The notes below the pieces were generated by a model. That model was not told the origin of the DNA, did not search any database, and was given only the letters and a program-made list of their open reading frames with translations. A DNA stretch of 49,611 nucleotides from a virus, in the IMG/VR virus record IMGVR_UViG_3300012929_000026, positions 1 through 49,611 of that record; one strand, written 5' to 3'. Positions within the stretch are counted from its first letter, which is position 1. The number at the start of each line of letters is the position of its first letter. Shown one piece after another: positions 1 to 49,611 of the stretch. The position numbers and the translations under genes were made by a program.

Positions 1-262
1 AATAGATCTCGTCCTTAGTCTTCTTTAGAACCTCGTCTAAACCGTACTTTACCTTGAATGTACGTCTCTCGATAGTATCCGGAGAACTCACCGGAGCAAC
101 ACTTCTAGACGAAGTGTCAACCTCCATCGGCTCTTGCTGAGGCGTTGTGATAGGTGAAACGTTAAATTCAGGTCGTGGGGCTGGTTGAGTAGATGTACTA
201 CCACCAGTAATTAAATCTGAAAGTGTTTGATTAGAGACTTTATCGCCAAAGGGCCAAGGCAT
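1..262 (-). CDS. N-terminal part of giant internal virion protein (runs off left edge)
   Basis: An open frame begins with ATG at 262-260, overlapping the TAA of the upstream gp14-like gene (TAATG), and stays open to base 1. It encodes about 87 residues: MPWPFGDKVS at the start, a Pro/Thr/Ser-rich middle, and a more ordered end (ERRTFKVKYGLDEVLKKTKDEIY minus a few). By position after a T7 gp14-like gene it should be the start of the gp16-like ejection protein whose remainder enters at the right edge (44625-49611). Joining the two edges directly puts them one base out of frame, so either a base is missing at the contig junction or this is a short separate gene. No domain is recognisable in this piece. 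Confidence 0.7.
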   Translation of the reverse strand, partial: MPWPFGDKVSNQTLSDLITGGSTSTQPAPRPEFNVSPITTPQQEPMEVDTSSRSVAPVSSPDTIERRTFKVKYGLDEVLKKTKDEIY

Positions 263-1146
263 TATCCGAATAACCTTGCTGGATTATATGTAGAGTTCGA
301 ACCGCCGAACAGTTGATTGGTATTCATACCCATCTGGAACAATGAAGGACCTGCCGAGAAGAAAGATTGTCCAGACGCTATCTGAGCTTGTCCGAGTGCA
401 GCCTGTCCACCACCCTGGGCAATCAAACCAGCACCTTGGCTCATCGTTGCTTGAGTATCTGCTAGACGCGTCTGGTAGCCTGCGTTCGAGACGGCATATT
501 GATAAGTAAGGTTTGCTTTGGCAGTTTGGTTAGCTGCTTGCTGTAGCGCGTAAGTGTGTTCGAGTTCATTTCCTGCGATCCTTTGGTTAGAGATGTTTTC
601 ATTCAATCCGAAGATATTCCTTCCGATTTCGAGGTTCTGTTGTACACCAAGTAGATTGGTTCCAGTCTGACCAGAGATCTGACCATAAGCACCTCCACGT
701 GCAGACGCACCACTGACAAACCCACTGCCACCCTGCGCAACACCTGTAGTAAGAGACAAAGCCCTGCCACGTTGCTGGTTACGAATGATCTCCATCTGTT
801 GGCGACGTGCGTCTATCTCCATAGCCTGCATCTTCTGTTTCTCGATGTCTTGCTCGGAAGTTATAATGTTTTTGCTGATGCCGAAGCTTTGGTTGCTGGC
901 AGCTATACTTTGCTGCGAAGCAAGGAGATTGATGTCTCTCTCTTGTCCGGCGAAGCCGACAGAGCTAGCAGCTTGTTCTTTACTGATACCGGCTTGCTGT
1001 TGCGCAGCCGCAGCCTGCTGTTGAGCGCCTTGCTGTTGAAGGGCGTAACCTGCTTGAGCTTGGTTCTGACCTTGTGTCTTCTCATAGACACCATAAGCCA
1101 TACTTCCAACGCCTGCAGCTAAAGCCAATGCAGTCAATGCAGCCAT
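262..1146 (-). CDS. Internal virion protein, T7 gp14-like
   Basis: 294 residues, very rich in Ala, Gln, Gly and Ser, with a hydrophobic N-terminus (residues 1-20, Ala/Leu-rich) and a long Gln/Ala helical stretch (about residues 25-130). This composition and the position, directly before the giant virion protein and after an acetyltransferase-like gene, match T7 gp14, a small internal core protein ejected with the DNA that inserts in the outer membrane. The sequence alone does not prove the function; the order of neighbours is the main evidence. Start ATG at 1146 abuts the stop of the upstream gene, and the stop TAA overlaps the next ATG, so it is translationally coupled in the late operon. 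Confidence 0.7.
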   Translation of the reverse strand: MAALTALALAAGVGSMAYGVYEKTQGQNQAQAGYALQQQGAQQQAAAAQQQAGISKEQAASSVGFAGQERDINLLASQQSIAASNQSFGISKNIITSEQDIEKQKMQAMEIDARRQQMEIIRNQQRGRALSLTTGVAQGGSGFVSGASARGGAYGQISGQTGTNLLGVQQNLEIGRNIFGLNENISNQRIAGNELEHTYALQQAANQTAKANLTYQYAVSNAGYQTRLADTQATMSQGAGLIAQGGGQAALGQAQIASGQSFFSAGPSLFQMGMNTNQLFGGSNSTYNPARLFG

Positions 1147-1571
1147 TAAAGTACCTTCATGTAAGCTCTTTCATAAAGCTTATATCCTTTATCTTCATAA
1201 AATTTAGACAGTTTATCGTCTAGACAAACCATATTAATCATAGCACAGCCAGCCTTTTCCTTTGCCCAGTATTCGAATGCAGACAGAAACTCCGCCCCAA
1301 TCCCGCTACCGCGCTTGTCGGGCTCTACCCACCATGCTATTTCAGTGGCAAGTAAGTGCGGACCAAATAAGAAAGGAGTAGCACAACCAGCCAGAAAACC
1401 AACACCGGGCTGAAAAATAATAATCTTTTCATTCTGTTCACCAGCAATCAAAGCCTCTATCAATCTTTCGATACTCTCTCTATCCGAGAAGAAAGAATAG
1501 CCAGTCGTCGTTATAAACTTCATAGACATGTCAGCAATCTCAGGAAGGTCTTCTAACGTAGCTATCTTCAC
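1146..1571 (-). CDS. GNAT-type acetyltransferase-like virion-module protein
   Basis: 141 residues starting with GTG (the GTGA overlaps the stop of the upstream small gene). It has the GNAT acetyl-CoA binding signature: a beta strand EIAWWVEPDK followed by RGSGIG at residues 87-92 (R/Q-x-x-G-x-G/A), then a helix, and a C-terminal FYEDKGYKLYERAYMK that fits the closing strands of the fold. T7-like phages commonly carry a protein of this size at the gp13 position next to gp14, so it may be a structural or assembly factor that keeps the GNAT fold rather than an active enzyme. Whether it acetylates anything cannot be told from sequence. Confidence 0.7.
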   Translation of the reverse strand: MKIATLEDLPEIADMSMKFITTTGYSFFSDRESIERLIEALIAGEQNEKIIIFQPGVGFLAGCATPFLFGPHLLATEIAWWVEPDKRGSGIGAEFLSAFEYWAKEKAGCAMINMVCLDDKLSKFYEDKGYKLYERAYMKVL

Positions 1572-1729
1572 TTATCAACTCCAATGAGTTTAATCGTAAA
1601 GAACGCAGCGAGATAGACTAACACTATGGTATTCAAACGTATAGCAGCAAGGATTCTCATTTGAATCTCGTTGCCACGTAAATGCAGTTCGGAAGGGAAA
1701 TTGGATAATCTAAGATGACTGAAAGGCAT
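1568..1729 (-). CDS. Small membrane protein (53 aa)
   Basis: A 53-residue open frame that tiles exactly between its neighbours: its ATG overlaps the TAA of the upstream gene (TAATG at 1731-1727) and its TGA overlaps the GTG of the acetyltransferase-like gene (GTGA). The N-terminal half is polar (MPFSHLRLSNFPSELHLRG) and the C-terminal half forms one membrane segment (about residues 24-48). Perfect overlap at both ends is the main argument that it is real. The function is unknown; its place just downstream of the lysis genes allows a lysis accessory role, but nothing shows it. Confidence 0.6.
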   Translation of the reverse strand: MPFSHLRLSNFPSELHLRGNEIQMRILAAIRLNTIVLVYLAAFFTIKLIGVDK

Positions 1730-2046
1730 TATTCTTGTACCTGTGTAATTTCTACATTCCTGCGCTTGAAATAGTTGCGAGCATGTTCAAGGAGGGGAGA
1801 GAATTCTGTAAATTGATGTTGAAGTCCACCGGGAAGACCTCCAACGTCATAATGCATAGTCCACATTCCCTTCACATCGTCATAAATAGCATGGAGTTTA
1901 TTCTCACCATTGAAGAGCCGTTTATCGACAGAGCCAGTACTAGACAGGGCTGTCTTACCATCGATAGGCCTAAGGACTAAGATACGGTCGTCTGACTTCA
2001 TCTTATTCCTACGTCTTTCTTCTACATCGTATTGAACGATACTCAT
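1729..2046 (-). CDS. Conserved phage protein of unknown function (105 aa)
   Basis: 105 residues with a charged N-terminus (VEERRRNKMKSDDR), a central segment RILVLRPIDGKTALSSTG and a basic C-terminal helix HARNYFKRRNVEI. I recognise the RPIDGK...DKRLFNGENKLHAI pattern as recurring in proteins of alphaproteobacterial podophages but know no function. It lacks membrane segments and signal peptide. It overlaps the upstream holin-like gene by four bases (ATGA) and the downstream small gene by TAATG, so it belongs to the lysis/late operon. Confidence 0.75.
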   Translation of the reverse strand: MSIVQYDVEERRRNKMKSDDRILVLRPIDGKTALSSTGSVDKRLFNGENKLHAIYDDVKGMWTMHYDVGGLPGGLQHQFTEFSPLLEHARNYFKRRNVEITQVQE

Positions 2047-2480
2047 GCTTTGGCAATCCTTGTCACGTTGACAGCACCTTCATAAAGGAAATAGAAACCA
2101 ATCGCTGCTGTGATAATCTGCCATTGATTAGGATCTAGGATGTCAGTTCTATAAATATTACATTCTAAAGCTCTGCCTGCTTCTCCTGCACATCCATGGA
2201 AGGAGCCAATCACCTTGTCCCACACAAGTAGCTTGGCGATGATGATTGCTACGGAAGCTCCCATAGTCGCACGCATAATAGCGTTGATCTTTGAAGAACC
2301 ACTCTCAGCAATCATTACGTCTCTCTTAGCTTGAAGAGAGTCAATCCGTTCTTGTGAAGCTATCCGCTGTTGATCAGTCTTAGCTTCAATCAGCTTCAAC
2401 CGTTCATTAGCGATAGCATTCGTAATACCGTTGATAGTATTGAATGCTCCCGGTATTAAACCGAGAAGTAGAGACCACAT
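2043..2480 (-). CDS. Holin-like membrane protein (GTA 3TM-holin-like)
   Basis: 145 residues: a short hydrophobic N-terminal segment (about 1-22), an amphipathic charged helix (about 25-60, ERLKLIEAKTDQQRIASQER), a membrane segment near 68-88 (MGASVAIIIAKLLVWDK), and a final hydrophobic segment near 118-138 (QIITAAIGFYFLYEGAV). This resembles the three-segment holins found in gene-transfer agents and alphaproteobacterial phages (family GTA_holin_3TM). The location between another small membrane protein and an endolysin supports a lysis role: permeabilising or depolarising the inner membrane. Start overlaps the upstream stop. Confidence 0.6.
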   Translation of the reverse strand: MWSLLLGLIPGAFNTINGITNAIANERLKLIEAKTDQQRIASQERIDSLQAKRDVMIAESGSSKINAIMRATMGASVAIIIAKLLVWDKVIGSFHGCAGEAGRALECNIYRTDILDPNQWQIITAAIGFYFLYEGAVNVTRIAKA

Positions 2481-2731
2481 CAGGAACTCTCGGGGATTAG
2501 AGTTCTGCGTCGAGCAAGCTCAACACCAACACCTTGGATGATCGTAATCAATCCTAACCAAATTACTTGGTTCTTGTTAAACCCAGTATCTACATTAAGA
2601 CTAAGCAACGGTGCCCAGTTCATTGCGCCGGTGGCAGCAATGACTATACCGATGACGGTTGTTATACGAGCAAGCAGGATGGTTGCAGAATAATGGAAGA
2701 AGGCTTTTGTCTTAGTCCAGAAATCTTTCAT
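2480..2731 (-). CDS. Small two-span membrane protein, holin candidate
   Basis: 83 residues with a basic N-terminus (MKDFWTKTK), a first membrane segment around residues 14-36 (ILLARITTVIGIVIAATGAM), a loop, a second around 54-70 (VIWLGLITIIQGVGVEL), and a charged tail (ARRRTLIPESS). Size, topology and position immediately after the endolysin gene fit a class II holin or an antiholin partner of the next gene. It overlaps the endolysin stop (ATGA at 2731-2728). No family could be named with certainty. Confidence 0.6.
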   Translation of the reverse strand: MKDFWTKTKAFFHYSATILLARITTVIGIVIAATGAMNWAPLLSLNVDTGFNKNQVIWLGLITIIQGVGVELARRRTLIPESS

Positions 2732-3447
2732 TTATTTTCCTTTGTATATCTGTGTATTTCGAAGGCGATGAAAGTCACGACCGCAATGATTATTGTTACG
2801 CCGATAACCCATGGCCAGTACTCTTGAGGAGTTGCAGCGACTGCAACACCACCGCCAATGACTACGCCAGTCGCGGCTCCAGCTGAAGTTCCTGTGCTTC
2901 CAAAGACATTCATAGCTTTGAGTAGACCGGCACAACCTAGTTGAGTATCAACATGGTTGGGATCGTACACACCGTCTGCGACATACTTGCCACGAGAGTA
3001 TTGGTTAGTTCCTGCCCATATGTATGGAGAAGGAACGCCTTTAGCATAATAGCCTAAACCGTTGTATTTCTCCAGCATTGCTAGAGCACCACCGATAGAC
3101 CAATCTTTATTACGAGCGGCATAGGGAGGACAGCTGACTAAAGCATCGACTGCTCCTTCTTCCCATGTATTGAAAGGGCCTCGACCTGCCGGTCTATGAA
3201 TAGACTTTCTATTCAACGGATCGCCTTGTGCGAGTTGAGTTCCCCATTTCTGTCCTGATTCTCGTTCATGGGCGACTGCAATGAACCACCAAGGAACACC
3301 AGTAGCTTTTTCTACTACTTGGTAGCGTGCTTTTGCGTCTGGAGCTGTCAAGCGTCTAGCGACAGCAGCAAAGACAGGAGCTTTGTCTGGAGATACGCGA
3401 CAGTCTGCCCAGCGTTTAGCATTTAATTGAGAGAGTGTTTCTGTCAT
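2728..3447 (-). CDS. Endolysin with C-terminal membrane anchor
   Basis: 239 residues. Residues about 1-190 resemble phage lysozyme-like endolysins that carry VPWWFIAVAHERES: the Glu residues of HERES (60-64) are the likely catalytic acid position, followed by QGDPLNRKS and RGPFNTWEEGAVDAL. It should cleave peptidoglycan glycan strands. Unusually, after a Gly/Ala-rich linker (about 187-205) there is a hydrophobic segment (about 210-230, PWVIGVTIIIAVVTFIAF) and a short basic tail, which would tether the enzyme to the inner membrane. There is no N-terminal signal or signal-arrest segment, so export must depend on a holin or on the C-terminal segment. Nine bases separate it from the tail tubular B gene upstream. 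Confidence 0.75.
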   Translation of the reverse strand: MTETLSQLNAKRWADCRVSPDKAPVFAAVARRLTAPDAKARYQVVEKATGVPWWFIAVAHERESGQKWGTQLAQGDPLNRKSIHRPAGRGPFNTWEEGAVDALVSCPPYAARNKDWSIGGALAMLEKYNGLGYYAKGVPSPYIWAGTNQYSRGKYVADGVYDPNHVDTQLGCAGLLKAMNVFGSTGTSAGAATGVVIGGGVAVAATPQEYWPWVIGVTIIIAVVTFIAFEIHRYTKENK

Positions 3448-3456
3448 ATGTTATCC

Positions 3457-5580
3457 TTAAGGGGCTGCGTTAATTGTCTGTAGACTCGACCAACCGATGA
3501 TATCGAATGGATTATCGGCTACAGAAGAAACGCGAAATTGAAGAGATTCTCCATGTCCTCGAACCTTCAGACGTCTAAAGGCATTGGAGTAATTAGTATC
3601 GGTGTGTGTAATAAACTGGTTGGTAGACCATCTGCCTGTACCACTACCAGTATTTGCAAAGTCCCAGATACCTTGAAATCTGTAAGTGACGGGATCGTCT
3701 AGTCTTGAATAGATCTGTATCCAATTATTCTGGAATTTACGTATACCCTGTCCACGGATCTTATACCCAGTAATCAAATAGCTGTTATAAGGAACCCCAA
3801 CTAAGTCATAGCTAAACCAATCTCTGTAAGTGTTGTCTGTCCTATTAGCAAAGGTAAACTTATGGCTGCCAGAGTCAGCATAGCTGACAAGATACTTATC
3901 AAACTGTTGGTCGTCGCTGCCTGAAGATTGGAAGGTTATAACTTGATTGCTTGAAAGATCTACAACGTTGTTTGCACCGTCTACAACGTTCACAAGGTTT
4001 ATTGGAGTAGTGACAAGTTCTGAAGAGATTATAGAATTTATTTTTACATTACTAGCTGATATAGTCCACGGATAAAAGGCGTTTGTACGAAGGTTATAGT
4101 TTAAGACGTGATCGTACTCATATGTAGCATCAAGATCAGAAGTAGCAGTGCTGCGATAAATCCAACGTATATGTCCGTCAGTTTTGTCATAATATCCTCT
4201 CGCATAACGTTTAGAAGGAACAGGAATCCCATTATAGAAGGTTTTAAATGTATCGTAAGTCAAAGACTTGACACTAGGCATTCCTTGACCTGCTTGTATG
4301 ATATAGATACCTTCTGAATTCCACCAAGCAGGGTATCCGACAACATTGACGAAAGAAGCGTCAGAGATTGTTCCAATGTCAGCGATTTTAAGAACTACGT
4401 AGTCTGTAGCAGTAAAGCCTAATCCTGTACTTCCTGTAATGAACCATACACCGTTGGCTGCGAAGACACACAAACCGCCTGGGATGGTAAACATCTTATA
4501 GATAGTTCCTGCCTCGGGGATAGGAATTACTCCGCCATCACTAGGAAGTATGTCAAAAAGATCTTCAGCGGTAGGATCATTCACCTGATAAGTATTTGCG
4601 TATTGATCGGTATTCTCGATGATCTGGGTATAATAGATGTTACTGTTAAAGCCTACATAGTTAATACCAGAGTAAAAAACTCTTCCTGAAAAGAAAGCGC
4701 AGTTAGAAGGTCTTTGGAATGAAGTAGTAGTAGTCGGAATATCTCCAGCTATGCCAATCCCAGACGCTGTGACTCTATCTTGATTTGAGAGAGTGAGAAT
4801 GAAATGACCGTTAGGAGCAGGAGTATTTCCAGTATTAATTCTAGCTATACTGGCGTTACTTGCATCGAAATCATTCGTAGAATTCGTGAACCTCCACATG
4901 ACGTCAGCCTTGCTAGGCATAGTCGTCTGAGCGGTATCCCATGCTGTAAGATTGGTAACATTCCAGCCCTGGTTCACGAGATTATAATAGTGAGGCTTAT
5001 TGAGAGCAGCCAATGTAGATGTAGGACGGGTATCGACTGCATAAGGGTCTGTAATAGCCCCTTCGAAATCTCTTATCTTAAGAATTATATTAGTAGCAGT
5101 CGCTGTATGCACATCTATATCGTAAGAGATCCGCATAGGTTCACAATACGGATGCGTGACGATTAAAAAACCATTCCCATCACAGAATTGAGCTTCGACG
5201 GTATTTACTGTCGGTGCTCCAGACACAGCTGTTAAGGTGACTGTAGTAGTCTGTGCACCTGTCGAAAAGATTCCAGTCCCGACTGTTTCATAGAAATACA
5301 GTTTATTTCCGACTTGAACGACTGCGACGGTGACGTTGCCATTACCGGCAACATTCTGCCATAGATAAGTCTTGATGGCATTGCCAGTACGACTGATCGT
5401 CTTAGTCATAAAGTTCTGTTCTAGATCAAACCCCGTCCGTCTGAAAACACTTCCATCAATGTCAAAAACACAGTCAAACGTTTCGGTACAAGCTTTGTCA
5501 GGAAAATTAAGTCCTGTCGCTTCGGTGACTAAACCGTTAATGAATGAATTTTCTACCGCTACTGTAGATTGCTGAGGCAT
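3457..5580 (-). CDS. Tail tubular protein B (T7 gp12-like nozzle)
   Basis: 707 residues. The opening (QQSTVAVENSFINGLVTEATGLNFPDKACTE then DGSVFRRTGFDLE) is the characteristic N-terminus of podovirus tail tubular protein B, which builds the hexameric nozzle below the tail tubular A ring. The remainder is beta-rich with many aromatic and Asn/Thr residues, as expected for the stacked beta-propeller nozzle. Length is close to T7 gp12 (about 800). The start overlaps the TAA of the tail tubular A gene (TAATG), giving translational coupling of the two tail components. Confidence 0.88.
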   Translation of the reverse strand: MPQQSTVAVENSFINGLVTEATGLNFPDKACTETFDCVFDIDGSVFRRTGFDLEQNFMTKTISRTGNAIKTYLWQNVAGNGNVTVAVVQVGNKLYFYETVGTGIFSTGAQTTTVTLTAVSGAPTVNTVEAQFCDGNGFLIVTHPYCEPMRISYDIDVHTATATNIILKIRDFEGAITDPYAVDTRPTSTLAALNKPHYYNLVNQGWNVTNLTAWDTAQTTMPSKADVMWRFTNSTNDFDASNASIARINTGNTPAPNGHFILTLSNQDRVTASGIGIAGDIPTTTTSFQRPSNCAFFSGRVFYSGINYVGFNSNIYYTQIIENTDQYANTYQVNDPTAEDLFDILPSDGGVIPIPEAGTIYKMFTIPGGLCVFAANGVWFITGSTGLGFTATDYVVLKIADIGTISDASFVNVVGYPAWWNSEGIYIIQAGQGMPSVKSLTYDTFKTFYNGIPVPSKRYARGYYDKTDGHIRWIYRSTATSDLDATYEYDHVLNYNLRTNAFYPWTISASNVKINSIISSELVTTPINLVNVVDGANNVVDLSSNQVITFQSSGSDDQQFDKYLVSYADSGSHKFTFANRTDNTYRDWFSYDLVGVPYNSYLITGYKIRGQGIRKFQNNWIQIYSRLDDPVTYRFQGIWDFANTGSGTGRWSTNQFITHTDTNYSNAFRRLKVRGHGESLQFRVSSVADNPFDIIGWSSLQTINAAP

Positions 5581-6359
5581 TATCGCTGTCTGCCGAAGTT
5601 AGGAAGGCTATCGAAAGTATCGATTATTCGGTGTGGAATAGGGATATTTTGACGTGTTCGTTGAAGATGCCGCCATCCACGACGTGCAGTCATCTCTGCT
5701 TTCTGGTGTTGTGATTGCTTTAATTCCGCCCATGCGAGAGACTTTGCTTCGTTTAGAAGTAAAGCGAACTGTCCAGGTTGAAGGTTGGGAGTAAAATTAT
5801 CGTCTTTAACGAATGTAGTTTTCTTCGAACCGTAAGCTAATGTCTTTGTCGACTGCAAGGTAGTGTCGACAGTATTGTCATAGCTATCGAATATGATGAC
5901 ATTGTCGTCGATGCTAGTATAGAACTTAGGACCTTGATCATTCCTGTACGTGAATGTAAAGATACTTCCATCGCTCGTGTAATTAAACGTATCTACGTTA
6001 GTCTCTGACGGTCGGTAGTTATGACCGTAATCCATGAAGTCGGATACAGACAAATGTCGGAGTTCATCCCAGACTGGGTTTGTTTCTCCATTGCGCATGA
6101 CATTATACTTCAACCATTCGATGCGATCGATCTGATCAGGCTTAACCATTAGGACAGGCTTAGTCACATCGTCAGAAGCATTCAGATTAAACAATGTCTT
6201 ATTACTGGACAAGTCAGACCTGCTTATGATGTCATCATAGACAGTCTTGATTACTTCAACCACTTGCTGAGACTCAACGGTATCGTTAATACTATTTACT
6301 TCATCACTATCCATCGAAGATAGAACAGCTTGTGTTAACTCTAAGAGAGTATATTTCAT
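5580..6359 (-). CDS. Tail tubular protein A (T7 gp11-like gatekeeper)
   Basis: 259 residues. It opens with LLELTQAVLSSMDSDEVNSINDTVESQQVVEVIKT in outline, the usual N-terminal helix pair of podovirus tail tubular protein A, which forms the dodecameric ring between portal and nozzle. The C-terminal LAWAELKQSQHQKAE followed by a basic WRHLQRTRQ segment is also typical. It lies directly upstream of the gp12-like gene, as in T7. Slightly longer than T7 gp11 (196). Start overlaps the stop of the preceding fibre-associated gene (ATGA). Confidence 0.85.
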   Translation of the reverse strand: MKYTLLELTQAVLSSMDSDEVNSINDTVESQQVVEVIKTVYDDIISRSDLSSNKTLFNLNASDDVTKPVLMVKPDQIDRIEWLKYNVMRNGETNPVWDELRHLSVSDFMDYGHNYRPSETNVDTFNYTSDGSIFTFTYRNDQGPKFYTSIDDNVIIFDSYDNTVDTTLQSTKTLAYGSKKTTFVKDDNFTPNLQPGQFALLLNEAKSLAWAELKQSQHQKAEMTARRGWRHLQRTRQNIPIPHRIIDTFDSLPNFGRQR

Positions 6360-6679
6360 AATAGAGTCCTTATTGCTGTCTTAAATTGAGTTAAAGTAAT
6401 TGCCGGTTTAGCTTCTAAAACTCTAATACGATTTTCATGATTGAAAGCTATTTTAAGAGAAACTAAATCCCAAGCGTCGATTGGATCTATTATTGGATTA
6501 TTTATAACTTCAACAGGTGGGGTATATACATTATTTACAAACGTACCCCCTATTTTATACCCGGTACTAGGTTCTAATTGAATTGAATAACCATCAGGTG
6601 GTGTCCACTTTGAAGGATCATCCAAAGCGACTCGATTTACAATTAAACCATTCGTATCAATAACTGAATAATTCGTCAT
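6356..6679 (-). CDS. Tail-fibre-associated protein (107 aa)
   Basis: 107 residues. The N-terminal half (MTNYSVIDTNGLIVNRVALDDPSKWTPPDG in outline) resembles the small domains found in tail-fibre chaperone-like or fibre-accessory proteins. The C-terminus has a helical HENRIRVLEAKPAITLTQFKTAIRTLL-like segment that recurs at the end of proteins encoded next to fibres. It is between a glycine-rich fibre gene and the tail tubular genes and overlaps both by four bases. Assembly chaperone or minor fibre component are both possible. AT-rich compared with its neighbours. Confidence 0.55.
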   Translation of the reverse strand: MTNYSVIDTNGLIVNRVALDDPSKWTPPDGYSIQLEPSTGYKIGGTFVNNVYTPPVEVINNPIIDPIDAWDLVSLKIAFNHENRIRVLEAKPAITLTQFKTAIRTLL

Positions 6680-7482
6680 AGATTAATAAACTCTGTAATA
6701 ATTACCAAACCAGAAGTACCTGAATTACCATTAGCAGCGCCCCCTGCATTCTGTGTTGCCCCGGCTCCTGCACCAGACCCATATCCAGACCCGTTCTCTC
6801 CCGGAACGGCCACCCCCGCCGCGACAGATTCTCTGCCACCACCACCCCAAGGAGATGATCCACCCTTTGGCCCCCTTGTGGTAACAGTTATAATGGCCTG
6901 GTTCATGCCAGTACCACCGGGGTCTCCGGTACCGGTCACGTCTCCGGTTCCGAGAACGCCACCTAATCCTCCAGAACCACTAGCACTAGCAGCGCCACCA
7001 CTTCCGCCTTTAGCTATACACAATGTTCCAACAGATGTATCTCCACCAGCTCCACCTGCAGTAGGACCTGCACCTGCTCCAGCAGCACCTGCAGCTCCGA
7101 TTGTAACAGTCTTAGAAGCACCTATTGCTGCGGCAGTAGAATATGTTCTTGAATATCCTCCGGCACCACCTCCTCCAGGTGAACCTCCGGTGCCTGCACC
7201 CATATTAGCTATGCCTCCGCTGCCTCCGCCTCCTCCAACACATTCAATAATACAATGAAGCATTCCGGATGTTGGAGTATATGTACCAGAAGTAGTAAAT
7301 ATCTGCTTAGTTACATTTGAAGTAACAGCACCAGTCAACGTATTAAAAGATGAGACTGCACCTGCAGCTCCGACCGCGCCGACGGTTGTTCTTTTAAATG
7401 CATTACTGGCTGCGCTGTCTTGTATTAAGATAATATCGGCTGCGACGGGAGAAGCTTTGGATGTTATTGTGGGAACATCCAT
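6676..7482 (-). CDS. Glycine-rich tail fibre C-terminal part, probably continuous with the upstream fibre gene
   Basis: 268 residues from the first ATG. Residues about 60-265 form a glycine-rich repeat domain (IECVGGGGGSGG, GSPGGGGAGGYS, GGLGGVLGTGDV), the polyglycine-helix type of receptor-binding tip seen in many phage fibres, preceded by FTTSGTYTPTSGM. The ATG at 7482 has no good ribosome site. The same frame is open upstream to 7581 and encodes LTNCTGLPLSGHTNQAAY, which continues the internal repeat of the upstream fibre gene; the two are separated only by one missing base (see finding). The real protein is therefore probably the C-terminal half of one fibre of about 650 residues. Confidence 0.75.
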   Translation of the reverse strand: MDVPTITSKASPVAADIILIQDSAASNAFKRTTVGAVGAAGAVSSFNTLTGAVTSNVTKQIFTTSGTYTPTSGMLHCIIECVGGGGGSGGIANMGAGTGGSPGGGGAGGYSRTYSTAAAIGASKTVTIGAAGAAGAGAGPTAGGAGGDTSVGTLCIAKGGSGGAASASGSGGLGGVLGTGDVTGTGDPGGTGMNQAIITVTTRGPKGGSSPWGGGGRESVAAGVAVPGENGSGYGSGAGAGATQNAGGAANGNSGTSGLVIITEFINL

Positions 7483-7577
7483 TGCAGTCGGGGTTGCGGA
7501 ACTTCCTGTATTGTTTGCTACAATTGTATATGCAGCTTGGTTTGTATGTCCTGATAGAGGTAAACCAGTACAATTAG

Positions 7578-8630
7578 TTAAGTACCTGAGGTAGGAGTTC
7601 CTAGAACCGGAGTTACAAGTGTAGGAGAAGTTGCAAAAACATTCGCTCCAGAACCAGTCTCATCAGTCATGGCTGTAGCAAGATTTGCACTACTCGGAGT
7701 AGCTAAGAAAGTAGCTACACCCGCTCCTAGCCCGCTCACTCCAGTCGAAATGGGAAGACCTGTAGTATTAGTCAAAGTTCCAGACGCAGGCGTTCCCAAC
7801 GCTGGAGTAACTAAAGTAGGAGATGTAGCTCTAACAACCGAACCAGTTCCAGTATTGGCAGTAGCTGCTAGTCCATTGATTAAAAAACTATTACCAGCTC
7901 CTGCTGTATCGTAAGTCTTATTTGTTAGAGTGTCTGTAGTAGCTTTGCCGACTAATGTGTCTGTCGATGTAGGGAGAGTTAATGTTCCTGTATTAATTAT
8001 AGACGAAATAGTAGGAGTTACATAAGTACCGTTAGTCACTGTCTTACCAGTAAATGTAAGAGCAGAAGGTAAACTAGTAGTAGGATTACCACTAACACCA
8101 TCGCCATTAGTGACTGCAATTTCATTAGCAGTCCCTGTGACTGTTCTAGTCGCTGCAGTACCGGCACCAGTACGTGATATTAATCCTGTGGTAGACAGCG
8201 CTGCAACAGCATTTAAATCATCATCGCTAATTCCAACGGTGACTGTACCTGGAACAGACGGAGTACCTGGCCCACTATCTATTACAGATATATTATTTCC
8301 AGCAGATAATATACGTTCTTGAGTTAAAGTCGAATTAGGAGACAATGTAACATAAGAACCGGTAACCACTCCGCCTGCATTTAATGCACCTATAGTATTG
8401 TTAAACTGTCCAAATGTTACAGGCTCTTGATCTGTCGTAGCGTCTATAAGATTTATAATCTTCTTTGAATTCATATCCAAAGGAGTATTCATCTGATTAG
8501 GAGCAGTACCATCTCTGGACAAAGTATTATCCATGGCAGCTCTAGTAAACGCATTATTATTGTTTATAGCCGAGACTACCGTAGATTCGTTCTGAAGATT
8601 ATCTATATTTTGTAGAGATATTTTAGTCAT
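7578..8630 (-). CDS. Tail fibre protein, N-terminal part (interrupted by apparent frameshift)
   Basis: 350 residues, Thr/Ser/Gly/Ala-rich and low in charge, typical of fibre shafts. It contains internal repeats of the form ATSPTLVTPALGTPASGTLTNTTGLP (listed in part), twice, the second copy being cut at LGTPTSGT by TAA at 7580-7578. In the first copy the codons after SGT read TTG ACT AAT; in the second the DNA reads T-A ACT AAT, one base short, after which the -1 frame continues as LTNCTGLP into the glycine-rich gene. So this looks like a fibre gene split by a one-base loss, a sequencing error, or a recoding site. Start overlaps the stop of the collar gene (TAATG). Confidence 0.75.
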   Translation of the reverse strand: MTKISLQNIDNLQNESTVVSAINNNNAFTRAAMDNTLSRDGTAPNQMNTPLDMNSKKIINLIDATTDQEPVTFGQFNNTIGALNAGGVVTGSYVTLSPNSTLTQERILSAGNNISVIDSGPGTPSVPGTVTVGISDDDLNAVAALSTTGLISRTGAGTAATRTVTGTANEIAVTNGDGVSGNPTTSLPSALTFTGKTVTNGTYVTPTISSIINTGTLTLPTSTDTLVGKATTDTLTNKTYDTAGAGNSFLINGLAATANTGTGSVVRATSPTLVTPALGTPASGTLTNTTGLPISTGVSGLGAGVATFLATPSSANLATAMTDETGSGANVFATSPTLVTPVLGTPTSGT

Positions 8631-9547
8631 TAAGTTTTAACACAAGTCATTACGACTATACTTGCAGGTCTAGTTTCTGTTCCACCGTTAGAAGAAGATG
8701 TAAAAGAATATGTATGTTGATGGTTAGCGCTTATACCTCCAGTATTACCACTAAATGTATGGTTATGATCAATATTCTGAGCAGACGTAAGCGTCGCCGC
8801 ATCTGAAAGGCCTCGATCACTACCACTATTTATGCCTCCATTAAAAATAGCAAGAGCAGGATGTAGGTAAGTAGTCTGGACTACTGAATTCGCACTCATA
8901 GCGCTAGTTGTACCGCTGAAAGTATGCGAATGGTCTATATTTGCATTACTGGTAGTTCCGGAACCAGTATGTGTATGTGCTTGGTTCTGATCCGCTTGAA
9001 GCTGACCGACAGCGGTTGTAGACGTTCGAGACCGACGATATCTGCCTGCAGCAGACACGTTAGGAAGTCGGACTGTCCCTGTATTCAGAAGCCAAGGAGA
9101 TGTCACGACTGTCGCCGTTCCTGTCGAACTGGCGTTGGCGGACAGAGTAATCTGGGTACCAGAGTCGATGCTCAAAATGGTAACACCAGACGCGATGCCT
9201 GTCCCAAACGCATAATACCCGACACGCATGTTTGCGGTCGAGCTGAGAGAAGTTATAATCGGGCTGCCGCTTACACGGGTACCCGACATTTGGATTGTCA
9301 TAACACTATAAAGAGCCGAGTAAGTGGTAGTGTTAATATCACTCCCGTCAAGCTCTAACCAACCGTCTTGAACGACTGGCCAAGTAAAGTCGGCGATCAT
9401 GCCGGTGAAAGACGATGTGCCTACGTTAGACCAGTTACCGCTCCCGGTACCATTCGATACGTAGACTGTACCTAGCGGTGCAACTTCTACACCTTTAGGT
9501 TCGTGAAGTTGTGAGCCAGTCAATGTGGCATGTGAAACGTTTGCCAT
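8630..9547 (-). CDS. Tail collar/fibre protein with phage collar domain
   Basis: 305 residues. After an N-terminal region, residues about 48-75 (GMIADFTWPVVQDGWLELDGSDI in outline) and 150-190 (LLNTGTVRLPNVSAAGRYRRS) match the phage tail collar / Mdp-type domain, which has the pattern P-x-G-W-L-x-C/L-D-G then LPNxxGR. Several His-rich motifs (AHTHTGSG, DHSHTFSG, DHNHTFSG, NHQHTYSF) are typical of metal-coordinating fibre shafts such as T4 gp12. It likely forms a trimeric short fibre or collar for host recognition. Good spacing from the terminator just upstream implies it starts a new transcription or translation unit. Confidence 0.8.
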   Translation of the reverse strand: MANVSHATLTGSQLHEPKGVEVAPLGTVYVSNGTGSGNWSNVGTSSFTGMIADFTWPVVQDGWLELDGSDINTTTYSALYSVMTIQMSGTRVSGSPIITSLSSTANMRVGYYAFGTGIASGVTILSIDSGTQITLSANASSTGTATVVTSPWLLNTGTVRLPNVSAAGRYRRSRTSTTAVGQLQADQNQAHTHTGSGTTSNANIDHSHTFSGTTSAMSANSVVQTTYLHPALAIFNGGINSGSDRGLSDAATLTSAQNIDHNHTFSGNTGGISANHQHTYSFTSSSNGGTETRPASIVVMTCVKT

Positions 9548-9566
9548 TATAATCCTTTATAAAGAG

Positions 9567-9588
9567 AAGGGGGCTGTTACACCCCCTT
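9567..9588 (-). terminator. Hairpin terminator after capsid genes
   Basis: Perfect 7-bp stem (AAGGGGG / CCCCCTT) with an 8-base loop, right after the stop of the head protein gene at 9592 on the leftward transcript. The downstream tract is U-rich but mixed (CTCTTTATAAAGG), so termination may be partial, leaving head genes expressed above fibre genes, as T7 does with its terminator after gene 10. Confidence 0.65.
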
Positions 9589-9591
9589 ATC

Positions 9592-10086
9592 TTATGGCCT
9601 GTAGTAACGAATTCGGACGCGAACAACACCAGCTGTAAAGTTGGCAGTGTTAACACGAATTGTTATATGATTTACGCTTGCAGTCGTAGTACCGACTAAA
9701 GCACCGACAAAAGAGTCACCAGCTTTGGTAACGACTGTCTTAGCGCCGACTGGCGTGACACTTCCCACAGGGAAGGCTGCCAGAAAAGCGGTTGCACTTG
9801 TAACGGTAGTACGGTCTGTACGCATTAGACCTAAGTCGAAGGTCGCCGTCGCACCTACGCCTACTGTATCAACATAAGTCTCTACTTCCTGAATACGCAT
9901 ACCGGCAGGAATAACTGTCGTGTCATCCACGATATAGTTAGTCGCACCGAAAGCATATGAAGGAAGATTTAGAACGACTTCGACTTCTCGAAGTTCGCCA
10001 TAGGTCTTATATTCACCAGCAACCTTAGGTGTTGCAGTTTCCGGTCCAATCTTGACGTACAGGCCGGCATTATCTAAATAACCCAT
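9592..10086 (-). CDS. Head decoration or minor head protein (164 aa)
   Basis: 164 residues, beta-rich with many Val, Thr, Gly and Ala, acidic N-terminus, ending VRVRIRYYRP. It follows the major capsid gene by 10 bases and has a strong ribosome site (GGAGG before ATG at 10086). Abundant small residues and absence of helices suit a capsid-decorating or fibre-base beta-sandwich. No named family recognised; the call rests on position between the capsid gene and a terminator. Confidence 0.6.
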   Translation of the reverse strand: MGYLDNAGLYVKIGPETATPKVAGEYKTYGELREVEVVLNLPSYAFGATNYIVDDTTVIPAGMRIQEVETYVDTVGVGATATFDLGLMRTDRTTVTSATAFLAAFPVGSVTPVGAKTVVTKAGDSFVGALVGTTTASVNHITIRVNTANFTAGVVRVRIRYYRP

Positions 10087-10096
10087 AATGACCTCC

Positions 10097-11056
10097 TTAC
10101 GTCAGTGTACCGACGTCTGTGAGAACAACACAAAGATTCTCAGGGCGGAAGACCTGTACACCATATTCGCATATAGTCAGGAATTCCTCTTGCTGAAGAT
10201 CTTTATTGAAATCAGAGAAGACGGTAGGCATTTGGCGGAAAGCAGCGATGAACGGTATCGCGGGACCTGGGTCAGCGGAGAAGAAGAGGTTAGCAACACC
10301 AGTCGTAGTCGACCGAGCGTTGATAGTCTCTGCAATACCACCTGCAAGGTAGTTTGATACGTAGACATCGAAGCCTGCGATATTGAAACGGAACTGGAAG
10401 CCCGAAACGAGCCCTTCGTTCGTCATGTTACCCCACTTCGGAAGCGGCGTCAGCAAATTGATTGCGTTCGTCGAATTCTCGAAAGCGTAGGCAACTGATG
10501 GGTCTACGATAGCTACAAGGTTCCTCATTGGAACGTTCGCCTTGCGGAGAGCGTATTCAGCGAGGAAGAAATCCTTGACAGTCATCGTCTGACCCGTACC
10601 AGAACCAACCCAGCGATGTTGCGCTGTGTTAATCAAATTCTGGTTAGATGCAGTTTGTGAAGCATTGGCTCGGTTAAATACCCGAGTCTCAAAGCCTTTC
10701 ATGAGGGCACGATGTTGTTCGGGGGCGAAGGCCGCTTGGACCTCTGCTGACCAGAACGAGTCACGTTTGAACTTAGCCGAAATGGAGTTGGCCGAATATT
10801 TATACTGATCGATAGCGAAGGTAAAATTACCTGTATCGAACTTCGTATATTTAATCGCTTGGCCTTCAGCGAAGTCCGCAGACTCAGCTGTACCCAATCG
10901 GGGAATGTTTAGTGTCGTACCATCCGGAAAGTCCGTGATTGTCCTAACAAACCGCATGGCGAACAGATCATCCTGAAACGCACGGGTGATATCCCGTGAA
11001 TATATGTTTGCACGAATGAGATGTTCATTGCTAGCAACTGTAAAGCCACTTGCCAT
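10097..11056 (-). CDS. Major capsid protein
   Basis: 319 residues. HK97-like capsid features: an N-arm (SNEHLIRANIYSRDITRAFQDD), an E-loop region rich in Thr/Asn (FPDGTTLNIPRLG, then YKYSANSISAKFKRDSF), a long spine helix (AEVQAAFAPEQHRALMKGFETR) and a P-domain/A-domain with RNLVAIVDPSVAYAFENS. Length is close to T7 gp10A (345). It is followed by a head protein and preceded by a scaffold-like gene, the standard order. Ribosome site AGGAGA lies shortly before the ATG. Confidence 0.9.
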   Translation of the reverse strand: MASGFTVASNEHLIRANIYSRDITRAFQDDLFAMRFVRTITDFPDGTTLNIPRLGTAESADFAEGQAIKYTKFDTGNFTFAIDQYKYSANSISAKFKRDSFWSAEVQAAFAPEQHRALMKGFETRVFNRANASQTASNQNLINTAQHRWVGSGTGQTMTVKDFFLAEYALRKANVPMRNLVAIVDPSVAYAFENSTNAINLLTPLPKWGNMTNEGLVSGFQFRFNIAGFDVYVSNYLAGGIAETINARSTTTGVANLFFSADPGPAIPFIAAFRQMPTVFSDFNKDLQQEEFLTICEYGVQVFRPENLCVVLTDVGTLT

Positions 11057-11070
11057 GTCAGTCTCCTAGT

Positions 11071-11865
11071 TTAATGACCAAGTTGATTCCAGTCGCCGTC
11101 TTGGAAGGCTTCGCCTAACGCGGCAGCGTCTTTAAACATTTGGTCTTGGAGTTTCGGATCACGATATCTGGTTGGATCAGTCTGCCTAATCTTTTGGTAG
11201 TAAGACCAAGTACGCTTGGGAGCGTTCGGAGCGAAGGGGTCACTTCTGTTCGTCGATTGAGGCGGAGCTTGAAAGACTTCACTCCGACGTTGACCGTCAA
11301 GTCCAAGGGTTCTGAAAAGAACCTGTGGATGCTTTCTGGCTAGGTCGTTGACGAAGTCTGGCGTTAGCTTCAGACTAGATATCTGTTGTTTGAGGGTACT
11401 GGCGTAGTTAGGCCCATACTCCTCGATGAGCTTAGCTTGGACGGTATTATAGTTTTGTTCTTCAAGTTCTTGCTGTTTATTTCGAGCAATCTCTTGTTGA
11501 ACAAGTCTCTGATAATCTTCCATGCTAAGGGTATCGGACTTGTCTTTATCCACGATCTGGGTATTGTCGTTGTTAGACTCCTTCGAAGCTTTAAACTGGT
11601 CGATAAGCTCCTTAAGGGAAGGTCCGGCGTTGTATTCATCTCTCAATTTCTTGTAGTCTTCACGAAGTTCATCGTGACGCTGTTTGAAATGATCGATATA
11701 CAAATCTCCTTCCACTTTTCCTTTCGCAATAGCTTTATACATGTCTTGTTCAGACGCATACTTACTACGATCGAATTTACCACCGGGTGCGGTGAGAATT
11801 TCTAGGGGGTCTTGGTCGGAGGGAATCTGGATTTGGTCGTCCTGATTAGTATCTAAAAGGTTCAT
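11071..11865 (-). CDS. Capsid assembly scaffolding protein
   Basis: 264 residues, acidic, Gln/Glu/Lys-rich and mainly helical, with disordered N-terminus (NLLDTNQDDQIQIPSDQDPLE) and a coiled-coil-prone centre (about 60-140). The position between portal and major capsid genes and the composition fit the internal scaffold (T7 gp9) that directs procapsid assembly and then leaves. A C-terminal patch with Lys/Arg (APKRTWSYYQKIRQTDPTRY) may contact the capsid. Overlaps the upstream small gene by four bases (ATGA). Confidence 0.85.
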   Translation of the reverse strand: MNLLDTNQDDQIQIPSDQDPLEILTAPGGKFDRSKYASEQDMYKAIAKGKVEGDLYIDHFKQRHDELREDYKKLRDEYNAGPSLKELIDQFKASKESNNDNTQIVDKDKSDTLSMEDYQRLVQQEIARNKQQELEEQNYNTVQAKLIEEYGPNYASTLKQQISSLKLTPDFVNDLARKHPQVLFRTLGLDGQRRSEVFQAPPQSTNRSDPFAPNAPKRTWSYYQKIRQTDPTRYRDPKLQDQMFKDAAALGEAFQDGDWNQLGH

Positions 11866-12125
11866 TTTGTTTCCTGTTGGTCTAGGTTGATAAGGTTTTT
11901 AATCTTTTGGAGCGTTGCTCGCTGTCCGTTCTTGTGAGCTTGTTTTGAAGCCCAGGAAGCGGACTCATAAGTATCGATGAGAAATTCGGATCGGTCTATT
12001 CCTTCTTCCTCTTCGGTTAATAGTTGAGTAAGCCTGTCAAGAACAAGTCTTGCTGAGACAAGGCTACTTTCGAATCTTTTCTTTTCTTCATCAGTCTGAA
12101 GATTTTTAACCCACGCGGTCTTCAT
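11862..12125 (-). CDS. Small helical protein between portal and scaffold (87 aa)
   Basis: 87 residues, highly charged and predicted helical (KNLQTDEEKKRFESSLVSARLVLDRLTQLLTEEEEG), no membrane segment. It overlaps the portal gene stop and the scaffold start by four bases each, so it is part of the head operon. Small proteins at this place occur in related podoviruses (T7 gp7-8 region) but without a fixed role; a portal- or scaffold-associated assembly factor is a guess. Confidence 0.65.
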   Translation of the reverse strand: MKTAWVKNLQTDEEKKRFESSLVSARLVLDRLTQLLTEEEEGIDRSEFLIDTYESASWASKQAHKNGQRATLQKIKNLINLDQQETK

Positions 12126-13936
12126 TGAGGTGGTTCCGCAGTCTGCATAGGCGGTTGAGGCACGGCGTTTAGATCATAATCACTGCCCATACCTGAAGCT
12201 GTCTGTGTCTGTTGAAGCGTTTGCTCTTGAAAAGCCTGTGCAAGACGTTGACCGTCAGCCTGTTCAGACAATGCTACGTATGGGAGAAAGATCTCTTCCT
12301 GCTCCATATTGAATGCTTTCTCGAAGAGTTTGCCCATCTTAATGCCCGAAATATGAGGTTGAACGATTTGGAACAACGGTGATTGCGCCATACTAGTCAA
12401 ATTCTGAATAAGTTCAGCTTGCTCTGCGAAGTGTCTTGCTGCGACTGGACGAATACGTCCGATGCCGGTAATATCTTCGACAGTCAAAGACCTAAACGAT
12501 GCGGCCTTCAGATCGTCATCGAAGACCTTGATCGTAGTCACACCCGTCAAATTACGTCTAGCTAGTTCAAGCATGGCGTTAAGGACAGGCTCTACGATTT
12601 GCTCTTCGAATTGTCTTATCTTGTTTTGAAATACACGGCTGGCAGCATTCTCTAACCGCTGAACTTCGTATTTAGTCTTCTCACCGGGACTCCTAAAGCC
12701 CATTGCTTCCTTAGGCGCACCTGACATCTCCTCCATCATATTCATCAGCATGCCAATGTCTTGCACAAGCTGTTGGACATTGATGTTGGGTTGGATGAGA
12801 TTTACATCGCCTTCTTCAGACGTATAAATCTTCTCACCGGGCTGCCAAGTAAAGTCTTCGACGAAACCTTGAATCTTCTGGACAGGATATGTACTAAGAT
12901 CCATCATATCGGCTTTCATATTTTCCATATGATCTATCCGATACTGCATTCCAATCAGGTTTGCGAGAGGACCCATTCCCCACAGATTGTCTTGACGACG
13001 ACGCCATGGAGCATGGAAGATGGGAGGATAACCGAAGAAAGAAGGATTAGGTTTCTTACCGAGAAGCTTATGTCTGTCTACGACAGTAATGACATGATTC
13101 TTATAAAACTCCCCGCTCTCTTTGTCATAAAGATCCCCATAGAAAGTGAGAATTTCGACCGTATCTCCTTTAAGGTATTCTTGGAAAGATGTGAAACCAT
13201 CGACAGTATAAAGATTATCTTGCTGTTGCCAATCGCCGGGGTATGAATGCGCAGAACCACGTATTTCCTGAAGATACTTCCACAGTTCTTCGTACTCATC
13301 CATGTTCTCTGGAGTAGACATTCTACCCATCAGTTCTTTCAATTCACCGATTGAGATTACACTCTTGATAATCTTGGGAGAGATTTGGAAGCTCTCGGCG
13401 GTAGGGTTCATAACTATGTCGAGAGGTGAGATACGTCTGACGGCAGGTCCGACATATCCTGTCTGGATATTATTGTCTTGTTCTACTCTCTGATCAATCC
13501 AATCGACTGTGACTATACAATTACCGTAATCGATGTAGTCTAGAATGACTTTATCCATCTCAGCTTTGAACGAAGGTTGTTCCATCACCCATTGCATATA
13601 GTTAGTAATAGCGTCACGCTTACGTTTGCTGTCAGCGTTTTTCTCGTTCGCTTCCCAGACAATGGGAACTCGGTTGGGGAACTCAGTGGCTGAATAATTA
13701 CTGTACAGATTGTCTCTGATTTGGCATAACTTAGGGATAGTAGTCTTATTCTTCCAAGGAAGACTAGAATTACTTGTATGGCTAGTATCCGTTGCAAAGA
13801 TATAGCGACGGATCTCTTCCCATTCGAGGGAAGCGACACGACGCATATTCTGCCACGTCTGATACTTCTCGGTTATCCTAGTAGCCATACGGTCTGGAGT
13901 AATGACGCTATCGACTTGAACTACGGTACCAGTCAT
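12122..13936 (-). CDS. Portal protein (head-tail connector, T7 gp8-like)
   Basis: 604 residues. Features of podovirus connectors: the N-terminal RRVASLEWEEIRRYIFATDTS, central HAPWRRRQDNLWGMGPLANLIGMQYRIDHMENMKADMMD region, the crown/wing helices (FRSPGEKTKYEVQRLENAASRVFQNKIRQFEEQIVEP in outline), and a Gln-rich C-terminus. It would form the dodecameric DNA channel and docking site for terminase. Slightly longer than T7 gp8 (536). Start ATG overlaps the stop of a tiny basic gene (TGATG). Confidence 0.88.
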   Translation of the reverse strand: MTGTVVQVDSVITPDRMATRITEKYQTWQNMRRVASLEWEEIRRYIFATDTSHTSNSSLPWKNKTTIPKLCQIRDNLYSNYSATEFPNRVPIVWEANEKNADSKRKRDAITNYMQWVMEQPSFKAEMDKVILDYIDYGNCIVTVDWIDQRVEQDNNIQTGYVGPAVRRISPLDIVMNPTAESFQISPKIIKSVISIGELKELMGRMSTPENMDEYEELWKYLQEIRGSAHSYPGDWQQQDNLYTVDGFTSFQEYLKGDTVEILTFYGDLYDKESGEFYKNHVITVVDRHKLLGKKPNPSFFGYPPIFHAPWRRRQDNLWGMGPLANLIGMQYRIDHMENMKADMMDLSTYPVQKIQGFVEDFTWQPGEKIYTSEEGDVNLIQPNINVQQLVQDIGMLMNMMEEMSGAPKEAMGFRSPGEKTKYEVQRLENAASRVFQNKIRQFEEQIVEPVLNAMLELARRNLTGVTTIKVFDDDLKAASFRSLTVEDITGIGRIRPVAARHFAEQAELIQNLTSMAQSPLFQIVQPHISGIKMGKLFEKAFNMEQEEIFLPYVALSEQADGQRLAQAFQEQTLQQTQTASGMGSDYDLNAVPQPPMQTAEPPQ

Positions 13937-14067
13937 CAGAGATTTTTCAATTTCTTGGAGACTCGTTTCAAATCACTCTTTGAAATGTCTCCTTTCTTAG
14001 TGAGCTTTTTCGCATTAGTTAAAGCAGATTTAGCCGTTTTAAATGTTTGTGTCTTAGGTTTTGCCAT
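13936..14067 (-). CDS. Small basic protein (43 aa)
   Basis: 43 residues with 13 Lys/Arg and few acidic residues (KPKTQTFKTAKSALTNAKKLTKKG). It tiles perfectly: ATG overlaps the stop of the upstream membrane peptide (TAATG) and its TGA overlaps the portal ATG (TGATG). Strong basic charge suggests nucleic-acid or capsid-interior contact, but nothing else supports a function. Confidence 0.6.
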   Translation of the reverse strand: MAKPKTQTFKTAKSALTNAKKLTKKGDISKSDLKRVSKKLKNL

Positions 14068-14162
14068 TAGTGGTAACCAATCCCGAATAGTATATCCATA
14101 GCCTTATAGGCTAGAATGGCACCTATGATGACTAAGACAGCTATGACTGCGAATTCTCTCAT
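14067..14162 (-). CDS. Single-span membrane peptide (31 aa)
   Basis: 31 residues, almost entirely one membrane helix (EFAVIAVLVIIGAILAYKAMDILFGIGYH in outline). Its ATG overlaps the terminase stop (ATGA) and its TAA overlaps the next ATG. The perfect stop-start overlaps on both sides argue that it is a real gene. Position in the packaging module and single helix recall small lysis or spanin-like peptides of T7 relatives; not proven. Confidence 0.55.
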   Translation of the reverse strand: MREFAVIAVLVIIGAILAYKAMDILFGIGYH

Positions 14163-15724
14163 GCTACACCGCCATAACGGCTGTGGTATTGATACACGGG
14201 TTGGGCTTCCTTTTGATGTCTAAATAAATCGACTGGTGCAGTCGCGAAATCTATGGCAGACGCTAAAGCGTCTTTGATGTCGTCATGGGCTGGATTAGCG
14301 AAGAGTAGCTCTTCTTCCAGCGCCTGGATATTGCCACCAGTATAATGGTAAATTTGTTGATTAGTATATTTAGGTTCTAAGATAGCAAAGATCCTCTCCT
14401 CTTTAGAACCCTGCCAACGGCTTGGCCGGTACTCGTCTACACTAAGGGATAAGCCTAGCGGACGGATGTAATTCTCTTTCAGGTCGTTGACAAGAACTTG
14501 CTGTGCGACGGAGACCTCGGCCCTGATCTTTCGGAATCCCCACTTTTCGTATAACTTGAGGATCCGTTTGAAGTATTCCGACGGTTGCGCCGTCTTGAAT
14601 CTGTCGATTTCGAAGATGTAGTAGTTATGATTTCCGTCAACTCCTAGTACGACTACGCATGAGTAGTCTGCGTTTTTCTGGGTACTGTATGCGAAGTCTA
14701 CAGCGGCGACGACATTAAGTCGATTACCTTTGTAGTTCCAAGCCCCATCTCTTCGAGATAAGAAAGCCTGATCGTAGTATTGAAAAAGATTCCTATTAAT
14801 AGGAGAACTGTCAACGTCATGAGGATCATTATAGTACTGGGCTCGAAAATGGACTTTATTAATATACTGAGCCCGCTTTTGGGCGAGGATTCGATCATTG
14901 AATCCGAACCACTTGCCATCAGAGCGTTGTTGTAAAGGCCATAGGAACTCACCAGTGCCGTCGCCTGCCGTTTCAACTGGGTGCTCTTTAACTTCGAAGA
15001 GCTGCACCTTGTCGATAATGTTTCCAAACTCGTCGTGTGTTTCAATTTCCATCTCCAGTAACGTATTGTACAAATCCTTTGGATGGTATCGTGTACCTAC
15101 GACCCATTCGCGGGAATTTACACTCTCGACCGAAGAGAGAAGACCGTACTGGTCTCTTACTTTACTTCGTCCTTCTTCGAGGTACGCGTTGCTTTGTACC
15201 ACCACATCGTCAAGGACGGCGATATCGCAATGCATGCCAACAATGTTACTAGTAAGTCCAGCAGTGAAGATTGAAGGATCTCGAATACTCTCCTCTTTTC
15301 GACGGGGATGGTCGAGAGAGATTTCTCTCTCCGTCCACTTCTCTCGTTTAGCCTCTTCTCGATTAACCATGTCTGGCCAGTACAGACGATAAGTATCGTC
15401 GGTGAAGATGTCTTTGATGAACTTCAACTGCTTGGTAGCTAAGTTTGAAGTACTGGATATGTATAGAACCCGCAATGTCGGGTCTTTGGTTAGTTCCCAC
15501 GCTACACGGTAAGCTACGAGGGCAGACTTCATGTGGTCGCGTGGAAGCAGTAGCAGCTGATGCGGTCTAGCGTTTGAGGAAGTCCACCAACGTATTATTT
15601 CACGGTGGATATTTCCTAACAGACGCTTAGGGTGTACCAGCTTGATGAACTCTTCGAGAGAAGACTCAGCTAAAAGCCGACGCTCGTCTCGTCTTTGTTC
15701 AGTGTCTGTCTTTAGTTTTCTCAT
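14159..15724 (-). CDS. Terminase large subunit (T7 gp19-like)
   Basis: 521 residues. ATPase domain: adenine/Walker A region LLLPRDHMKS at about residues 57-67 (the divergent P-loop of podovirus terminases), Walker B IAVLDDVV around 168-175 with the paired Asp. RNase H-like nuclease domain: VVAAVDFAYSTQKNADYSCVVVLG around residues 340-365, with the first catalytic Asp in VDFA, and further acidic residues downstream. It packages the genome into procapsids through the portal and cuts concatemers. The 5' end overlaps the small gene at 15699-15995 by 26 bases. No partner small subunit is evident by sequence. Confidence 0.9.
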   Translation of the reverse strand: MRKLKTDTEQRRDERRLLAESSLEEFIKLVHPKRLLGNIHREIIRWWTSSNARPHQLLLLPRDHMKSALVAYRVAWELTKDPTLRVLYISSTSNLATKQLKFIKDIFTDDTYRLYWPDMVNREEAKREKWTEREISLDHPRRKEESIRDPSIFTAGLTSNIVGMHCDIAVLDDVVVQSNAYLEEGRSKVRDQYGLLSSVESVNSREWVVGTRYHPKDLYNTLLEMEIETHDEFGNIIDKVQLFEVKEHPVETAGDGTGEFLWPLQQRSDGKWFGFNDRILAQKRAQYINKVHFRAQYYNDPHDVDSSPINRNLFQYYDQAFLSRRDGAWNYKGNRLNVVAAVDFAYSTQKNADYSCVVVLGVDGNHNYYIFEIDRFKTAQPSEYFKRILKLYEKWGFRKIRAEVSVAQQVLVNDLKENYIRPLGLSLSVDEYRPSRWQGSKEERIFAILEPKYTNQQIYHYTGGNIQALEEELLFANPAHDDIKDALASAIDFATAPVDLFRHQKEAQPVYQYHSRYGGVA

Positions 15725-15995
15725 GTCTTATAAATCCATCTCCATGAGAAAGCTCGTCTACACGTCTCTCCATAATGTTGATGCGACTGTCTTGGACAGC
15801 CACTTGAGTAAGTACTTTACCGAGGCTGGTAAAGGCTTCGGTTAAAGCTTTATGACTTTCTTGAAGGTAATGAATGTCATGCTTGACAATGACGATATCC
15901 CCCTTCATACTATACAGAAGAGCCATGGTTGAACCGACGACACCAAGGATCGTCAGAATATTACCAATAGATATGGAATATTCGATAAGAGGCAT
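15699..15995 (-). CDS. Membrane-anchored coiled-coil protein (spanin-like candidate)
   Basis: 98 residues: an N-terminal membrane helix (about 7-28, ISIGNILTILGVVGSTMALLYS) followed by a predicted coiled coil (about 35-85, VKHDIHYLQESHKALTEAFTSLGKVL, then INIMERRVDEL). This layout matches an inner-membrane spanin (Rz-type), and T7 also encodes its Rz gene just before the large terminase gene. No outer spanin lipoprotein could be identified next to it, so other membrane roles remain possible. Its 3' end overlaps the terminase start. Confidence 0.55.
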   Translation of the reverse strand: MPLIEYSISIGNILTILGVVGSTMALLYSMKGDIVIVKHDIHYLQESHKALTEAFTSLGKVLTQVAVQDSRINIMERRVDELSHGDGFIRHEKTKDRH

Positions 15996-15997
15996 AG

Positions 15998-16023
15998 AAG
16001 AAAGGGACTTTCGTCCCTTCTTT
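15998..16023 (-). terminator. Hairpin between small late genes
   Basis: Stem AAAGGGAC / GTCCCTT(C) around a TTTC/GAAA loop, extendable by flanking A-T pairs (AAG...CTTT). On the leftward strand the loop is GAAA, a stable GNRA tetraloop, and the 3' side ends TTTCTTCT. It lies after the stop of the 16022-16303 gene. Partial terminator or RNA-processing/stabilising hairpin. Confidence 0.55.
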
Positions 16024-16303
16024 ATTTGGCTGGAGTATTAGCCGTTACAGCGTCAGCCATATGCTGGGTATTAGCATCAAGCTGATCGATCACTGCCTGG
16101 ATAGCTGCAGGATCATTCTGAGCCTGAGCGTCTTTTAACTGTTGGGAGACACCTTGGAGGAGAGTGGTAACACTCGCATCGACGTCAGTATTCCTCTGGA
16201 CAGCATCACGTAGTTCTTGCATTGTAGCCATAATTTTATCTACTTTCTTGATTAGTTTAGTCAGACCTGGTTCATCATGATGATGATATATATGCAGGTC
16301 CAT
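16022..16303 (-). CDS. Coiled-coil protein (93 aa), unknown
   Basis: 93 residues: a His-rich N-terminus (MDLHIYHHHDEPG), then helical segments with the recurring phage pattern ELRDAVQRNTDVDASVTTLLQGVSQQL (in part), DPAAIQAVIDQLDANTQHMADAV and a terminal NTPAK. Proteins with this N-T-D/E-V-D...DPAAIQAVIDQL pattern are common in phages and prophages, often near packaging or tail genes, without known function. An Asp-rich or scaffold-like role is only a guess. Confidence 0.7.
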   Translation of the reverse strand: MDLHIYHHHDEPGLTKLIKKVDKIMATMQELRDAVQRNTDVDASVTTLLQGVSQQLKDAQAQNDPAAIQAVIDQLDANTQHMADAVTANTPAK

Positions 16304-16307
16304 GGGT

Positions 16308-16448
16308 TTATTCGGGCATTAGTGAGAATGCGATACTGACCGCTGCAAGCGGTATGACGTAAGGCATAGCGACGAAGAGACAGACACCTGCAGCTACCGC
16401 TGCTATGACTGCCATCGCAATCTTAATGAAATGAAATACTTGACCCAT
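16308..16448 (-). CDS. Small two-span membrane protein (46 aa), holin-like
   Basis: 46 residues with two hydrophobic segments (about 8-28 and 29-44: KIAMAVIAAVAAGVCLFVAM and VIPLAAVSIAFSLM) separated by a short turn. ATG overlaps the TAA of the upstream gene (TAATG). Compare T7 gene 17.5, a holin encoded upstream of the packaging genes; size and site would match, so this is a second holin candidate besides those at 2043-2731. Confidence 0.55.
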   Translation of the reverse strand: MGQVFHFIKIAMAVIAAVAAGVCLFVAMPYVIPLAAVSIAFSLMPE

Positions 16449-16765
16449 TAGCGTACTTGAGGTTGAGTAGGACGGGTAGGTGTGGTCTGAGCAACTTCCT
16501 TCTTCTGTTTCTCTTCGATCTTACGACGGTCTTGACTGTCGCGGATTTCTTGGAGAGATTTCTCATCGATCTTCTTGACGTTAGCGAGGACGAGTTCTCC
16601 ATGATGTTTTGTGAGGTTCTTGTGCTCTTCGTCGGTTAGATGAAGATCGAGCAGCCTGGCGATCTCACGCTCACCGTCTTTGTACATGACGGTATATGAG
16701 GGAGATTCGTCTAGTCCGTCTGTCTTTGCGAGCAGAGTGACTTCACGATTTCTGAGTAGTGCCAT
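16448..16765 (-). CDS. Conserved phage protein near terminase (105 aa)
   Basis: 105 residues, charged, with a small N-terminal beta-rich part (REVTLLAKTDGLDESPSYTVMYKDGE) and a helical, Lys/Glu-rich C-terminus with coiled-coil character (IDEKSLQEIRDSQDRRKIEEKQKKE) and a Pro/Thr/Gln tail. It is second in the late operon. It could be a structural or packaging accessory protein; a small terminase is possible from position but has no sequence support such as a helix-turn-helix. Confidence 0.65.
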   Translation of the reverse strand: MALLRNREVTLLAKTDGLDESPSYTVMYKDGEREIARLLDLHLTDEEHKNLTKHHGELVLANVKKIDEKSLQEIRDSQDRRKIEEKQKKEVAQTTPTRPTQPQVR

Positions 16766-16779
16766 TGAATTATAATTCC

Positions 16780-16914
16780 TTAGTTTGAACCTCTGGTCAC
16801 AGGGTTCTTCTTATGTTTTGAGTTGTATATACGTGCTGCTTTAGCTTTCGCAGCTTTGTCGGACATGCCTTGGGATTTGAAATTATCCCTCATAGCTATA
16901 TATTGTGCTGGCAT
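16780..16914 (-). CDS. First leftward gene, small basic protein (44 aa)
   Basis: 44 residues: MPAQYIAMRDNFKSQGMSD followed by AAKAKAARIYNSKHKKNP. Proteins starting in this way are frequent beside terminase genes in phages. The pattern of a short helix followed by a Lys/Ala-rich helix suggests nucleic acid contact. It is the promoter-proximal gene of the late arm; its ATG lies about 55 bases downstream of the leftward -10 box. Confidence 0.6.
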   Translation of the reverse strand: MPAQYIAMRDNFKSQGMSDKAAKAKAARIYNSKHKKNPVTRGSN

Positions 16915-16960
16915 TATATCTTCCTAGGTGATATATACGCTGCCTACGGCAGCTTTATCC

Positions 16961-16989
16961 TTGACATAATTATATCACAAGCGTATAGT
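16961..16989 (+). promoter_or_regulatory. Rightward sigma70-like early promoter
   Basis: TTGACA at 16961-16966, 17-base spacer, TATAGT at 16984-16989; 17 bases later starts the first early gene (17007). A perfect -35 and five of six -10 matches make it the strongest promoter in the window. It overlaps a leftward promoter on the other strand, so the two directions probably compete. Confidence 0.85.
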
Positions 16990-16998
16990 ATTTGTAAA
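16969..16998 (-). promoter_or_regulatory. Leftward sigma70-like promoter of the late arm
   Basis: On the minus strand TTTACA (16998-16993), 18-base spacer, TATAAT (16974-16969). It would drive the leftward arm. The transcript leader carries a 6-bp hairpin with a 3-base loop (GCTGCC TAC GGCAGC on the plus strand, 16940-16954). The two opposing promoters share their DNA almost completely. Confidence 0.7.
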
Positions 16999-17006
16999 GG
17001 AAATAC

Positions 17007-17255
17007 ATGAAGGTAGTACATTGCAGGGAAGAACCGTATGACGTATATGTTGGCCGTCCTTCCAAGTGGGGAAACCCGTACATTGTCGGAAAAGACGGTA
17101 CCCGAGAGGAAGTTATCCAAAAATACCGCGACTACATCGTTAACAACGAAAGACTTCTGGAGAGCTTATCGGAGCTTAAAGGAAAATGCCTTGCCTGCTG
17201 GTGTGCGCCTTTACCTTGTCACGGAGACGTATTGATGGAGTTAGCTAACAGATGA
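17007..17255 (+). CDS. DUF4326 family protein
   Basis: 82 residues containing the DUF4326 signatures VYVGRPSKWGNPY (about 14-26) and a C-terminal cysteine motif CLACWCAPLPCHGD (about 60-73). The family is widespread in phages and in bacterial nucleotide-related gene clusters; biochemical function is unknown to me. It is the first gene behind the main early promoter and overlaps the following SLOG gene by four bases (ATGA), suggesting a joint early role. Ribosome site AAGGAAA precedes the ATG. Confidence 0.85.
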   Translation: MKVVHCREEPYDVYVGRPSKWGNPYIVGKDGTREEVIQKYRDYIVNNERLLESLSELKGKCLACWCAPLPCHGDVLMELANR

Positions 17256-17596
17256 AAGTACTAGTCACAGGGAGTAGACATCTACAAGACAGAGAGTTGA
17301 TGAAAGAAACGTTGGATGGTTATAGACTTACTGAAATTATCCATGGAAAGGCCAGAGGTGCGGATACGCTTGCGGGAGATTATGGCCGAAGCAATGGTAT
17401 CGAAGTCAGAGAATTCCCTGCTGAATGGGATAAATACGGGCGTGGAGCGGGGCCGATACGAAATAGCCAGATGCTTAAAGAGGGAAAGCCAGACTTAGTC
17501 ATTGCCTTCCTTGCTCCAGGCAGTAGAGGAACCCAAAACATGATTGATCAGGCTAGGAAGGCAGGGATTGAGGTAAAAGTGGTAGATGTATCGTAG
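17252..17596 (+). CDS. SLOG-type nucleotide-binding protein (DUF2493-like)
   Basis: 114 residues with a Rossmann-like SLOG fold: N-terminal strand and loop MKVLVTGSRHLQDREL (GSR motif at 7-9), central IIHGKARGADTLAGDYGR (GGA/RGAD loop), and AGPIRNSQML followed by LVIAFLAPGSRGTQNMI. This is the DUF2493/YspA-like group of the SLOG superfamily, which binds nucleotides or NAD-related ligands. Such proteins occur in phages and in conflict systems. As the second early gene, an anti-defence or nucleotide-salvage role is an inference. No catalytic function can be assigned from motifs alone. Confidence 0.85.
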   Translation: MKVLVTGSRHLQDRELMKETLDGYRLTEIIHGKARGADTLAGDYGRSNGIEVREFPAEWDKYGRGAGPIRNSQMLKEGKPDLVIAFLAPGSRGTQNMIDQARKAGIEVKVVDVS

Positions 17597-17666
17597 AATG
17601 CCTCTAGGATGGCCAGAGAAGGCCGTGGGTGCGTTTAAATGGATTTCTGGTAGTAGGGTAGCTTAA
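17586..17666 (+). CDS. Possible tiny peptide (26 aa)
   Basis: ATG at 17586 lies inside the end of the SLOG gene; the frame encodes MYRRMPLGWPEKAVGAFKW plus seven more residues and stops one base before the GTG of the next small gene. It has no clear ribosome site. Tight tiling is the only support. Confidence 0.3.
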   Translation: MYRRMPLGWPEKAVGAFKWISGSRVA

Positions 17667-17667
17667 A

Positions 17668-17808
17668 GTGATAAAACGCACCAGTGAGCTTCCTAAGGGC
17701 TTACAGGGCCTATTGACTGAATCACAGCTAGATGCCCTAGAGTGGGCGAGGAAGTTTATGGAAAATTATGAAAGAAAATTACAGAAATTACCTAAAAGGA
17801 TGGTTTAG
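17668..17808 (+). CDS. Small helical protein (46 aa)
   Basis: GTG start at 17668 (no ATG until residue 33). Sequence has KRTSELPKGLQGLLTESQ then a helix DALEWARKFMENYERKLQKL and a basic end. It overlaps the next membrane peptide gene by 41 bases. Its 5' end is one copy of a dispersed repeat (AACGCACCAGTGAGCTTCC) that also occurs non-coding at 30304, so the coding status is uncertain. Confidence 0.45.
   Translation: MIKRTSELPKGLQGLLTESQLDALEWARKFMENYERKLQKLPKRMV
17674..17714 (+). repeat. Dispersed imperfect repeat, copy 1
   Basis: About 40 bases starting AAACGCACCAGTGAGCTTCC. Copy 2 at 30303-30343 matches in roughly four of five positions; copy 3 at 42067-42095 shares AACGCACCAGTGA and then CT.C.TA.GGGCTT. 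A 10-base core (AACGCACCAG) also lies at 35505-35514. Confidence 0.6.
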
Positions 17809-17905
17809 AACTTACTGGACAGTCTTAGCTTGGCTAGTAGTCCTACAGTTGTCGGTTTTATTAGTCTATAAGCTTTTAGGTAAAGTTTTAGGATATGATT
17901 TATGA
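17768..17905 (+). CDS. Small membrane protein (45 aa)
   Basis: 45 residues: polar start (MKENYRNYLKGWFRTYW) then one membrane helix (about 18-36, TVLAWLVVLQLSVLLVYKLL) and a short end. Its TGA overlaps the next ATG (ATGA), and the frame overlaps the end of the preceding gene. Small early membrane peptides are common in phages, often acting on host membrane enzymes; nothing specific is visible. Confidence 0.55.
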   Translation: MKENYRNYLKGWFRTYWTVLAWLVVLQLSVLLVYKLLGKVLGYDL

Positions 17906-18003
17906 ATTTAGAAAATATAGGAGATTGGGTTATAATATTCTTATTCGGAGTATTTCCGGTGTCTGTAGGTTATTTAGTCTGTAGAGTGTTTAAAGGATAT
18001 TAA
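17902..18003 (+). CDS. Single-span membrane peptide (33 aa)
   Basis: 33 residues, nearly all one membrane helix (DWVIIFLFGVFPVSVGYLVC) with a short basic tail (RVFKGY). It overlaps the upstream gene by four bases. It is the last gene before the palindrome-rich non-coding region. Confidence 0.5.
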   Translation: MNLENIGDWVIIFLFGVFPVSVGYLVCRVFKGY

Positions 18004-18316
18004 AAATCTTGTCCGATATATTTTAGGTGTAATTCATTGCCGTTTTTGACCCCCCGAACCCCCCTTAACCCCCGGCCGTGGCATCCATTATACCAGCTGA
18101 CCACCCCTAAGGTAAGGTTATACCTATGGTCCTTAGTTCCATTAATGGAACCTATATCACAACCTAAGGCTGTAGTATCTTACCGACGGGAACTTAGGGT
18201 TCCCATATGGGAACCATTAGGGAACCATAGGAACTATAGTTCATACTATGCACTATAAGTCACTATCTCCAGATAGTGCATTATAGTTCCTATATCCCTG
18301 AATAGATCACAACCTC
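18004..18316. promoter_or_regulatory. Palindrome-rich non-coding region, origin or operator array candidate
   Basis: No gene. Contents: three C-tracts (C6 at 18050-55, C6 at 18059-64, C5 at 18069-73), then clustered palindromes: TTCCATTAATGGAA (18137-18150), GGTTCCCATATGGGAACC (18198-18215, perfect 18 bp), GAACTATAGTTC (18231-18242), CACTATCT-CC-AGATAGTG (18261-18278). The half-site GGAAC/GTTCC occurs eight or more times within about 150 bases (near 18135, 18147, 18189, 18199, 18209, 18220, 18230, 18285), four of them as GGAAC-Y-(A)TTAG/ATAG at about 10-base spacing. This could be a replication origin with iterons or a repressor operator array. Confidence 0.65.
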
Positions 18317-18338
18317 GTGATTAAGCCTCATACCTCAC

Positions 18339-18367
18339 TTGACACTAGCCTTGCGCCGTCCTACCTT
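18339..18367 (+). promoter_or_regulatory. Sigma70-like promoter with structured leader
   Basis: TTGACA at 18339-18344, 17-base spacer, TACCTT at 18362-18367. The following leader (18368-18538) is about 170 bases and has four hairpins: CCGAT/ATCGG (18378-18393), the palindrome CGTCGGCCGACG (18399-18410), CCTGC/GCAGG (18417-18437) and CAAGCC/GGCTTG (18494-18510). A structured 5' leader may regulate the next gene. The same stretch also stays open in frame with the next gene, so a longer coding start cannot be excluded. Confidence 0.55.
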
Positions 18368-18538
18368 GATGATGGTGCCGATGGGTTTATCGGTGCCGCG
18401 TCGGCCGACGTTTACCCCTGCCCTACGGGTTTGCAGGTTCATACGTTCCAAGCCTTCGGGTTGTTTGCCATCGTGAAACGACTATCAGCACCGCAAGCCA
18501 TCCCGGCTTGTCGGGCTATAGTCATTGGAGAAAATGCT

Positions 18539-19642
18539 ATGACTACATCTCAATCGAATGTTGTTCCGGCTGCCGATCGCGTTGTCACTCGTACCGATAA
18601 CGCGGTGATCGAACTTCCCAAGTTAACCGACGCACAAAAGGATGCCGTCGCGAAAACGATGGGAACATTGGCGGACACGTTGGCAGTCTATATCAACGAC
18701 GACATGAACGCGGTTATCGTTGAATGCGACAAGGCAAAGAAAGACCTTCAGGCAGGTCCTTTCAAATTGCTGCGCTTGCTGAAGGAAACGGTCCCGGCTG
18801 ACAAGCTGATCTTGTTTCCAACTCCCGGTTCCGAGATCGGTGAATGCCCCGATAAGTATGAGGAACCATACTTCAGGGATGGAAAGAAGAAGTTTAAGAA
18901 AACTTCCTTCTATCTGAAATGGTTCCTTCACCATTTCCCTGAAGGCAAGCGGATTGCGGCTGCGCTCGCTCATATCGCGCTGGCGAAAGATGAAAAGGCA
19001 AATCAAGCGGCTGTACCCGAGGCAATCCAAAAGCTGAACCCTGTCGATCTTGAAAATCTCCGGGAAGATTTGACCGGGCAACAAAACGCCGGCGTCAAGG
19101 CGTTGCGTGATGCAATGTCCCTTGAAAAGCAATTCAACGCCATCAATGCTTTGCCGAAGGTATCGGCAATGCCGCTGATGGATGGTGAAGGCAATGTCCG
19201 CAAGGTGAACAAACCCATCAAGGTTTGGTCAACTGACAACCCGGAACAAGAGTGGTATCTTTACTCAATCTCCGGCTTTATGCAATTCGATGCGGCGCGT
19301 GCTGCCGAACTAGGCGGCGACATTGCTGCACTGAAATTGACAGCGAAGAGGGAGCAAGGTGAAGAGGGTGGCGACGGGACGGCTGACAAGCCTATCACCA
19401 TCAACACCAACGCCACGCTAGTCGCTCGTATCAACGACGTGCATGAGTTCATCGCTAACAAGCTGATGAATGATCCGAAACGGGAACTGTACGGCCATTT
19501 CCTGAAGGATCATATCGCTACCGCCGGGTCTGATGATCTGATCGAAAGCCTATCGGCGATCAGTCTATTCTGTTCTGGCGTTCTGAATATCCCCGCCGTT
19601 CAAACAAGGCTGGAAATAATCACAGCCAAACGGGCAGCGTGA
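18539..19642 (+). CDS. Unknown 367-residue protein, first gene of a foreign-looking unit
   Basis: I do not recognise this protein. From the ATG at 18539, preceded by GGAGAAAA, it has 367 residues; an upstream in-frame start at 18317 (GTG) would add 74 but lies before the likely promoter. It is soluble, Ala/Lys-rich and mainly helical, with no signal peptide or membrane segment. Visible landmarks: an Asp/Glu-rich helical N-terminal third, SEIGECPDKYEEPYFRDGKKKFKKT (in part) near residue 110, a central KVWSTDNPEQEWYLYSISGFM, and a helical C-terminus. The unit from here to 20238 has its own promoter, hairpins and terminator and a more GC-rich style than neighbouring phage genes, suggesting transfer, perhaps from a plasmid. 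Confidence 0.7.
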   Translation: MTTSQSNVVPAADRVVTRTDNAVIELPKLTDAQKDAVAKTMGTLADTLAVYINDDMNAVIVECDKAKKDLQAGPFKLLRLLKETVPADKLILFPTPGSEIGECPDKYEEPYFRDGKKKFKKTSFYLKWFLHHFPEGKRIAAALAHIALAKDEKANQAAVPEAIQKLNPVDLENLREDLTGQQNAGVKALRDAMSLEKQFNAINALPKVSAMPLMDGEGNVRKVNKPIKVWSTDNPEQEWYLYSISGFMQFDAARAAELGGDIAALKLTAKREQGEEGGDGTADKPITINTNATLVARINDVHEFIANKLMNDPKRELYGHFLKDHIATAGSDDLIESLSAISLFCSGVLNIPAVQTRLEIITAKRAA

Positions 19643-19653
19643 TTTCAAGTTAT

Positions 19654-19696
19654 TGCCCCGGTCACAAGCCGGGGCAGTGACGTGCAATCATGCACG
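19654..19696 (+). other. Two intercistronic hairpins
   Basis: First hairpin TGCCCCGG / CCGGGGCA with a 7-base loop (19654-19676); second CGTGCA / TGCACG with ATCA loop (19681-19696). No U-tract follows, so these are more likely RNA-stabilising or attenuating structures than full terminators. They separate the 367-residue gene from the next gene. Confidence 0.6.
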
Positions 19697-19712
19697 ATAA
19701 GGGGAATATGCT

Positions 19713-20018
19713 ATGGAATATCATCTTAGAATGACAACCCGCACCACGTTCAATGATCGGGAAAAAACGAGGGTTAACTTTCAAACCCATCTCTTGCCTG
19801 CCCGTGACCGGCATGATGCAGAAAGGATGGCGGATGTTCTGCCAAGCAACACCGAACGTTGGCGGGAAGGTCTAATCGTTTGCGATCGGACCTTCGATGT
19901 TGTGGCGGTCCTTCGCTGCCACGATGTTAACGGCGCCCGAAAGATCATCCTTTCAATCGATGATCTGGAAATGATCGCCAACGAATACACCACGCCACGC
20001 GCCGTCGCTGCTGAATAG
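19713..20018 (+). CDS. Unknown protein (101 aa)
   Basis: 101 residues, soluble, charged, ribosome site AAGGGGA eight bases before the ATG. Sequence begins MEYHLRMTTRTTFNDREKTR and contains RDRHDAERMADVLPSNTERWREGLIVCDRTFDVVAVLRC (in part) and DLEMIANEY. It is reminiscent of small plasmid or conjugative-element proteins, but I cannot name a family. Part of the three-gene unit 18539-20199. Confidence 0.65.
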   Translation: MEYHLRMTTRTTFNDREKTRVNFQTHLLPARDRHDAERMADVLPSNTERWREGLIVCDRTFDVVAVLRCHDVNGARKIILSIDDLEMIANEYTTPRAVAAE

Positions 20019-20019
20019 C

Positions 20020-20199
20020 ATGTCCCGGTCACACAAAACATCCGGGTTAAATCAGATCGGACCCAAGCATTCGGGCCCGGATGATCTAACCCGGTTTTAT
20101 CGGGAACAATCCAAACCCAAGCCGCAAGCCTTGAACCAACGTGCAAGGCAATCCAGCACTAGGCGCAAGGTGAAAGTCACCTTAGCCGACCGTGCATAA
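20020..20199 (+). CDS. Small very basic protein (59 aa)
   Basis: 59 residues with many Arg, Lys, Gln and Pro (MSRSHKTSGLNQIGPKHSG, then QALNQRARQSSTRRKVKVTL). It starts one base after the previous stop. No fold recognised; the charge suggests RNA or DNA binding. It ends just before a strong terminator. Confidence 0.55.
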   Translation: MSRSHKTSGLNQIGPKHSGPDDLTRFYREQSKPKPQALNQRARQSSTRRKVKVTLADRA

Positions 20200-20206
20200 A
20201 AGACAC

Positions 20207-20238
20207 ACCCTGTGGCGGAAACGTCACAGGGTTTTTTT
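20207..20238 (+). terminator. Strong rho-independent terminator
   Basis: ACCCTGTG ... CACAGGGT stem (8 bp) around a GC-GGAAAC-GT apex, followed by seven T. Flanking GACACA/TGTGTC could extend pairing. It closes the three-gene unit. Confidence 0.9.
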
Positions 20239-20259
20239 GTGTCTGTTGTTATCTTACCA

Positions 20260-20285
20260 CAGGTGTGACATTTTTGCCACACCTG
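20260..20285. promoter_or_regulatory. Perfect inverted repeat, operator or terminator-like
   Basis: CAGGTGTG and CACACCTG (8 bp, perfect) around ACATTTTTGC. It lies 22 bases after the terminator and 140 bases before the next promoter. The loop is AT-rich. It could be a protein binding site or a second hairpin. The stretch 20286-20426 holds only G-rich tracts (see findings). Confidence 0.5.
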
Positions 20286-20426
20286 AAATTATGATAGGAA
20301 CAAAATGGTGATAGGTTCGCGGACCAGACTGTGGTGGGGTACAGGCCATTAGCGCATGATTAAGGGTGGGGTCGAGACGAAGTGGCTGTCCGTCGGGGTG
20401 GGGACCATACGGGGGATTGGCCTCGT

Positions 20427-20455
20427 TTGACACAAGCTCATTGCGGTGCTAACGT
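20427..20455 (+). promoter_or_regulatory. Sigma70-like early promoter
   Basis: TTGACA at 20427-20432, 17-base spacer, TAACGT at 20450-20455. The sequence around it (TTGACACAAG, ..TTG..., TGCTAACGTAGAGA) is closely similar to the promoter at 24046-24074, which shares TTGACACAAG, the TG before the -10 and GTAGAGA after it. It drives the small-gene cluster from 20500. Confidence 0.75.
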
Positions 20456-20499
20456 AGAGATACTGGGCAGGTGGTCTGTCCAGACGAAAGGAGAGTTTG

Positions 20500-20727
20500 A
20501 TGCACATCATGACGAGACGTGGTTGGCAGCCTTTGCGAGCGATCGCTTCCAACCATAACAACGTGGAAGGAGTATTCCGTCCTGTCTTCCTCGAAGATGC
20601 GAAAGCAGAGAACCTTCGTCGAGCAGACGGATTTAACTGGGCTCTGAAATACGATTCCAAGGGACTGTCGTTCCGTGGCGATCAATACGTCGAGCCTTCA
20701 CGCGACCCATTCAGAACAGGGGAATAA
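20500..20727 (+). CDS. Unknown small protein (75 aa)
   Basis: 75 residues starting MHIMTRRGWQPLRAIASNHN; ribosome site AAGGAGAG seven bases upstream of ATG 20500. Contains VFRPVFLEDAKAENLRRADG and a Trp/Asp-rich end. Soluble, no recognised domain. First gene of a run of about a dozen tightly packed genes behind the 20427 promoter. Confidence 0.6.
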   Translation: MHIMTRRGWQPLRAIASNHNNVEGVFRPVFLEDAKAENLRRADGFNWALKYDSKGLSFRGDQYVEPSRDPFRTGE

Positions 20728-20728
20728 C

Positions 20729-20956
20729 ATGACTACCAAAAAACCAGACGATGTTCTCGCGTATACTGTCGCCGCTTGGCTAACGTCCAAAGGCTGCGTC
20801 ACCGCTCTCGTCGAGGCCGGCGAGGGATGGGAAGTCCACTATACTCTGCCGGAGGATATAAAACCTCAGCCTCCGGTGCAGGTCCATAACGGCAGGATCG
20901 TCTTCCCGAAGGGTAGTCTGGAGGACGTCGTCTTCACCTTCCTCCTCAGCCAATGA
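20729..20956 (+). CDS. Unknown small protein (75 aa)
   Basis: 75 residues, starts one base after the upstream stop (GGGGAATAAC then ATG at 20729). The N-terminal helix (TTKKPDDVLAYTVAAWLTSKG) is followed by a beta-like stretch with conserved-looking HYTLPEDIKPQPPVQVHNGRIVFPK. Acidic. No family recognised. Confidence 0.6.
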   Translation: MTTKKPDDVLAYTVAAWLTSKGCVTALVEAGEGWEVHYTLPEDIKPQPPVQVHNGRIVFPKGSLEDVVFTFLLSQ

Positions 20957-20963
20957 GGATACC

Positions 20964-21131
20964 ATGAAAATAGAATTGGAAATCAAGGACGCAGTCAAAT
21001 GGCTGCGGATCAAGACCGTCCGGGTGGATCAGTCGATCCACAAGGGCCTTCACGTCCAGACGCTCATGAATATGGTACGGAAGCAGTATCCATGGGCGAA
21101 GATCATCGATATCCGTGTCGATCTGAGGTGA
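20964..21131 (+). CDS. Unknown small basic protein (55 aa)
   Basis: 55 residues: MKIELEIKDAVKWLRIKTV then VDQSIHKGLHVQTLMNMVRKQYPWAKIID. GAGGATACC precedes the ATG. Alternating charged and hydrophobic residues suggest a small alpha/beta fold. No family recognised. Confidence 0.6.
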   Translation: MKIELEIKDAVKWLRIKTVRVDQSIHKGLHVQTLMNMVRKQYPWAKIIDIRVDLR

Positions 21132-21134
21132 GTG

Positions 21135-21395
21135 ATGAGAAAGATTTGCATTCTCATGCATGATGATGGATTGAATGGGCGATTGCCCATAGCGATGGAG
21201 GTTTCGCCAGATGGGAGTAACAAACCCGGCGAGACTTACGAACAATTCGAGGTACGTATGGCGTACCACGAAGCTGTGCTAGCCCCGCATTATCTTGCTC
21301 CTGCGGTGCTAAACCACCTTAACTTAATTGCAGCCGAACCGCTCCAGCCTTGGGAGGACTTCAAGGCTATCGGTTGGCATGGGAGGAAGCCATGA
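21135..21395 (+). CDS. Unknown protein (86 aa)
   Basis: 86 residues from ATG 21135 (GAGGTGAGTG upstream; a GTG three bases earlier is also possible). Starts MRKICILMHDDGLNGRLPIA, then EVSPDGSNKPGETYEQFEVR and a His/Leu-rich helical part. Overlaps the next gene by four bases. No recognised domain. Confidence 0.6.
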   Translation: MRKICILMHDDGLNGRLPIAMEVSPDGSNKPGETYEQFEVRMAYHEAVLAPHYLAPAVLNHLNLIAAEPLQPWEDFKAIGWHGRKP

Positions 21396-21724
21396 TTGAG
21401 ATCATCCATTACATCAACCGATGGGGCAAACAAGAATGTGCCGTCGTCGAAGTGTCTGCTCCTACTGCAGCAGGTATTGAATATGCTAGGCGGTACGCCG
21501 CCGGCGAATTTCTACCTTACTATCCCGTCCCTGCCATACCTCTCGCAGCTAAGTGGTATTCGAAAGAGGTGACTCACTACGAGACACTCTGCATCGTCCA
21601 TCGTATGCATGTCGATAAATGGTGTGCGTACGTCGGATGGTGGGCGGAGGAAATCCTCCCCGCCGGGGAAGACGAGCATCCCAGCAATTGCACGTGTGAA
21701 GTGTGCAGAGCGTGGGGGGCGTGA
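21392..21724 (+). CDS. Unknown protein with C-terminal cysteine cluster (110 aa)
   Basis: 110 residues. Start ATG overlaps the preceding TGA (ATGA). Middle part has GIEYARRYAAGEFLPYYPVPA; the C-terminus holds NCTCEVCRAWGA, three cysteines that with upstream Cys/His (CIVHRMHVDKWC) could bind a metal. The stop overlaps the next ATG (TGATG). No named family. Confidence 0.6.
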   Translation: MIEIIHYINRWGKQECAVVEVSAPTAAGIEYARRYAAGEFLPYYPVPAIPLAAKWYSKEVTHYETLCIVHRMHVDKWCAYVGWWAEEILPAGEDEHPSNCTCEVCRAWGA

Positions 21725-22002
21725 TGATTGATCCAGACACGCCATGCAAGGTCATTCCTATCCGGAATGGCCTGCAACGTATGGGCAGACAAGGCGTAGC
21801 CCATCTCAAGCGCGGGGAAATGCTGTATTACCTGTGGCATGAACCTACCCAGCTATTCTACATCGAATGTTATGTCGATGAGAAGTATGCCATCAGAAAG
21901 GCGCGTGAGACCAAAGGTCCACGGTCAATGAACGACGTCAGGCTAGCTTGGCGGAGTGAGCCGAAGTATTGTCATCACTCGTTCAGAACGGAGGACCCAT
22001 GA
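21724..22002 (+). CDS. Unknown protein (92 aa)
   Basis: 92 residues: MIDPDTPCKVIPIRNGLQRM followed by VAHLKRGEMLYYLWHEPTQ, EKYAIRKARETKGP and a Cys/His pair near the end (KYCHHSF). Mixed alpha/beta look. Overlaps both neighbours by a few bases; no recognised domain. Confidence 0.6.
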   Translation: MIDPDTPCKVIPIRNGLQRMGRQGVAHLKRGEMLYYLWHEPTQLFYIECYVDEKYAIRKARETKGPRSMNDVRLAWRSEPKYCHHSFRTEDP

Positions 22003-22244
22003 TTACCATCGTCCATTCAAAGACTGCTCACTACGTAGTTAGGGAGGAGATACCAAGTACGAAGGTATCCCCGACCGACTTCTTCTATGCGTTGGGAGAG
22101 CTTCCTCCCAACCATCCGCTTCCTGTGCCAGTCAAATACACACATCCTACTTCCTTCATTGTGTGGTATGCGTTGGCACTGATGAAAGACATCATGAGAT
22201 CTTGGATTAAAGGAGGACTAGATGCAGATACGTCCAGTAGTTAA
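21999..22244 (+). CDS. Unknown protein (81 aa)
   Basis: 81 residues: MITIVHSKTAHYVVREEIP, then SPTDFFYALGELPPNHPLPV, a possible weak hydrophobic stretch (SFIVWYALALMKDIM) and SWIKGGLDADTSSS. Overlaps the upstream stop by four bases and the downstream gene by 23. Function unknown. Confidence 0.6.
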   Translation: MITIVHSKTAHYVVREEIPSTKVSPTDFFYALGELPPNHPLPVPVKYTHPTSFIVWYALALMKDIMRSWIKGGLDADTSSS

Positions 22245-22434
22245 GTGTCGGCTGTTGGAACTGTTACGACATCCCGGCAACAAGTACACCGCCATCATCG
22301 ATCGGCTGTCAGTTCACCCCATCTTAGGGGAACCAAACGAATTGATGTCCCATACGTCGGAAGTTCACCTGATCATGTTCGACATCAAGATCATGGTCAC
22401 CCGCAACACGATCTATGATTTCTCGGAGGACTAG
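22222..22434 (+). CDS. Unknown protein (70 aa)
   Basis: 70 residues, strong ribosome site AAAGGAGGACTAG before ATG 22222. Contains CRLLELLRHPGNKYTAIIDRL, HPILGEPNEL and HTSEVHLIMFDIKIMVTRN. Mixed alpha/beta. Followed directly by TAG-ATG of the next gene. Function unknown. Confidence 0.6.
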   Translation: MQIRPVVKCRLLELLRHPGNKYTAIIDRLSVHPILGEPNELMSHTSEVHLIMFDIKIMVTRNTIYDFSED

Positions 22435-22602
22435 ATGACTAATCAGGAAATGCTGGAGCTGGCTGACCTGATTGAAAGGTCACAAGGGTTGATTTGCACA
22501 GTCCGCAATGGAAGGATTGTGCACCTTAAAGCGAGTCAAATAAACTTCATCATCACCGCTCTTCGCCAAGCCGCCGCCTCGAATCAAACGAAGGAGGATT
22601 AG
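22435..22602 (+). CDS. Unknown small helical protein (55 aa)
   Basis: 55 residues: MTNQEMLELADLIERSQGL, TVRNGRIVHLKASQINFII and a helical tail ending QTKED. Its ATG immediately follows the TAG of the gene before and its own end carries the ribosome site (AAGGAGG) of the next gene. Function unknown. Confidence 0.6.
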   Translation: MTNQEMLELADLIERSQGLICTVRNGRIVHLKASQINFIITALRQAAASNQTKED

Positions 22603-22785
22603 ATGCCAAAGTATATTCTAGAAGTATACGAGCGCCGCAGTCAACTCCCAGAAGAGTATCGCTGGACCAGTCATCACTGTGATGGCATCTACGACGATGC
22701 CATCAAACTGAACATGGCTATTCTTGAGGCGTTGGCAGACCCTGTCGTCCAATACGTCAAGGTCAGGATAGAGGAGGATGACTGA
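22603..22785 (+). CDS. Unknown protein (60 aa)
   Basis: 60 residues: MPKYILEVYERRSQLPEEYR, TSHHCDGIYDDAIKLNMAIL and VQYVKVRIEEDD. A beta-alpha-beta layout. Ribosome site GAAGGAGGATTAG. Its stop overlaps the NYN gene start (TGATG), so the two may be co-translated. Confidence 0.6.
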   Translation: MPKYILEVYERRSQLPEEYRWTSHHCDGIYDDAIKLNMAILEALADPVVQYVKVRIEEDD

Positions 22786-23354
22786 TGTGGAGTAACAGAC
22801 CATCGGCGGAGGTTACAGCCCTGCTAATCGACGGGGCTAACTGTTATGAGTCCAGCAAGAAGCTGGGCTTTCAAGTCGACTATGCGAAGATACTGAAGTA
22901 CTTCCGCCCTCAACAGGCGATGTACTTCACTGCTCTACCTGAATCAGATCCCGTCAACAATCCTAACGGGTTGTTTAAGATGATCGACTACATTGTCTAT
23001 AACGGGTACACGTTGATTACCAAACCAACGAAGACATTCGTCAACGACGGGGTCGAAGTGATGAAGGGTAACATGGATGTTGAGATCGCCGTCCATGTAA
23101 TCAAGGCCGCCAGATGGGCCAACCATATCGTGTTGTTTACTGGTGACGGTGACTTCAGAATGGCAGTCGAAGATGTTCAGCAACAAGGGACACGGGTCAC
23201 TGTCGTGTCTGCTCTCAAGACCAATCCACCGATGGTGGCAGACGAACTGAGACGTCAGGCTAATGTCTTCATCGATATGGGTAACCCTGAGTTCAGGAAA
23301 CAGATCGAATGGGACAGAGATAAGGCAAGGCGTACATTCTTGGAGGGATCATGA
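22785..23354 (+). CDS. NYN-domain (PIN-like) RNase candidate
   Basis: 189 residues with the NYN/LabA-type (DUF88) layout: strand ending in catalytic Asp LLIDGANCY (D16), a helix, a central acidic residue in KGNMDVEIAVHVI (D98), and the final FTGDGDFRMAV (D121 and D123) next to a helix. These acidic residues form the metal site of PIN-like nucleases. NYN proteins degrade or process RNA. A phage copy in an early operon could act on host RNA or phage transcripts, or against defence RNAs; that is inference. C-terminal helix with RRTFLEGS completes the family-typical length. Confidence 0.8.
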   Translation: MWSNRPSAEVTALLIDGANCYESSKKLGFQVDYAKILKYFRPQQAMYFTALPESDPVNNPNGLFKMIDYIVYNGYTLITKPTKTFVNDGVEVMKGNMDVEIAVHVIKAARWANHIVLFTGDGDFRMAVEDVQQQGTRVTVVSALKTNPPMVADELRRQANVFIDMGNPEFRKQIEWDRDKARRTFLEGS

Positions 23355-23500
23355 TGTGTAGGCGTCTCTTAATATGGACAGAAAGGAACAAGGTACCTAA
23401 AGTCTTCGACGACTGGTACGACGTAGTTGACTGGATTAAGCAAGAGAACTTAGCCGGTCGGTCGGTGACCATCATCAGATGGGAATACGTAGACCCATAG
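23351..23500 (+). CDS. Unknown small protein (49 aa)
   Basis: 49 residues: MMCRRLLIWTERNKVPKVFD, DWYDVVDWIKQENLAGRSV and TIIRWEYVDP. Overlaps the NYN stop (ATGA). Rich in Trp and Arg. The layout (strand, helix, strand) resembles other tiny early proteins of this phage. Function unknown. Confidence 0.55.
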   Translation: MMCRRLLIWTERNKVPKVFDDWYDVVDWIKQENLAGRSVTIIRWEYVDP

Positions 23501-23509
23501 GAGGAGAGA

Positions 23510-24049
23510 ATGAAGTATCTAATCATCGCATGCGTAGTGATTTCGAGCTTAAACCTATCACACCGGCCGGCAGGAGCCAACCATGGACCGACTAAACACA
23601 ATATTGTACGTAGCTATGATTCTGGTAGATGGATTGATAGTCCTCCTAGCGGCTATCGGTACATTGCTTATAATCTGGAGCGTGAAGACTTTCAGACGCC
23701 GAAGAGGCCCATTCCCTACGCGGAGATTTGGGATAACCCGCTCAACCAAACCGCCCAACAATACGTAGCTATTCTATCTATGTTCGAGGGAAAGCCTCTC
23801 CCCGAAGAGATATTTCGGTGGGTTAGGATGAGGCAAGAAGAACGTTTCACTGAGACGATTCGGCAGGGTATATTGGCCGGCAGGTACTCTCCGAAGCGTC
23901 TAGAAGAAAAAGACGAATGGCAGTTTTTCGACATTGCTGGACTACTCCTGATCGGTCTGGGCTCGATATTGATCGCAACAGGTTACACACTCAACCGAAG
24001 GCTCAAATCTCAGCTGAGGCGTATGCTACTCGGCAGAGAGTCCAGTTGA
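23510..24049 (+). CDS. Secreted or membrane protein (179 aa) with nested frame
   Basis: 179 residues. N-terminal signal-like segment (MKYLIIACVVISSLNLSHR, hydrophobic 3-16, then AGANHG), a polar middle, and a membrane segment near 144-164 (IAGLLLIGLGSILIATGYTL) followed by a basic tail (NRRLKSQLRRML). Ribosome site GGAGGAGAG. A second frame at 23583-23768 overlaps it. A topology with both ends hydrophobic would suit an envelope-spanning protein. No family recognised. Confidence 0.55.
   Translation: MKYLIIACVVISSLNLSHRPAGANHGPTKHNIVRSYDSGRWIDSPPSGYRYIAYNLEREDFQTPKRPIPYAEIWDNPLNQTAQQYVAILSMFEGKPLPEEIFRWVRMRQEERFTETIRQGILAGRYSPKRLEEKDEWQFFDIAGLLLIGLGSILIATGYTLNRRLKSQLRRMLLGRESS
23583..23768 (+). 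CDS. Possible nested membrane protein (61 aa) in alternative frame
   Basis: Inside 23510-24049 in the +1 frame. ATG 23583 has a good ribosome site (GCAGGAGCCAACC). The product begins MDRLNTILYVAMILVDGLIV and contains a strong membrane helix (about 6-32), then a very basic stretch (KTFRRRRGPFPTRRFG). A clean helix plus ribosome site argues for translation, while the outer gene also looks coding. Nested membrane genes occur in phage lysis cassettes (embedded spanins). Confidence 0.4.
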   Translation: MDRLNTILYVAMILVDGLIVLLAAIGTLLIIWSVKTFRRRRGPFPTRRFGITRSTKPPNNT

Positions 24050-24074
24050 CACAAGGTAGTTGATCTGCTATTGT
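24046..24074 (+). promoter_or_regulatory. Sigma70-like promoter
   Basis: TTGACA at 24046-24051, 17-base spacer ending TG-C, TATTGT at 24069-24074. It overlaps the end of the upstream gene. It is nearly the same as the promoter at 20427 (both begin TTGACACAAG and continue after the -10 with AGAGA). It drives the gene starting at 24098. Confidence 0.8.
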
Positions 24075-24097
24075 AGAGACAATGGAAGGAGGACTCC

Positions 24098-24601
24098 GTG
24101 GCTAAAAGATGGATGATCCAGAAGCGCCTCAAGATGAAGCGCTATCGAGCGAAAGCTCGCGGACAGATGAAGAGGTACTCTGCCGAACGTATGTCCGGCG
24201 GTTCCAGTCCTAACCCCGAGGTTATGTCGTGGTACAAGAACTCAGCTAACAGCTTATCGAACGGGAGCATATCTCAGACAGAGCTGATGCACTACAATTC
24301 CAACATTCCTAGGAAGGAAGCGTTGGCATTGCGAGATAAGATAATCGATGCGTGTCCGGAGTGGATGTACTTTCGTCTGGTCGATGATGGTTGGCTCCGG
24401 GCACGTATGTATTTCTCACACAATCCAGAAAGGTGCTGCGTCGTAATCCTCGACAAGAGGACCTCCGTTAAACGGCGCAGCATCGTTTACAATAACCGGG
24501 ATGTTGCATATCAACGTTGGTGCGAGAGCACTATCGATTGGGTGGAACCTAGTCAATATTACCACCCAAACATCCCGGAGACATTCCCTCCCGAGAGCTA
24601 G
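24098..24601 (+). CDS. Basic protein (167 aa), unknown
   Basis: 167 residues from a GTG start (GGAAGGAGGACTCC upstream). The N-terminus is highly basic (AKRWMIQKRLKMKRYRAKAR, then GQMKRYSAERM), like a nucleic-acid or ribosome-binding tail, followed by a mixed domain with DKIIDACPEWMYFRLVDDGW, NPERCCVVILDKRTSVKRRS and IDWVEPSQYYHP. It has its own promoter and tandem terminators, so it forms a separate, probably strongly expressed unit. No family recognised. Confidence 0.65.
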   Translation: MAKRWMIQKRLKMKRYRAKARGQMKRYSAERMSGGSSPNPEVMSWYKNSANSLSNGSISQTELMHYNSNIPRKEALALRDKIIDACPEWMYFRLVDDGWLRARMYFSHNPERCCVVILDKRTSVKRRSIVYNNRDVAYQRWCESTIDWVEPSQYYHPNIPETFPPES

Positions 24602-24620
24602 ACTTGCCCAGTCTAGTTTT
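24598..24620 (+). terminator. Rho-independent terminator 1
   Basis: Perfect 7-bp stem CTAGACT / AGTCTAG with loop TGCCC, followed by TTTT. The stem begins at the stop codon of the gene ending at 24601. Confidence 0.8.
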
Positions 24621-24623
24621 CGT

Positions 24624-24662
24624 AGCCCCGTCAGCCGTTCCCCTCGGTTGGCGGGGCTTTCC
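24624..24662 (+). terminator. Rho-independent terminator 2
   Basis: AGCCCCG / CGGGGCT outer stem with inner TCAGCC...GGTTGG pairing and a TTCCG tail. In tandem with terminator 1, three bases later. Confidence 0.8.
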
Positions 24663-24684
24663 GTTTGTTAATGGAGGATTAGTC

Positions 24685-24888
24685 ATGTCAGCAGAAAGAC
24701 CTCGTGCAGCATACTGCACTGGATGCGGCGCAACATTCAAAAAGATGCACCTTCTATTCGAACACCGCAACAAGAAGCTTTGCGGCGGACGGTATCTGTC
24801 TGAGGAAGATCGGGCAGAACTCAATCGCCTCCGGGTTAAGCGAGAGTTCGAGGAGCGGATGCTCCGGGAAGGAAGGAAGATACCATAG
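24685..24888 (+). CDS. Small zinc-finger protein (67 aa)
   Basis: 67 residues from ATG 24685 (GGAGGATTAGTC upstream). A CxxC (C11-C14) followed by H27 and C33 (YCTGCGATFKK...FEHRNKKLC) forms a CCHC-type zinc site similar to C2H2-like fingers. The C-terminal half is a long charged helix (SEEDRAELNRLRVKREFEERM). It may bind DNA or act as a transcription cofactor. It is followed by a repeated leader hairpin (24886-24900). Confidence 0.7.
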   Translation: MSAERPRAAYCTGCGATFKKMHLLFEHRNKKLCGGRYLSEEDRAELNRLRVKREFEERMLREGRKIP

Positions 24889-24900
24889 GTCATTCCGACC
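24886..24900 (+). repeat. Leader hairpin element, copy 1
   Basis: TAGGTCATTCCGACC: a GGTC/GACC stem with a 5-base loop, followed by TGATGGAGAAG and the GTG start at 24916. The same arrangement (TAGGTCATACCGACC, GGAGA, start) recurs at 31006-31020 upstream of another membrane-protein gene. Possibly a translational control element. Confidence 0.55.
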
Positions 24901-24915
24901 TGATGGAGAAGTAAA

Positions 24916-25452
24916 GTGGACCAGTATCTGAACTGGCTTTATGAGAATGCCGCAGCCGTAACGGTGAGCACAATCATCGTATTGTGTATAGCCGCAGTCT
25001 TCGGCGCAGTCGTCTGGGATCGAAGGTCCTCGATCCAGAAGTACCTAGAACATAGGAGAGAAGTGCGCATCCAAAGGGGATTGCTCATGGGCAAGAAGAA
25101 GAAGGCCGATCGCTTAGCCTACCTTAAAGGCAGGTGGGGCGATGGGATTACGGAGTTCGGCGAGAATGAATTTCTCGGAGGACGTATGACCCGTGAAGAA
25201 GTCAATTCGTTTTACCGAGCGATCGGCAAGACGCATAACATACCGGACTTAGTTCCGGTAATGACGCCGGCTCAACTTAAGTCTGCCATCAAGGGACGAC
25301 GTTCCCGTGGTGGTGGTGTTACAGCAGGACCTGCGCAGGAGAACCCTGCATGGGGTACGACCGATGACCAGCCAAAGACTGCTACGGCGAACGTCATCAA
25401 TGCGACGAAGCGTTTCGGAGAGAAAGCTCTGAAGCGTCTTAAGACCGGTTAG
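24916..25452 (+). CDS. Membrane-anchored protein (178 aa), unknown
   Basis: 178 residues, GTG start. A short N-terminus (MDQYLNWLYENAAAVTVS) leads into a membrane helix (about 15-36, TIIVLCIAAVFGAVVW), then a basic cytoplasmic-type region (DRRSSIQKYLEHRREVRIQRG) and GKKKKADRLAYLKGRWGDG. The C-terminal half is rich in Gly/Arg/Thr (IKGRRSRGGGVTAGPAQENP) and looks disordered. N-terminal single-anchor protein with a positively charged body; role unknown. Confidence 0.65.
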   Translation: MDQYLNWLYENAAAVTVSTIIVLCIAAVFGAVVWDRRSSIQKYLEHRREVRIQRGLLMGKKKKADRLAYLKGRWGDGITEFGENEFLGGRMTREEVNSFYRAIGKTHNIPDLVPVMTPAQLKSAIKGRRSRGGGVTAGPAQENPAWGTTDDQPKTATANVINATKRFGEKALKRLKTG

Positions 25453-25491
25453 TTTTCACCGCCTACGGGCAAACACAGGAAGACGTAGACC

Positions 25492-26946
25492 ATGTCAAAT
25501 CCAAACAAGACTGTCCTCATCGAACGCTTTCCGGACAAGGATGTTCCGGAAGCTTATCTTCGGAAAGTCCTGAAAGACTTCTCTAGTTGTGGCGGTTACG
25601 CCGTCCAGACAATCGAGCAAGGTGCTCCACTGCTGGTGTCAGACCGAATGGACACCGGCGCAGAACTCGAAGCTGTCCAAGCCCTGCTCAAGGGCTATGC
25701 TTCGAGCCGAGTCCTCCTCACTTTCTCCAAACTGGAGAAGGTGGAAGAAGGTTCTCTTCAGCCGTTCGACTTCCTCATGCCCGGCGACGTCACACCACTG
25801 ATGTGCTTCGGCATTGAAGGGGAGTTCCCTTCCCTCGTCGAGGCCGGCACCATCCAAGAGGTCAACTTCGCCAAGAAGGTGATCATCCCTAACTTCAATA
25901 AATTTCTCAAGCTTAGCGAGGGCGACCTCGCCAAGTTCATTGCTGAGATCAAAGACCCGACGTTCGTCGACAGCCTCATGGCCAGGATCGGTGACCGTGG
26001 TGTCTTCTGTTTCCTCCCGCCCACCGGTGATGCTATATGGTTGGGCAAGAACAAGCTTGGTTCCACATACCCGTGGGGCCAAGTCTCTATGTTCCTCGAT
26101 TACGTGGAACAACCGGTTACCCCGGCTGTTGCCGAGGCGAAGAAAGGGGGGTGGTGGAATGTAGGGCCGAAAGTCCCTGTCGCGCAGGAGAGTCCTCCTC
26201 CCTCTCCAGCGACGAAGCCACCACCCCTCGGTCTTCCTGAGCAGAAACCGGATACCAAGATTGATGCTCCTCCTGCTACGCCTACACCACAGGACACGAC
26301 AACACCGCCTGCCGGCCATTGGGAAGAACTCCCGAAAGGCTTGTCGAACAAAGACAAGAAGGCGTTCGTTCGTCGTGTTACTGGGTGTGGGAACAATCTT
26401 CCCGACGGCTACGATCAACCCGGTTGGAAGTATTGGGTCGTTGATTACCCTGCCAAGGCCAAGACGCTCGAAGCTCTCAAGAACAAGCTGGAACAGGAAG
26501 GTCCAAAGGATATGCGATCGTCAGTACCACCGAAGATCGTCACGCCAGACGTCGTCGGCGAGGTCAACTCGATGGTTCTGTCAGCCGACGAAGCGACAGC
26601 GGCGGAGACTACCATCGTCAAGATACTGGATAGGCAGGGAAAGGAAATCCCAAACCCTCTCGAAATCCAGAAGATGGAGCAGAAATATCCTACGTTTACG
26701 AAACGGTTCGGCGTCACGTCCGAGCAGATCGATACTTGGTTGCCTGCCGATGTCGAGGCATTCGCCAAGGCACACGGCAAAGCATTCTTTCATCTCTTCC
26801 TCGAAACCCGGCGCGAAAAGATCGAGAGCAAGTCAGCTCTTGCCATGCTGTCCGGGAAACATGTCTCCACTGATGCTCCCACCATTGCGAAGGAAGAGCC
26901 TCAGCCCAAGGTCGCCAACAGCGGCTGGAGTACCTGGGGTAAGTAG
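25492..26946 (+). CDS. Phage protein with possible glutamine-amidotransferase-like N-terminal domain (484 aa)
   Basis: 484 residues. Residues about 1-210 look like a compact alpha/beta domain. Landmarks (SSRVLLTFSKLEK, LMCFGIEGEFPS, ARIGDRGVFCFLPPTGDAIW) align loosely with class II glutamine-amidotransferase (Ntn) folds such as HhRHaT...FAHNG...IGDRG, with C33 (SCGGYAV) as the nearest cysteine candidate; catalytic residues are not clearly conserved. A Pro/Thr-rich linker (about 225-285) joins a C-terminal region with a helix-rich domain (about 290-450). It is followed by a GGCT-like gene, a pairing known for phage amidoligase-type clusters, but no amidoligase is seen here. Function unproven. 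Confidence 0.45.
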   Translation: MSNPNKTVLIERFPDKDVPEAYLRKVLKDFSSCGGYAVQTIEQGAPLLVSDRMDTGAELEAVQALLKGYASSRVLLTFSKLEKVEEGSLQPFDFLMPGDVTPLMCFGIEGEFPSLVEAGTIQEVNFAKKVIIPNFNKFLKLSEGDLAKFIAEIKDPTFVDSLMARIGDRGVFCFLPPTGDAIWLGKNKLGSTYPWGQVSMFLDYVEQPVTPAVAEAKKGGWWNVGPKVPVAQESPPPSPATKPPPLGLPEQKPDTKIDAPPATPTPQDTTTPPAGHWEELPKGLSNKDKKAFVRRVTGCGNNLPDGYDQPGWKYWVVDYPAKAKTLEALKNKLEQEGPKDMRSSVPPKIVTPDVVGEVNSMVLSADEATAAETTIVKILDRQGKEIPNPLEIQKMEQKYPTFTKRFGVTSEQIDTWLPADVEAFAKAHGKAFFHLFLETRREKIESKSALAMLSGKHVSTDAPTIAKEEPQPKVANSGWSTWGK

Positions 26947-26978
26947 ATTAGCTAGGGACTGCTCTCACTAGCTAGTGG

Positions 26979-27022
26979 GCCCGCCGGGTAAACCCCCCTT
27001 ATCACAGTCCCGGCGGGCTTCC
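26979..27022 (+). terminator. GC-rich terminator hairpin
   Basis: Ten-bp perfect stem GCCCGCCGGG / CCCGGCGGGC around a 20-base loop, then TTCCCTT. Strong stem with an imperfect U-tract. It separates the 484-residue gene from the GGCT-like gene. Confidence 0.75.
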
Positions 27023-27040
27023 CTTCCTCAGGAGGAGATC

Positions 27041-27736
27041 ATGAAAGCACTTCAGGCACTTAACTATCCGCCTCCGGCCATGCGGATGTACATGGATCAT
27101 AACGTCCGTCATACTCCTGATGCAGCCAAGCTATTCGAGTACAAGCGTTTGCTTCTATTCGTGTGTGATGGCCATCAAAGCAAGCACGAGAACTTCCCCA
27201 GTCTCGTCAAGTATGGCCCTACCCTGATGGACGGGTATAGCAATTACCCCACGGTATTCACCATGCAGGGATTCAACCTATTCTACAATACTCCGACGAA
27301 GACAGTCGTCCCTCTCCATGCGGAGAAAGATTCGTTCTTTCCGTGTGCTAAGATTAAGGGACAACTCCATTTAGTCAGACCTGAGGTATTGGTTTCCCTT
27401 GACATTAAGTACGGTAATGGCGTACAATTCAAACGTCGGAGGGTGAAGCTTCTGCTCCCCTATCGAAAGAAAGCTCGTGGTCCGTGGAAGACGCTGGGTG
27501 GAAAACCTCTGCCTCGTGCCCTCCAAGGATGGCGAGGAAAAGAAAGCGTAGAGAGACTTCACATCGTCGAAGCTTATATGTACGTAGGTCGTCAGACTTA
27601 CTGGGACAGATCCCTCGATGGAGGGTACTCTACTCTTCAGTGTCCTATTCAATTTCCAAACATAGAGAAGAATTGGCTACCACGTTATTATGAGTATACT
27701 AGAACATTCGAAGAAGCTCAACGAGATAATCGTTGA
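27041..27736 (+). CDS. GGCT-like (gamma-glutamylcyclotransferase fold) protein
   Basis: 231 residues from ATG 27041 (GGAGGAGATC upstream). It contains VCDGHQSKHENFPSLVKYG, TKTVVPLHAEKDSFFPCAKI, KGQLHLVRPEVLVSLDIKYGNGVQFKRRRVKLLLPYR (described in parts) and HIVEAYMYVG, a pattern seen in phage proteins annotated as GGCT/AIG2-like: a barrel with a short G-x-L/Y motif and a final strand pair. The usual catalytic Glu of GGCT (inside ...E-x-Y) is plausible but not verified. It would hydrolyse or cyclise gamma-glutamyl groups. Overlaps the primase-helicase gene by 47 bases. Confidence 0.55.
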   Translation: MKALQALNYPPPAMRMYMDHNVRHTPDAAKLFEYKRLLLFVCDGHQSKHENFPSLVKYGPTLMDGYSNYPTVFTMQGFNLFYNTPTKTVVPLHAEKDSFFPCAKIKGQLHLVRPEVLVSLDIKYGNGVQFKRRRVKLLLPYRKKARGPWKTLGGKPLPRALQGWRGKESVERLHIVEAYMYVGRQTYWDRSLDGGYSTLQCPIQFPNIEKNWLPRYYEYTRTFEEAQRDNR

Positions 27737-29249
27737 GCAGCATATTCCTTGCGATGACTGTGGTTCCTCCGACGCTCGGTGTGTATACGCCGACGGCCAC
27801 AGTCATTGCTATTCATGTAATACACACATCCCCGGCAAGAGGGAGAAGGAAGAATACTTGAGTACCGAATTTACTTATGAGTATATACCATATCGTGGGA
27901 TTGAGAAAGAGACATTTCGATTTTATGATACAAAGACAAAGATAGACAGCGAAGGTAAACCTATTGCTATCGGCTTCCCGTATCCTAACGGATCGATGAA
28001 AGTCCGGACATTACCTAAAGGCTTCCATACCATAGGCGATATAGCAAAAGGAGGTTTATATGGCCGAGACAAGTTCCCCGGTGGATCAAATATTATCATC
28101 ACGGAAGGGGAGATCGATGCTCTCTCGCTTTATCAGGTCCTGCGTATTCCTTGTGTCAGTATCAGGAGTAGCAGTACTGGGAAGCTGGACGCTGCAATCG
28201 ATCGATCCTGGCTTAACTCATTCGAACGCATTTACCTTGCATTTGACGGAGATGGGCCGGGGAGGGAAGCGGCTGCTGAAGTCGCAAGTCTCTTCGATTA
28301 CAACAAGATATACCAGCTCAAGTTCCCCGGCGGTCTCCGAAAAGACGCCAACGACTATCTCCGAGCCGGAGAAGGAGAAGAACTAGCCCGTCTATTCAGG
28401 ACTGCCAAGAGGTATACGCCCGAACAGATCGTATCCTCTTGGCATGACTTTAAAAAGATACTGTCCGAAGTACCTAAGCATGGTACGCCATACCCATTTC
28501 CCACATTGAACTACATGACTTATGGCATTCGGACCGGTGAGTCCGTGTTAGTGACGTCTCAAGAAGGCGTCGGGAAAACGGAGTTTCTCCATGCGATCGA
28601 ACATTATCTACTCACCAATACAAGCGATGCGATCGGTGCTATCTACCTCGAAGAAGGTAAGAAGCGGCACCTCCAAGCTCTGGCTGGAATACATCTCCAA
28701 CGACCGATCCATCTACCAGACTGCAGTGTTACCGACGCTGAAGCGTACGCTGCTGTACAAGCCGTTGTACAAGAAGATGAGCGTCTACACATATATAGCC
28801 ATTTTGGTTCTGACGATCCAGAGACTATTCTGGATGCAATTCGGTTTCTCGTTTCTGCGCGTGGTTGTCGCTATATCCTTCTTGACCACATTACTATGGT
28901 TGTGTCCGGTCTCGGAGGCGACAACGAAAGACGAGCACTAGACTATCTCTCGACCAGACTAGAGATGATGGTTAAAGAACTAGACTTCGCGTTGATCATT
29001 GTCAGTCACGTCAATGACGATGGATTAACGCGAGGATCTAGGAACATTTCGAAGATTGCGGATATTCGGATCGATCTTACACGCGATATAAAATCCGCAG
29101 ACCCTATCATAAGGCGCACAATGCATGTCATGGTAGGGAAAAATCGGTTTTCTGGAAGGACTGGTCCGGCTGGTGACCTCCTCTTCGACCCCCAAACATA
29201 CACGCTGTCCGAAGATTACGGATTTGCAGAAATAATGAAAGCTAATTAA
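27690..29249 (+). CDS. Primase-helicase (T7 gp4-like)
   Basis: 519 residues. Zinc-binding primase domain: C21, C24, C40 and C43 (PCDDCGSSDARCVYADGHSHCYSC in parts). TOPRIM-type primase core: TEGEIDALS (near 137) and FDGDGPGREAA (near 183). RecA-like DnaB/gp4 helicase: Walker A SQEGVGKTEF (near 289), Walker B/DH region YILLDHITMVVSG (near 395), and a C-terminal motif near VGKNRFSGRTG. It unwinds DNA and makes primers at the fork. Typical length is 566 for T7 gp4A. Start at 27690 overlaps the previous gene; no better ATG with the zinc motif intact exists. Confidence 0.9.
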   Translation: MSILEHSKKLNEIIVEQHIPCDDCGSSDARCVYADGHSHCYSCNTHIPGKREKEEYLSTEFTYEYIPYRGIEKETFRFYDTKTKIDSEGKPIAIGFPYPNGSMKVRTLPKGFHTIGDIAKGGLYGRDKFPGGSNIIITEGEIDALSLYQVLRIPCVSIRSSSTGKLDAAIDRSWLNSFERIYLAFDGDGPGREAAAEVASLFDYNKIYQLKFPGGLRKDANDYLRAGEGEELARLFRTAKRYTPEQIVSSWHDFKKILSEVPKHGTPYPFPTLNYMTYGIRTGESVLVTSQEGVGKTEFLHAIEHYLLTNTSDAIGAIYLEEGKKRHLQALAGIHLQRPIHLPDCSVTDAEAYAAVQAVVQEDERLHIYSHFGSDDPETILDAIRFLVSARGCRYILLDHITMVVSGLGGDNERRALDYLSTRLEMMVKELDFALIIVSHVNDDGLTRGSRNISKIADIRIDLTRDIKSADPIIRRTMHVMVGKNRFSGRTGPAGDLLFDPQTYTLSEDYGFAEIMKAN

Positions 29250-29947
29250 TGAGTTATCTATGGAAATTGAAATATTGGACTACCGGTGAATGGCAAGTAG
29301 TCAATGAAAGACTACACGACATGGAGAAGGCACATGAAGTCTACAATCCAAAACGTCCTCTATTATTTAAATCCCTTCAACTTCTCAAGCCGGACGCCGT
29401 CAAAGTCGTCATCGTCGGCCAAGACCCGTACCCCCAGTCACGATACGCTACAGGTTTGGCATTCTCTATTCCCGGAGAGATTGAAGCATCGGATTATCCG
29501 CCGACGCTCGCAACCATCTTCAAAGAGTACTCGTCTGATCTACACTACAGAATACCAACTTCAGGTGACCTTAGTAAATGGAGTCGAGAGGGCGTACTGT
29601 TGTGGAACGCTATCCCAAGTACTCGAAAAGGTGCTTCATTGGCACACGATTGGGATGAGTGGTCTTACCTTACACGTGAAATCATCACCAAACTTTCCGC
29701 ACAGGGAGGGATCGTTTTTGCTTTTCTCGGAGCGGTGGCCAAGCGTTACATCTCGGATGTGGATCTCACCAAAAACTCCATCGTGGTTACATCACACCCC
29801 TCACCGAGGGGCTCCATCAACAGTAGAAATCCATTCGTCGGGTCGCGTTTATTCACTACCATCAACGACAAGTTGATTGATTTAGGAGGACAGCCAATCG
29901 ATTGGAGGTTGGACGATGCCAAAGGTAAAGGAAATCCTAGTCCGTAA
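29249..29947 (+). CDS. ung: Uracil-DNA glycosylase, family 1
   Basis: 232 residues. Family 1 UDG motifs: VVIVGQDPYPQ near residues 52-60 (catalytic Asp in GQDPYP), VLLWNAIPSTR (central pyrimidine pocket region), FAFLGAVAKRY, and HPSPRG near 182 (His base-recognition motif). It removes uracil from DNA, protecting the phage genome from dU misincorporation or cytosine deamination. Uncommon in T7-like phages. Start overlaps the primase-helicase stop (TAATG). Confidence 0.92.
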   Translation: MSYLWKLKYWTTGEWQVVNERLHDMEKAHEVYNPKRPLLFKSLQLLKPDAVKVVIVGQDPYPQSRYATGLAFSIPGEIEASDYPPTLATIFKEYSSDLHYRIPTSGDLSKWSREGVLLWNAIPSTRKGASLAHDWDEWSYLTREIITKLSAQGGIVFAFLGAVAKRYISDVDLTKNSIVVTSHPSPRGSINSRNPFVGSRLFTTINDKLIDLGGQPIDWRLDDAKGKGNPSP

Positions 29948-30089
29948 GGAATGGAACGGACAAGTCTGGTATGAGTACAAACCAGTGGAGAGTTTCAATG
30001 ACGCTGAAGGAAAAGCTGGAAGCGATTTGGAACCGACCCGGAGTGATCCACCCAAGCCACCGAAACTGGTGGATCTGGGCAGAAAGTGA
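29916..30089 (+). CDS. Small protein (57 aa), overlaps both neighbours
   Basis: 57 residues from ATG 29916 with ribosome site TTGGAGG upstream, reading MPKVKEILVRKEWNGQVWYE, then KPVESFNDAEGKAGSDLEPT and a Pro-rich end. It overlaps the uracil glycosylase by 32 bases and the next gene by 92 bases in another frame. Both frames have good ribosome sites, so both may be made. Confidence 0.5.
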   Translation: MPKVKEILVRKEWNGQVWYEYKPVESFNDAEGKAGSDLEPTRSDPPKPPKLVDLGRK

Positions 30090-30246
30090 ATACTGGTGGG
30101 AACAGAAAGTTGGTGCACAAAACAAACATGTCCATTGTTTGAAGGGTGCACGCACCCAGTTCAAAGGCAAAAGACCTAAAGGAAAAGGCTACTCTTTCCT
30201 GCCTAAGAATTATTCGCTTTATTACCTGCACCGATATCTAAAATAA
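29998..30246 (+). CDS. Small basic protein (82 aa)
   Basis: 82 residues from ATG 29998 (GGAGAG seven bases upstream). Landmarks: TLKEKLEAIWNRPGVIHPSH, RNWWIWAESEYWWEQKVG, HCLKGARTQFKGKRPKGKGY, and LPKNYSLYYLHRYLK. Rich in Trp, Lys and Tyr; probably nucleic-acid binding. Overlaps the 29916 gene in a different frame. No family recognised. Confidence 0.55.
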   Translation: MTLKEKLEAIWNRPGVIHPSHRNWWIWAESEYWWEQKVGAQNKHVHCLKGARTQFKGKRPKGKGYSFLPKNYSLYYLHRYLK

Positions 30247-30302
30247 TGCCAAAAGTTAGTCTCGACCCATTTCCCCGGTGTCTGGGTACTCCCGACATGA
30301 AA

Positions 30303-30343
30303 TAACGCACCAGCGGGCTTCCTAGGGCATCCTAGGGCCTATC
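30303..30343 (+). repeat. Dispersed imperfect repeat, copy 2
   Basis: TAACGCACCAGCGGGCTTCC followed by TAGGGCATCCTAGGGCC. Non-coding, 16 bases before the ribosome site of the next gene. See copies at 17674 and 42067. Confidence 0.6.
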
Positions 30344-30358
30344 TAGAAGGAGTGGACC

Positions 30359-30526
30359 ATGCGCAGTTATGCCAGATTCTTCATAGAATTCCAACTTTCA
30401 GCGGTTGATATGTTATTTACGTGGGAAGTCAGGACTCATGGTAAGCCAGACTACTTAACGAAGTGGCGGAGGCACTATTTATTAAAACGGTTATTAGATA
30501 TTCAGTTAAAGGAATTTGACAGATGA
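30359..30526 (+). CDS. Small basic protein (55 aa)
   Basis: 55 residues, ATG 30359 with GAAGGAG upstream. Landmarks: MRSYARFFIEFQLSAVDMLF, TWEVRTHGKPDYLTKWRRHY and LLKRLLDIQLKEFDR. Helical, with many Arg/Lys. Overlaps the next gene by four bases. Function unknown. Confidence 0.6.
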   Translation: MRSYARFFIEFQLSAVDMLFTWEVRTHGKPDYLTKWRRHYLLKRLLDIQLKEFDR

Positions 30527-30837
30527 AAACAGGCACAGCAGAGATCATCGACTTCCAACAAGCGAAGGCTCAGACGGCAGGTAGTGGAGGGGGAGACGAT
30601 TACTTTGCGGGTATGAAGTTGGGGACTATCTTTTGCTGTGCGTTGAACGGAAGTAACACTTCCTTCCTCGACGAATATATGTTATGTTCTAAGGCCGGTG
30701 TGACGGTTCTGCTTCAGAACGCCCACGATGGACGGTTTGAACGTCACATCGGTTATAAATTCTGGAAACAGAATACGCTAGTGCAAATCCTGCACATCCC
30801 GACAGAAAAAGAAGAAGAAAATGGGAAAAGTGTATAG
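30523..30837 (+). CDS. Unknown protein (104 aa)
   Basis: 104 residues: an acidic, Gly-rich N-terminus (TAEIIDFQQAKAQTAGSGGG), then MKLGTIFCCALNGSNTSFL, CSKAGVTVLLQNAHDGRFER and a Lys/Glu-rich tail (PTEKEEENGKSV). Overlaps the neighbours on both sides. Beta-rich middle. No family recognised. Confidence 0.6.
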   Translation: MKTGTAEIIDFQQAKAQTAGSGGGDDYFAGMKLGTIFCCALNGSNTSFLDEYMLCSKAGVTVLLQNAHDGRFERHIGYKFWKQNTLVQILHIPTEKEEENGKSV

Positions 30838-30994
30838 CTACGACCAAGCTCATTGGTCGACTATGCGCATGGTTCAGGAGGCTAAGAAGTGGTGCGAGGA
30901 ACGAAATCAAGACGGGTCTCGCACCGGCAGCATCAAAGAACATGAGGCTGTCCTGAAGTCTCTGATCAGCGCACATTCGGAGGAGGCCGCTTAG
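30821..30994 (+). CDS. Small helical protein (57 aa)
   Basis: 57 residues: MGKVYSYDQAHWSTMRMVQE, AKKWCEERNQDGSRTGSIKE and HEAVLKSLISAHSEEAA. Highly helical and acidic at the end. Overlaps the previous gene by 17 bases. Followed by a leader hairpin that could sequester the next ribosome site. Confidence 0.55.
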   Translation: MGKVYSYDQAHWSTMRMVQEAKKWCEERNQDGSRTGSIKEHEAVLKSLISAHSEEAA

Positions 30995-31029
30995 GTCTCC
31001 TCCCTTAGGTCATACCGACCGAAGGAGAC
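30995..31029 (+). promoter_or_regulatory. RNA hairpin over ribosome site, leader element copy 2
   Basis: GTCTCCT (30995-31001) is perfectly complementary to AGGAGAC (31023-31029), which is the Shine-Dalgarno site of the next gene; inside, GGTC/GACC (31008-31020) pairs again with loop ATACC. The inner part TAGGTCATACCGACC is the same element as at 24886. It may act as a thermosensor or RNA switch controlling translation. Confidence 0.5.
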
Positions 31030-31034
31030 TAGGA

Positions 31035-31178
31035 ATGGACCGATTTACTCAGGTTTTGATTATCTCTGCGTGTACCGTCGGCATCATCGTCGGCGGTGTC
31101 TGGCTCAGCAAGAATGTATCCTATGGATGCATCGACCTGGGTTTCATCAAACATTGTGGCGCTACAGTCACTCGATAA
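31035..31178 (+). CDS. Small single-span membrane protein (47 aa)
   Basis: 47 residues: MDRFTQVLIISACTVGIIVG with a membrane helix at about 5-26, then a loop with two Cys (SYGCIDLGFIKHCGAT). Outer part could carry a disulfide (Cys32 and Cys42). ATG preceded by AGGAGACTAGGA. The 31006 leader hairpin may control it. Function unknown. Confidence 0.55.
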   Translation: MDRFTQVLIISACTVGIIVGGVWLSKNVSYGCIDLGFIKHCGATVTR

Positions 31179-31183
31179 AGATT

Positions 31184-31210
31184 GCTGGCCTGTTAATCTA
31201 GCGGGCCAGC
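31184..31210 (+). other. Perfect 7-bp hairpin
   Basis: GCTGGCC / GGCCAGC around a 13-base loop. No U-tract follows on this strand, so it is not a full terminator; it lies 12 bases before the DNA polymerase start, and could be an attenuator or processing site. Confidence 0.5.
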
Positions 31211-31222
31211 ATTAATGAGATT

Positions 31223-33187
31223 ATGCGAATAGTATTAGACATTGAATGTAACAGGTTGATCAATCCAGACAAGGTCTGGGTTATAGTTTGCTACGATATT
31301 GATAAGAAGGAATACCATGTATTTAGACACGTTACGGACGATAGAGAAACAGCAGAAGAGTTTAGACGATTTAGTTCTCGCTGTACACTCGTTGTCGGCC
31401 ACAATCTTTGTGGGTATGATCTCCCAGTCCTTGATAATCTTCTTGGGGTTCGGTTTACTGTTCAACAAACATTAGACACTCTCATCATCTCAAAGATGGC
31501 GGACTACTCCCGTAAAAGTCATTCGGTAGAAGACTACGGATTAGAGTTCGGGTATGAAAAAGGAAAACACCAGGACTTCACGAAATATAGTAAGGAACTA
31601 GAAGATTACTGTACACGTGATGTATATATAACTTACGGTATCTATCTTAAGCACCTTAAGTATATAGATAACCTTAAGTACAAAGATGCTATAACCTTAG
31701 AACATAGGTTCCAAGGTATTGTTAATAACCTTAGTACTAATGGCTTTAGTTTCAATAATGGTAAAGCAATATCGTTATTATCTAAGGTAGAAAAAGAATT
31801 AGGTATTATAGATAGTAATATTAGTCTCGCTTTCCCTTCTAAACTAAAGTTAATACGCGAGGTTACACCTAAGGAGACCAAACATGGTACTATCTCTCTT
31901 ACTTCTATACCGAAACTTCTTCGTCAAGATATTCTTTCTATGTCTGTTGGTGCTCCATTCTGTTATTGTTCCTGGGTTGACTTTAATCCTAGTTCTCATA
32001 AACAAATTATTGAAGTTCTTAATGAAGCTGGCTGGTCTCCGGTAGTCAAAACCGACACTCACAAAGAAGTAGAACGTGAGTTAAATAAATTACGTCATAC
32101 TAAGCGAGACGAAGCACTTGACATAAGGTATCAAGAACTATATACTAAGTATAATCAATTAAGAATAACAGGTTGGAAGATATGTGAAGATAACCTAGAG
32201 ACGCTTCCTCCTTCTGCTCCCCCAGCAGCGCGTCTTCTAGCTCGCCGCATCCTGCTTGAGTCCCGACGCCGTACTCTTACAGAGTGGATGGGACTTGCGA
32301 CCCCGGACCATCACGGAACGAACCACCGCATACACGGTAAGTTCTACGGGATTGGTGCCTGGACTCACAGGATGGCGCATCGTCAGCCTAACACCGCAAA
32401 CATTCCCCTAGAGTTCGATACGGCCGGCAACAAGAAGTTATACGGCAAAGAACTCCGCTCTTTATGGCAGGCACCTAAGAACCGACTACTCATAGGTGTC
32501 GATGCCGAAGGAATACAACTCCGGATATTTGCTCATCTCATTGATGATCCTGAATTTACCGAAGCTCTGGTAAAGGGGAAGAAGGATGACAAAACCGATC
32601 CTCACTCACTTAATCGACGAATACTTGGAGACGTCTGCAAAAGCAGGCAAGTTGCTAAGCGATATATCTACGCACTTCTCCTTGGGGCGGGAAAGGGAAA
32701 GCTCCAAGAGATATTGGCGTGCGACGAGGCGTCTGCAGCTGAGGCTTATGAGCGATTACTTCAAAGGTACCCGGGATTTGCGTATCTCAAGGACACAGTC
32801 ATACCTGCTGACGCAAAACGAGGATGGTTCACTGGCATTGACGGTCGTCCAGTTAAAATCCCTTCAGAAACATTCGGAGGGAGAAAACATCTTGCAATGT
32901 CAGGTTATCTCCAAAACGGGGAAGCTGTAGTAATGAAACGTGCCACGTTAGTGTGGCACGATAATTTGAAAGATTACGATGCTTTGTTGGTTAACCTTGT
33001 CCACGATGAATGGCAGGTAGAATGTCCAAACAATATGAACACAGCCTTGTCTATCGCAGAGATGATGGCTTCGTCATTAAAAGAAGTTGGACAGGACCTA
33101 AAATTGATATGTCCCCTTGCTGGCAGTTACTGGAACGATGATTTAAAAGATTACACTATCGCTACTAATTGGTCAAAAACACATTGA
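31223..33187 (+). CDS. DNA polymerase, family A (T7-like)
   Basis: 654 residues. N-terminal 3'-5' exonuclease: VLDIECNRL (D4 and E6), GHNLCGYDLPVLDNL near 61 and RDVYITYGIY near 138 for the other acidic residues. Polymerase: motif A GVDAEGIQLRIFAHL near 426, motif B RQVAKRYIYALLLGAGKGKL near 474-493, motif C VHDEWQ near 593. Shorter than T7 Pol (704). The gene is unusually AT-rich in the exonuclease-to-thumb part (31620-32180) with several CCTTAAG/CCTTAG words, unlike the C-terminal half. Works with the primase-helicase upstream. Confidence 0.93.
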   Translation: MRIVLDIECNRLINPDKVWVIVCYDIDKKEYHVFRHVTDDRETAEEFRRFSSRCTLVVGHNLCGYDLPVLDNLLGVRFTVQQTLDTLIISKMADYSRKSHSVEDYGLEFGYEKGKHQDFTKYSKELEDYCTRDVYITYGIYLKHLKYIDNLKYKDAITLEHRFQGIVNNLSTNGFSFNNGKAISLLSKVEKELGIIDSNISLAFPSKLKLIREVTPKETKHGTISLTSIPKLLRQDILSMSVGAPFCYCSWVDFNPSSHKQIIEVLNEAGWSPVVKTDTHKEVERELNKLRHTKRDEALDIRYQELYTKYNQLRITGWKICEDNLETLPPSAPPAARLLARRILLESRRRTLTEWMGLATPDHHGTNHRIHGKFYGIGAWTHRMAHRQPNTANIPLEFDTAGNKKLYGKELRSLWQAPKNRLLIGVDAEGIQLRIFAHLIDDPEFTEALVKGKKDDKTDPHSLNRRILGDVCKSRQVAKRYIYALLLGAGKGKLQEILACDEASAAEAYERLLQRYPGFAYLKDTVIPADAKRGWFTGIDGRPVKIPSETFGGRKHLAMSGYLQNGEAVVMKRATLVWHDNLKDYDALLVNLVHDEWQVECPNNMNTALSIAEMMASSLKEVGQDLKLICPLAGSYWNDDLKDYTIATNWSKTH

Positions 33188-33194
33188 GGTTAAA

Positions 33195-33365
33195 ATGAAA
33201 GATTGGAATGTAGAATACGATTATACCATGCGCACCGGCGGTGCTATGACGTTTCAGGCAGAGACCCGCGATGAGGCGGAGAGCCTCGGCTATGATTACG
33301 TTCGGGAGACATATCCAGACGCTATCGATATTGAAGTTGTAGAAGTGGATGAAATTAAGAAATAA
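33195..33365 (+). CDS. Small acidic protein (56 aa)
   Basis: 56 residues: MKDWNVEYDYTMRTGGAMTF, then QAETRDEAESLGYDYVRETY and PDAIDIEVVEVDEIKK. Strand-helix-strand with an acidic tail, as in small regulators of nucleic-acid enzymes. Its stop overlaps the ssDNA-binding-protein ATG (TAATG). Function unknown. Confidence 0.65.
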   Translation: MKDWNVEYDYTMRTGGAMTFQAETRDEAESLGYDYVRETYPDAIDIEVVEVDEIKK

Positions 33366-33877
33366 TGGCTAATTATGAAAAGACGAAGCGCATTTCCGTC
33401 AAAGGTAAATGCAAGTGGGCGCATGTGACTCGACTGAACAGATTTGATGAATGGTCTGTCGAATTGTGGCCTACTCCTGAAGACCTCGAAGTCATTCGAG
33501 AACTTCAGAGTAGAGGCTTGAAGAATACTATGAGAAAGGACGAGGATGGATATAACATCCGATTTAAAAGAAGCCCCAAGCGAGACATCCGACTCAAGAC
33601 TGGAGAAGTCAAGACACTTATTTTCTCTCCTCCTACTGTGGCTATGGCTGACGGTTCCCCCCTTCCTAGTGGGGTATCTGTTGGGAATGGCAGCGATGTT
33701 ACCATCATCCTTGAAGTGTATACTCATGGAACTCCCGGAGGGGGTAAGGCTGTTGCAGCTAGGTTAGAAGGGATTAGGGTAGACAACCTTGTTCCATTCA
33801 ATCCTGACTCAGACTATGATGTTGAGACGAAAGCGAAGGTTGACGAGCTGAGAGATCAGCCCGAACATACTTTCTAA
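33365..33877 (+). CDS. Single-stranded DNA-binding protein candidate
   Basis: 170 residues. A beta-rich domain with ISVKGKCKWAHVTRLNRFDEW, FSPPTVAMADGSPLPSGVSV and GNGSDVTIILEVYTHGTPGG, ending in an acidic tail (PDSDYDVETKAKVDELRDQ). This is a pattern I associate with podovirus ssDNA-binding or annealing proteins with an OB fold, and T7 gp2.5 likewise has an acidic C-terminus. Position immediately after the DNA polymerase supports it. It would coat ssDNA and recruit the polymerase. Confidence moderate as OB folds are not diagnostic by eye. Confidence 0.65.
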   Translation: MANYEKTKRISVKGKCKWAHVTRLNRFDEWSVELWPTPEDLEVIRELQSRGLKNTMRKDEDGYNIRFKRSPKRDIRLKTGEVKTLIFSPPTVAMADGSPLPSGVSVGNGSDVTIILEVYTHGTPGGGKAVAARLEGIRVDNLVPFNPDSDYDVETKAKVDELRDQPEHTF

Positions 33878-33886
33878 GGTGAAGAT

Positions 33887-34003
33887 ATGACTTTCTGGAA
33901 AACTGTAGGAGCTGTCGTCGTGGCTCAATTAATCATGACGTTTGTAACGCTGCTGTTTTACGTGGCGTTGCTTTTAGCAATACCGAGTGAGTGGATACGA
34001 TGA
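33887..34003 (+). CDS. Single-span membrane peptide (38 aa)
   Basis: 38 residues: MTFWKTVGAVVVAQLIMTFV then TLLFYVALLLAIPSEWIR, one long membrane helix with Trp at both ends. The stop at 34003 touches the beginning of the structured RNA region. Ribosome site AAGGTGAAGAT. Function unknown. Confidence 0.55.
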   Translation: MTFWKTVGAVVVAQLIMTFVTLLFYVALLLAIPSEWIR

Positions 34004-35760
34004 TCCCGTGAGTAGGGCAAACCGTCTGAAGTAGGCCCGCGGAGTGACGATCCGCTCACGGTTCCTCCTGCGATCCAAACGCAGTAGAGGTGTGGAGCTG
34101 CATAGAGGCAACTCTGGTGGCTAGAGACGACAGCCGGGATTGGAGTAAGACTCCACGTCTGGAGTGAATGAAGCAAATTCCTCAGTCGAAAACCACAGCC
34201 CTGAAAGAGGCCGGGCATGAGAGTCCGAGACGTCTAGTCTCGTCTGTGATTGAGGTCGTGGAGTGAAATATACGGAGATGCCACGTTAATCCGCCGTATA
34301 CCAAGCACTAGTGTGAAGACTTAGTTGTCGAGCAATAGGCGCTGAAGGGACACCCTAGACAAAAGGGAACCGGTGCGAACCCGGTAAAGAACTGGAGCGT
34401 GAGCGGACTTTGTCGTAAGCAGAACGTGCACCGGTCTCATTAGCCGGTATATAAAACCTTACGAGTGGAACTCGCGGTATCTCTTCGGGAACTGTGGTGC
34501 ACAGGAAACGATGATCTCCTAAGGAGAATTGATACCAAGGATGCAGCGTAACTCTCCATCTTCCATAGCCGAGGAGTTACACAGTGGCAGAAATGAGCCA
34601 ATCTTTCTGATCGAAATAGAGGAGCGTGACCTCTCTCCGTGTACGGAGGCCTTGCGGGTAGTAGATCAGACAATGACAGCGGGATGTTCGAGTCGTCCAG
34701 ACTGGGTGTAGCTGTCAATGAAGTATGGATCGCTCTGCGGAATGCAAGCCGGGTGAAACTGGTTGATGTCGTGTCGAGCACGACCTGTGTATTAAGCTTA
34801 CAGCCTGGACGGAAGTTAACCACATAACGCCATGCATCGAATGCCGATAGCTGGTTCAGAGACTCTCAATCTCTCAATCAGACTGTTAGGAAATCGTAGA
34901 CCCGAAAGGTTAGAGTTCCTTCAGGATCAAACGTCCATTAACCGAGACACGCCTTGAAACGTTGAGGACTGTTCGATCAGTCTAGTATGCGACAATCGTA
35001 GACATAGCCTAGGGGAAACCGTCGGGTAGTCTGCTGAGAGTTAAGCATTACTGACCGACCCTGTTTGGATGACAACCGTAAGCGAAGAGCTTACGAAGAA
35101 TGGCATCAGTCGTTCACTGGTTGTCATTGATCTTCCGACATCGGAAGGATATCGAGGTAAGAACTCCTATACGTGGAGCACCGAAAGCTAGATAGTTCTA
35201 GGGCAAGACCGTAAAGCCTGACCGTAACTCAGGTCCCATATGGACGTAGTCGAGAGAGCTTTCAAGAACATGTTAGAGAGACAGCGTTCACAACGATATC
35301 GAACTAAGAAAGGGCTAACGACCCATCTTAGAAACAGACTACTGACATAAGCCTGCGCGATGGCGATGAGCCTAGCCGGAGCTGAATGGAGCAGCGGAAC
35401 TACGACGAGGTGCAATTCCTCAATGCCTAGAGGCTAGAGCAGTTTCACATACTGCTGACCGTAGCTGTAACAGAAGACTCCTTGTCTGCAAGTCCATGAA
35501 TTTCAACGCACCAGATTAGTGCACCACCGGAATGGAAGGTACGAGAACCAGACACCGAATACGCAGCGATCCTCTAGCAGAAGGAGACGCGCTATGTGCG
35601 TCATGAACACTGTGTCTAAACTTCTCAAATACCACTCTCGGTTTGAGATGCCGCCTTAAGTTGATTAGGGCGGGAACGTAGTACCAAGAGCAGTGAAAGC
35701 TTCTTCAGGTATAGTTCCCGCCTCCCAAATCAGAGACGCCAGCTTCGCTGGCTTAGGAGA
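34004..35760 (+). ncRNA. Giant structured non-coding RNA candidate (about 1.75 kb)
   Basis: No plausible gene in any frame; longest open frames are scattered, low-complexity-free shadows on both strands. The plus strand is filled with perfect hairpins. Examples: CCGTGAG/CTCACGG (34006/34055), CCTC-CTGCG..CGCAG-GAGG (34064-34090), AGAG-GCAA-CTCT (34104-34115, GNRA), TGGAGT/ACTCCA (34141-34155) stacked in AGACG/CGTCT, CGAGAC/GTCTCG (34226-34242), TATACGG/CCGTATA (34269/34294), GTAACTC/GAGTTAC (34548/34574), TGACAGC/GCTGTCA (34674/34711), GTCGTG/CACGAC (34768-34784), ATGACAAC/GTTGTCAT (35069/35120) enclosing CGTAAGC/GCTTACG, CTTCCGA/TCGGAAG (35132-35147), CTAAGA/TCTTAG (35304/35326), AGCAGT/ACTGCT (35438-35456), GACGC/GCGTC (35586-35602), CTCAAA/TTTGAG (35624/35642), GGCGGGAAC/GTTCCCGCC (35669/35714), GCCAG-CTTCG-CTGGC (35738-35752). 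GNRA, UUCG and T-loops read correctly only on this strand. Style matches GOLLD/ROOL/OLE-type ornate RNAs; class unknown. Probably cotranscribed with flanking genes; no own promoter or terminator found. Confidence 0.8.
34674..34717 (+). ncRNA. T-loop substructure within the giant RNA
   Basis: Stem TGACAGC/GCTGTCA (7 bp, perfect) encloses a hairpin GGATG-TTCGAGT-CGTCC (34682-34698) that fits the tRNA T-arm rule: 5-bp stem closed by G-C and the 7-base loop TTCRANN. No matching acceptor, D or anticodon arm is present upstream, so this is not a tRNA gene but a T-loop motif, which large RNAs use for tertiary contacts. Confidence 0.65.
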
Positions 35761-35765
35761 CGAAC

Positions 35766-36068
35766 ATGAAGAACCTCGAACGAATGATGTTGGAGTTGCT
35801 CTTCGATAAGAAACTGGAAGCGCCTCCGACAAAGAAGAAAATCGCCAGGGACTTGACAGTGAAGCAATTCATTAAAGTCCTTAAGAACATGCCAGAGTTC
35901 AAGAGAGAGTTTGAAGAAGCTCTGAAATCTCTCGAACCGAAAGCTAAAGACAAAGACAAGCTTACGCTTGGTCAGAAATATATGATGTGGACGTTGGCCG
36001 CAATAACGTTGCCGCCTCTGTACGTGGCGCTTATTCACGCGCTCTTCACAACGATTTCTGGTAAGTAA
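35766..36068 (+). CDS. Basic protein with C-terminal membrane segment (100 aa)
   Basis: 100 residues: a Lys-rich soluble part (KNLERMMLELLFDKKLEAPP, TKKKIARDLTVKQFIKVLKN) and a C-terminal membrane helix (about 73-95, MMWTLAAITLPPLYVALIHALF). ATG at 35766 follows TAGGAGACGAAC. It is the first gene after the structured RNA and might act with it, but this is only positional. No family recognised. Confidence 0.6.
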   Translation: MKNLERMMLELLFDKKLEAPPTKKKIARDLTVKQFIKVLKNMPEFKREFEEALKSLEPKAKDKDKLTLGQKYMMWTLAAITLPPLYVALIHALFTTISGK

Positions 36069-36087
36069 GGAGCTATGCTCCCGTAGT

Positions 36088-36144
36088 TAGGACCTAGGTC
36101 CCTAAGAAAGGCCACACTGTGGGTGTTGTACCCTCTAGGTCCTA
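36088..36144 (+). other. Long inverted repeat with structured interior
   Basis: TAGGACCTAG (36088-36097) and CTAGGTCCTA (36135-36144) form a perfect 10-bp stem with a 37-base interior that can pair further (CCACACTGTGGGTG; GGTC..). A small hairpin GGAGC-TAT-GCTCC lies just before (36069-36081). No U-tract; a riboswitch-like leader or processing site for the next gene at 36158 is possible. Confidence 0.55.
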
Positions 36145-36157
36145 TTAAAGGATTAAA

Positions 36158-36376
36158 ATGATCGTATCAGATTTGATTAAAGAACTAGAAAAGCTACCGA
36201 AAGATATGTTTGTCCTTGGACGAGGATATGAAAGTGGTTATAACGATATTGATGAAGTGGATATCCAAACATTAGTAAGGTGCGATAATGATTGGTACGA
36301 CGGAGAATACCAAGAACCGAGTTCATTCAGCGGTAAACCCATAGATCTACCAGAAGAATACATATGCCTAACATAA
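36158..36376 (+). CDS. Unknown acidic protein (72 aa)
   Basis: 72 residues: MIVSDLIKELEKLPKDMFVL, GRGYESGYNDIDEVDIQTLV, CDNDWYDGEYQEPSSFSGKP and a short end. Very acidic. ATG preceded by AAAGGATTAAA. It overlaps the exonuclease gene by 13 bases. Similar short proteins with an LxxxLxxLP start are common in phages; function unknown. Confidence 0.65.
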   Translation: MIVSDLIKELEKLPKDMFVLGRGYESGYNDIDEVDIQTLVRCDNDWYDGEYQEPSSFSGKPIDLPEEYICLT

Positions 36377-37230
36377 ATACTCTCATCAAGGATATACAGA
36401 GTCTTGTCGGAAACAAACAAGGATGGTTCACCGAAGAAGTGGCAAAGACGTACGCCGAGGAAGTCACAGTCAGACTCCGACGCTCGTTTGGAGCTAGAAC
36501 GGATGTACCTAGACTACGTCTCAGCCAGCTGGGCCCGAAGTGCCCAAGAGCATTGTGGCACTCCATTCATAGTCAAGGGCTTGCAGAACCCCTCCCCGCT
36601 TCCGCCGTGGTCAAATTCACTTATGGACATCTAATCGAAGCCCTCGTAATCGCGTGGGCTAAACAAGCTGGACACGAAGTAACAGGAGAGCAAGATGAGC
36701 TATCTCTTCTCGATATCACCGGTCATAGAGATTGTGTTATTGACGGTTGTGTGGTCGACGTCAAATCTACTGCCAGTCGCAGCTTTATCAAGTTCAAGGA
36801 TCACACGCTTGGGGATTCTGACAGTTTTGGGTATCTGGATCAACTGGATGGCTATCTTGCAGCTTCGGCTAATGACCCTCTGGTCAGAACTAAAGATGTC
36901 GGATATTTATTCGCTGTTGACAAACAACTAGGACATATGGTGCTATATGAACACAAACTCCGACCGGATCATATCCTTCAAAGAATTAATGACTATAAAC
37001 GAATTGTGGGTCTCGATCAGCCACCCCCTTGCACTTGCGGTACGGTCGCCGACGGTAAAGCAGGAAACGTTAGACTTGATGTCCCGGCAAGCTACAGCGC
37101 TTTCAAACATGTGTGCTTCCCTGGCCTCAGAACCTTCCTCTACTCCGACGGACCAAGATACCTCACTAAGGTAGTGAGGAAACCTGATGTAATCGAGGTA
37201 AATCGTCATGGACAAGTCGTATATAACTGA
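36364..37230 (+). CDS. PD-(D/E)xK exonuclease (Cas4/RecB-like)
   Basis: 288 residues. Core: KCPRALWHSIHSQG near 60, an alpha helix with E92 (YGHLIEALVIAWAKQAGH), GHRD with D123, VVDVKS with D132 and K134, and a following Q160 (YLDQLDGYL), which together form the metal and catalytic residues of the RecB/lambda-exonuclease-like fold. A Cys-containing C-terminal part (CTCGTVADGK) could bind a cluster as in Cas4. It degrades or processes DNA ends, replacing T7 gp6 exonuclease in host DNA breakdown, recombination and primer removal. Confidence 0.85.
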   Translation: MPNINTLIKDIQSLVGNKQGWFTEEVAKTYAEEVTVRLRRSFGARTDVPRLRLSQLGPKCPRALWHSIHSQGLAEPLPASAVVKFTYGHLIEALVIAWAKQAGHEVTGEQDELSLLDITGHRDCVIDGCVVDVKSTASRSFIKFKDHTLGDSDSFGYLDQLDGYLAASANDPLVRTKDVGYLFAVDKQLGHMVLYEHKLRPDHILQRINDYKRIVGLDQPPPCTCGTVADGKAGNVRLDVPASYSAFKHVCFPGLRTFLYSDGPRYLTKVVRKPDVIEVNRHGQVVYN

Positions 37231-37378
37231 TCCAAGTCATGGTGGTAAAGTTACTTGCCATCGATGTAACGGTTTTATCAAAGAAGGAGATGAAAAGATA
37301 TTTGATCAAACATACTTCCACAAAGAATGCTTCAATCCATACGAGCATTACTATGGTCTGGACAAACCTATAGATTAA
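37208..37378 (+). CDS. Small zinc-ribbon/LIM-like protein (56 aa)
   Basis: 56 residues with C17-H-R-C20 and H38-K-E-C41 (TCHRCNGFIKEG, YFHKECF), a CCHC zinc site in a LIM-like arrangement. Overlaps the exonuclease gene end by 23 bases in another frame. It likely binds a protein or nucleic acid partner, perhaps the exonuclease encoded just before. Confidence 0.65.
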   Translation: MDKSYITDPSHGGKVTCHRCNGFIKEGDEKIFDQTYFHKECFNPYEHYYGLDKPID

Positions 37379-37387
37379 TGTTATAAT
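37359..37387 (+). promoter_or_regulatory. Sigma70-like promoter
   Basis: TGGACA at 37359-37364, 17-base spacer, TATAAT at 37382-37387, overlapping the end of the zinc protein gene. It would drive the gene cluster from 37409 with endonuclease VII. Perfect -10 box. Confidence 0.65.
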
Positions 37388-37408
37388 TAAGAAAGAAAAG
37401 GATATCCC

Positions 37409-37585
37409 ATGAATACTGCAGTTAATTATAATATCACCGACGCTGAGAATGGCTATATTGTCAATAAGTCTGTTGAGACTGAGTCCGAAAAGGATGACAC
37501 TTTCAGCTCTTCGTACACTAGCGAAACCTATGTCTTTGGTGACTGGGCCGCTGTCCTCGAATGGCTGAAGAATGCCGAAGGCTAA
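37409..37585 (+). CDS. Small acidic protein (58 aa)
   Basis: 58 residues: MNTAVNYNITDAENGYIVNK, VETESEKDDTFSSSYTSETY and VFGDWAAVLEWLKNAEG. Likely a small beta-rich fold with a terminal helix. Ribosome site AAAGGATATCCC. Overlaps the endonuclease gene by 14 bases. Confidence 0.65.
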   Translation: MNTAVNYNITDAENGYIVNKSVETESEKDDTFSSSYTSETYVFGDWAAVLEWLKNAEG

Positions 37586-37952
37586 AGGAAAAGGGGAGAA
37601 TAAAATCTCCCCTATTTCTAAGCGCGGCAGACGATTGCTACTCAGATATGGAATAACAGAAGGACAATATGATTACTTATACAGGTCCCAAGAAGGTCGT
37701 TGTGCAGTTTGTAAAAGAGCTGCTTCGAATTTCAAACATCGACTCTCTATCGATCACGATCACAAAACGGGAGAAATCCGCGGACTTCTCTGTATCCATT
37801 GCAACCGATACGTCGTCGGAAGACACCGTAAAGACCTTGGCTCAGACTTACTCAAGGCTGCGTACGAGTACCTCGTCAGAGACTACTCCGGCTGGATAGT
37901 ACCGAGGAAGAAGAAGTGTCGAAAGAAAAGAAAGAAACGACGTATATCATGA
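37572..37952 (+). CDS. Endonuclease VII (recombination endonuclease)
   Basis: 126 residues. Matches the endonuclease VII family: YGITEGQYDYLYRSQEGRC (27-44), zinc cysteines C44-C47 and C74-C77, catalytic DHDHKTG (D61-H64) and RGLLCIHCN. It resolves Holliday junctions and branched DNA during replication and packaging. The C-terminal tail is strongly basic (RKKKCRKKRKKRR). Replaces T7 gp3 endonuclease in this phage. Confidence 0.92.
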   Translation: MPKAKGKGENKISPISKRGRRLLLRYGITEGQYDYLYRSQEGRCAVCKRAASNFKHRLSIDHDHKTGEIRGLLCIHCNRYVVGRHRKDLGSDLLKAAYEYLVRDYSGWIVPRKKKCRKKRKKRRIS

Positions 37953-38053
37953 TTGGCGCAGGAGTAATGTTTCTCCTCTGTCTGTTGATTGGTCTGGCAG
38001 ATAAATATCAAACGCTTGATCCGATCCTGGATTTCCTCCACATACCTAAATGA
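37916..38053 (+). CDS. Small single-span membrane protein (45 aa)
   Basis: 45 residues from GTG 37916 (GAGGAAGAAGAA upstream); MKs: SKEKKETTYIMIGAGVMFLL, one membrane helix about 10-28, then LADKYQTLDPILDFLHIPK. An internal ATG (37949) gives 34 residues. Overlaps the endonuclease end and, by ATGA, the next gene. Function unknown. Confidence 0.5.
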   Translation: MSKEKKETTYIMIGAGVMFLLCLLIGLADKYQTLDPILDFLHIPK

Positions 38054-38193
38054 ACTATGCGAATATTCTAGAGACATACACTCTGGAAGAGATACTTGAA
38101 TTGAACGATAAGACTACCGAAGATTGTTTAGAATTTCTAGTCGAAGAAGGGTTTGTCAGACTCCCTTCGATTAAACCGTTGGATTTCGAATGA
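38050..38193 (+). CDS. Small acidic protein (47 aa)
   Basis: 47 residues: NYANILETYTLEEILELNDK then TTEDCLEFLVEEGFVRLPSI. This ILxxYTLEEILExND...FLVEEG...PxIKPL pattern recurs in small phage proteins. Overlaps both neighbours by four bases. Function unknown; possibly a small inhibitor or adapter. Confidence 0.65.
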   Translation: MNYANILETYTLEEILELNDKTTEDCLEFLVEEGFVRLPSIKPLDFE

Positions 38194-38348
38194 AGAAACG
38201 TCATCCAAGTAACCGTCGTGAACGGATGCAGCTAGAAGCTGAAAAGAAAGAACAAAGTGCGAAAAAAGAAAGCGCCTACGTTAGGCGACGAACTGCCGAC
38301 CTCCAACAGAAGGAAGCAGAAGATGACATTCGGAAAGAAGTTCTCTGA
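38190..38348 (+). CDS. Small basic coiled-coil protein (52 aa)
   Basis: 52 residues: KKRHPSNRRERMQLEAEKKE followed by AKKESAYVRRRTADLQQKEA and EDDIRKEVL. Lys/Arg/Glu-rich helix with coiled-coil character. Tiled by ATGA at its start. Overlaps the next gene by 26 bases. Function unknown. Confidence 0.5.
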   Translation: MKKRHPSNRRERMQLEAEKKEQSAKKESAYVRRRTADLQQKEAEDDIRKEVL

Positions 38349-38535
38349 CAAGTTCGGTGAAGACAAGAAGATCGAAATCTCCACCGCTAATATCCATGCT
38401 GCAGTCGAGGCATTCCTCCGTAGCGTGAAGAAATTGAAAGATTCCGACGATGTCTTTTCCATCAATATGGATGAGATCGTGGGCAAGAAACCGACGGATG
38501 TAATCACCATCGGAATAAGAATAAGGAAGGAATAA
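38323..38535 (+). CDS. Small protein (70 aa)
   Basis: 70 residues from ATG 38323 (AGAAGGAAGCAGAAG upstream): MTFGKKFSDKFGEDKKIEIS, AAVEAFLRSVKKLKDSDDVF and VGKKPTDVITIGIRIRKE. Lys-rich helix followed by strands. It is in an alternative frame to the previous gene. Function unknown. Confidence 0.6.
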   Translation: MTFGKKFSDKFGEDKKIEISTANIHAAVEAFLRSVKKLKDSDDVFSINMDEIVGKKPTDVITIGIRIRKE

Positions 38536-38536
38536 G

Positions 38537-38788
38537 TTGGTACGGACGGACAGGAACTACGCGAAGGAAACAACGTATGAGGATACTCCGGCGCAAGTCA
38601 AACGTCGTATTGCCCGTAACCGAGCAAGACGCAAAGCACTCAGACAAGGACGAGTCCATAAAGGTGATCTCAAAGAGCTTGACCACGTTGGATTTCATCG
38701 GACTGGTAGCCTTGACCGTGTTGCTACCCGTGTGGTCAGCAGGACTGCGAATAGACGAAGACAACCGCCGCGAAAATCAAGGCATTGA
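38537..38788 (+). CDS. Basic HNH-like phage protein (83 aa)
   Basis: 83 residues from a TTG start (38537; GGAAGGAATAAG upstream). Landmarks: EDTPAQVKRRIARNRARRKA, VHKGDLKELDHVGFHRTGSL and VATRVVSRTANRRRQPPRKS. The pattern TPxQVKRRxARNxARR...KGDxKxxDHxxxxxxGS...NLRVVSRxxNR is shared with phage HNH-type small proteins. Here one catalytic histidine (DHV) remains visible but the metal site looks incomplete. Confidence 0.6.
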   Translation: MVRTDRNYAKETTYEDTPAQVKRRIARNRARRKALRQGRVHKGDLKELDHVGFHRTGSLDRVATRVVSRTANRRRQPPRKSRH

Positions 38789-38813
38789 CAAGATAAAGAA
38801 AGAATGATATTGT
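38785..38813 (+). promoter_or_regulatory. Sigma70-like promoter
   Basis: TTGACA at 38785-38790, 17-base spacer, TATTGT at 38808-38813, starting within the end of the HNH-like gene. It would drive the acidic gene at 38845 and beyond. Confidence 0.75.
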
Positions 38814-38844
38814 GATCTGGTTAATACAACCAAAGGAAAAAGGC

Positions 38845-38997
38845 ATGAACCAACATGTTAAAGAAACTAAAGACGTTTTGGACGTGGATGACAAGCCCGT
38901 CCGAGACGACACTGTTTTCGTCCAAGACGACGGTGACTACCCAGTCGATCCCCTCGACTCCCCCGGAGCCGACGCCCCGGAAGTCAAGGAAGACTAA
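38845..38997 (+). CDS. Very acidic small protein (50 aa)
   Basis: 50 residues from ATG 38845 (AAAGGAAAAAGGC upstream): MNQHVKETKDVLDVDDKPVR followed by DDTVFVQDDGDYPVDPLDSP and a terminal acidic stretch. About a third Asp/Glu. Such DNA-mimic-like acidic peptides can inhibit host DNA-binding enzymes (for example T7 Ocr is acidic), an inference only. Followed by hairpin and terminator elements. Confidence 0.6.
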   Translation: MNQHVKETKDVLDVDDKPVRDDTVFVQDDGDYPVDPLDSPGADAPEVKED

Positions 38998-39007
38998 AGT
39001 TAAACTG

Positions 39008-39059
39008 CCGATGTAATGTCGGGTACTCGGGGAGTATGCTCAGGCTGCTCCCCCTCTTT
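39008..39059 (+). terminator. Hairpin plus terminator
   Basis: A hairpin CCGA-TGTAATG-TCGG (39008-39022) with the same loop as the later strong terminator, then CGGGGAG/CTCCCC (39028-39053) followed by TCTTT. It closes the 38845 gene, though some transcription likely continues to 39071. Confidence 0.65.
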
Positions 39060-39070
39060 ATGAGATTAAA

Positions 39071-39649
39071 ATGGAATATAAATTAAAAACTCTCCCTTGC
39101 GATACTATAGCATCTTGCAAACCTGCGATGCCACAGAATATGTACGAGCTGTTTCAAGACTACCTCGGCAATCCTGTGAGTTCAAATCAAGAAGGGATAA
39201 CCCCCATGCGTTATGCTGACGCCCCCCAAGTTGCAACGTCTGTCGTTGCTCTGGCTGCCCCGATCTCTGTCGAGGCAACACAGCGTGACTTCCTCACCCA
39301 GCGTGTCAGTCAAGTGACTAACAAGCTCGACAAAGATCTTCGTAAGCAGTTCTTCATGGACTCAGAAGATCGTCCTAAGACTGCCGAAGAGTTGATCAAA
39401 GCCATTGAAGAGGGTAACTACACTCTCGATCAGGATGCGATCGACAGGGTCGGCGAAGATATCATCCATTACAACAACGAGTACGGAATTCGTTGGGGTA
39501 AGGATAAGCCTGACCACAAAGGTTACATGGCCGCGAAGGCAGTCCTCAAAGAGGCTGCTCAGGAAGTCATCGATACGGTGACGACTGCCTCGATCGAAGA
39601 GGCTCGCAAAGCACTGAAGACGTTCAAGGTCTGGCAGTACCAAGCCTGA
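39071..39649 (+). CDS. Unknown protein (192 aa), last rightward gene
   Basis: 192 residues, no signal or membrane segment. An N-terminal stretch (EYKLKTLPCDTIASCKPAMP) with two Cys, a Pro/Gly linker, then helices with charged residues (QRDFLTQRVSQVTNKLDKDL, RPKTAEELIKAIEEGNYTLD). Ends in ARKALKTFKVWQYQA. Immediately precedes a strong terminator, at the point where the two arms converge. No family recognised; a possible late regulator or virion component. Confidence 0.65.
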   Translation: MEYKLKTLPCDTIASCKPAMPQNMYELFQDYLGNPVSSNQEGITPMRYADAPQVATSVVALAAPISVEATQRDFLTQRVSQVTNKLDKDLRKQFFMDSEDRPKTAEELIKAIEEGNYTLDQDAIDRVGEDIIHYNNEYGIRWGKDKPDHKGYMAAKAVLKEAAQEVIDTVTTASIEEARKALKTFKVWQYQA

Positions 39650-39663
39650 ACTAACTCAAACGA

Positions 39664-39694
39664 AAACCCCCGATGTAATGTCGGGGGTTTTTTT
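39664..39694. terminator. Strong bidirectional terminator between converging arms
   Basis: AAACCCCCGA-TGTAATG-TCGGGGGTTT (10-bp perfect stem, 7-base loop), then TTTT on the plus strand and, read leftward, TTTTCG after the stem. It lies between the last rightward gene (stop 39649) and the last leftward gene (stop 39722). The apical part matches the hairpin at 39008. Confidence 0.92.
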
Positions 39695-39696
39695 GT

Positions 39697-39715
39697 GCCT
39701 ATGATAGGCGTTTTT
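39697..39715 (+). terminator. Second terminator hairpin
   Basis: GCCTA-TGA-TAGGC stem (5 bp, extendable) followed by GTTTTTG. It backs up the main terminator for rightward transcription just before the convergent gene. Confidence 0.7.
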
Positions 39716-39721
39716 GTCTAT

Positions 39722-40138
39722 TTAGCTTTTTGAATGTATATTAAACTTAGTTCCGAAGCCACCTGAAGCAGGTCTCCAACCATTATACCAAAGTACTCTC
39801 TTACCTGAATAACTGATGAATGGAGCCCATCCATTGATGATGGACCACTTCCAACCATATTGATGTGGATTAGCATCATACCATGTTGTTAAAAGAACTG
39901 GTGCAGGTCCTTTAACCCAGTAACCTTTCCCTTCGAATCCTATTACAAATCCCATAAAGTTGCCGATTGGATTGCGACAGAACCAATAAAAGTCTCTCAG
40001 AAATTGATTCTTTACATTAGGAAGATATGGCTCTCCGTTGTTTATTTCTGGAGCATGCCATGAATCTCCATTACGGAACCACCATAAGAAACCGGTGGGT
40101 CTAGGTGTAGCTGGTACGTATACTGTTTCTATTGTCAT
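39722..40138 (-). CDS. Conserved phage/prophage protein (138 aa)
   Basis: 138 residues, rich in Trp, Tyr, Phe and Gly: TPRPTGFLWWFRNGDSWHAP, DFYWFCRNPIGNFMGFVIGF and WKWSIINGWAPFISYSGKRV, ending in a Gly-rich WRPASGGFGTKFN. This pattern is shared by small proteins of podophages and prophages that are encoded near the end of the virion module. Likely a virion or ejection accessory. Overlaps the polyvalent gene by four bases (ATGA). Last gene of the leftward arm. Confidence 0.7.
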   Translation of the reverse strand: MTIETVYVPATPRPTGFLWWFRNGDSWHAPEINNGEPYLPNVKNQFLRDFYWFCRNPIGNFMGFVIGFEGKGYWVKGPAPVLLTTWYDANPHQYGWKWSIINGWAPFISYSGKRVLWYNGWRPASGGFGTKFNIHSKS

Positions 40139-42438
40139 CCTTCGATATCCGATCTATCTTGTCTTAATTTCTTTAATCTAACCTTATCAAATTCAGAGTG
40201 AGGATATTGTTTCATAAGATCATCTATCTGTTTATTTAGTTTAGATATTTGTACACTTCTCAATACCATCTCTTTCCAAGATTTATCTGCAGCATCTAAA
40301 GCTTCTTGCTCAGCTTTTCGATCAATTTTTTCAGGAATATATTTCTTAGAAAGTACTTTATTTCTCTCCTCTCTAGCTGCCGCCCTTTCTTCGGGAGTCA
40401 TTTTAAGAGCCTTCTCATAAGCATCTAATTGAGTTTTTAAAGCTTCTCTTTGCATATCTGAGATTGGCTCATTTACATTAGCAGCACGTCTGAATTGGAT
40501 CGGTTCTCCTTCAGACTTCATTGGACCTTGTCCCCACGGAGGTGGAGGTTCATTCTGGAACATTCGAGGCATATCAAATTCTTCCGATCTATATGGAGGA
40601 ATTAATTTCTTCGTTTCAAGTTCATAATATAATCTAGCTTGAACATTCCTAGCCTCGACTTCTCCTCTCAGCCTTCTATACAGCTTATGATGCGCATTAG
40701 CTGCGTCTTCTAGAAGAATCTCTGATTGAACTATATTTTTCAATCTCTTAAAGTTTGGAGAATCCTTAGCACTTTCCAGAGCTTCTTTAACTATAGGAGA
40801 GATTGGTTTTCCTTTAAGATTATCGTATATGGCTGCTTTAAGGTCTAAAAGTTCTTCCGGGAGAAACCCAGACGCAATTATATCCTTTTCAGTCCTCGTT
40901 CTAACATTCTTGAAGAAGGCTTCTGCAGCATCGAGCTGTTTAGTCCTAAACATTTCAGAACTACCGCCTCTGGCAAATCCTTCTATATCCTGGATCCTAT
41001 GCTGAACTTCGTGCATTATGACACTTCGAACTTCTTCTTGACTAAGATCGGGGGACAGAAAGAGAGTCTTCCCCAACATCATTCCCTTCGTACCCATTGC
41101 AATTTCTTCAGGAGGAAGTTCTTTAACTTGAAGCCCTCTCAACTCAGGATATGCTTTGAATAATTCAGGATGATCTATCGTTTGTTCTAGAGTCTGTGCC
41201 TTGCCTCGACCCTTCTGTAGAAAGTCTAAAATATCTTCGAGAGAAGCATTATCCTTCAGAGCAGGAAGACCTGATCCTTTGGGAGTGAGTGTAATTTTAT
41301 CCCCGTCGACAGTCTTATCGAAAGCTCCTTCTTTCAACTTCATATCGGAATCGTGGATTTCATACCGCCAACGATTGTCAGCGCCTCTGAACATCCCCGT
41401 CTTCTTCCAGATATAATCTCTAACATCTCCGATCATACCCCGAGGAAGTCCACGACTTTCTAAGATCTGAGCCTCAGCTAGCTTATTCTTGTCTACAGTC
41501 CTCGACGTAACACCGGCGAATGAACCTAGACTGCCTTCAGCTAGTTTAGAAGCGACAGGAGCAGGACCGAAGGTCATAAGGCCTGCCAAATCCGCAGCCT
41601 TCTCAATAGCTTGGGTAGAAGTGTGAACTTCCCCAGTTTCTGGATCCACGCCCCATTCAGGAGCTTGAGTTAAACTAAACGCATTCTTTGCGGTCTCATA
41701 AAGCCCAGACAATATCTCGGTCATCCGAGGACGAGGGAAAGGAGCTTGTCTCTCAGGAGGATTCATATAACTTGGAGCTGGATAATAGGTATCTCCAACC
41801 CAATGGCCAGCTAAGTCTGGACGATCTTTAGCGTACTGAGATTGGTCAGAGAAAGTAGGATGATTGGGTTTCTTAAACGTGTCAGGCCAATGTCCTGTCT
41901 CTTTGTCTGGCTGTACACCTGCTTGAAAAGCACCTCTCAGATCATAGTCGAATCCTGAATCGTTAGGAGCATTCTTTGCCTTCCAATCTTGGAATTTAGC
42001 CTCCTCAGTAGGACTTAAACTAGTCTCGTACTGATTTCCCGGTGTCCCAGTACCTCCTACTGGTTTTAACGCACCAGTGACCTCCGTAGGGGCTTGGAGA
42101 GGCATTGTAGAAGACGAGGTGGGTGTGAATAACGGGTCTCCTTCCCTCTGCGTGGGAGGAATAGGCTGAAACTGTGGCGTGTAGTAGTCTACGATCTCGC
42201 CTTGATCGTTGTAGATGTTATTCGGATCTCGTACGATAGCCCGGTTCTGCTCCAGCTGTTGTGGAGTCATAACGCGATCTCTAGTCTGTGGTTCGGGTTG
42301 TTCGGTGGCTTGGGCAGGCAGGGTACGCATAGTCATAGGCTGTCCCTGCGGATCTCCTTCGACAGGTTTAATACCTATACTGTCCATCTTGTATTGGACT
42401 TCATCGTCATAGACTTTATCACCGACTGCGATGGGCAT
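40135..42438 (-). CDS. Polyvalent-type virion protein with metallopeptidase-like domain (767 aa)
   Basis: 767 residues. A disordered Pro/Gln-rich N-terminus (about 1-230), a central globular part, then about residues 470-495 a VIMHEVQHRIQDIEGFARGGS segment: the HExxH zinc-peptidase-like signature within the pattern of a large-polyvalent-protein domain (LPD23-like, MHEVQHxIQxxEGFARGG). The C-terminus is a Lys/Glu-rich coiled coil (EKALKMTPEERAAAREERNK and onward). Polyvalent proteins are injected with the DNA and act on the host early. It follows the gp15-like gene by TAATG overlap, suggesting it is an ejected virion protein. Confidence 0.65.
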   Translation of the reverse strand: MPIAVGDKVYDDEVQYKMDSIGIKPVEGDPQGQPMTMRTLPAQATEQPEPQTRDRVMTPQQLEQNRAIVRDPNNIYNDQGEIVDYYTPQFQPIPPTQREGDPLFTPTSSSTMPLQAPTEVTGALKPVGGTGTPGNQYETSLSPTEEAKFQDWKAKNAPNDSGFDYDLRGAFQAGVQPDKETGHWPDTFKKPNHPTFSDQSQYAKDRPDLAGHWVGDTYYPAPSYMNPPERQAPFPRPRMTEILSGLYETAKNAFSLTQAPEWGVDPETGEVHTSTQAIEKAADLAGLMTFGPAPVASKLAEGSLGSFAGVTSRTVDKNKLAEAQILESRGLPRGMIGDVRDYIWKKTGMFRGADNRWRYEIHDSDMKLKEGAFDKTVDGDKITLTPKGSGLPALKDNASLEDILDFLQKGRGKAQTLEQTIDHPELFKAYPELRGLQVKELPPEEIAMGTKGMMLGKTLFLSPDLSQEEVRSVIMHEVQHRIQDIEGFARGGSSEMFRTKQLDAAEAFFKNVRTRTEKDIIASGFLPEELLDLKAAIYDNLKGKPISPIVKEALESAKDSPNFKRLKNIVQSEILLEDAANAHHKLYRRLRGEVEARNVQARLYYELETKKLIPPYRSEEFDMPRMFQNEPPPPWGQGPMKSEGEPIQFRRAANVNEPISDMQREALKTQLDAYEKALKMTPEERAAAREERNKVLSKKYIPEKIDRKAEQEALDAADKSWKEMVLRSVQISKLNKQIDDLMKQYPHSEFDKVRLKKLRQDRSDIEG
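42067..42095 (+). repeat. Dispersed imperfect repeat, copy 3
   Basis: TAACGCACCAGTGACCTCCG then TAGGGGCTT, inside the polyvalent-protein gene (which is coded on the other strand). Shares AACGCACCAGTGA exactly with copy 1 at 17674. Confidence 0.5.
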
Positions 42439-44624
42439 TATTGCATTCTCTTCTTCAGCTGAGTCAGACCAATCTGACGTGCAACGTCGGCTGGGATATT
42501 ATCTACCTGAGACAACGCTTGAGGACCGACTGTTTGAGCGATAGTGCCTAGGATGAAAGCTTCAACACTCCCGCCGCCCACTTCTGCAACATGTTTGAAG
42601 TTAGAAAGATTGGCATTGATACGACTGATAGCACCCTGGACAACATGGAATTCGGCGTCAGGATAAGGACCCTTCAATCCCCATCGTTTAGCGTTCTCTG
42701 GTGTGACATTATACGTCGGGTCTGTAAACCGTTTATTGTCGCTATCCCAGCCAACCCTGATGGCAGGGTTTCGGATCTCTCCGAGATAACGGAGTTCTCT
42801 CGATATTAACTCGTTGCCTAGAGTTTCCTGTGTCCAGTCTACGTAATTCTTCCACAGTCCGGGATGTGTCTGTCCTAACCGGTACATCTCTTTTGTAATC
42901 TCAGGCGAAGTAAACTTCTGAAAGACTGCATTCTGACCTTGGATGACATTCCCACGTTCATCCTTACTGTCTATGTTCAGCTTAGAGATGAAATCTCTAT
43001 TGTTTGGATGGAAAGCTGTTAAAGCGTAATTAACCTTGATGGAGTCAGGAACATTCGGATCAGCAATCCGAGTGATCTCATCGATCATACTCGCATTCAT
43101 CTTGCGCTTCTCTGAGTCAGTCGCATCCTTCATCTTAGTTCTGAATTCATCGAACGCTCTGTTCAATGTAATCGGAACACCGTCAGTCGCCATATCAGTC
43201 TGACTTTGAATGGCTTTGATCCAACGATCTTGATAATTGCTAAACCTTCCACTCAAACCATTAGTTAGCTTACGAAGATTCTCGCTCTGAAGGAATTGCT
43301 CTCCACCAATACGTCGGATAGTCTCAATACTTCTAAAGTCAGCTCCAACAACGCTGTCTTGAAGCAGACGTTTTTGGTCTTCATCTCCTTGGGCCTTAAT
43401 CCATTGAGCTGTCTTATAAATACCACCGCTGTCTCGATTAAAGATGCGCTTGCCGATTTCATCCATTTGTTTCATGGCTGCGTCAGTCCGGGCGTTGACT
43501 TCATCGATGCCGATGGCTGCAGTAACTCCCTTTTCTCGAGCATCTCTAAGAATAGCTTGTCGTAACTGTAGCTGCTTATTCTGCCATTCGTCTCCGATCT
43601 CAGCCCATCGCTTAGAAGTAATCTCGCCATTCTGCGTCTTGGCAGCGATAGCCTCTGCATCAGCTTGAGAGCTAATCCCAATCCGGCTCATGAAGTTTTC
43701 TACATTAGTCTGAACGACTGCTGCGATGCCTGTATCGAAGAGTTCCTTACCTCTCTGCTTTCGATCTTCCGTCGAGAGTTTTCTGTCATTAAAGACAGCA
43801 GCTCTGTCAGTCAATTCTAGGCGGGCACGTTCTTGTGGAGCTGCCCATTTTACGACGTCTGTTCCTCCCCATTCGCCAGACTCTACCTTACGATAAGCGT
43901 CTTCTGCACCCTGATATCCAGACCGACTACGAATGAAAGACAACTGTCGATTACGTTCACTATTCTGATTAGAATTCGCGCGATTGATATCGTTGATCAA
44001 ACCAGTAATCACAGCATTGGCTGGATTAACTCCAGTCACCTTTGTGAATTCATGATCAATCTCTTGTTTAAAGCCTGGGTATCTATTCCGTAAGTCCTTC
44101 GCCGCTTCTAGAAGTCTTCCTTGGTAGTCAGTCTTGGATAACTTGCCCGCATTTCTGGCACTCTGGAGAGTACCTAGCGTGTCTGGGAGGTCTGAGATCT
44201 CTTGGGGAGTTTCTTCCCCCATCTCTGCATTAGCATCGAGAATACCTTTACCACCACCAGCCTTGATCTTTTCCAGTTCAGCTGTGAATGCTAGACGTTC
44301 TTTGTTAGCGACTTCGTAAACCTGATCCTCGATGTCTTTCTTGACCATGTGGACTCCGGCCTTAGCCATGAAGTCTCCGATGCCTACGATGCCTGCGAAT
44401 AGATCGCCATAGCCTTTCTCAGCCACAGCTTGCCCTTGCAAACCATACGCTGCAGCTTGACCGAGGTACTCTGCGCTCCGATCCGCGATCTCTTGACCTT
44501 TCGGAAGGATACGGTTCTCTTCTACACCACGAGGTTTGATGGTATCAGGTATATCTACAGGACGACTACGTTGCTCGTAGTTAGGATCGTTAGTCGGTTG
44601 GATTGGCGTATTAATCTGGGCCAA
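42438..44624 (-). CDS. Internal virion protein, T7 gp15-like (728 aa)
   Basis: 728 residues from a TTG start directly abutting the stop of the giant gene (TAA then TTG). An extended N-terminus (NTPIQPTNDPNYEQRSRPVD) followed by Gly/Ala helices, then long helical stretches typical of podovirus gp15 proteins (DAEAIAAKTQNGEITSKRWA; DATDSEKRKMNASMIDEITR in parts). Size equals T7 gp15 (747). It would sit in the internal core and help form the ejection channel across the periplasm. Alternative start at the Met encoded a little later is possible but TTG has the usual neighbouring overlap. Confidence 0.75.
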   Translation of the reverse strand: MAQINTPIQPTNDPNYEQRSRPVDIPDTIKPRGVEENRILPKGQEIADRSAEYLGQAAAYGLQGQAVAEKGYGDLFAGIVGIGDFMAKAGVHMVKKDIEDQVYEVANKERLAFTAELEKIKAGGGKGILDANAEMGEETPQEISDLPDTLGTLQSARNAGKLSKTDYQGRLLEAAKDLRNRYPGFKQEIDHEFTKVTGVNPANAVITGLINDINRANSNQNSERNRQLSFIRSRSGYQGAEDAYRKVESGEWGGTDVVKWAAPQERARLELTDRAAVFNDRKLSTEDRKQRGKELFDTGIAAVVQTNVENFMSRIGISSQADAEAIAAKTQNGEITSKRWAEIGDEWQNKQLQLRQAILRDAREKGVTAAIGIDEVNARTDAAMKQMDEIGKRIFNRDSGGIYKTAQWIKAQGDEDQKRLLQDSVVGADFRSIETIRRIGGEQFLQSENLRKLTNGLSGRFSNYQDRWIKAIQSQTDMATDGVPITLNRAFDEFRTKMKDATDSEKRKMNASMIDEITRIADPNVPDSIKVNYALTAFHPNNRDFISKLNIDSKDERGNVIQGQNAVFQKFTSPEITKEMYRLGQTHPGLWKNYVDWTQETLGNELISRELRYLGEIRNPAIRVGWDSDNKRFTDPTYNVTPENAKRWGLKGPYPDAEFHVVQGAISRINANLSNFKHVAEVGGGSVEAFILGTIAQTVGPQALSQVDNIPADVARQIGLTQLKKRMQ

Positions 44625-47600
44625 TTATTCTTCTCCACGTTGTTTAGCTTTGACGCGTTCTGATCTTGACAGAGCATCCATGCCTACGTCTTTGTCTTGT
44701 TGATTGCTCGGGCGTTTAACATAGAAGTCAAACGTTACTTTGTCTAATATACTTTGATTTTCTGCCGCAGCTCTGCTGACAACACCGGATATCTTATCCT
44801 CAGGATAACCCCCGATAGTCAGAAGAACCTTCGCACGAGTAAAGAATTTAGTAGCTAATTCTTCATTACCGTCTTGACTTGCTATGACACCTCGACGATA
44901 TTCTTGCTGGAACTGTTTCTCGATTTCTTTCTCATATTCCGTCTGATGTTGAAGTGCATTCCGCATAGTCTGAATATCATTCACACGCTGATCTTTAAAT
45001 CCTGCTATACCAGCGAATACTGCTTGGAATGGAGTAGTATCTGCCAACCAAGCTTCTTTCTTGCTAATCCATCTTCCGGTATGGAAGGCAGCTAACGTTC
45101 TGAAGAAGGAATTGACTGAACTGATATTCCTGAGAGGATCTATGAAATCTTCAGGAGCTGGTTGGAATAGATCCCCGTCGTCTCTGACAAGGTTAGTCAT
45201 AACCCTCCAGAAGCCGTCTGAGGCTTCCCAAGTACCTTTAGCAAGACTCCATGCAGGTCCACCAATGATGTCTAAGAAGTTTTTATCAGAACGATTGATA
45301 CCGCCAAGGAAATCAAATCCCTTCGTACCTAATCGTTCTGGGAAGTCGTACCATGTTCCAGCCCTCGGGTCTCCCTTGCCGCTGATTACAGCACCAGCTG
45401 CAGACAATACTCCTTCCATGGCTGTCGATGAGAAGAAGTCGTCTCCGACGACATATCCATTCTCCATCATCTTCTGTCGCATATAGCCTGCCAACGGAAT
45501 GCCAGACACACCAGTACCCATCGGAATACCATACAGAAGCATATTCGTAACAATCAGACGACGCTTCTCAGCGCTAGTCAATCGACCTCCAGCCATCAAT
45601 TCTGTCAGCCTGAGTTGGTAAGTATAGAATTGAGTAGGGACACTCATAGCACCTGAGTGCAGAGCAGAACTACTAGCACGAGACATATTTATGTTGAGAA
45701 GATCAGCCCGTTGAAGAATGTCAGCTCTGTCTTGTTCGGTTATACGTCCGACAGGTTTAGCGTCTCTGAATTCTTTCATAGCCGTATACCAAGCACCGTA
45801 CCTGGAATTACGTTCACCATTCCGGACAAAGAAAGTACTAGCATCTAAGAATGTCTGTCCTGCAGCTGAAACAACCCTCTGGTTCATAGGATCGTCTAAC
45901 GCAGCATACTCGCCACCGACATTACCGAAGCCAGTCTTCTTAAACTCTTCGAATGCTTCCTTGAACTCTCCAGGTTTATAGCGAGAAGTTCCTGGGATAT
46001 AGAACTTGCTAGCCATCTTGTCTAAGAAATCAATGATTTCGGGATTAGAATTAACTCTACTCCAGAAATGGAGTTGTGCACCTAACGTACCTGGAGCAGC
46101 ATATTTAGCTCCCGCAATACCAAGGATATTAGAATAATTGCCGGACTGGACTATATATTGGGGTATACTCCAAAGTCCCATCGCTGCATGGTAGGTTATA
46201 GTCCTGATGAACTTAAACGGATCACGAAGCTTAGCCAAATCCCATTCAGGAGTTAAGACTGAGTTAGGACCCAGTTTATCGTAAGTAGCGTCTGAAAGCT
46301 TCTGGCTTATAATATGAAGCTTAGCTGCAGTCTCGCTCGGCTGTTGAATTAGCTGTTCGATATGAGCTTTGGCAGTCTCTAGTCGTCCCCTAAGATCAGC
46401 AGGAGCGCTAGGCAGAAACTTAGCTTCTCTGAAATAATAGAATGGAGAATGTCTGATCTCAGACTCAGACGCATTGAGCCAATTCTTAGCTTGCTGCAAC
46501 CAATGCTCGACACTCATGGTCTTATAATCATCCATGAAGTTTGACTTAGCTATCCGCTCTAACCCACGATTGAGGCTGGTTATAGGATCAACCTTATCCG
46601 CCTGTATAAGATTGTAGAGAGGATTACGGGCAGTACCTTTATTTTCTAATGTGAATACATCGAAGGCATCTCGTTCTTCAGAGAATTGTACACGGTTCTG
46701 ACGGGCAGCATTGCCTTCTTTATTTCCATTCCTAAAATTGTCGTATCTCTTAGCAAGATTATTGTCTACATCGACTAGAGATTTATTCTTATCGATTACT
46801 TGAATAGGTTCTTTCAGACTAAGACGGGCTCCACGCCACTCACCGTTAGGAAGCTTTTCTCCCTTGAACCAACCTTCTACTTCTTTCCATTCTACATGAA
46901 GGTTATTATTTGAATAGTCTCGGGCAGCTACTTCATTCTTATCCAGCAGATACTTACGGACTGTGTCTAACTTACCAGCAACATCTTGTGCCATCTTATG
47001 CACCATCATCGGCATAATCGTAGTATCACCTTCATACCAATTACTGCCACTGGCGTTGTCGTACTTAACTTTAGCTTGTTTGATGTAGTATGGATGTTCG
47101 TATTCGACATGACCACCGCCACGACGTGGGATATGGTTCCAGTCTAAATCTCTGGTTTCAGACACCTTAGCGAGGACATACCGTATCTTGTCGTCTCCAA
47201 TACTGCCGTAGCCCTTCAATGGACGTAAATCAGTATTGTACATCTCGAAGTACTTCCATTCTCCACCATCGATTAGTTCCTGCATCTCCTTCTTATCTTT
47301 GACAGAGATGTCTCCGAGATTACGAACTTTTTCATGTCCGTATCTTTCTCCTATGATGGCTACGTTATCCGTACTACCACCGATACTCTTCTTAGTCATA
47401 CCAGAGAACTCTGGAGAAGGAATAGCTTTGCCGTCTGGATCGGCAGAAATAACACGATGTGTTTCAGCACCTAGACGAGTCTGATTACGATGTTCTGCTA
47501 TGTTTCTAAAGACACGATCAATTTCCATCCCTCGTTTAAATTCGAAGTAAGCCGCTATCTCGTCTTGATCAGGCATGCGCTTGAACCAAGACATGTAAGC

Positions 47601-49611
47601 TTCTTCTAATTCACCGGGACTCTTGAAGAAGTAACCCTTCTGCTTAGTCTCTGCGTCCCACAACTCTTGTCCATTTTCTAACACACGTTGGAACTCTTCC
47701 CACTTCTTACCAGCCTTAGAAAATCTGCTACCTTTACTGATAGCTTCGCCTGAAAGCTTCTGAATAGTAGGAGCGTTCTTGGCAAGAACTTCGAAGATTG
47801 CTGACGGTGTGTATGTGACGATCAATCGATTAGCACGCTCAGCCTTCGACAAAGTCTCTTCTGGAGTTCGGTATTTACCGACACCCCATGCATTGAAGAA
47901 TGAAGAGATAGTATTGTCAGGAATCTTTGTGTTAGTCGTACTTGCTATGACGTCTCTGACTACATCGTCAGTCTCGTTTATAGGTTTAGTAACCTTGATA
48001 TAATATCCTAAGCCTTGCTGCTCTACCGTAGCTCTCTGAGCTAACGCGGGATCAAGCTTGGCTTTGTAACCGGGGAGAGCTTCCTCTTTCAGGAACTGGA
48101 GAGTATCCTGATCTTTAGCAGCCTTCTCAGGAGTACTGTACTTATTCTCTTTGATCCGTCCTTCGATCTTCTTGACAGTCTCTTCAGCATTAGCTATCTG
48201 ACGTTGGATCGTCTCTACATTCTTGGCAGCCTTAGTTTTGGATAGACTGCTGCCTTCAACGATCTGACCACTCTTAAGACCGTAATACTCTAACGCATTC
48301 TCAGCGACAGTCCTCTGAGTAAAGTAAGTTCCGTCTGCATTACCTAGATGAAAGTCAACGAACCAATTACCAGCAATGTTCTCACGGTAAGGACGGCTAG
48401 TATCGATTATAGTATTCTTCAGGCCCTGGTAAGTATCTTTCATACCGTCGATGATTAAACGGACTGACGTCTCATTGCTCATGACTTCAGGAAGGCGCTC
48501 TACCTTAGAAATCTTCTCAGCTGTGTCTAGGACAGAACCTACGGTACTTGCATTCTGCTGTTCAATACGATTAACGATGTCTTGACCGTATTTGCCAGGA
48601 CGGGATTTGATGTCTTGAAGGTCTGTCCTAAAAACATCAGACAGAGCTTCTAAAGCTCTCTTCCTAGGATCAGTCAAATTCTTAGCATCGCCGACAGCAT
48701 TCGCAGTCGCTCTGGTGACAGCAGACTGTTCTAGATCACCTGCTGCAGCTTCCATAGTACTCTTAGACACACCGGGATCGGCAGAAGCTTGAACCATATC
48801 TTCTGCAGCCTTTGTTGTATCTTTCAAAAGAGTACTTTCGCCTCTAACAAGTCTACTAGCAGCTTTATACCCCAACTTGCCTAGACCTAAACCGGTAACG
48901 TCTAACCCAAGAGCAACGTCTTTAAGGATAATATCACGCGTAGAAGTACCAAGCACAGACCGGAGATAATCCGCTGCAAGGGTAGGATTGCCTCCAAGCA
49001 TACCGCGACGCATTGGTTCTACAATCTGCTTCAACGCAGGCAAGAGTTGATCTTGCGGAAGACGTAGAAGTTCGACACGCTGCTTCTCTAAATTCTCTCC
49101 GAGAAGACCACCAGCGAAGACGCCAGTCTTAGGCGTAAGACCTCGCATTTGAACGTCTTGATAGCCAGGGACCATATACTTAGCTTGGTCCCAGCCCCAA
49201 CCTAACCAACCTTGATGCTTCAGTTCATCTTCAACATCTTCAAGGTATGTAGTGACAATTTCTCGTTTAGTGACAAGACTACCGTGATCATTCAGGATCT
49301 TGGCAGTCTCTTCTGGATATTTCTGCTTAGCAGTGTTGAGAAAGCTGTCAGGGTTCTGCATAGCTGTTCTGTCTAACGTAGATATGAATTGCTTACCGTA
49401 AGCTTCTTCGAAGACGGTGTCTGGGTTAGTAGTCTGCGACATATTCGCGACTATAGACGACAATCCTGACATTTCTTCAGAAGTTAGATTACTGCCTTTA
49501 TTCTTGATAGTCTGAGCAACCAAACTCTGAAGGCTAGCAACCTTACGCTTATCTATCTCAGCAGCCGCTTGTTCTCTCATCTGAGGCTCTTCACCTTGGG
49601 AAAGACCAGAA
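44625..49611 (-). CDS. Giant internal virion protein, T7 gp16-like (runs off right edge)
   Basis: At least 1651 residues from the Met at 49580, but the frame stays open to the right edge (ten more codons, SGLSQGEEPQ before the Met), so the true start is outside; the 1-262 fragment is probably its N-terminus. It is mainly helical with repeated charged stretches, a region with NTKIPDNTISSFFNAWGVGK and several hydrophobic helices near the C-terminal third (PQYIVQSGNYSNILGIAGAK; IVTNMLLYGIPMGTGVSGIP). Size and place match the gp16 family (1318 in T7), which ejects into the host to form the DNA-translocating channel. No transglycosylase motif is visible in the covered part. Confidence 0.8.
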   Translation of the reverse strand, partial: SGLSQGEEPQMREQAAAEIDKRKVASLQSLVAQTIKNKGSNLTSEEMSGLSSIVANMSQTTNPDTVFEEAYGKQFISTLDRTAMQNPDSFLNTAKQKYPEETAKILNDHGSLVTKREIVTTYLEDVEDELKHQGWLGWGWDQAKYMVPGYQDVQMRGLTPKTGVFAGGLLGENLEKQRVELLRLPQDQLLPALKQIVEPMRRGMLGGNPTLAADYLRSVLGTSTRDIILKDVALGLDVTGLGLGKLGYKAASRLVRGESTLLKDTTKAAEDMVQASADPGVSKSTMEAAAGDLEQSAVTRATANAVGDAKNLTDPRKRALEALSDVFRTDLQDIKSRPGKYGQDIVNRIEQQNASTVGSVLDTAEKISKVERLPEVMSNETSVRLIIDGMKDTYQGLKNTIIDTSRPYRENIAGNWFVDFHLGNADGTYFTQRTVAENALEYYGLKSGQIVEGSSLSKTKAAKNVETIQRQIANAEETVKKIEGRIKENKYSTPEKAAKDQDTLQFLKEEALPGYKAKLDPALAQRATVEQQGLGYYIKVTKPINETDDVVRDVIASTTNTKIPDNTISSFFNAWGVGKYRTPEETLSKAERANRLIVTYTPSAIFEVLAKNAPTIQKLSGEAISKGSRFSKAGKKWEEFQRVLENGQELWDAETKQKGYFFKSPGELEEAYMSWFKRMPDQDEIAAYFEFKRGMEIDRVFRNIAEHRNQTRLGAETHRVISADPDGKAIPSPEFSGMTKKSIGGSTDNVAIIGERYGHEKVRNLGDISVKDKKEMQELIDGGEWKYFEMYNTDLRPLKGYGSIGDDKIRYVLAKVSETRDLDWNHIPRRGGGHVEYEHPYYIKQAKVKYDNASGSNWYEGDTTIMPMMVHKMAQDVAGKLDTVRKYLLDKNEVAARDYSNNNLHVEWKEVEGWFKGEKLPNGEWRGARLSLKEPIQVIDKNKSLVDVDNNLAKRYDNFRNGNKEGNAARQNRVQFSEERDAFDVFTLENKGTARNPLYNLIQADKVDPITSLNRGLERIAKSNFMDDYKTMSVEHWLQQAKNWLNASESEIRHSPFYYFREAKFLPSAPADLRGRLETAKAHIEQLIQQPSETAAKLHIISQKLSDATYDKLGPNSVLTPEWDLAKLRDPFKFIRTITYHAAMGLWSIPQYIVQSGNYSNILGIAGAKYAAPGTLGAQLHFWSRVNSNPEIIDFLDKMASKFYIPGTSRYKPGEFKEAFEEFKKTGFGNVGGEYAALDDPMNQRVVSAAGQTFLDASTFFVRNGERNSRYGAWYTAMKEFRDAKPVGRITEQDRADILQRADLLNINMSRASSSALHSGAMSVPTQFYTYQLRLTELMAGGRLTSAEKRRLIVTNMLLYGIPMGTGVSGIPLAGYMRQKMMENGYVVGDDFFSSTAMEGVLSAAGAVISGKGDPRAGTWYDFPERLGTKGFDFLGGINRSDKNFLDIIGGPAWSLAKGTWEASDGFWRVMTNLVRDDGDLFQPAPEDFIDPLRNISSVNSFFRTLAAFHTGRWISKKEAWLADTTPFQAVFAGIAGFKDQRVNDIQTMRNALQHQTEYEKEIEKQFQQEYRRGVIASQDGNEELATKFFTRAKVLLTIGGYPEDKISGVVSRAAAENQSILDKVTFDFYVKRPSNQQDKDVGMDALSRSERVKAKQRGEE

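Follow-up and report, generated by a model that had tools for sequence, protein, structure and literature searches.

GOLLD (RF02032), a giant ornate RNA of ~0.8 kb with many domains and conserved loops that is borne by phages or prophages, forms a homo-multimeric RNA particle, a 14-mer, ROOL (RF03087), likewise giant and ornate, occurs in phages and mobile elements, and we know of no function for either of these giant structured RNAs. Both are phage-borne, and GOLLD often lies beside tRNA islands (PMC12286853). OLE is ~0.6 kb long and comes from Gram-positive extremophiles. It is a large structured RNA with a membrane-protein gene as its commonest immediate downstream neighbour (PMC12265935). 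In tmRNA, including its permuted two-piece form, a tRNA-like domain and a short reading frame are joined in one structured RNA; circularly permuted tRNA genes place the T-arm half before the D-arm half (PMC3978253); and in the E. coli test protein YbeL-PP a C-terminal Pro-Pro before the stop codon disturbs termination, with stop-codon cleavage and SsrA tagging (PMC3834316).

Judged from its sequence, the RNA that we describe here would work partly like, and is not to be filed under, GOLLD, ROOL, OLE, tmRNA or tRNA. It is found in a 49.6-kb IMG/VR virus record (49,611 nucleotides, which we call the window) from a phage whose terminase shares ~61% identity with the terminases of P12053L and other Celeribacter/Lentibacter podoviruses. 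There it lies between the gene for a gp2.5-like single-stranded DNA-binding protein (SSB) and a gene for a 100-aa protein, with replication genes tightly packed around it (Table 1). The syntenic gap begins at the SSB stop codon and ends at the Cas4-like exonuclease gene, and, as the earlier note on this DNA had held of the region, no long conserved ORF is present on either strand.

Table 1 Features of the window in and around the giant structured RNA
Feature	Position	Strand	Basis and remarks
DNA polymerase I	31223..33187	+	phrog_17, E 6.9e-86; phylogenetic marker here
gp2.5-like ssDNA-binding protein (SSB)	33365..33877	+	phrog_112, E 1.7e-5; family synteny
38-codon ORF with hydrophobic stretch, between SSB and RNA	33887..34003	+	sequence
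Giant structured RNA, whole element	34004..35756	+	synteny, alignment, covariation, consensus fold; no Rfam match
5' domain, closing helix 34006-34012/34055-34061 (CCGTGAG/CTCACGG)	34006..34061	+	window-group alignment, consensus fold
Covarying helix 34271-34275/34294-34298	34269..34300	+	5/5 pairs doubly substituted; encloses invariant ATGCCACGTTAATCCG
T-loop hairpin ACCGG-TGCGAAC-CCGGT	34369..34385	+	
Conserved-loop (AC) hairpin ACCGG-TCTCATTAG-CCGGT	34430..34448	+	loop invariant, stem fully covarying, 22 relatives
Domain closed by long-range helix 34578-34584/34785-34791	34578..34791	+	compensatory changes, group A
Elements inside the preceding domain	34606-34612/34664-34670; 34618-34622/34630-34634; 34635-34639/34644-34648; 34768-34784		
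tRNA-type T-arm GGATG-TTCGAGT-CGTCC	34682..34698	+	
Helix 35099-35103/35124-35128	35099..35128	+	5/5 pairs doubly substituted
Domain closed by 35148-35154/35294-35300, inner helix 35185-35189/35257-35261	35148..35300	+	covariation, consensus fold
Domain with 35344-35347/35483-35486, 35388-35391/35478-35481, 35438-35443/35451-35456	35342..35488	+	covariation, consensus fold
Shine-Dalgarno AAGGAG of mini-ORF	35581..35586	+	
Start-codon hairpin GACGC-GCTATGT-GCGTC	35586..35602	+	sequence, alignment; L013 equivalent CACAC..GTGTG
Mini-ORF, MCVMNTVSKLLKYHSRFEMPP then stop	35594..35659	+	21 codons, ends CCG CCT TAA
Post-stop helix GGCGGGAAC/GTTCCCGCC	35669..35722	+	covarying; conserved AAAGCTT apical region
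3' hairpin GCCAGC-TTC-GCTGGC	35738..35752	+	sequence, consensus fold; just 5' of next Shine-Dalgarno
100-aa protein	35766..36068	+	Lys-rich N-terminal part, one C-terminal hydrophobic helix
Cas4-like exonuclease	36364..37230	+	phrog_1990, E 9.2e-26

Known RNA models did not recognise the element. A cmscan of 33870-35800 against all Rfam families at E<=10 gave two chance-level hits and nothing else, the OLE covariance model was unmatched in the window, and in 21 relatives nothing reached the gathering score. When the GOLLD model was run against 20 records its best match was a 16-nt fragment (E 2.1); the ROOL model had no cmscan match, and a direct ROOL search was also empty, its positive controls likewise giving no signal; and the group II intron model RF01998 gave sub-threshold matches only. 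ARAGORN found neither tRNA nor tmRNA in the window and made three tRNA hits across 74 gaps, while the tRNA-like domain of tmRNA was found by neither ARAGORN nor Rfam in the window or its relatives. The earlier note had wavered between a distant GOLLD or ROOL member and a new class; these searches lend the former no Rfam support, with the caveat on the ROOL controls just given, and the latter is strongly supported.

The likenesses to these systems are of another kind. With GOLLD the RNA shares a phage-borne, multi-domain, ornate build and a link to tRNAs, but it is longer (1.1-3.9 kb across the family) and, unlike GOLLD, has an embedded Shine-Dalgarno-led ORF ending in Pro-Pro-stop, permuted tRNA-like modules and a fixed site between SSB and Cas4; it is also longer than ROOL and carries other motifs. 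As with OLE, the gene immediately downstream encodes a membrane protein, but OapA has four transmembrane helices and the 100-aa neighbour has one hydrophobic helix and no Pfam match, and no test made supported homology between the two. A tRNA-like domain (here permuted) and a short reading frame within one structured RNA recall tmRNA, whereas the mini-ORF has its own Shine-Dalgarno and ATG, unlike a tmRNA-type resume frame, and ends in Pro-Pro-UAA, and the acceptor-like stem is capped. The tRNA-like modules depart from the canonical cloverleaf order in the same sense as permuted tRNA genes do, except that the acceptor-like stem is mostly closed by a 3-9-nt loop and sits inside a kilobase RNA; no sign of processing of these units was found. 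The family likely represents a new giant phage RNA class, one that would engage ribosomes.

The many perfect stems that the earlier note had read by eye are only partly informative, since stems of 5 bp occur at chance (62 vs 58 shuffled) and only those of at least 7 bp are enriched (9 vs 3.2, maximum 5); the convincing evidence for structure is comparative. Single-sequence folding against dinucleotide shuffles yielded z values of -2.2 and -3.8 for the two halves of the region. In alignments, the mean alignment-fold z over 160-column windows was -3.6 for the window group (the window, L002, L013, L126 and L012) and -4.9 for group B, as against +0.2 and -0.2 for the polymerase genes of the same phages. 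Counted without a folding model in four diverged members, 13 helices had at least three doubly substituted pairs, against 1.25 in column shuffles (maximum 4), and 34 had at least two, against 11.9, so that the alignment of homologues, proposed earlier as a check, did reveal covarying pairs. An RNAalifold consensus for the window group contains 67 helices with double substitutions at 167 of 398 pairs, a count that is illustrative, as the structure was fitted to the same alignment; the within-group alignments comprise few distinct sequences with large indels.

Individual helices bear this out. The 5' stem at 34006-34061, which contains a conserved AAACCGTCTGA loop at 34019-34029, and the 9-bp stem 35669/35714 are both conserved with compensatory changes, the former appearing as GATACTG/CAGTATC in L013 and the post-stop helix as GTGGGGC/GCCCCAC in L013 and GTGGGAC/GTCCCAC in L012. 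The 8-bp stem read at 35069-35127, on the other hand, is broken in the 94%-identical L002, and the conserved covarying helix there is the competing 35099-35103/35124-35128. Because helices are symmetric, these alignments score on their minus strand as well (z -3.4 and -3.2), and the strand was assigned instead from motifs. The plus strands of 74 relatives carry 131 tRNA-type T-arms and the minus strands 5 (shuffled sequence, 8), and GNRA hairpins come to 70 and 29 on the respective strands, as the T-loop and GNRA motifs had suggested at the outset; gap-to-gap BLAST matches were 633 plus and 0 minus. Between the window and L002 the region shows 86 substitutions as well as indels of 1, 3 and 5 nt; since the indels break every checked ORF of at least 60 aa and the substitutions are distributed over codon positions, such ORFs inside the region are not genes. 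A plus-strand structured RNA of ~1.75 kb with a multi-domain covarying fold, giant and densely folded as first proposed, is thus strongly supported by covariation, alignment-fold scores and strand-specific motifs.

Motifs common to family members that otherwise cannot be aligned turned out to be parts of hairpins, among them a recurrent GTCTCATTAGC-loop hairpin. In the AC hairpin, whose geometry is like that of an anticodon arm (in the window, loop CU-CAU-UA), the stem around the TCTCATTA(G/A) loop is 97.7% paired with all Watson-Crick types (n=22), and its covariation score is 0.878, against 0.168 when shuffled and at most 0.152 when slid. The T-arms have exactly five covarying pairs below a 7-nt loop, as in tRNA, with pairs 3 and 4 formed in 95/110 and 103/110 cases (41 and 43 expected). 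Many relatives carry a T-arm followed directly by a capped acceptor-like stem of 5-7 bp and then a tRNA-Leu-like D-arm (TGGCGAAATTGGTAGACGC), a unit whose order of parts is that of a circularly permuted tRNA. Of 28 T-arm/D-arm pairs picked by sequence alone, 18 proved to have a capped stem of at least 5 bp flush between the arms, as opposed to 3.6% of shuffles. The window has the AC hairpin, the T-loop hairpin and the T-arm, and its group is without a clear permuted module. As a separate observation, GGAGGCTAAAA, TCCGGTGRCAGACG, GCCAGATAAGC and AGTATCCTAGAA recur as module motifs in conserved-loop hairpin contexts in L018, L021, L034, L091, L094, L100, L107, L115 and other gaps.

The 3' motif CCNCCTTAA proved to be the end of a short reading frame. 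While the region holds no conserved protein gene, the judgement that it lacks any credible gene had therefore missed a Shine-Dalgarno-led mini-ORF of 21 codons, whose counterparts (11-33 codons, Pro-Pro-UAA at the end, near the RNA 3' end) are present in 60 of 74 loci, one per locus, and in all four held-out complete loci (L137, L139, L140 and L142); several of the ~14 loci in which none was detected are truncated by contig ends. When all short ORFs of 8-36 codons with a Shine-Dalgarno were counted in the 74 gaps, 246 were found, of which 60 ended in Pro-Pro and at most 4 in the next commonest dipeptide, compared with none on the opposite strand, 0-3 after shuffling, 0/251 in outgroup loci and 1/586 in ingroup flanks. 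The stop codon is UAA in 59/60. A Shine-Dalgarno-led start meets the motif in frame 0, 1 or 2 in 53, 9 and 1 of 63 contexts, with ATG as start in 48/53 and CCT as second Pro codon in 45/53, CCT being also the commonest Pro codon of the polymerase genes. That CCNCCTTAA is chiefly an anti-Shine-Dalgarno mimic is a reading that we set aside, in view of the free variation at the third base of the first Pro codon and of the preference for frame 0.

The peptides themselves differ between relatives (MNIRSSQQKPRPP, MRVFLLAPKRPP and MFPMWYGKMPP), while that of the window recurs without change in L002 and can still be recognised in L012, L013 and L126. Their lengths cluster at 11-15 and 20-24 codons, such that a peptide would barely emerge from the exit tunnel. 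With the start codon in a hairpin loop and a covarying helix after the stop (Table 1), the mini-ORF is embedded in the structured RNA, and, as is typical of a leader or arrest peptide, it lies just 5' of another gene: in 59/59 loci listed, the next ORF (at least 45 aa) begins 2-309 nt, mostly 40-110, downstream. This ORF, the counterpart of the 100-aa gene, encodes in most cases a protein of ~100 aa that has a single hydrophobic helix towards its C-terminal end (hydropathy >1.6 in 45/59). Taken jointly, a structured RNA with a mini-ORF is, from these comparisons, a very probable reading.

Polymerase-based scans yielded about 135 loci, and ~70 related uncultured phages, mostly soil-like, have a counterpart of 1.1-3.9 kb at the same place. 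Wherever the polymerase is ~47% identical or more, the SSB is separated by 1.1-3.9 kb from the next conserved gene, whereas in most outgroup loci only 0-374 nt separate it from a Cas4-like gene, with the exception of L130 (0.8 kb). In the polymerase tree one branch, with support 100, sets the 63 gap-bearing loci for which data are complete apart from 19 others; this is a single change, and accordingly a single gain of the giant RNA in one phage clade. The nearest lineages without the RNA differ in what they have at this spot: L124 (8905-8999) a 75-nt tRNA-like gene with an odd shortened anticodon loop, L125 a structured stretch of 128 nt, and L141 (8625-8995) a 371-nt gap in which ~260 nt of other structured sequence accompany a tRNA-Trp gene. 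As sister lineages have tRNA-type genes at the same spot, it is reasonable to infer that the giant RNA arose around a tRNA gene that the phages carried there.

Among the closest relatives, the RNA and SSB of the window resemble those of L012 and L013, whereas in the polymerase tree it sits with L002 and L089. This disagreement among the window, L002, L012, L013 and L126 points to exchange of the SSB-RNA block, which was probably swapped by recombination. Against annotated phages, blastn gave chance-level matches for the RNA of the window, none for that of L011 and one chance-like 50-nt match for that of L106, so that no carrier isolate was found; a genome-contig scan returned a single distant relative. 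The literature searched, which left preprints and most subscription papers outside, yielded no published description of such an RNA.

On balance, we think it somewhat more probable than not that the RNA of the window belongs to a giant-RNA family with an embedded mini-ORF on which, in the simplest combined model, an arrested ribosome would be parked. A ribosome would be recruited to the 3' part of the RNA, translate 11-33 codons and stall while terminating at Pro-Pro-UAA, leaving the RNA with an arrested ribosome near its 3' end; this could alter how the 3' part folds and how the membrane-protein gene next to it is expressed, tether the RNA to the translation apparatus, or both. The tRNA-like parts would act as folding and docking elements, and the target might be that gene, the ribosome, or the RNA's own stability or assembly. 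A peptide conserved in its Shine-Dalgarno and Pro-Pro-stop end and otherwise variable hints, by extension from E. coli, at a deliberate termination arrest in cis; YbeL-PP has the identical C-terminal Pro-Pro and stop, but it is a test protein, whereas here arrest is proposed by analogy for a conserved mini-ORF in a giant phage RNA. That arrest is the working principle of the RNA is accordingly a tentative proposal, plausible and short of probable. A bolder version, which we regard as rather unlikely, is a phage RNA machine, evolved from the SSB-Cas4 tRNA gene, that captures ribosomes and thereby redirects translation in the infected cell. Its kilobase scaffold, bearing modules that resemble permuted tRNAs and anticodon arms, would start a ribosome on its own mini-ORF, freeze it at Pro-Pro-UAA and put it to use, perhaps at the membrane through the adjacent tail-anchored protein.

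The position of the mini-ORF just upstream of a usually single-TM product, and the structure around its start codon and between it and the next ORF, would suit a very long structured 5' leader, with the mini-ORF as a leader or arrest peptide controlling translation of the ~100-aa membrane protein and the upstream kilobase as the sensing or folding machinery of the switch. We take this to be possible though somewhat unlikely, in that 1.1-3.9 kb with many tRNA-like modules far exceeds known attenuators and the strongest modules lie up to one kilobase 5' of the mini-ORF. Unlikely, too, is an ornate RNA of GOLLD or ROOL type that assembles into a homo-multimeric particle, with a subordinate part for the mini-ORF, whose parked ribosome might for instance shield the 3' end; a phage-borne, giant, densely covarying RNA, rich in T-loops and GNRA loops at a tRNA-linked locus, fits such a particle, but GOLLD and the other Rfam models are unmatched, and a cage would constrain geometry where the clade shows 3-fold length variation. 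Phages answer tRNA-cutting defences with tRNAs, and T-arm, D-arm and anticodon-arm mimics could serve as a decoy or sponge for host tRNA-processing enzymes or tRNA-cutting defence nucleases, as the many tRNA-type modules and the tRNA genes of sister lineages might suggest; the acceptor-like stems, however, are capped and permuted, and this reading, which we consider very unlikely, leaves the Pro-Pro-UAA mini-ORF and the linked membrane protein unexplained. Hardly credible is that the region is a decayed tRNA cluster or some other degenerate sequence with no function, or that it acts at the DNA level, for example as an origin. The tRNA-like pieces, and a tRNA gene here in outgroups, count in favour, but neither decay nor a double-stranded DNA signal would lead one to expect covariation by compensatory change, motifs specific to one strand, loops that do not vary or an in-frame mini-ORF that is conserved, and covariation already contradicts this reading unless the alignments are artefactual.

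The family offers what GOLLD and ROOL lack: a fixed gene neighbourhood, a single origin beside lineages whose corresponding site holds an ordinary tRNA gene, and, inside the RNA, a mini-ORF with an arrest-type ending that is open to mutation and would link the RNA to the ribosome. If our preferred reading is true, it would show how tRNA parts can make up a structured RNA of enormous size, and what giant phage RNAs do could then be tested directly.

Around the RNA, the 38-codon hydrophobic ORF that precedes it is missing from L002 and probably lies outside the giant RNA proper, and searches of Pfam and PHROG with the 100-aa protein gave zero matches. A scan of 33600-36200 for sigma-70-like promoters found none, and the RNA may thus be merely part of a long mRNA. 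The intergenic stretch at 36069-36157, between the 100-aa gene and the next ORF, contains strong inverted repeats (GGACCTAG...CTAGGTCC) and is possibly a second RNA element. Elsewhere in the window, a YspA/cpYpsA-related SLOG-family protein (PF10686) is encoded at 17252-17596, and a NYN-domain protein (PF01936), a putative RNase encoded at 22785-23354 in the same early region as the giant RNA, could be relevant to its processing.
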